NCBI GenBank assembly: GCA_027076405.1
Contig: JALTJN010000392.1
Span: 1 to 14,339 of the forward strand
DNA length: 14,339 nucleotides
Reading direction: 5' to 3'
Source: Chromatiales bacterium
GTDB taxonomy: Bacteria > Pseudomonadota > Gammaproteobacteria > UBA6429
The notes under the pieces are model-generated. The model searched no databases and was not told the DNA's origin. It saw nothing but the letters and a program-made list of their open reading frames with translations. Within the stretch, counting starts at the first letter, position 1. Each line of letters begins with the position of its first letter. The translations under genes and the position numbers were made by a program. This document shows positions 1 to 14,339 of the stretch, one piece after another.

Positions 1-436
1 GAGGTGTTTTTTCACTTTGCGGGACTTCCTGCACTTCACCAAACATCTCCGAAGTAGACGCTTGATAAAAACGAATTTTTGGATTAACAATACGAATGGC
101 TTCTAATAAACTTACCGCGCCAAGCCCGGTGATTTTTCCCGTAGTAATTGGCTGATCAAATGAAACAGCAACAAAACTTTGAGCAGCCAAATTATAAACT
201 TCATCCGGCTGCGCATTTTCAAGCAAGCGAATACTAGAACCTAAATCGGTTAAGTCGTATTCGGCAAGATGAAGATTAGGGTTATTTCTTATACCTAATT
301 CTTCTATACGCCAGAAATTCGTTGACGCTGTACGACGATAAGCGCCATAAACGGTGTAGCCTTTTTCAAGCAAAAGCTCAGCTAGATATGCGCCATCTTG
401 GCCAGTTATGCCTGTTATGATTGCTTTTTTATCCAC
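1..436 (-). CDS. gmd: GDP-mannose 4,6-dehydratase, N-terminal 145 residues (cut by window edge)
   Basis: Gmd converts GDP-D-mannose to GDP-4-keto-6-deoxy-D-mannose in the cytoplasm, the branch point to GDP-D-rhamnose, GDP-L-fucose, GDP-perosamine and related donors. I translated the reverse complement by hand. It opens with a short-chain dehydrogenase NAD(P)-binding fold whose glycine motif is GITGQDG (residues 9-15), followed by YGAYRRT near residue 30 and [13 protein letters not shown] near residue 81. The active-site stretch STSEMFG (127-133) supplies the family's catalytic Thr128 and Glu130; the Tyr and Lys of the site lie beyond the edge. The start is GTG at 436: the frame has a TAA two codons upstream, and GAGAAGG sits 7 bases before the GTG. 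The gene is 307 bases downstream of its neighbour, so it may have its own promoter. The partner enzyme (Rmd, Fcl or Per type) that would fix the final sugar is not in the window. Confidence 0.96.
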
Positions 437-443
437 TAGTTAA

Positions 444-450
444 CCTTCTC
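444..450 (-). promoter_or_regulatory. Shine-Dalgarno site that sets the GTG start of gmd
   Basis: On the minus strand this reads GAGAAGG, 7 bases before the GTG at 436. No ATG is available in frame because a TAA lies two codons upstream of the GTG, so this site supports the non-ATG start. Confidence 0.7.
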
Positions 451-567
451 TTAAATATATTAAATTCTAAAATAGAACGACTATTCATTTCTATATACAA
501 TACAAACCTCCATCTCACCTATTTTATCCAATTTACCTTTCCCAATGAATGATTTTAGCTAATTACT

Positions 568-595
568 AACTTATTGTTTTCATCCACACAGTCAA
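568..595 (-). promoter_or_regulatory. Possible sigma70 promoter upstream of gmd
   Basis: On the minus strand, TTGACT (590-595, five of six matches to the -35 consensus) is followed by a 16-base spacer and TAAGTT (568-573), which matches the -10 consensus only at the first two positions and the last. It would start transcription roughly 125 bases before gmd. In A+T-rich DNA such pairs arise by chance, so this is a weak call. Confidence 0.25.
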
Positions 596-743
596 GGATA
601 TGTTTTTTCAGCTTCATTGTTATCTTACCACTGATAAAATATGAGATGAATACAATCACCCTATCCCCTTTCGGAGGGCACATAATTAGACAAACCATAC
701 ACTGAAACCAGGTAATCACTCAAAACAACTTAAAAACAGTTAT

Positions 744-1601
744 CTAGAACTCATTCTTTCTACAAGGAAGCAAGGTCGCAATTAGAAAAAACAATAAATC
801 ACCACCAACAGTAATAACTCTTGATATCAAAACGGCTAGTAACATGTCTGCCTCAGCAACAAGCCCATTCAAAAATAACACCAACATCAGTTCACGTACT
901 CCAACACCCGCTGGAGCACCCGGTGTAACCATCCCCAATAGCAACGAAACTACAAATGCACCACAAAGTAATAATACCAGTTGGAAGGAAATTAAGTTGC
1001 CCCCTATAACAAAGGCAAATAGACCCGCAAACACCAAACCGGTAAGAACAAAGAAAACTGTATACAGTACTACGGCATATGCTATCTGCACACTTAAGTA
1101 CTTTCCTAAACCAGCAACAACAATTGCTACAATGCTAACAAACATTATTAGCACCCAAACACCAGATACCGTAATGGAAAAGTATGGTAACAGTAATATA
1201 CAAAAAAAGGCTGCTGACAGCGAAACAAGACCAAGTTCCCATGCCGAGGTTTTTGCCAGAGACCACCCCGAAATTCCGGATGCCATTCCCAATGATTGTC
1301 TACTAGCCAAATGTATAATATTTCCTGGAATATATTTGGCTAACTGAGAAACCCCAAAGATATTAATTGCACATAGATCAGTTACCTCAACTCCGAATTT
1401 TTTTAGCAATAATTTCCACGCTATAGCTAAAATAGTGACAGATAACGCATAAATAACTGTTAGAGCAATAATTATAAAAAAATCAAATATTGTAAATCGA
1501 GAAAAGTTAAGCTGTCCGCCATATTCAAATAACTTAAATACTACAAAAACAACACCTATAACACCTAAAACAAATCCAGCCCAGCGTAGAATTTTTTTCA
1601 T
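744..1601 (-). CDS. Flippase-like / LPG-synthase transmembrane family protein (PF03706-like)
   Basis: This 285-residue protein is almost entirely hydrophobic, with about seven or eight predicted membrane helices. It shows two marks I associate with the lysylphosphatidylglycerol-synthase-TM / AglD-like family: an early AKYIPGNIIHLASRQ segment (about residues 88-102) and a late GVGVRELMLVLF segment (about 236-247) followed by a final helix pair. It has no soluble catalytic domain. Family members in polysaccharide loci are often annotated as flippases or lipid-linked sugar helpers, but their activity is seldom proven. Here it lies downstream of a GtrB-like GT2, a methyltransferase and an acyltransferase, so a role in moving a polyprenyl-phosphate sugar across the inner membrane is a reasonable inference. 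It starts at ATG 1601 with no obvious Shine-Dalgarno site, 80 A+T-rich bases after the acyltransferase gene. Confidence 0.75.
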   Translation of the reverse strand: MKKILRWAGFVLGVIGVVFVVFKLFEYGGQLNFSRFTIFDFFIIIALTVIYALSVTILAIAWKLLLKKFGVEVTDLCAINIFGVSQLAKYIPGNIIHLASRQSLGMASGISGWSLAKTSAWELGLVSLSAAFFCILLLPYFSITVSGVWVLIMFVSIVAIVVAGLGKYLSVQIAYAVVLYTVFFVLTGLVFAGLFAFVIGGNLISFQLVLLLCGAFVVSLLLGMVTPGAPAGVGVRELMLVLFLNGLVAEADMLLAVLISRVITVGGDLLFFLIATLLPCRKNEF

Positions 1602-1681
1602 AAATTTGTATATATAAAAAATTGTTTTAGCATTTTAACGAAAATTAATAAAATATTTTCTTAATATTGCGCATAAAAATT

Positions 1682-2239
1682 TCAAACCCTTGGTACTTTA
1701 AGTTTTTTTATTACTTTTGCAGGAACTCCCGCAACAATTGTGTAAGGCTCTACATCTTTAGTAACAACAGCACCTGCAGCAACAACCGCTCCTTTACCAA
1801 TACTGCTTACAGGTTCAAGTATTATTGCTTTAGCACCTATCCACACGTTATCGTTAATAGTTAGTGAAGAAGAAACATACTCCCATGACGATTTAGGTCC
1901 TGTATTCACCTTATGATCATGTGTTTCAATCAACACACTCTGGCTAAGCCAGACATCATCACCTACTGTTACGCCACCACTATAATCAATTTCCACGTCT
2001 CGATGGATCTTTACCTGTTGACCAAAGACCAGATCACCACCACCTACTCCATGAGGTCTGACAAACAAACAATTTGACCCCACCAATAAACCACCTCCAG
2101 CAGTAAACAGCAGTTTAATAACTAAATGACGGAGATTAAGCAATGGAGGCATATCTGCCAACTTAAAGCCGACGAGTGTTTGCATTAGCCTACTAAAGGC
2201 CTCAAAAATCCAATTTAAATAATATTTTTTTTTACTCAA
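1682..2239 (-). CDS. Hexapeptide-repeat (LbH) acyltransferase, probably O-acetyltransferase
   Basis: The 185-residue protein has a basic, partly hydrophobic N-terminus (1-45) followed by a left-handed beta-helix built from imperfect hexapeptides, visible as [15 protein letters not shown] (90-104), [16 protein letters not shown] (126-141), [19 protein letters not shown] (145-163) and the closing [14 protein letters not shown] (166-179). THDH at 106-109 supplies the usual catalytic His (H107). It belongs to the maltose-acetyltransferase / NodL / WcaF type of acetyl-CoA-dependent sugar O-acetyltransferases; the acceptor sugar cannot be read from sequence. The start is TTG at 2239, supported by a strong AGAGGTGGG just upstream; the first in-frame ATG comes only at residue 20, beyond conserved-looking sequence. 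It follows the methyltransferase gene by 48 bases and probably adds an acetyl group to the same glycan or its precursor. Confidence 0.88.
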
Positions 2240-2241
2240 AA

Positions 2242-2250
2242 CCCACCTCT
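2242..2250 (-). promoter_or_regulatory. Strong Shine-Dalgarno site supporting the TTG start at 2239
   Basis: The minus strand reads AGAGGTGGG followed by TT and then TTG. The GAGGTG core lies at a workable distance from the TTG, which is why I take this rare start codon rather than the internal ATG at residue 20. Confidence 0.7.
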
Positions 2251-2287
2251 TTTAATACAAATACGCTTATGTAAATACAGGCACCTC

Positions 2288-3028
2288 CTACACACTCTTC
2301 TTTTTCGCACAAATGACTACCGTCAAGCCGAAAGGCAATTTAACACCATACTTAATAAGTTTTGATTCAATTTTTAAGATTCTATAAAAAACAAAACTCA
2401 GCAATGAGGATTTTGGAACCTTTTGCTTTTCTATTACTTTTTTCTTTTTAAAAAGCGATTTAACAAAAAGTAGGGAGCGAGCTGTAACTGCCAATGGAAA
2501 TAGAAACATATTAAAATAGCTTTTCTTAACAACAGTAAAATCATCTTTAAACAAAAAAGTAAATCTGGACAAAGAATAGCGCCTATAATGCATTAACACT
2601 CTATCATGATCACCAAACAACCACTGGTAGGCCGGAGCTGTAGCAATTACTATCCCATCATCATTTAAGTGTTCAAACAGCCAATCTACGGCTTCTTTAT
2701 CATTCTCTATGTGTTCGATAACATCAAAAGCACCGATTACATCATATTTTCTATCAAGCTTTTCAGGTATTGGTACTGTAATTAAGTTGCGTATAGAATC
2801 TATCCCTTTAAGTGACTCGATACCTTTTTCATTAATCTCAAGTGCGTCAACATTACCCCACTGACTTAGAACAGGTATATTTTGACCTATACCTGCCCCA
2901 ATTTCTAAAATATCTACAGTTTTACCAGAAACATGCCTCTGCATGATCTGCTTTATAAGCTCCATCCTTCCCTTGTGCAACCATGAAGTTGACTCACTTA
3001 TATAGTCACTATATGCATTATCCTCCAT
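2288..3028 (-). CDS. Class I SAM-dependent methyltransferase
   Basis: This 246-residue protein has a Rossmann-type SAM fold: motif I ILEIGAGIGQN at 40-50, an acidic ribose-binding end to strand 2 (ALEIN, 62-66), and FDVIEH at 101-106, the usual post-strand-4 site. After the fold comes HDRVLMHYRRYS (131-142), a stretch I associate with methyltransferases found next to DPM/GtrB-like GT2 enzymes. The C-terminus (about 153-246) is hydrophobic and Lys-rich, so membrane association is possible. It may methylate a sugar, a lipid-linked sugar or a chain end; the target is unknown. ATG 3028 overlaps the end of the upstream GT2 gene by 11 bases. An earlier ATG at 3073 would add 15 residues and overlap 56 bases; it has a GAGA-type site upstream, so the start is not settled. 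Confidence 0.88.
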   Translation of the reverse strand: MEDNAYSDYISESTSWLHKGRMELIKQIMQRHVSGKTVDILEIGAGIGQNIPVLSQWGNVDALEINEKGIESLKGIDSIRNLITVPIPEKLDRKYDVIGAFDVIEHIENDKEAVDWLFEHLNDDGIVIATAPAYQWLFGDHDRVLMHYRRYSLSRFTFLFKDDFTVVKKSYFNMFLFPLAVTARSLLFVKSLFKKKKVIEKQKVPKSSLLSFVFYRILKIESKLIKYGVKLPFGLTVVICAKKKSV

Positions 3029-4007
3029 CTGTATGTCCAATCTTGGTTTCAGACTCACTAACAACAATGTCATTATTATCTCTTATACTAGTTGAGCGAA
3101 TAAAAAGCTCACCAATCAGGCCAATTGATATCATCTGTACTGACAGAATACATAGCATCACTCCTAATAAGAGCAGAGGCCTGTCTCCTATAGGCCCTAA
3201 ATCAAGAACCCAAATCACAGATAAATAAGATAATATTCCCCCGCCAATAACCCCTGACATCACCCCTAAACCTCCAAACAGGTGTCCAGGCTTGTGCAGC
3301 CATCTTGTAGTAGCAAGAACCGTGATTAAGTCCAACATGCCTCTAACATATCTCTCAAATCCATATTTAGAGACCCCGTGCTCTCTTGGGTGATGCTCTA
3401 CTTCTATTTCACCAATATTAAAGCCTACATCATGTGCAAGCACTGGAATATAGCGATGAAGTTCTCCATAAACACGTACCGACTGAATAACCTCTTTTTT
3501 ATATGCTTTATAACCACAATTAAAATCGTGCAATTCAACCCCAGTAGCCCATGACGTAACCTTGTTAAATAACTTTGATGGCAGCGTCTTTGATATTGGA
3601 TCATAACGCCTTCGCTTCCATCCCGAGACCAAATCATACCCACTATCTAACAATTCCAGAAACTTTGGTATTTCTTTAGGATCGTCCTGTAGATCCGCAT
3701 CCATAGTAAAAATAACCTGGCCTGTTGCCCTACGAAAACCAACATCAAGCGCTACTGCTTTACCAAAATTCCTACGTAAACGGACTGCAATTATCTTGTT
3801 TTGATAGCTATCTGCAAGCTTACTCATAACAGACCAGGTGTTGTCCTTACTACCGTCATCAACAAAAATAATTTCAGTTTCGTAATTTTTTTGCAACCCT
3901 TCGACCACACCCATGATCTGTTTAGCAAGCACTTCCACTGTATCCTGTTCATCCATAGCTGGAATCACAAAACTTAGGCAGTTAATTTCATCTATATTCT
4001 TACTCAT
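3018..4007 (-). CDS. GT2 polyprenyl-phosphate glycosyltransferase (DPM1/GtrB/ArnC-like)
   Basis: This 329-residue protein has an N-terminal GT-A domain and two C-terminal membrane helices. Nucleotide-sugar and metal-binding signatures are FVDDGSKDNTW (48-58) and the DXD-type DADLQDDP (103-110), with RRNFGKAVAL (78-87) and DFNCGYKAYKKEV (161-173) typical of the bactoprenol/dolichol-phosphate sugar synthases. The helices lie about 243-267 and 276-305. The family moves a sugar from a nucleotide donor to undecaprenyl phosphate on the cytoplasmic face; the sugar cannot be read from sequence. It starts at ATG 4007 with a GAGA site 8 bases before, 29 bases after the GT-C gene. That neighbour is the natural user of the lipid-linked sugar, and the PF03706-like protein further on is a candidate flippase. 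Confidence 0.92.
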   Translation of the reverse strand: MSKNIDEINCLSFVIPAMDEQDTVEVLAKQIMGVVEGLQKNYETEIIFVDDGSKDNTWSVMSKLADSYQNKIIAVRLRRNFGKAVALDVGFRRATGQVIFTMDADLQDDPKEIPKFLELLDSGYDLVSGWKRRRYDPISKTLPSKLFNKVTSWATGVELHDFNCGYKAYKKEVIQSVRVYGELHRYIPVLAHDVGFNIGEIEVEHHPREHGVSKYGFERYVRGMLDLITVLATTRWLHKPGHLFGGLGVMSGVIGGGILSYLSVIWVLDLGPIGDRPLLLLGVMLCILSVQMISIGLIGELFIRSTSIRDNNDIVVSESETKIGHTDGG

Positions 4008-4036
4008 ATAATTATCTCAAGAATTTATTTTATTGA

Positions 4037-6346
4037 CTAGTTGTTATCTATTTTTGGTGACAACGAAACCTTTTGTAAAGCCATGCCTAAAAATCTATAA
4101 TCATTACTTCCTGGCTGACTCGGATTAAGTACATGAAACATCAACTTTATATTACCTTCATCAGAAATCATTTCCTTAGGCAATGTTGCAGTTAATTTTA
4201 CTTGAACACCATCCTCCCTGCTAAATTCATACTGGTCAATCATAACGCTATTAACAAACAGCTTTACTTTAAGTGGCTCTTTATCACGAGGATAAAAAGG
4301 CTTAAACCAAACATTCATTTCTAAATCATTAGATACTGGTTCTGACAACTGAACATTAAAGCCCGCATAATGACCTGATGACCAGTAATTGAGCGGGTCG
4401 GGCTGCCAACAAAAAGTAGGGGATATTCCATTTGACGAAAATTGATCACTACCAAGAACCTCACCAAGTTTGTACTTGGTGCCTAATATTTCTTTCTTTA
4501 CAAATCCAATATCCAGAAGAGCCGGGATAGCAGTTTCATCCCCTATTAAATGACTACGAATTTTCAGCTCCTTCCACTTAACATCACCCTTAATTCTGTC
4601 GTTATATACTTTAGTGTATACATCCCCTAAATCTACATTAACCAACTTATTACTTTTAGCTAACACACTCGCAAGTACAGTATCATTATCAATAAACTCG
4701 ACCTGCATATCACGTGTAGCATACAAATACATCCTCGATACTGGCTTGATTGACCCGCCTTGAAACAATACCAGCTTATCAAGCTGCATATCATTTTTAA
4801 CTAAATAATTGTAGCAGTTTTTATTTTTCGCCCCGGTTCTGAAAATAGCATCTCTACCACCGTCACTCCCCCCTGAAAAACGTAACGGCATAAGGAGATA
4901 CACAGAAGGCAATAAAGATGTTTCTAGCGAAAACACCTCACCCACAGGTGACAACATATAATTACTTGGACTTTTAACATTATCTTCTGTCAACGGAAAT
5001 ACGTTTGACTGTACAGCTACAGACACCATAAGACCTGACATACAAACTCCACTAACAAGGCCTTTCCTTGATATTATTGATTGAAAGAATGCACTCTTAC
5101 TAAAGAACACAAAAGCAATAACAATCATTGGTAACGCCTGCATCGTATATCTAGGGCCATAACTACCACTTCCTCCATATCCATTAGTAGGAAAAGCCAA
5201 CCAATAAATTACAAGATAAGTAAAGAAAGCACCCACTAACATTATGCTTCTCCACGTCAACCCACCCAGCAGTAGAAGCACTAGCAAAACAGCGACTGGA
5301 AAATACGCCAAAAGCCCTGTCTGCCTGCCAACAAAAAGATCAAGTGTTTTTTCTGGCAGTAGCTCGACATTTGATAAAATCGCATTAAATAATGTCATTG
5401 CGTTAAATATTTTATCCGTCAAACCATGATCTGGAACACCAGGCCAATCCTTCTCTAATGGATATGTACCGATAATGCTTAATGATGTAACTTTAAATCT
5501 GAGCCCCTGATAAGGAAGAAGATTACCATCCTGAAACAAATGAACACTCGTGGGTAAGAACCACCCGACTAGCATTACCACCCCCAACATGAGCCACAGT
5601 CGAAATCCGACTAACGAAAACTGCGAAACCATTAAGGCCATAGCAAATATAATAAACGTGGGTTTTTCGTAAACTGCCATACCCATAATAAAAGCACCTG
5701 ACAGCTTATATAATATAACTCTATCTTCTCGATCACTCAAAAGGAGATAGCCCCCTAATATTAACAATGTAGCTATAAAAATATCTGGGTGTGATACTGG
5801 CGTCCAAGCCAGATATGGACTGAACAGCATTAGCCCACTAACCAACATTAGGGCATTTAAGCCACCAATATGCCTGGTTAATATTTTTATCGAAATCAAA
5901 CCAATCAGGCCGACACATATCATATTAAAAATAAGGAACCCAACCAGTCCAAACAATCCAACAAATGGTGATGTAAATAAAGCATATAAAAAAGGTTTAG
6001 CGTAATAAAGCTGATTATCATCACCAACTTTCAAGAAAGCCCCTCTCGGCCCCGTCTCTGAAGGCAACTCCCCCCTAAAACGTGAAAGATCTGCTAGTGT
6101 GTATACCAAATCATGGTCATACCACAAGCTTAGTGCTCCTGCTATATGAACCGCTTGATCACTATATAAATGTTTTGCCCCGGCTGAAGGATAATTGACA
6201 ATCCCAACAGCCATTAATATAAGAATTACGGACAGCCATAAGATTAACGCCAGGTTATCATTATCATGTCGACTAAATATTCGAAGCATTTTGTCTTTGC
6301 GAATTTTTTTATTTAAATTAAAAATAATTCTTTGAAGGTAGCTCAT
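4037..6346 (-). CDS. Polytopic GT-C-like glycosyltransferase with large C-terminal soluble domain
   Basis: In this 769-residue protein, residues 31-450 hold about ten or eleven membrane helices. Residues about 451-769 are soluble and predicted extracytoplasmic. The first loop after helix 1 carries YSDQAVHIAGALSLWYDHDL (61-80), where D63 is placed like the catalytic Asp of GT-C enzymes, and GGSGSYGPRYTMQALP (391-406) resembles the late GPRY loop of bacterial GT-C proteins. GT-C enzymes use polyprenyl-phosphate sugars on the periplasmic side, which fits the GtrB-like enzyme encoded next. The tail looks rich in beta strands near its end, perhaps a carbohydrate-binding sandwich, but I do not recognise the family. 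ATG 6346 has TAAGGTG 8 bases upstream; the next Met is residue 20. It follows the GT4 gene by 65 bases. A polymerase or ligase role is less likely. Confidence 0.78.
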   Translation of the reverse strand: MSYLQRIIFNLNKKIRKDKMLRIFSRHDNDNLALILWLSVILILMAVGIVNYPSAGAKHLYSDQAVHIAGALSLWYDHDLVYTLADLSRFRGELPSETGPRGAFLKVGDDNQLYYAKPFLYALFTSPFVGLFGLVGFLIFNMICVGLIGLISIKILTRHIGGLNALMLVSGLMLFSPYLAWTPVSHPDIFIATLLILGGYLLLSDREDRVILYKLSGAFIMGMAVYEKPTFIIFAMALMVSQFSLVGFRLWLMLGVVMLVGWFLPTSVHLFQDGNLLPYQGLRFKVTSLSIIGTYPLEKDWPGVPDHGLTDKIFNAMTLFNAILSNVELLPEKTLDLFVGRQTGLLAYFPVAVLLVLLLLGGLTWRSIMLVGAFFTYLVIYWLAFPTNGYGGSGSYGPRYTMQALPMIVIAFVFFSKSAFFQSIISRKGLVSGVCMSGLMVSVAVQSNVFPLTEDNVKSPSNYMLSPVGEVFSLETSLLPSVYLLMPLRFSGGSDGGRDAIFRTGAKNKNCYNYLVKNDMQLDKLVLFQGGSIKPVSRMYLYATRDMQVEFIDNDTVLASVLAKSNKLVNVDLGDVYTKVYNDRIKGDVKWKELKIRSHLIGDETAIPALLDIGFVKKEILGTKYKLGEVLGSDQFSSNGISPTFCWQPDPLNYWSSGHYAGFNVQLSEPVSNDLEMNVWFKPFYPRDKEPLKVKLFVNSVMIDQYEFSREDGVQVKLTATLPKEMISDEGNIKLMFHVLNPSQPGSNDYRFLGMALQKVSLSPKIDNN

Positions 6347-6411
6347 AACTCTTACACCTTAATATTGCTCTTATGTTGCAGCATCATTTAATAACAAATA
6401 AATAATCGCTA

Positions 6412-8955
6412 TCACACATGCTCATTATTTGAAGAGTCAAATTGTATCGTATTAATTTCATTTTCCCCGAGCAATGCTCGTGTTAATTGCTCTGCACTTT
6501 CCTTCCAGGTCAACCATTTCATATGAGCAGATTGAGGCGCATTACCAGCTTCGTTTAATTCAATCCAAGACTTGATTACATCTGAGATAGACTCAGGTGA
6601 AAAACCATCAAAATACAAAGCATGGTTACCGGCAACTTCATGAAATACCGGAATGTCTCGCGCTATGATAGGCAGTTTATGCTGAGCAGCTTCTATCAAT
6701 GGTAAGCCAAAACCTTCTCCCTCACTAGCAGCAATCAAGCATTTACTATTTTCATACACTGCTAGTAGAAATTCATCACTCACACCTTCAAACCAGAACA
6801 GCTGCTTATTAAGACGGCTGTGTATACGAACACTATCAATGAAATCGTCAACAAGCCACCCAGCTTTACCGACAATCACTAGTATTATATCTAAGCCATC
6901 ATCCCACAACTGCTCAAACGCCTGCAGCACCTGCTTATGTCCTTTACGTGGTTCAATAGTTCCCACCATAAGAAAGCTCATCGAATCACTCAAATCGTCA
7001 AGAACACCTATATCTTCATTGTCCTGTAATTTTGTAGGCAAACTGTTTTCAATATCAGCTCCTAAATAAAAATACTTAATGTTGAGACTTTGCACCCTAT
7101 CAGGCTGGTTACAATTCAACCAATCATAAACTTCTTCAGCAACAGATCTCGAAATACAAATATAACACGATGCAATATCGGATGTATTATGCAACCATTG
7201 TTTAAACATAACACTACACTCTTTCTGCCACCATTCTGGATGCTGAACCAACAAGATATCATAAACCGTGAAATTCAATTTCACGCCATATAATTTCATT
7301 TTTTCTAATATTGGGCGAGTTATTTCAGAGGTACTATAATTAAGATCCAGTGATAAATAAATATCGCGTGACGAATATTCAATGCATTGATCATCAATAA
7401 CCCTTTTCTTTCCATTCTTCAATGAATTCACAAAATCATCTGCGTAGTAAAACTTCCCCCTCCTGTAATATATAGGCCTAACATCGTACTCATTTGAGTC
7501 ATCACTAAGCAGCTCCATTAATAAACTACGTACAACCCTCTGAATTCCACTTTTTGCATCGACACCAACAATTACAGAAACATCAAGAAATAACTTTACA
7601 CTATTTGCTAACAGCGACTTATTGAGCGCAACACCATGAGATAAATTTATAACATCCTGCTCAAGGCATTCAAACTCATTACAACGCTCAATCAAAGATA
7701 GTAGCAAGCCATCAACATTAAATTTTTTCATATCATGACTAAAGGCTTTTAACTTATACAATTTTTCATATTGATCTACAGTTATGCGAGCTGGGTTAAT
7801 CTTTAAAAGCATAAGAGCTTCACTCATCACATATTGTTTAAGTGAATCACGGAAATCACATGAGGAAAACACTTTCACTAATACTGAAAACACATCTTCA
7901 GCACTTTTGAAATTAACAAGGAATTCTTCCAATGTAATAATGTCTGTATACTCATTACACTTTGAACCTATAATAGGAGCACCACACAGCATCGCCTGCT
8001 CTAAACAAATTCTATCAACTGAAGGCAAACCCAAAAAAACATTGCAAAAATTAAATAGATAAGCTAGTTCCTGATTCGAAACATCTCCAAGCACAACCAC
8101 CATGTTAATATCAAGCGAATATGATTCCAGACACTCGACTAGCAACGCATAATCCTTTGCCTTCACTTTTCCAAACATAACCAATTGAATGGCACCCTTA
8201 ATCTCACTTGAAAAACATGAAAGGGCTTCAATTACATTATTCATACAGTTATCATGAAAAATATTTTCAGTAGAACACAAAATATATTCTTTATTAATAC
8301 CCATAGATCTGAGGATTACATCTTTTTCATTAGCCGGCATTTCATGACACTTAAACACTTTGTCTACAGCATATGACGTGTAAACCACCTTATCTGCATC
8401 CAAATCCAATGAATCAGTTAAAATATTTTTTATTGACTTAGAACCAGTTAAAAGACAATCTGCACTATTAAACAAAACTTCATTATTATTGAAGACACTC
8501 ATGTTTATTGAAGATATTTTAGCATCATCACTCATTAAAGACTGTTGACTTGGAACTGAAATAACCAACGAATAGTTCCTTTCATTAATTATTACTGAAC
8601 TTAATATATCTAAATCGTTTTTATTTAATGGTGCGAACAAATGCACAATATTAGGACTCAGTGCTGCTAGAATACTTTCACGAACATTACTTAATACACA
8701 TGAATGCCATTCATCAAATACGTCAACCACATCTATACAAGCAGAAAATACAATAAATTTATCATGCGACAAAAGCCCATCAAACTCACTCCGTATAATT
8801 GACACTGCTTCAGGATACAAATCATTTAACATAACCCAAACATCATCCGATGACGCTTGCTTAAGAATTTGTTTTGCATATTCAAGTGAATTATGTAGCA
8901 CACCAAAACGCACAGGCTCCATCTGACATGCCTGCAAATCTAGTACTACCTTCAT
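6412..8955 (-). CDS. Two-domain GT4 glycosyltransferase (MtfB/WbdA-like), N-terminal domain degenerate
   Basis: This 847-residue protein has two GT-B halves. The C-terminal half (about 455-830) starts with LFLDVSVIVGVDAKSGIQRV (456-475), a common opening of MtfB-type mannosyl/rhamnosyltransferases. It has VGTIEPRKGHKQVL (664-677), giving R670-K671, and EGFGLPLIE (747-755), the intact EX7E pair E747/E755. This half should be active on a GDP- or other nucleotide-activated sugar. The N-terminal half (1-400) keeps the GT-B outline, but P311 replaces the first Glu of EX7E (second is E319), and the usual Arg/Lys site is absent around STENIFHDN (228-236). The layout recalls E. coli WbdA, which has two GT domains and extends mannan O-antigens. 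The start ATG 8955 overlaps the sulfotransferase stop by one base (TGATG), with AAAAGG just upstream; a TTG one codon earlier is possible. Confidence 0.88.
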   Translation of the reverse strand: MKVVLDLQACQMEPVRFGVLHNSLEYAKQILKQASSDDVWVMLNDLYPEAVSIIRSEFDGLLSHDKFIVFSACIDVVDVFDEWHSCVLSNVRESILAALSPNIVHLFAPLNKNDLDILSSVIINERNYSLVISVPSQQSLMSDDAKISSINMSVFNNNEVLFNSADCLLTGSKSIKNILTDSLDLDADKVVYTSYAVDKVFKCHEMPANEKDVILRSMGINKEYILCSTENIFHDNCMNNVIEALSCFSSEIKGAIQLVMFGKVKAKDYALLVECLESYSLDINMVVVLGDVSNQELAYLFNFCNVFLGLPSVDRICLEQAMLCGAPIIGSKCNEYTDIITLEEFLVNFKSAEDVFSVLVKVFSSCDFRDSLKQYVMSEALMLLKINPARITVDQYEKLYKLKAFSHDMKKFNVDGLLLSLIERCNEFECLEQDVINLSHGVALNKSLLANSVKLFLDVSVIVGVDAKSGIQRVVRSLLMELLSDDSNEYDVRPIYYRRGKFYYADDFVNSLKNGKKRVIDDQCIEYSSRDIYLSLDLNYSTSEITRPILEKMKLYGVKLNFTVYDILLVQHPEWWQKECSVMFKQWLHNTSDIASCYICISRSVAEEVYDWLNCNQPDRVQSLNIKYFYLGADIENSLPTKLQDNEDIGVLDDLSDSMSFLMVGTIEPRKGHKQVLQAFEQLWDDGLDIILVIVGKAGWLVDDFIDSVRIHSRLNKQLFWFEGVSDEFLLAVYENSKCLIAASEGEGFGLPLIEAAQHKLPIIARDIPVFHEVAGNHALYFDGFSPESISDVIKSWIELNEAGNAPQSAHMKWLTWKESAEQLTRALLGENEINTIQFDSSNNEHV

Positions 8956-10418
8956 CAACCTTTTCTCACTTTAATGTGTTTAATAAGATTTTTATATATA
9001 GCTTTAGCTGATGGATTAAGATCTTCTACGTTCTTAGGATACATGTACTTCTCTACATACCCTTTCTCATTAGAGGGCAACACATAATAGCGACCCTTTA
9101 GACATGTAGTGGCATTAATCAATACCTTAACAACGTGCTTTGTTCGTGGTTTATCCTTTAAATAACGCTTCACATACCCAATATTTTTTTTTATTACATT
9201 TTTAATAAAATCCAAAATTTTTCGCAATGGTGCACTACCCCTCCATATTGTACTTTTCTTAATACTCTCTAGCTCATTGCTTAGATTAAATTGACATTCA
9301 TTAGCTATTCGCAATTCTTCTTCAACCTGCTCGAGCAGATCACGAACTGACCCAAGCTTTGAGTACATTGCCGAAATTTCAGATTCAGATTGATAAAACA
9401 GCTCACGCATTCTAAATATATCCTTTATATCAGGTGCACACGAATTATCATTTATATCTCTATAACGCCTGTTTTCAAGCGTCATACTTTTCAATTTATT
9501 TATTTCTGATGTAGTATATCCATCCCTCGTAAGATATTCGTATACTTGCTCTTCAACATTCTTAAAAAACATTTCATCATCATCACCATAGACAGATAAG
9601 GAAATGGAGCAGTCATCAAAATTCAACCCTGAAACACCAAATTGCTCAAGCCTTTCTATCGTAAATTCACGATACTCAATAGATTCACTTAAAGCATCGA
9701 TGCTAATCGCCATATCACAATTAGGCATAGCTTCAAGCACCGCATGACACCAAAGTGCATAAAAAACCTTATAACTATCAACTGAACTTAATTTAATATT
9801 ACATTCGAACTCAGCACATACGCTGGCGTTTCCGCAATCAATTATACCCAATTCATGCCGTATAGATTTTATATAACCAGGCAGGTTATCAGCACTTGAT
9901 ATTAAAATATTACATTGATCAAAATATGGATCTTTTTTATATGACCACCATTGATCCCATGGATTTCTCCATAGAAACACATGAACACCGCCTATTTCTG
10001 ATTTTAATGACTGAACTCGACCTGCTGTACGGCAGCATTGAAACACCGGACGCCCTTTGGAACCATTAGCCAAGACCTTGAAATAGCTAATCAATTCAGC
10101 GCCAACTTTCAACTCATTAGAAAAATATTGCTCATATGAAAAACCTTTTCGAAAGCTCTTACCGACCTCATCAGCGATACAGTAAAACTCATAAAAATAT
10201 GGTTTTTTCATTTCAGGATGTCTTAAATATTTTCCTTTCTCTTTGCTGATTTCCAGGAGACGCTCTGGCTCATTTTTCGCATGCAATAAATACTCATTTA
10301 ATGGTTCCTGATAGCACCAGTAACCATATACCGACTGTCTAAACACATTAAAAATATATGTGCTACCTGACCGAAACAATGAGTGTATAAATACAGGCGA
10401 ATCAATTTGTTTATTCAT
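8955..10418 (-). CDS. PAPS-type sulfotransferase fused to a coiled coil, candidate chain-terminating enzyme
   Basis: This 487-residue protein starts with VFIHSLFRSGST (9-20), the 5'-phosphosulfate loop of sulfotransferases (R16, S17, G18, S19, T20). FLWRNPWDQWWSY (148-160) is the 3'-phosphate site with the R-x7-S pair R151/S159. It should therefore move sulfate from PAPS to a hydroxyl, probably on a sugar. Residues 335-387 form a heptad-like, charged helix, very likely a coiled coil, followed by STIWRGSAPLRKILDFIKNV (389-408) and a basic tail. A catalytic head on a coiled coil beside wzt resembles WbdD, which caps O8/O9a chains and measures their length. I infer, but cannot prove, a capping role. 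I chose ATG 10418, seven bases after the wzt stop, because the sulfate loop starts eight residues later. An ATG at 10475 or a TTG at 10493 would extend into wzt. Confidence 0.85.
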   Translation of the reverse strand: MNKQIDSPVFIHSLFRSGSTYIFNVFRQSVYGYWCYQEPLNEYLLHAKNEPERLLEISKEKGKYLRHPEMKKPYFYEFYCIADEVGKSFRKGFSYEQYFSNELKVGAELISYFKVLANGSKGRPVFQCCRTAGRVQSLKSEIGGVHVFLWRNPWDQWWSYKKDPYFDQCNILISSADNLPGYIKSIRHELGIIDCGNASVCAEFECNIKLSSVDSYKVFYALWCHAVLEAMPNCDMAISIDALSESIEYREFTIERLEQFGVSGLNFDDCSISLSVYGDDDEMFFKNVEEQVYEYLTRDGYTTSEINKLKSMTLENRRYRDINDNSCAPDIKDIFRMRELFYQSESEISAMYSKLGSVRDLLEQVEEELRIANECQFNLSNELESIKKSTIWRGSAPLRKILDFIKNVIKKNIGYVKRYLKDKPRTKHVVKVLINATTCLKGRYYVLPSNEKGYVEKYMYPKNVEDLNPSAKAIYKNLIKHIKVRKG

Positions 10419-10425
10419 AAAACCA

Positions 10426-11709
10426 TTACTTTGAAACAATTGTTTCGGGGACTTCTGAATAGCTAAATTTTGCATCAAGATCCACAAGCCCAACCTGATT
10501 AATATCTGTATTTTTTTTGACTTTAAACATCAACACATCGACTCTTCGATGCAAAAATACTACGCTCTCCCCATCATTATCACGAACGCCACAGTTTACA
10601 AAATATGTTCCTGGTGACAGATGATTATCAAGACTGAATGTTACATCCACTACGTTTCCAGACTCATAGACTCTAGTCTGTTTTTCAAGCGACGCACTAC
10701 TATCACAACCATAAAGAGATATACCTTCCATTGTCTTTATTAAGAAAGCAAAAACAGGATGATTAACACTTGAATAAAAAGAAACTCTGTATTTCAGGTG
10801 AAAAGTATCACCTACCTCTATAACATTAACTCTAGAACCACTATCATTTTCTAGCCAAACTTTTTCTATTGTCGCCCTACCATCACCATAGCTTAAATCA
10901 TTAACATTAAGTATTTCTAAATCAATATCTGAATTAACTTCTTCAACTCCCATATTCAGTCCATCTTCTAATGAACGTTCATTAGAGCCAAACAGGTACT
11001 GCTCATAGGCATCACACATTTTTTTGGCTTCGCCGTAGCCTTTCGCTTTTCCATTTTCAAGAAATAATACGCTTGAGCAGCTTTTTTTAATACTCTCTAT
11101 ATCGTGGCTTACCAATAGCAGAGCCATACCATCATTAACATACTGCTCGATTCGACGATAACATTTACGCTGAAATGCAGCATCGCCAACAGATAGCGCC
11201 TCATCAATAATCAGAATTTCAGGACGAACTGCTATTACAACTGCAAACGCCACTCTCATCTGCATTCCACTAGAATATGTTCGAACAGGCTGATCAAAAT
11301 ATTCACCTACATCTGCAAACTCTTCGAGTTCGGGCATCAATTTTTCAATTTCAGGGTGACTGTATCCCATTAAACCAAGACCATGTCGTGCGTTCTGACA
11401 ACCCGAAAACTCAGGATTAAACCCCATACCCAATTCTAAAATAGCTGCTATTCGCCCATTTATAGATATACTACCTTCAGTAGGGCGTTGCGTGCCAGTA
11501 ATTAATTTCAAGAGAGAACTTTTGCCTGCACCATTTTGACCAACTATTCCAATAGCTTCTCCCTGTGAAATTGAAAAACTGATATCACGTAACACCCAAT
11601 GCTCTTCAATCGGGCTTACAGGAAAACCAAACCAAGAAAGCACGCGACGTAATTCCGACCTGTAAACACGATATGCTTTACCTAACTCAGTTACATTAAG
11701 CAAACTCAT
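10426..11709 (-). CDS. wzt: Polysaccharide ABC exporter ATPase with C-terminal glycan-binding domain
   Basis: This 427-residue protein has a complete ABC ATPase in residues 1-240: Walker A GQNGAGKS (57-64), the Wzt-type LELGMGFNPEFSG (91-103), signature YSSGM (145-149), Walker B ILIIDE (165-170) and H-loop His202. A linker leads to a beta-rich domain at about 260-405 that matches the Wzt C-terminal domain in place and size. In E. coli O8/O9a this domain binds the capped non-reducing end and makes export depend on the cap; capsule-type and some O-antigen ATPases lack it. It pairs with Wzm to export finished undecaprenyl-linked chains across the inner membrane. ATG 11709 overlaps the wzm stop by four bases (ATGA), which implies translational coupling. 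The sulfotransferase gene starts seven bases after its stop. Confidence 0.95.
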   Translation of the reverse strand: MSLLNVTELGKAYRVYRSELRRVLSWFGFPVSPIEEHWVLRDISFSISQGEAIGIVGQNGAGKSSLLKLITGTQRPTEGSISINGRIAAILELGMGFNPEFSGCQNARHGLGLMGYSHPEIEKLMPELEEFADVGEYFDQPVRTYSSGMQMRVAFAVVIAVRPEILIIDEALSVGDAAFQRKCYRRIEQYVNDGMALLLVSHDIESIKKSCSSVLFLENGKAKGYGEAKKMCDAYEQYLFGSNERSLEDGLNMGVEEVNSDIDLEILNVNDLSYGDGRATIEKVWLENDSGSRVNVIEVGDTFHLKYRVSFYSSVNHPVFAFLIKTMEGISLYGCDSSASLEKQTRVYESGNVVDVTFSLDNHLSPGTYFVNCGVRDNDGESVVFLHRRVDVLMFKVKKNTDINQVGLVDLDAKFSYSEVPETIVSK

Positions 11710-12500
11710 AACACATCAACCATTTCGGAACTTGCACGACGGAATAAAAAAACCGCTATACCAAGCAATAAAATACTGCAACCTAACACCACTAATAAAC
11801 CAAACCATTCTGGTGGCCTGGAGAAAACCAGTACATCCTGATACGCAGTAACAATATGGTACATAGGATTTAGCACCAACCACTCTCGATATGCTTCTGG
11901 AATTATACTTTGCATATATACAATAGGCGTAAACCAAAACCCAAACTGCATTATCACTGGCATTATCTGACCAATATCCCTCATAAACACGTTTAATACG
12001 CCTAGTATCAAACCGACACTCAAGGCAAACGCAACAGTAATCACAAACAGTACCGGCAGCCACAGCATATTTATACCCGGGAAATGCCCTAACAAGGCAA
12101 AAATCACCAGTATACAAGCCAACATCAATATATTATTTATTAATACTGACCCTGTGATAATTAATGGTAAACATATTTTGGGGAATACCATTTTTTTCAT
12201 TAAATTACCATTGTCTATAAAAATAGTCAGACAGCGTAATATTATTTCAGAAAATAGTGACCATGAAAGTATTCCTGCTGTTAGATAAATGGCATATGAA
12301 AAACCACTTTCTATTTCCGGTAATTTAACAGAAAGTACTGCTGACAATACGAGCGCATACATTAATACCTGTGAAAGAGGATGTAAAACCATCCATGCAC
12401 CACCTAACTTGCTCCGTGCAAAACGTGACTTAAAATCATTACGGATAGACGAAAGAATAAAATATCGGTAGCTCCATATGGCCAAAAAGAACCCATTCAT
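11706..12500 (-). CDS. wzm: Polysaccharide ABC exporter permease (ABC-2 type)
   Basis: This inner-membrane channel subunit is about 264 residues long and shows some six membrane helices. It has the classic N-terminus of the family: an amphipathic stretch and YRYFILSSIRNDFKSRFARS, then LGGAWMVLHPLSQVLMYAL leading into helix 1. It should form a dimer with Wzt and pass the undecaprenyl-linked polysaccharide to the periplasm. The start is uncertain. A GTG at 12533 adds 11 residues, but its only purine-rich site, AAAGG, touches the codon. The ATG at 12500 has GGAAAAG upstream at a workable distance and gives the usual family length, so I prefer it. The gene follows manC by 117 A+T-rich bases and overlaps wzt by four. 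Confidence 0.93.
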   Translation of the reverse strand: MNGFFLAIWSYRYFILSSIRNDFKSRFARSKLGGAWMVLHPLSQVLMYALVLSAVLSVKLPEIESGFSYAIYLTAGILSWSLFSEIILRCLTIFIDNGNLMKKMVFPKICLPLIITGSVLINNILMLACILVIFALLGHFPGINMLWLPVLFVITVAFALSVGLILGVLNVFMRDIGQIMPVIMQFGFWFTPIVYMQSIIPEAYREWLVLNPMYHIVTAYQDVLVFSRPPEWFGLLVVLGCSILLLGIAVFLFRRASSEMVDVL

Positions 12501-12617
12501 TTTAAAACTTTTCCAAGTTACAGTATTTTTCACCCTTTAATAAATTTAAACAGCTATTCACTAATTTATTTTGAATTAGTCTAACATTCTGCAATTTATA
12601 AAATACAACAAAAAACA

Positions 12618-14075
12618 TCAACACCGCCCATAAACATCATCAAACCGCACAATGTCATCTTCACCTAAATACTCGCCACTTTGCACCTCAATAAGCACCA
12701 TATCCATTTTTCCTGGATTTTCCAAACGATGCTTGTGCCCCGCAGGTATAAAAGTAGACTCATTTTGTTTAAGAAGTATTTCTTCATCACCATTTACAAT
12801 TTTGGCCGAGCCACTAACCACAACCCAGTGCTCACTTCGGTGATAATGCATTTGCAATGAAAGTGATGCGCCCGCCTTTACAACAATACGTTTAATTTTA
12901 AATCTTTCACCTTCTTCAAGTATTGTGTATGTACCCCAGGGGCGCACGACAGTTCTATGAAGATGCGCCGCATCATGACCACTTGATCGCAGATGCTCAA
13001 CAACCTGCTTCACATCTTGCACCCTGTCTTTATCAGCAATCAACAACGCATCTTCTGTATCAATTACAACTAAATTTTTCAGCCCAACACCAGCAATCAA
13101 CCTTTGCTTACTTTGAATTAATGTATTTTCAACATCAACCACCACCACCTCTCCATCAATTCGGTTGCCCGCTTCATCCGCTTCAATCATGTCACCCATA
13201 GATTGCCAGCAACCGACATCACTCCAGCCAAAATCGGAGGGCACAACAACGACATCTTCGGCCTTTTCCATTATTGCGTAATCTATCGAAATATCTGGCA
13301 CTTCCTGAAAGCTCGATAAATCCAGCCTCATTACATTAGCATCATAAGATTCATTATTCTGACTAGCACTAAAACAAGCTAAGGCGGCTGAATGAACATC
13401 GGGAGAATATTGTTGAAGCGCATTAAGTATTGTGTCAGCCCTAAAACAAAACATGCCAGAATTCCACAGATACCTGCCGGCTTGAAGGTATTGCTCGGCT
13501 GTTTCTAAAGACGGTTTTTCTACAAACTGTTTGACTCGATGCGCTGAAAGGTTATTTTCGGATGATGAAGCAAGCTCTTTACCGGTTTCAATATAGCCAT
13601 AACCGGTTTCTGGTTTATGGGGTTTTATACCAAAAGTAACCAGATGCCCATCGTTTGCTAAATTAGTTGCAAAACTAACGGTTTGCTCAAACTGTTCTTT
13701 ATTTTCAATAATATGGTCGGCAGATAAAACCAGCATGATAGTATCAGGGCCATATTGCTCAGCTGCCATCAAAGCAGCCATTGCTATTGCCGGTGCCGTA
13801 TTTCTGCCAACAGGTTCTAGCAAAAAAGCCGTTTCAAGATATGGATGAGACTGCTTAATAAAATCCAGCTCGTCCTTACTCATATAATAGTAATCACTAT
13901 TCGTTATGGTGAGCAAGCCTTTTGCATTCGGTAACTCTGCCGCTCTAAGATAGGTTTTATGAATTAATGTTTCGCCATCGGGTAACTTCACAAAGGGCTT
14001 GGGAAATGCTTTTCTAGAAACGGGCCACAGTCTGGAACCACTGCCGCCTGATAACAAAACTGGTAGTACTTCCAT
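12618..14075 (-). CDS. manC: Mannose-1-phosphate guanylyltransferase / mannose-6-phosphate isomerase
   Basis: This 485-residue bifunctional type II enzyme (ManC/AlgA/CpsB/WbpW family) isomerises fructose-6-phosphate to mannose-6-phosphate and makes GDP-mannose from mannose-1-phosphate and GTP; a phosphomannomutase elsewhere must supply the middle step. The nucleotidyltransferase domain opens with LSGGSGSRLWPVSRKAFPKP (8-27) and includes QFVEKPS (about 182-188). The C-terminal cupin (about 370-480) carries the isomerase signature QMHYHRSEHWVVVSGSA and a later PAGHKHRLENPG. All key motifs are present and the length is normal. GDP-mannose is also the substrate of the Gmd encoded at the far end of the cluster. 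ATG 14075 is preceded by AAAGGG at 13 bases, a rather long spacing. It is the first protein gene after tRNA-Ala; the 141 bases between show no clear terminator. Confidence 0.97.
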   Translation of the reverse strand: MEVLPVLLSGGSGSRLWPVSRKAFPKPFVKLPDGETLIHKTYLRAAELPNAKGLLTITNSDYYYMSKDELDFIKQSHPYLETAFLLEPVGRNTAPAIAMAALMAAEQYGPDTIMLVLSADHIIENKEQFEQTVSFATNLANDGHLVTFGIKPHKPETGYGYIETGKELASSSENNLSAHRVKQFVEKPSLETAEQYLQAGRYLWNSGMFCFRADTILNALQQYSPDVHSAALACFSASQNNESYDANVMRLDLSSFQEVPDISIDYAIMEKAEDVVVVPSDFGWSDVGCWQSMGDMIEADEAGNRIDGEVVVVDVENTLIQSKQRLIAGVGLKNLVVIDTEDALLIADKDRVQDVKQVVEHLRSSGHDAAHLHRTVVRPWGTYTILEEGERFKIKRIVVKAGASLSLQMHYHRSEHWVVVSGSAKIVNGDEEILLKQNESTFIPAGHKHRLENPGKMDMVLIEVQSGEYLGEDDIVRFDDVYGRC

Positions 14076-14216
14076 CTTTAATTGATAGCCCTTTAAATTA
14101 CTGAAGATTAGAACAATTGTTTTTTAATACTTAAAACAAGACATGTAAGAACTTCAAATTAATACTTTATTTTTAGAACCAAAGAAATTAAAACTTATAA
14201 ATACTAATTGAGAATA

Positions 14217-14292
14217 TGGTGGAGCTATGCGGGATCGAACCGCAGACCTCAACACTGCCAGTGTTGCGCTCTCCCAGCTGAGCTATAGCCCC
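14217..14292 (-). tRNA. tRNA-Ala (anticodon GGC)
   Basis: The minus strand folds as a full cloverleaf: 7-bp acceptor stem starting GGGGCTA, D arm GCTC/GAGC, anticodon stem CAACA/TGTTG with loop CTGGCAG (anticodon GGC, reads GCC), T arm GCGGTTCGATCCCGC and a 3' ACCA that includes an encoded CCA. Total length is 76 bases. It closely resembles the enterobacterial alanine GGC tRNA. Its 3' end faces the polysaccharide cluster. Confidence 0.97.
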
Positions 14293-14306
14293 GAATTAAG
14301 CTGCGA

Positions 14307-14335
14307 ATTTTAGGGGATATTCGCAACAGAGTCAA
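14307..14335 (-). promoter_or_regulatory. Sigma70 promoter of tRNA-Ala
   Basis: On the minus strand, TTGACT (14330-14335) is followed by an exact 17-base spacer and TAAAAT (14307-14312), each matching consensus at five of six positions. The -10 box ends 14 bases before the mature tRNA 5' end, so transcription would start about seven bases ahead of it. As no clear terminator follows the tRNA, this promoter might also feed manC. Confidence 0.85.
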
Positions 14336-14339
14336 AGCA

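What the first reader, a model, noticed from the sequence alone, without database searches (positions are those of the whole stretch)
8955..10418. Sulfotransferase head on a coiled coil: candidate sulfate-capping terminator with a built-in molecular ruler
The sequence shows both PAPS-binding signatures (FRSGST at 15-20; R151 with S159) followed by a likely coiled coil (335-387). Established knowledge: in E. coli O8/O9a the terminator WbdD joins a catalytic head (methyltransferase, plus kinase in O9a) to a coiled coil that sets chain length. Inference: here a sulfotransferase replaces that head, so sulfate would be the terminal cap. I know of no characterised ABC-type O-antigen with such a cap, though I cannot search to confirm that.
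Basis: partly seen in the sequence, partly recalled or inferred. Interest (0 to 1): 0.75.

Follow-up and report, generated by a model that had tools for sequence, protein, structure and literature searches.

The report
Sulfotransferase-headed O-antigen chain terminator
This gene looks like a bacterial surface-sugar "stopper" in which a sulfate-adding enzyme has replaced the usual methylating one on an otherwise familiar length-measuring rod, so these cells probably end their sugar chains with a sulfate, a cap that I could not find described for this kind of chain.

Summary
ORF 10418-8955 (minus strand, 487 aa) has both PAPS-binding motifs, a head predicted to have a sulfotransferase fold, one 59-residue heptad helix and a basic amphipathic tail. 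(2) It recurs: of 48 usable genome loci, 25 of 29 with a long tail hold Wzm or Wzt_C genes, 0 of 19 with a short one. Some relatives are sulfotransferase-coil-glycosyltransferase fusions; related tails carry methyltransferase heads; Wzt type follows head type, Wzm does not clearly. Best reading: a sulfate-capping chain terminator on a WbdD-type chassis, with a short ruler (60 residues against 131 in WbdD). Sulfate transfer, its position and chain-length control are inferred, not shown.

The parts
8955..10418 (-). Sulfotransferase-coil-tail protein (487 aa), candidate chain terminator
   Evidence: translation; family; ATG 7 nt after the wzt stop, TGA overlaps the next ATG
9459..10418 (-). Head, residues 1-320, sulfotransferase fold
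10359..10376 (-). FRSGST, residues 15-20, 5'-phosphosulfate-binding loop (motif name recalled)
9942..9968 (-). RNPWDQWWS, residues 151-159, 3'-phosphate-binding motif (name recalled)
   Evidence: R151 and S159 in 63 of 63 loci aligned
9258..9434 (-). Coiled-coil helix, residues 329-387, proposed ruler
8958..9257 (-). Tail, residues 388-487, homologous to the WbdD C-terminus (membrane and polymerase-recruiting region in WbdD)
   Evidence: amphipathic +6 helix 396-422
9222..9254 (-). STIWRGSAPLR, residues 389-399, the window's form of the SxSWRxTxPLR motif at the end of the coil
6412..8958 (-). Two-module GT4 polymerase, WbdA homologue
   Evidence: 31% over 845 aa to WbdA, E 2.8e-132
10426..11709 (-). 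wzt, ATPase with Wzt_C carbohydrate-binding domain
   Evidence: PF00005, PF14524; 40% to O9 Wzt
10477..10893 (-). Wzt C-terminal domain (residues 273-411), the part expected to read the cap
11706..12533 (-). wzm, ABC permease
   Evidence: PF01061; 39% to O9 Wzm
12618..14075 (-). manC, GDP-mannose supply
   Evidence: TIGR01479

Best explanation
The protein is a chain terminator of an O9a-like, ABC-transporter-dependent O-polysaccharide. The WbdA-type polymerase (6412-8958) builds a chain on a lipid carrier at the inner membrane. The tail of the sulfotransferase protein binds the membrane and holds the polymerase; the coil keeps the sulfotransferase head roughly 90 A away (60 residues at 1.5 A); only a chain long enough to reach the head receives a sulfate from PAPS on its non-reducing end sugar, which blocks further growth; the C-terminal domain of Wzt recognises the sulfated end and Wzm/Wzt export the chain. 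Shown by computation: head fold and motifs, coil, homology of tail and neighbours with the O9 system, recurrence, fusions, head swapping, and association of Wzt type with head type. Inferred: the reaction, its position, the recruitment, the ruler action and the export signal.
For: Head. Coil. Tail homologous to WbdD 569-706 (64 bits, E 6e-21 in a set of six proteins); with the coil excluded WbdD is the only hit at E<=1 among 328 E. coli frames and their reversals (E 9e-15). Gene order manC-wzm-wzt-terminator-WbdA as in E. coli HS O9, apart from manB. Context: Wzm or Wzt_C in 25 of 29 long-tail against 0 of 19 short-tail usable loci; WbdA-like gene directly downstream in 20 of 33 against 0 of 25. 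Fusions sulfotransferase-coil-GT in L018, L043, L044, L056, a layout like K. pneumoniae O12 WbbB and O7 ORF6 (PMC11231755, passages). Related tails on methyltransferase heads in 16 of 20 proteins scanned. Head-type changes on trees: Wzt C-terminal domain 4, Wzt ATPase 5, Wzm 11. APS kinase in 16 of 16 genomes of relatives.
Against: No biochemistry. Four of 29 usable long-tail loci show no Wzm/Wzt_C (L005, L040, L049, L064). In 5 of the 29 long-tail loci with ABC genes no Wzt C-terminal domain was found: L016, L019, L020 have a short Wzt, in L025 and L029 only Wzm was found; a cap cannot be read by such a domain there. Generic ABC-ATPase hits lie in six short-tail loci (L010, L017, L038, L042, L054, L060); they came without a Wzm hit and were not counted. 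The independent-pair test on the head tree is too small to decide (4 pairs; same way 2.6, opposite 0, no difference 1.4; p 0.25). On the 42-row tree five sulfotransferase rows lie on the side of the other heads, and starred branches alone force only 2 (Wzt C-terminal), 3 (ATPase) and 3 (Wzm) changes. APS kinase is also in 11 of 14 control genomes, so it says little. In Aeromonas salmonicida a 216-aa sulfotransferase ORF lies between wzt and wbbB and its authors found no such residue in the O-antigen (PMC4483657, passages); whether it belongs here I did not test.
Confidence: 0.72

Rival explanations
1. The head sulfates internal sugars along the chain (decoration), and the coil-tail only tethers it to the polymerase.
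For: Sulfated repeats are known in bacterial capsules, e.g. Cobetia marina with PAPS genes in the cluster (PMC11766843, passages). Some relatives lie in loci where no Wzt C-terminal domain was found.
Against: The tail is of terminator type; related tails carry methyltransferases, many next to a Wzt with C-terminal domain; Wzt follows head type, as expected for an end cap; no PAPS-making gene is among the ten window proteins scanned.
Confidence: 0.13
2. The head has a sulfotransferase fold but transfers another group or is inactive, and the protein limits length only as a scaffold.
For: No Pfam/NCBIfam sulfotransferase model matches; fold does not prove reaction; identity to solved enzymes is 8-15%.
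Against: R16, S19, T20, E38, H67, R130, R151, W157 and S159 are present in 29 of 29 long-tail loci with ABC genes, though the loci were found with patterns that include part of those motifs.
Confidence: 0.1
3. The gene belongs to a glycan other than O-antigen (an exopolysaccharide or capsule) but works as a terminator all the same.
For: No ligase or outer-membrane gene was recognised among the window proteins scanned; the host genome is not held.
Against: Wzm, Wzt and the polymerase match the O9 O-antigen cluster; that is the only characterised cluster I compared.
Confidence: 0.05

Closest known systems
WbdD of E. coli O8/O9a (methyltransferase; methyltransferase-kinase)
   Same: Position between wzt and wbdA, coil spacer, homologous C-terminal tail, Wzt with C-terminal domain, WbdA-type polymerase (compared with the O9 cluster of E. 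coli HS)
   Different: Unrelated head (sulfotransferase fold); spacer 60 against 131 residues. 131 residues at 1.5 A give about 196 A, close to the ~200 A reported for WbdD (PMC5082667, passages).
K. pneumoniae O12 WbbB and O7 ORF6 (terminator-coil-polymerase in one chain)
   Same: Terminator head, coil, then glycosyltransferases; relatives L018, L043, L044, L056 have this layout (PMC11231755 passages)
   Different: Window protein is not fused; heads there are a Kdo transferase (O12, recalled) and a methyltransferase-kinase (O7)
K. pneumoniae O4 ORF7 (GT137)
   Same: Terminator head on a C-terminal coil (PMC11231755, passages)
   Different: Adds Kdo; extra TPR-like bundle
HNK-1 sulfotransferase ending matriglycan in animals
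   Same: 3-O-sulfation by it is said to end elongation of the chain made by LARGE1 (PMC9746966, passage)
   Different: Animal Golgi system without a coil ruler (recalled); no sequence comparison was made here
Tyrosylprotein sulfotransferases TPST1/2 and other PAPS sulfotransferases
   Same: Fold and PAPS motifs
   Different: About 10-13% identity to the TPSTs, other acceptors (recalled), no coil or tail (recalled)

Membership tests
Coiled-coil chain terminators of ABC-dependent polysaccharides (as described in PMC11231755) | Catalytic head separated by an extended coil from a C-terminal region | tested here: met
Coiled-coil chain terminators of ABC-dependent polysaccharides (as described in PMC11231755) | C-terminal tail of WbdD type | tested here: met
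Coiled-coil chain terminators of ABC-dependent polysaccharides (as described in PMC11231755) | Encoded with Wzm, Wzt carrying a carbohydrate-binding domain, and a polymerase | tested here: met
Coiled-coil chain terminators of ABC-dependent polysaccharides (as described in PMC11231755) | Adds a blocking group to the non-reducing end and sets chain length | not testable with these tools
   needs biochemistry and mutants
WbdD proper | Methyltransferase (and kinase) head | tested here: not met
   Against WbdD only coil and tail give a significant alignment; the head has a sulfotransferase fold. It is not filed as WbdD.
PAPS-dependent sulfotransferases (fold superfamily) | Sulfotransferase fold | tested here: met
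PAPS-dependent sulfotransferases (fold superfamily) | 5'-phosphosulfate loop and 3'-phosphate Arg/Ser | tested here: met
   (motif definitions recalled)
PAPS-dependent sulfotransferases (fold superfamily) | PAPS-dependent sulfate transfer | not testable with these tools
   APS kinase in 16 of 16 genomes of relatives only shows that PAPS can probably be made there
Named Pfam/NCBIfam sulfotransferase families | Match to any such model at E<=0.1 | tested here: not met
WbbB/O7-type fused terminator-polymerase | Glycosyltransferase modules on the same chain | tested here: not met
   window protein ends after the tail; relatives meet it

The most novel reading that the evidence does not exclude
WbdD-type coil and tail are a general terminator chassis whose heads have been exchanged repeatedly (sulfotransferase, class-I methyltransferase, FkbM, methyltransferase-kinase, perhaps a PIG-L-like head), and Wzt changes with the head: an end-cap code in which sulfate is one letter, spread over Pseudomonadota, Thermodesulfobacteriota, Nitrospirota and Myxococcota.
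Probability: 0.6. Interest if true: 0.85.

Novelty: new variant of a known kind. Interest (0 to 1): 0.76.

Why it matters
Caps on ABC-exported O-antigens in the passages seen here are methyl, methyl-phosphate and Kdo. A sulfate cap would be a new, charged ending, a new export signal to study in Wzt, and a natural test of the ruler model, since spacers in this family range from 46 to 288 residues on the same kind of head (68 of 120 relatives measured). It would also give a role to the tail-bearing members of a family in which none of the 120 proteins listed has a functional name, and a bacterial parallel to the animal enzyme said to end matriglycan with sulfate.

Tried and rejected
Own-genome search: none held. 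Viral contigs: no match to the patterns. Plasmids: two distant hits, matching head residues only (9-355 and 8-189). A search with the tail alone among 5.8 billion proteins scored 245 candidates and found 4 proteins, the query itself included; profile searches of genomes worked instead. A simple heptad counter as coil caller across loci was too crude: it gives nothing for L015, which AlphaFold predicts as one helix of 144 residues (333-476; mean confidence under 60 after about residue 430); with that counter Wzm was near in 17 of 25 coil against 5 of 23 other loci. I then used tail length and tried 60, 90 and 120 residues (25 of 36 against 0 of 12; 25 of 33 against 0 of 15; 25 of 29 against 0 of 19); 120 is the one quoted. 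Dropped before those counts: L062, L063, L065 (gene cut off by the contig end) and, of the other 63 loci, those with under 2.5 kb upstream or cut within a short tail, leaving 48. With no upstream limit it is 29 of 36 against 0 of 25 at 120 residues (L027 and L045, cut by the contig end and with ABC genes, left out). Rarity: only 8 of 369 genomes of one class matched the family profile; two of these eight are sulfotransferase-coil genes (one the centre genome's own), two more match the head only and four the tail only. Considered and rejected: tandem-repeat origin of the window's coil (none found); a stand-alone sulfotransferase that happens to lie in the cluster (coil, tail and recurrent context speak against it). 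Literature (PubMed Central open library only; judged by titles, starts of abstracts and some passages): no paper holds both WbdD and sulfotransferase, none sulfotransferase with Wzt, coiled coil and O antigen; searches showed no bacterial sulfotransferase terminator among what was listed. The 2020 J Biol Chem review on O-antigen length control is not held, nor the 2014-2015 WbdD ruler papers, so earlier mention cannot be excluded.
Full report
Observation. The finding's interval holds one ORF on the minus strand, 10418-8955, 487 aa. Its ATG lies 7 nt after the wzt stop, and its TGA overlaps the ATG of the next gene, so the genes are packed as an operon: manC, wzm, wzt, this gene, a two-module GT4 enzyme, a long membrane protein, an ArnC-like GT2, a methyltransferase, a hexapeptide acyltransferase, a membrane protein and the start of gmd (gmd named by eye).

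Coil and tail. The model has one helix from 329 to 387, a short break with a turn of helix at 388-395, helices at 396-422 and 424-438, an unsure loop and a last helix at 469-486. The long helix keeps one heptad register; its hydrophobic contrast was reached in 0 of 5000 shuffles. Helix 396-422 is amphipathic with net charge +6 (moment reached in 0.2% of 3000 shuffles). Across the family the end of the coil is marked by SxSWRxTxPLR, found by pattern in 69 of 121 proteins (the window's variant escapes the pattern), and a last motif like LSPxAxxIYxxL follows in many. The distance from head to motif is 60 residues here, 46 to 288 (median 131.5) in the 68 of 120 relatives in which it could be measured, and 131 in WbdD counted from residue 459. 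At 1.5 A a residue WbdD's 131 residues give about 196 A, near the ~200 A published (PMC5082667, passages), so the window's ruler would be near 90 A and its chains shorter than O9a's, if the rule carries over. A relative from Aromatoleum (L015) is predicted with one helix of 144 residues, though confidence is low in its last third.

Homology with the O9 system. I fetched the O9 cluster of E. coli HS. Window Wzm is 39% identical over 258 positions, Wzt 40% over 428, and the GT4 enzyme 31% to WbdA over 845, co-linear. A profile of 55 family tails plus the window's aligns with WbdD 569-706 of 708 (64 bits). With the coil left out, WbdD is the only match at E<=1 among 328 E. coli reading frames and their reversals (E 9e-15). 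The window's coil and tail alone reach E 5e-5. In WbdD the C-terminal region recruits WbdA, and mutants without WbdD make but cannot export the polymer (PMC3482155, passages). The order manC-wzm-wzt-terminator-polymerase is shared, apart from manB.

Recurrence. A scan of genome contigs gave 66 loci, 63 with a readable ORF. Among 48 with at least 2.5 kb upstream and not cut, 25 of 29 with 120 or more residues after the head hold Wzm or Wzt_C, and 0 of 19 shorter ones do (Fisher 8e-10; cut-offs of 60 and 90 give the same picture). Both profiles were built from hits to the window's Wzm and Wzt in these same loci, so distant transporters could be missed; generic ABC-ATPase hits without Wzm lie in six short-tail loci. 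Long-tail genes are followed directly by a gene similar to the window's polymerase (phmmer E<1e-5) in 20 of 33 loci, short-tail ones in 0 of 25. Relatedness inflates such numbers: on a tree of 49 heads the tail changes 7 times, and only 4 independent pairs on well-supported branches remain, in which the ABC genes go the same way in 2.6 on average, the opposite way in none and do not differ in 1.4 (p 0.25). Four long proteins have GT domains after the coil: L018, L043, L044, L056 (seven proteins scanned). L020 and L029 have instead a DUF4214 domain; L020 sits with a short Wzt, in L029 only Wzm was found. In all, Wzt_C is present in 24 of the 29 long-tail loci with ABC genes. The short relative L006 lies among a GMC oxidoreductase, a carbamoyltransferase, a haem-oxygenase-like protein and others, a different setting.

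Head swapping. In 369 genomes of one class the whole-family profile hit eight; two are sulfotransferase-coil genes beside wzt (L067, L068), two match by the head only (L069, L070) and four by the tail only. By eye, of these four L071 and L074 have a class-I methyltransferase head and L072 and L073 an FkbM-like one, and a Wzt_C lies upstream of L071 and L072. A tail profile matched in 71 of 399 genomes of one order at E<=1e-6; many matches cover only coil and motif. Of the 30 loci fetched there, one is the centre genome's sulfotransferase gene; I scanned 20 of the other 29 with Pfam: 16 have a methyltransferase domain (10 FkbM, 5 class I, 1 Methyltransf_24), one a PIG-L domain, one only GT2 domains and two nothing. 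Of 24 regions fetched around tail-only proteins (L107-L130), 20 hold a Wzt with C-terminal domain.

Does Wzt follow the cap? For 42 loci with both genes (27 sulfotransferase, among them three whose gene is cut off, and 15 other heads, one of them not scanned by Pfam and two judged by eye) the fewest changes of head type are 4 on the tree of Wzt C-terminal domains, 5 on that of Wzt ATPase domains and 11 on that of Wzm; shuffled labels give about 12.5, as low in 0, 0 and 111 of 500. Without six long-branch rows the numbers are 1, 2 and 7, as low in 0, 0 and 91 of 500. Sulfotransferase loci of Betaproteobacteria (L013, L015, L018) group with other sulfotransferase loci, not with the other heads, which came mostly from one order. 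Limits: quick trees; five sulfotransferase rows (L009, L063, L041, L032, L039) lie on the side of the other heads in the full tree; starred branches alone force only 2, 3 and 3 changes; and the ATPase half follows nearly as well as the binding half.

PAPS. APS kinase is in 16 of 16 genomes of relatives searched, but also in 11 of 14 control genomes, so this only fails to refute. The window's own genome is not held.

Verdict. I judge it a new variant of WbdD-type terminators: same chassis, new capping chemistry. Activity, position of the sulfate and length control are unproven.

Noticed in passing
window 14217-14292 (-): tRNA-Ala (GGC) lies just upstream of manC, at the edge of the cluster; a possible junction of an exchanged cluster. 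GC is 33-39% in the 1.5-kb bins of 1-13500, so no change of composition marks it there.
   Followed up: no
window 3018-6346 (-): An ArnC/GtrB-like GT2 next to a 769-aa membrane protein (weak LA_3751-type glycosyltransferase match) looks like a periplasmic side-chain glycosylation pair, with the 285-aa membrane protein at 744-1601 as a possible flippase.
   Followed up: no
L020 9977-13948, L029 9974-12679: Sulfotransferase-coil proteins with a DUF4214 domain near the C-terminus and no Wzt C-terminal domain found nearby; a second architecture.
   Followed up: partly
L068 1489-2975: The sulfotransferase-coil gene is split into two overlapping ORFs shortly after the SxSWRxTxPLR motif; natural break or sequencing error unknown.
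   Followed up: no
P0005: Coil made of near-identical AEQAEAK repeats, suggesting that ruler length can change by repeat number.
   Followed up: no
L003, L004, L006, L007: Close relatives of the window's head (41-47% identity) end 49-73 residues after the head, with no Wzm or Wzt_C found in the locus; their role is unknown.
   Followed up: partly
Aeromonas salmonicida wbsalmo cluster (PMC4483657): A 216-aa sulfotransferase ORF between wzt and wbbB with no such residue found in the O-antigen; a single end sulfate might have been missed.
   Followed up: partly
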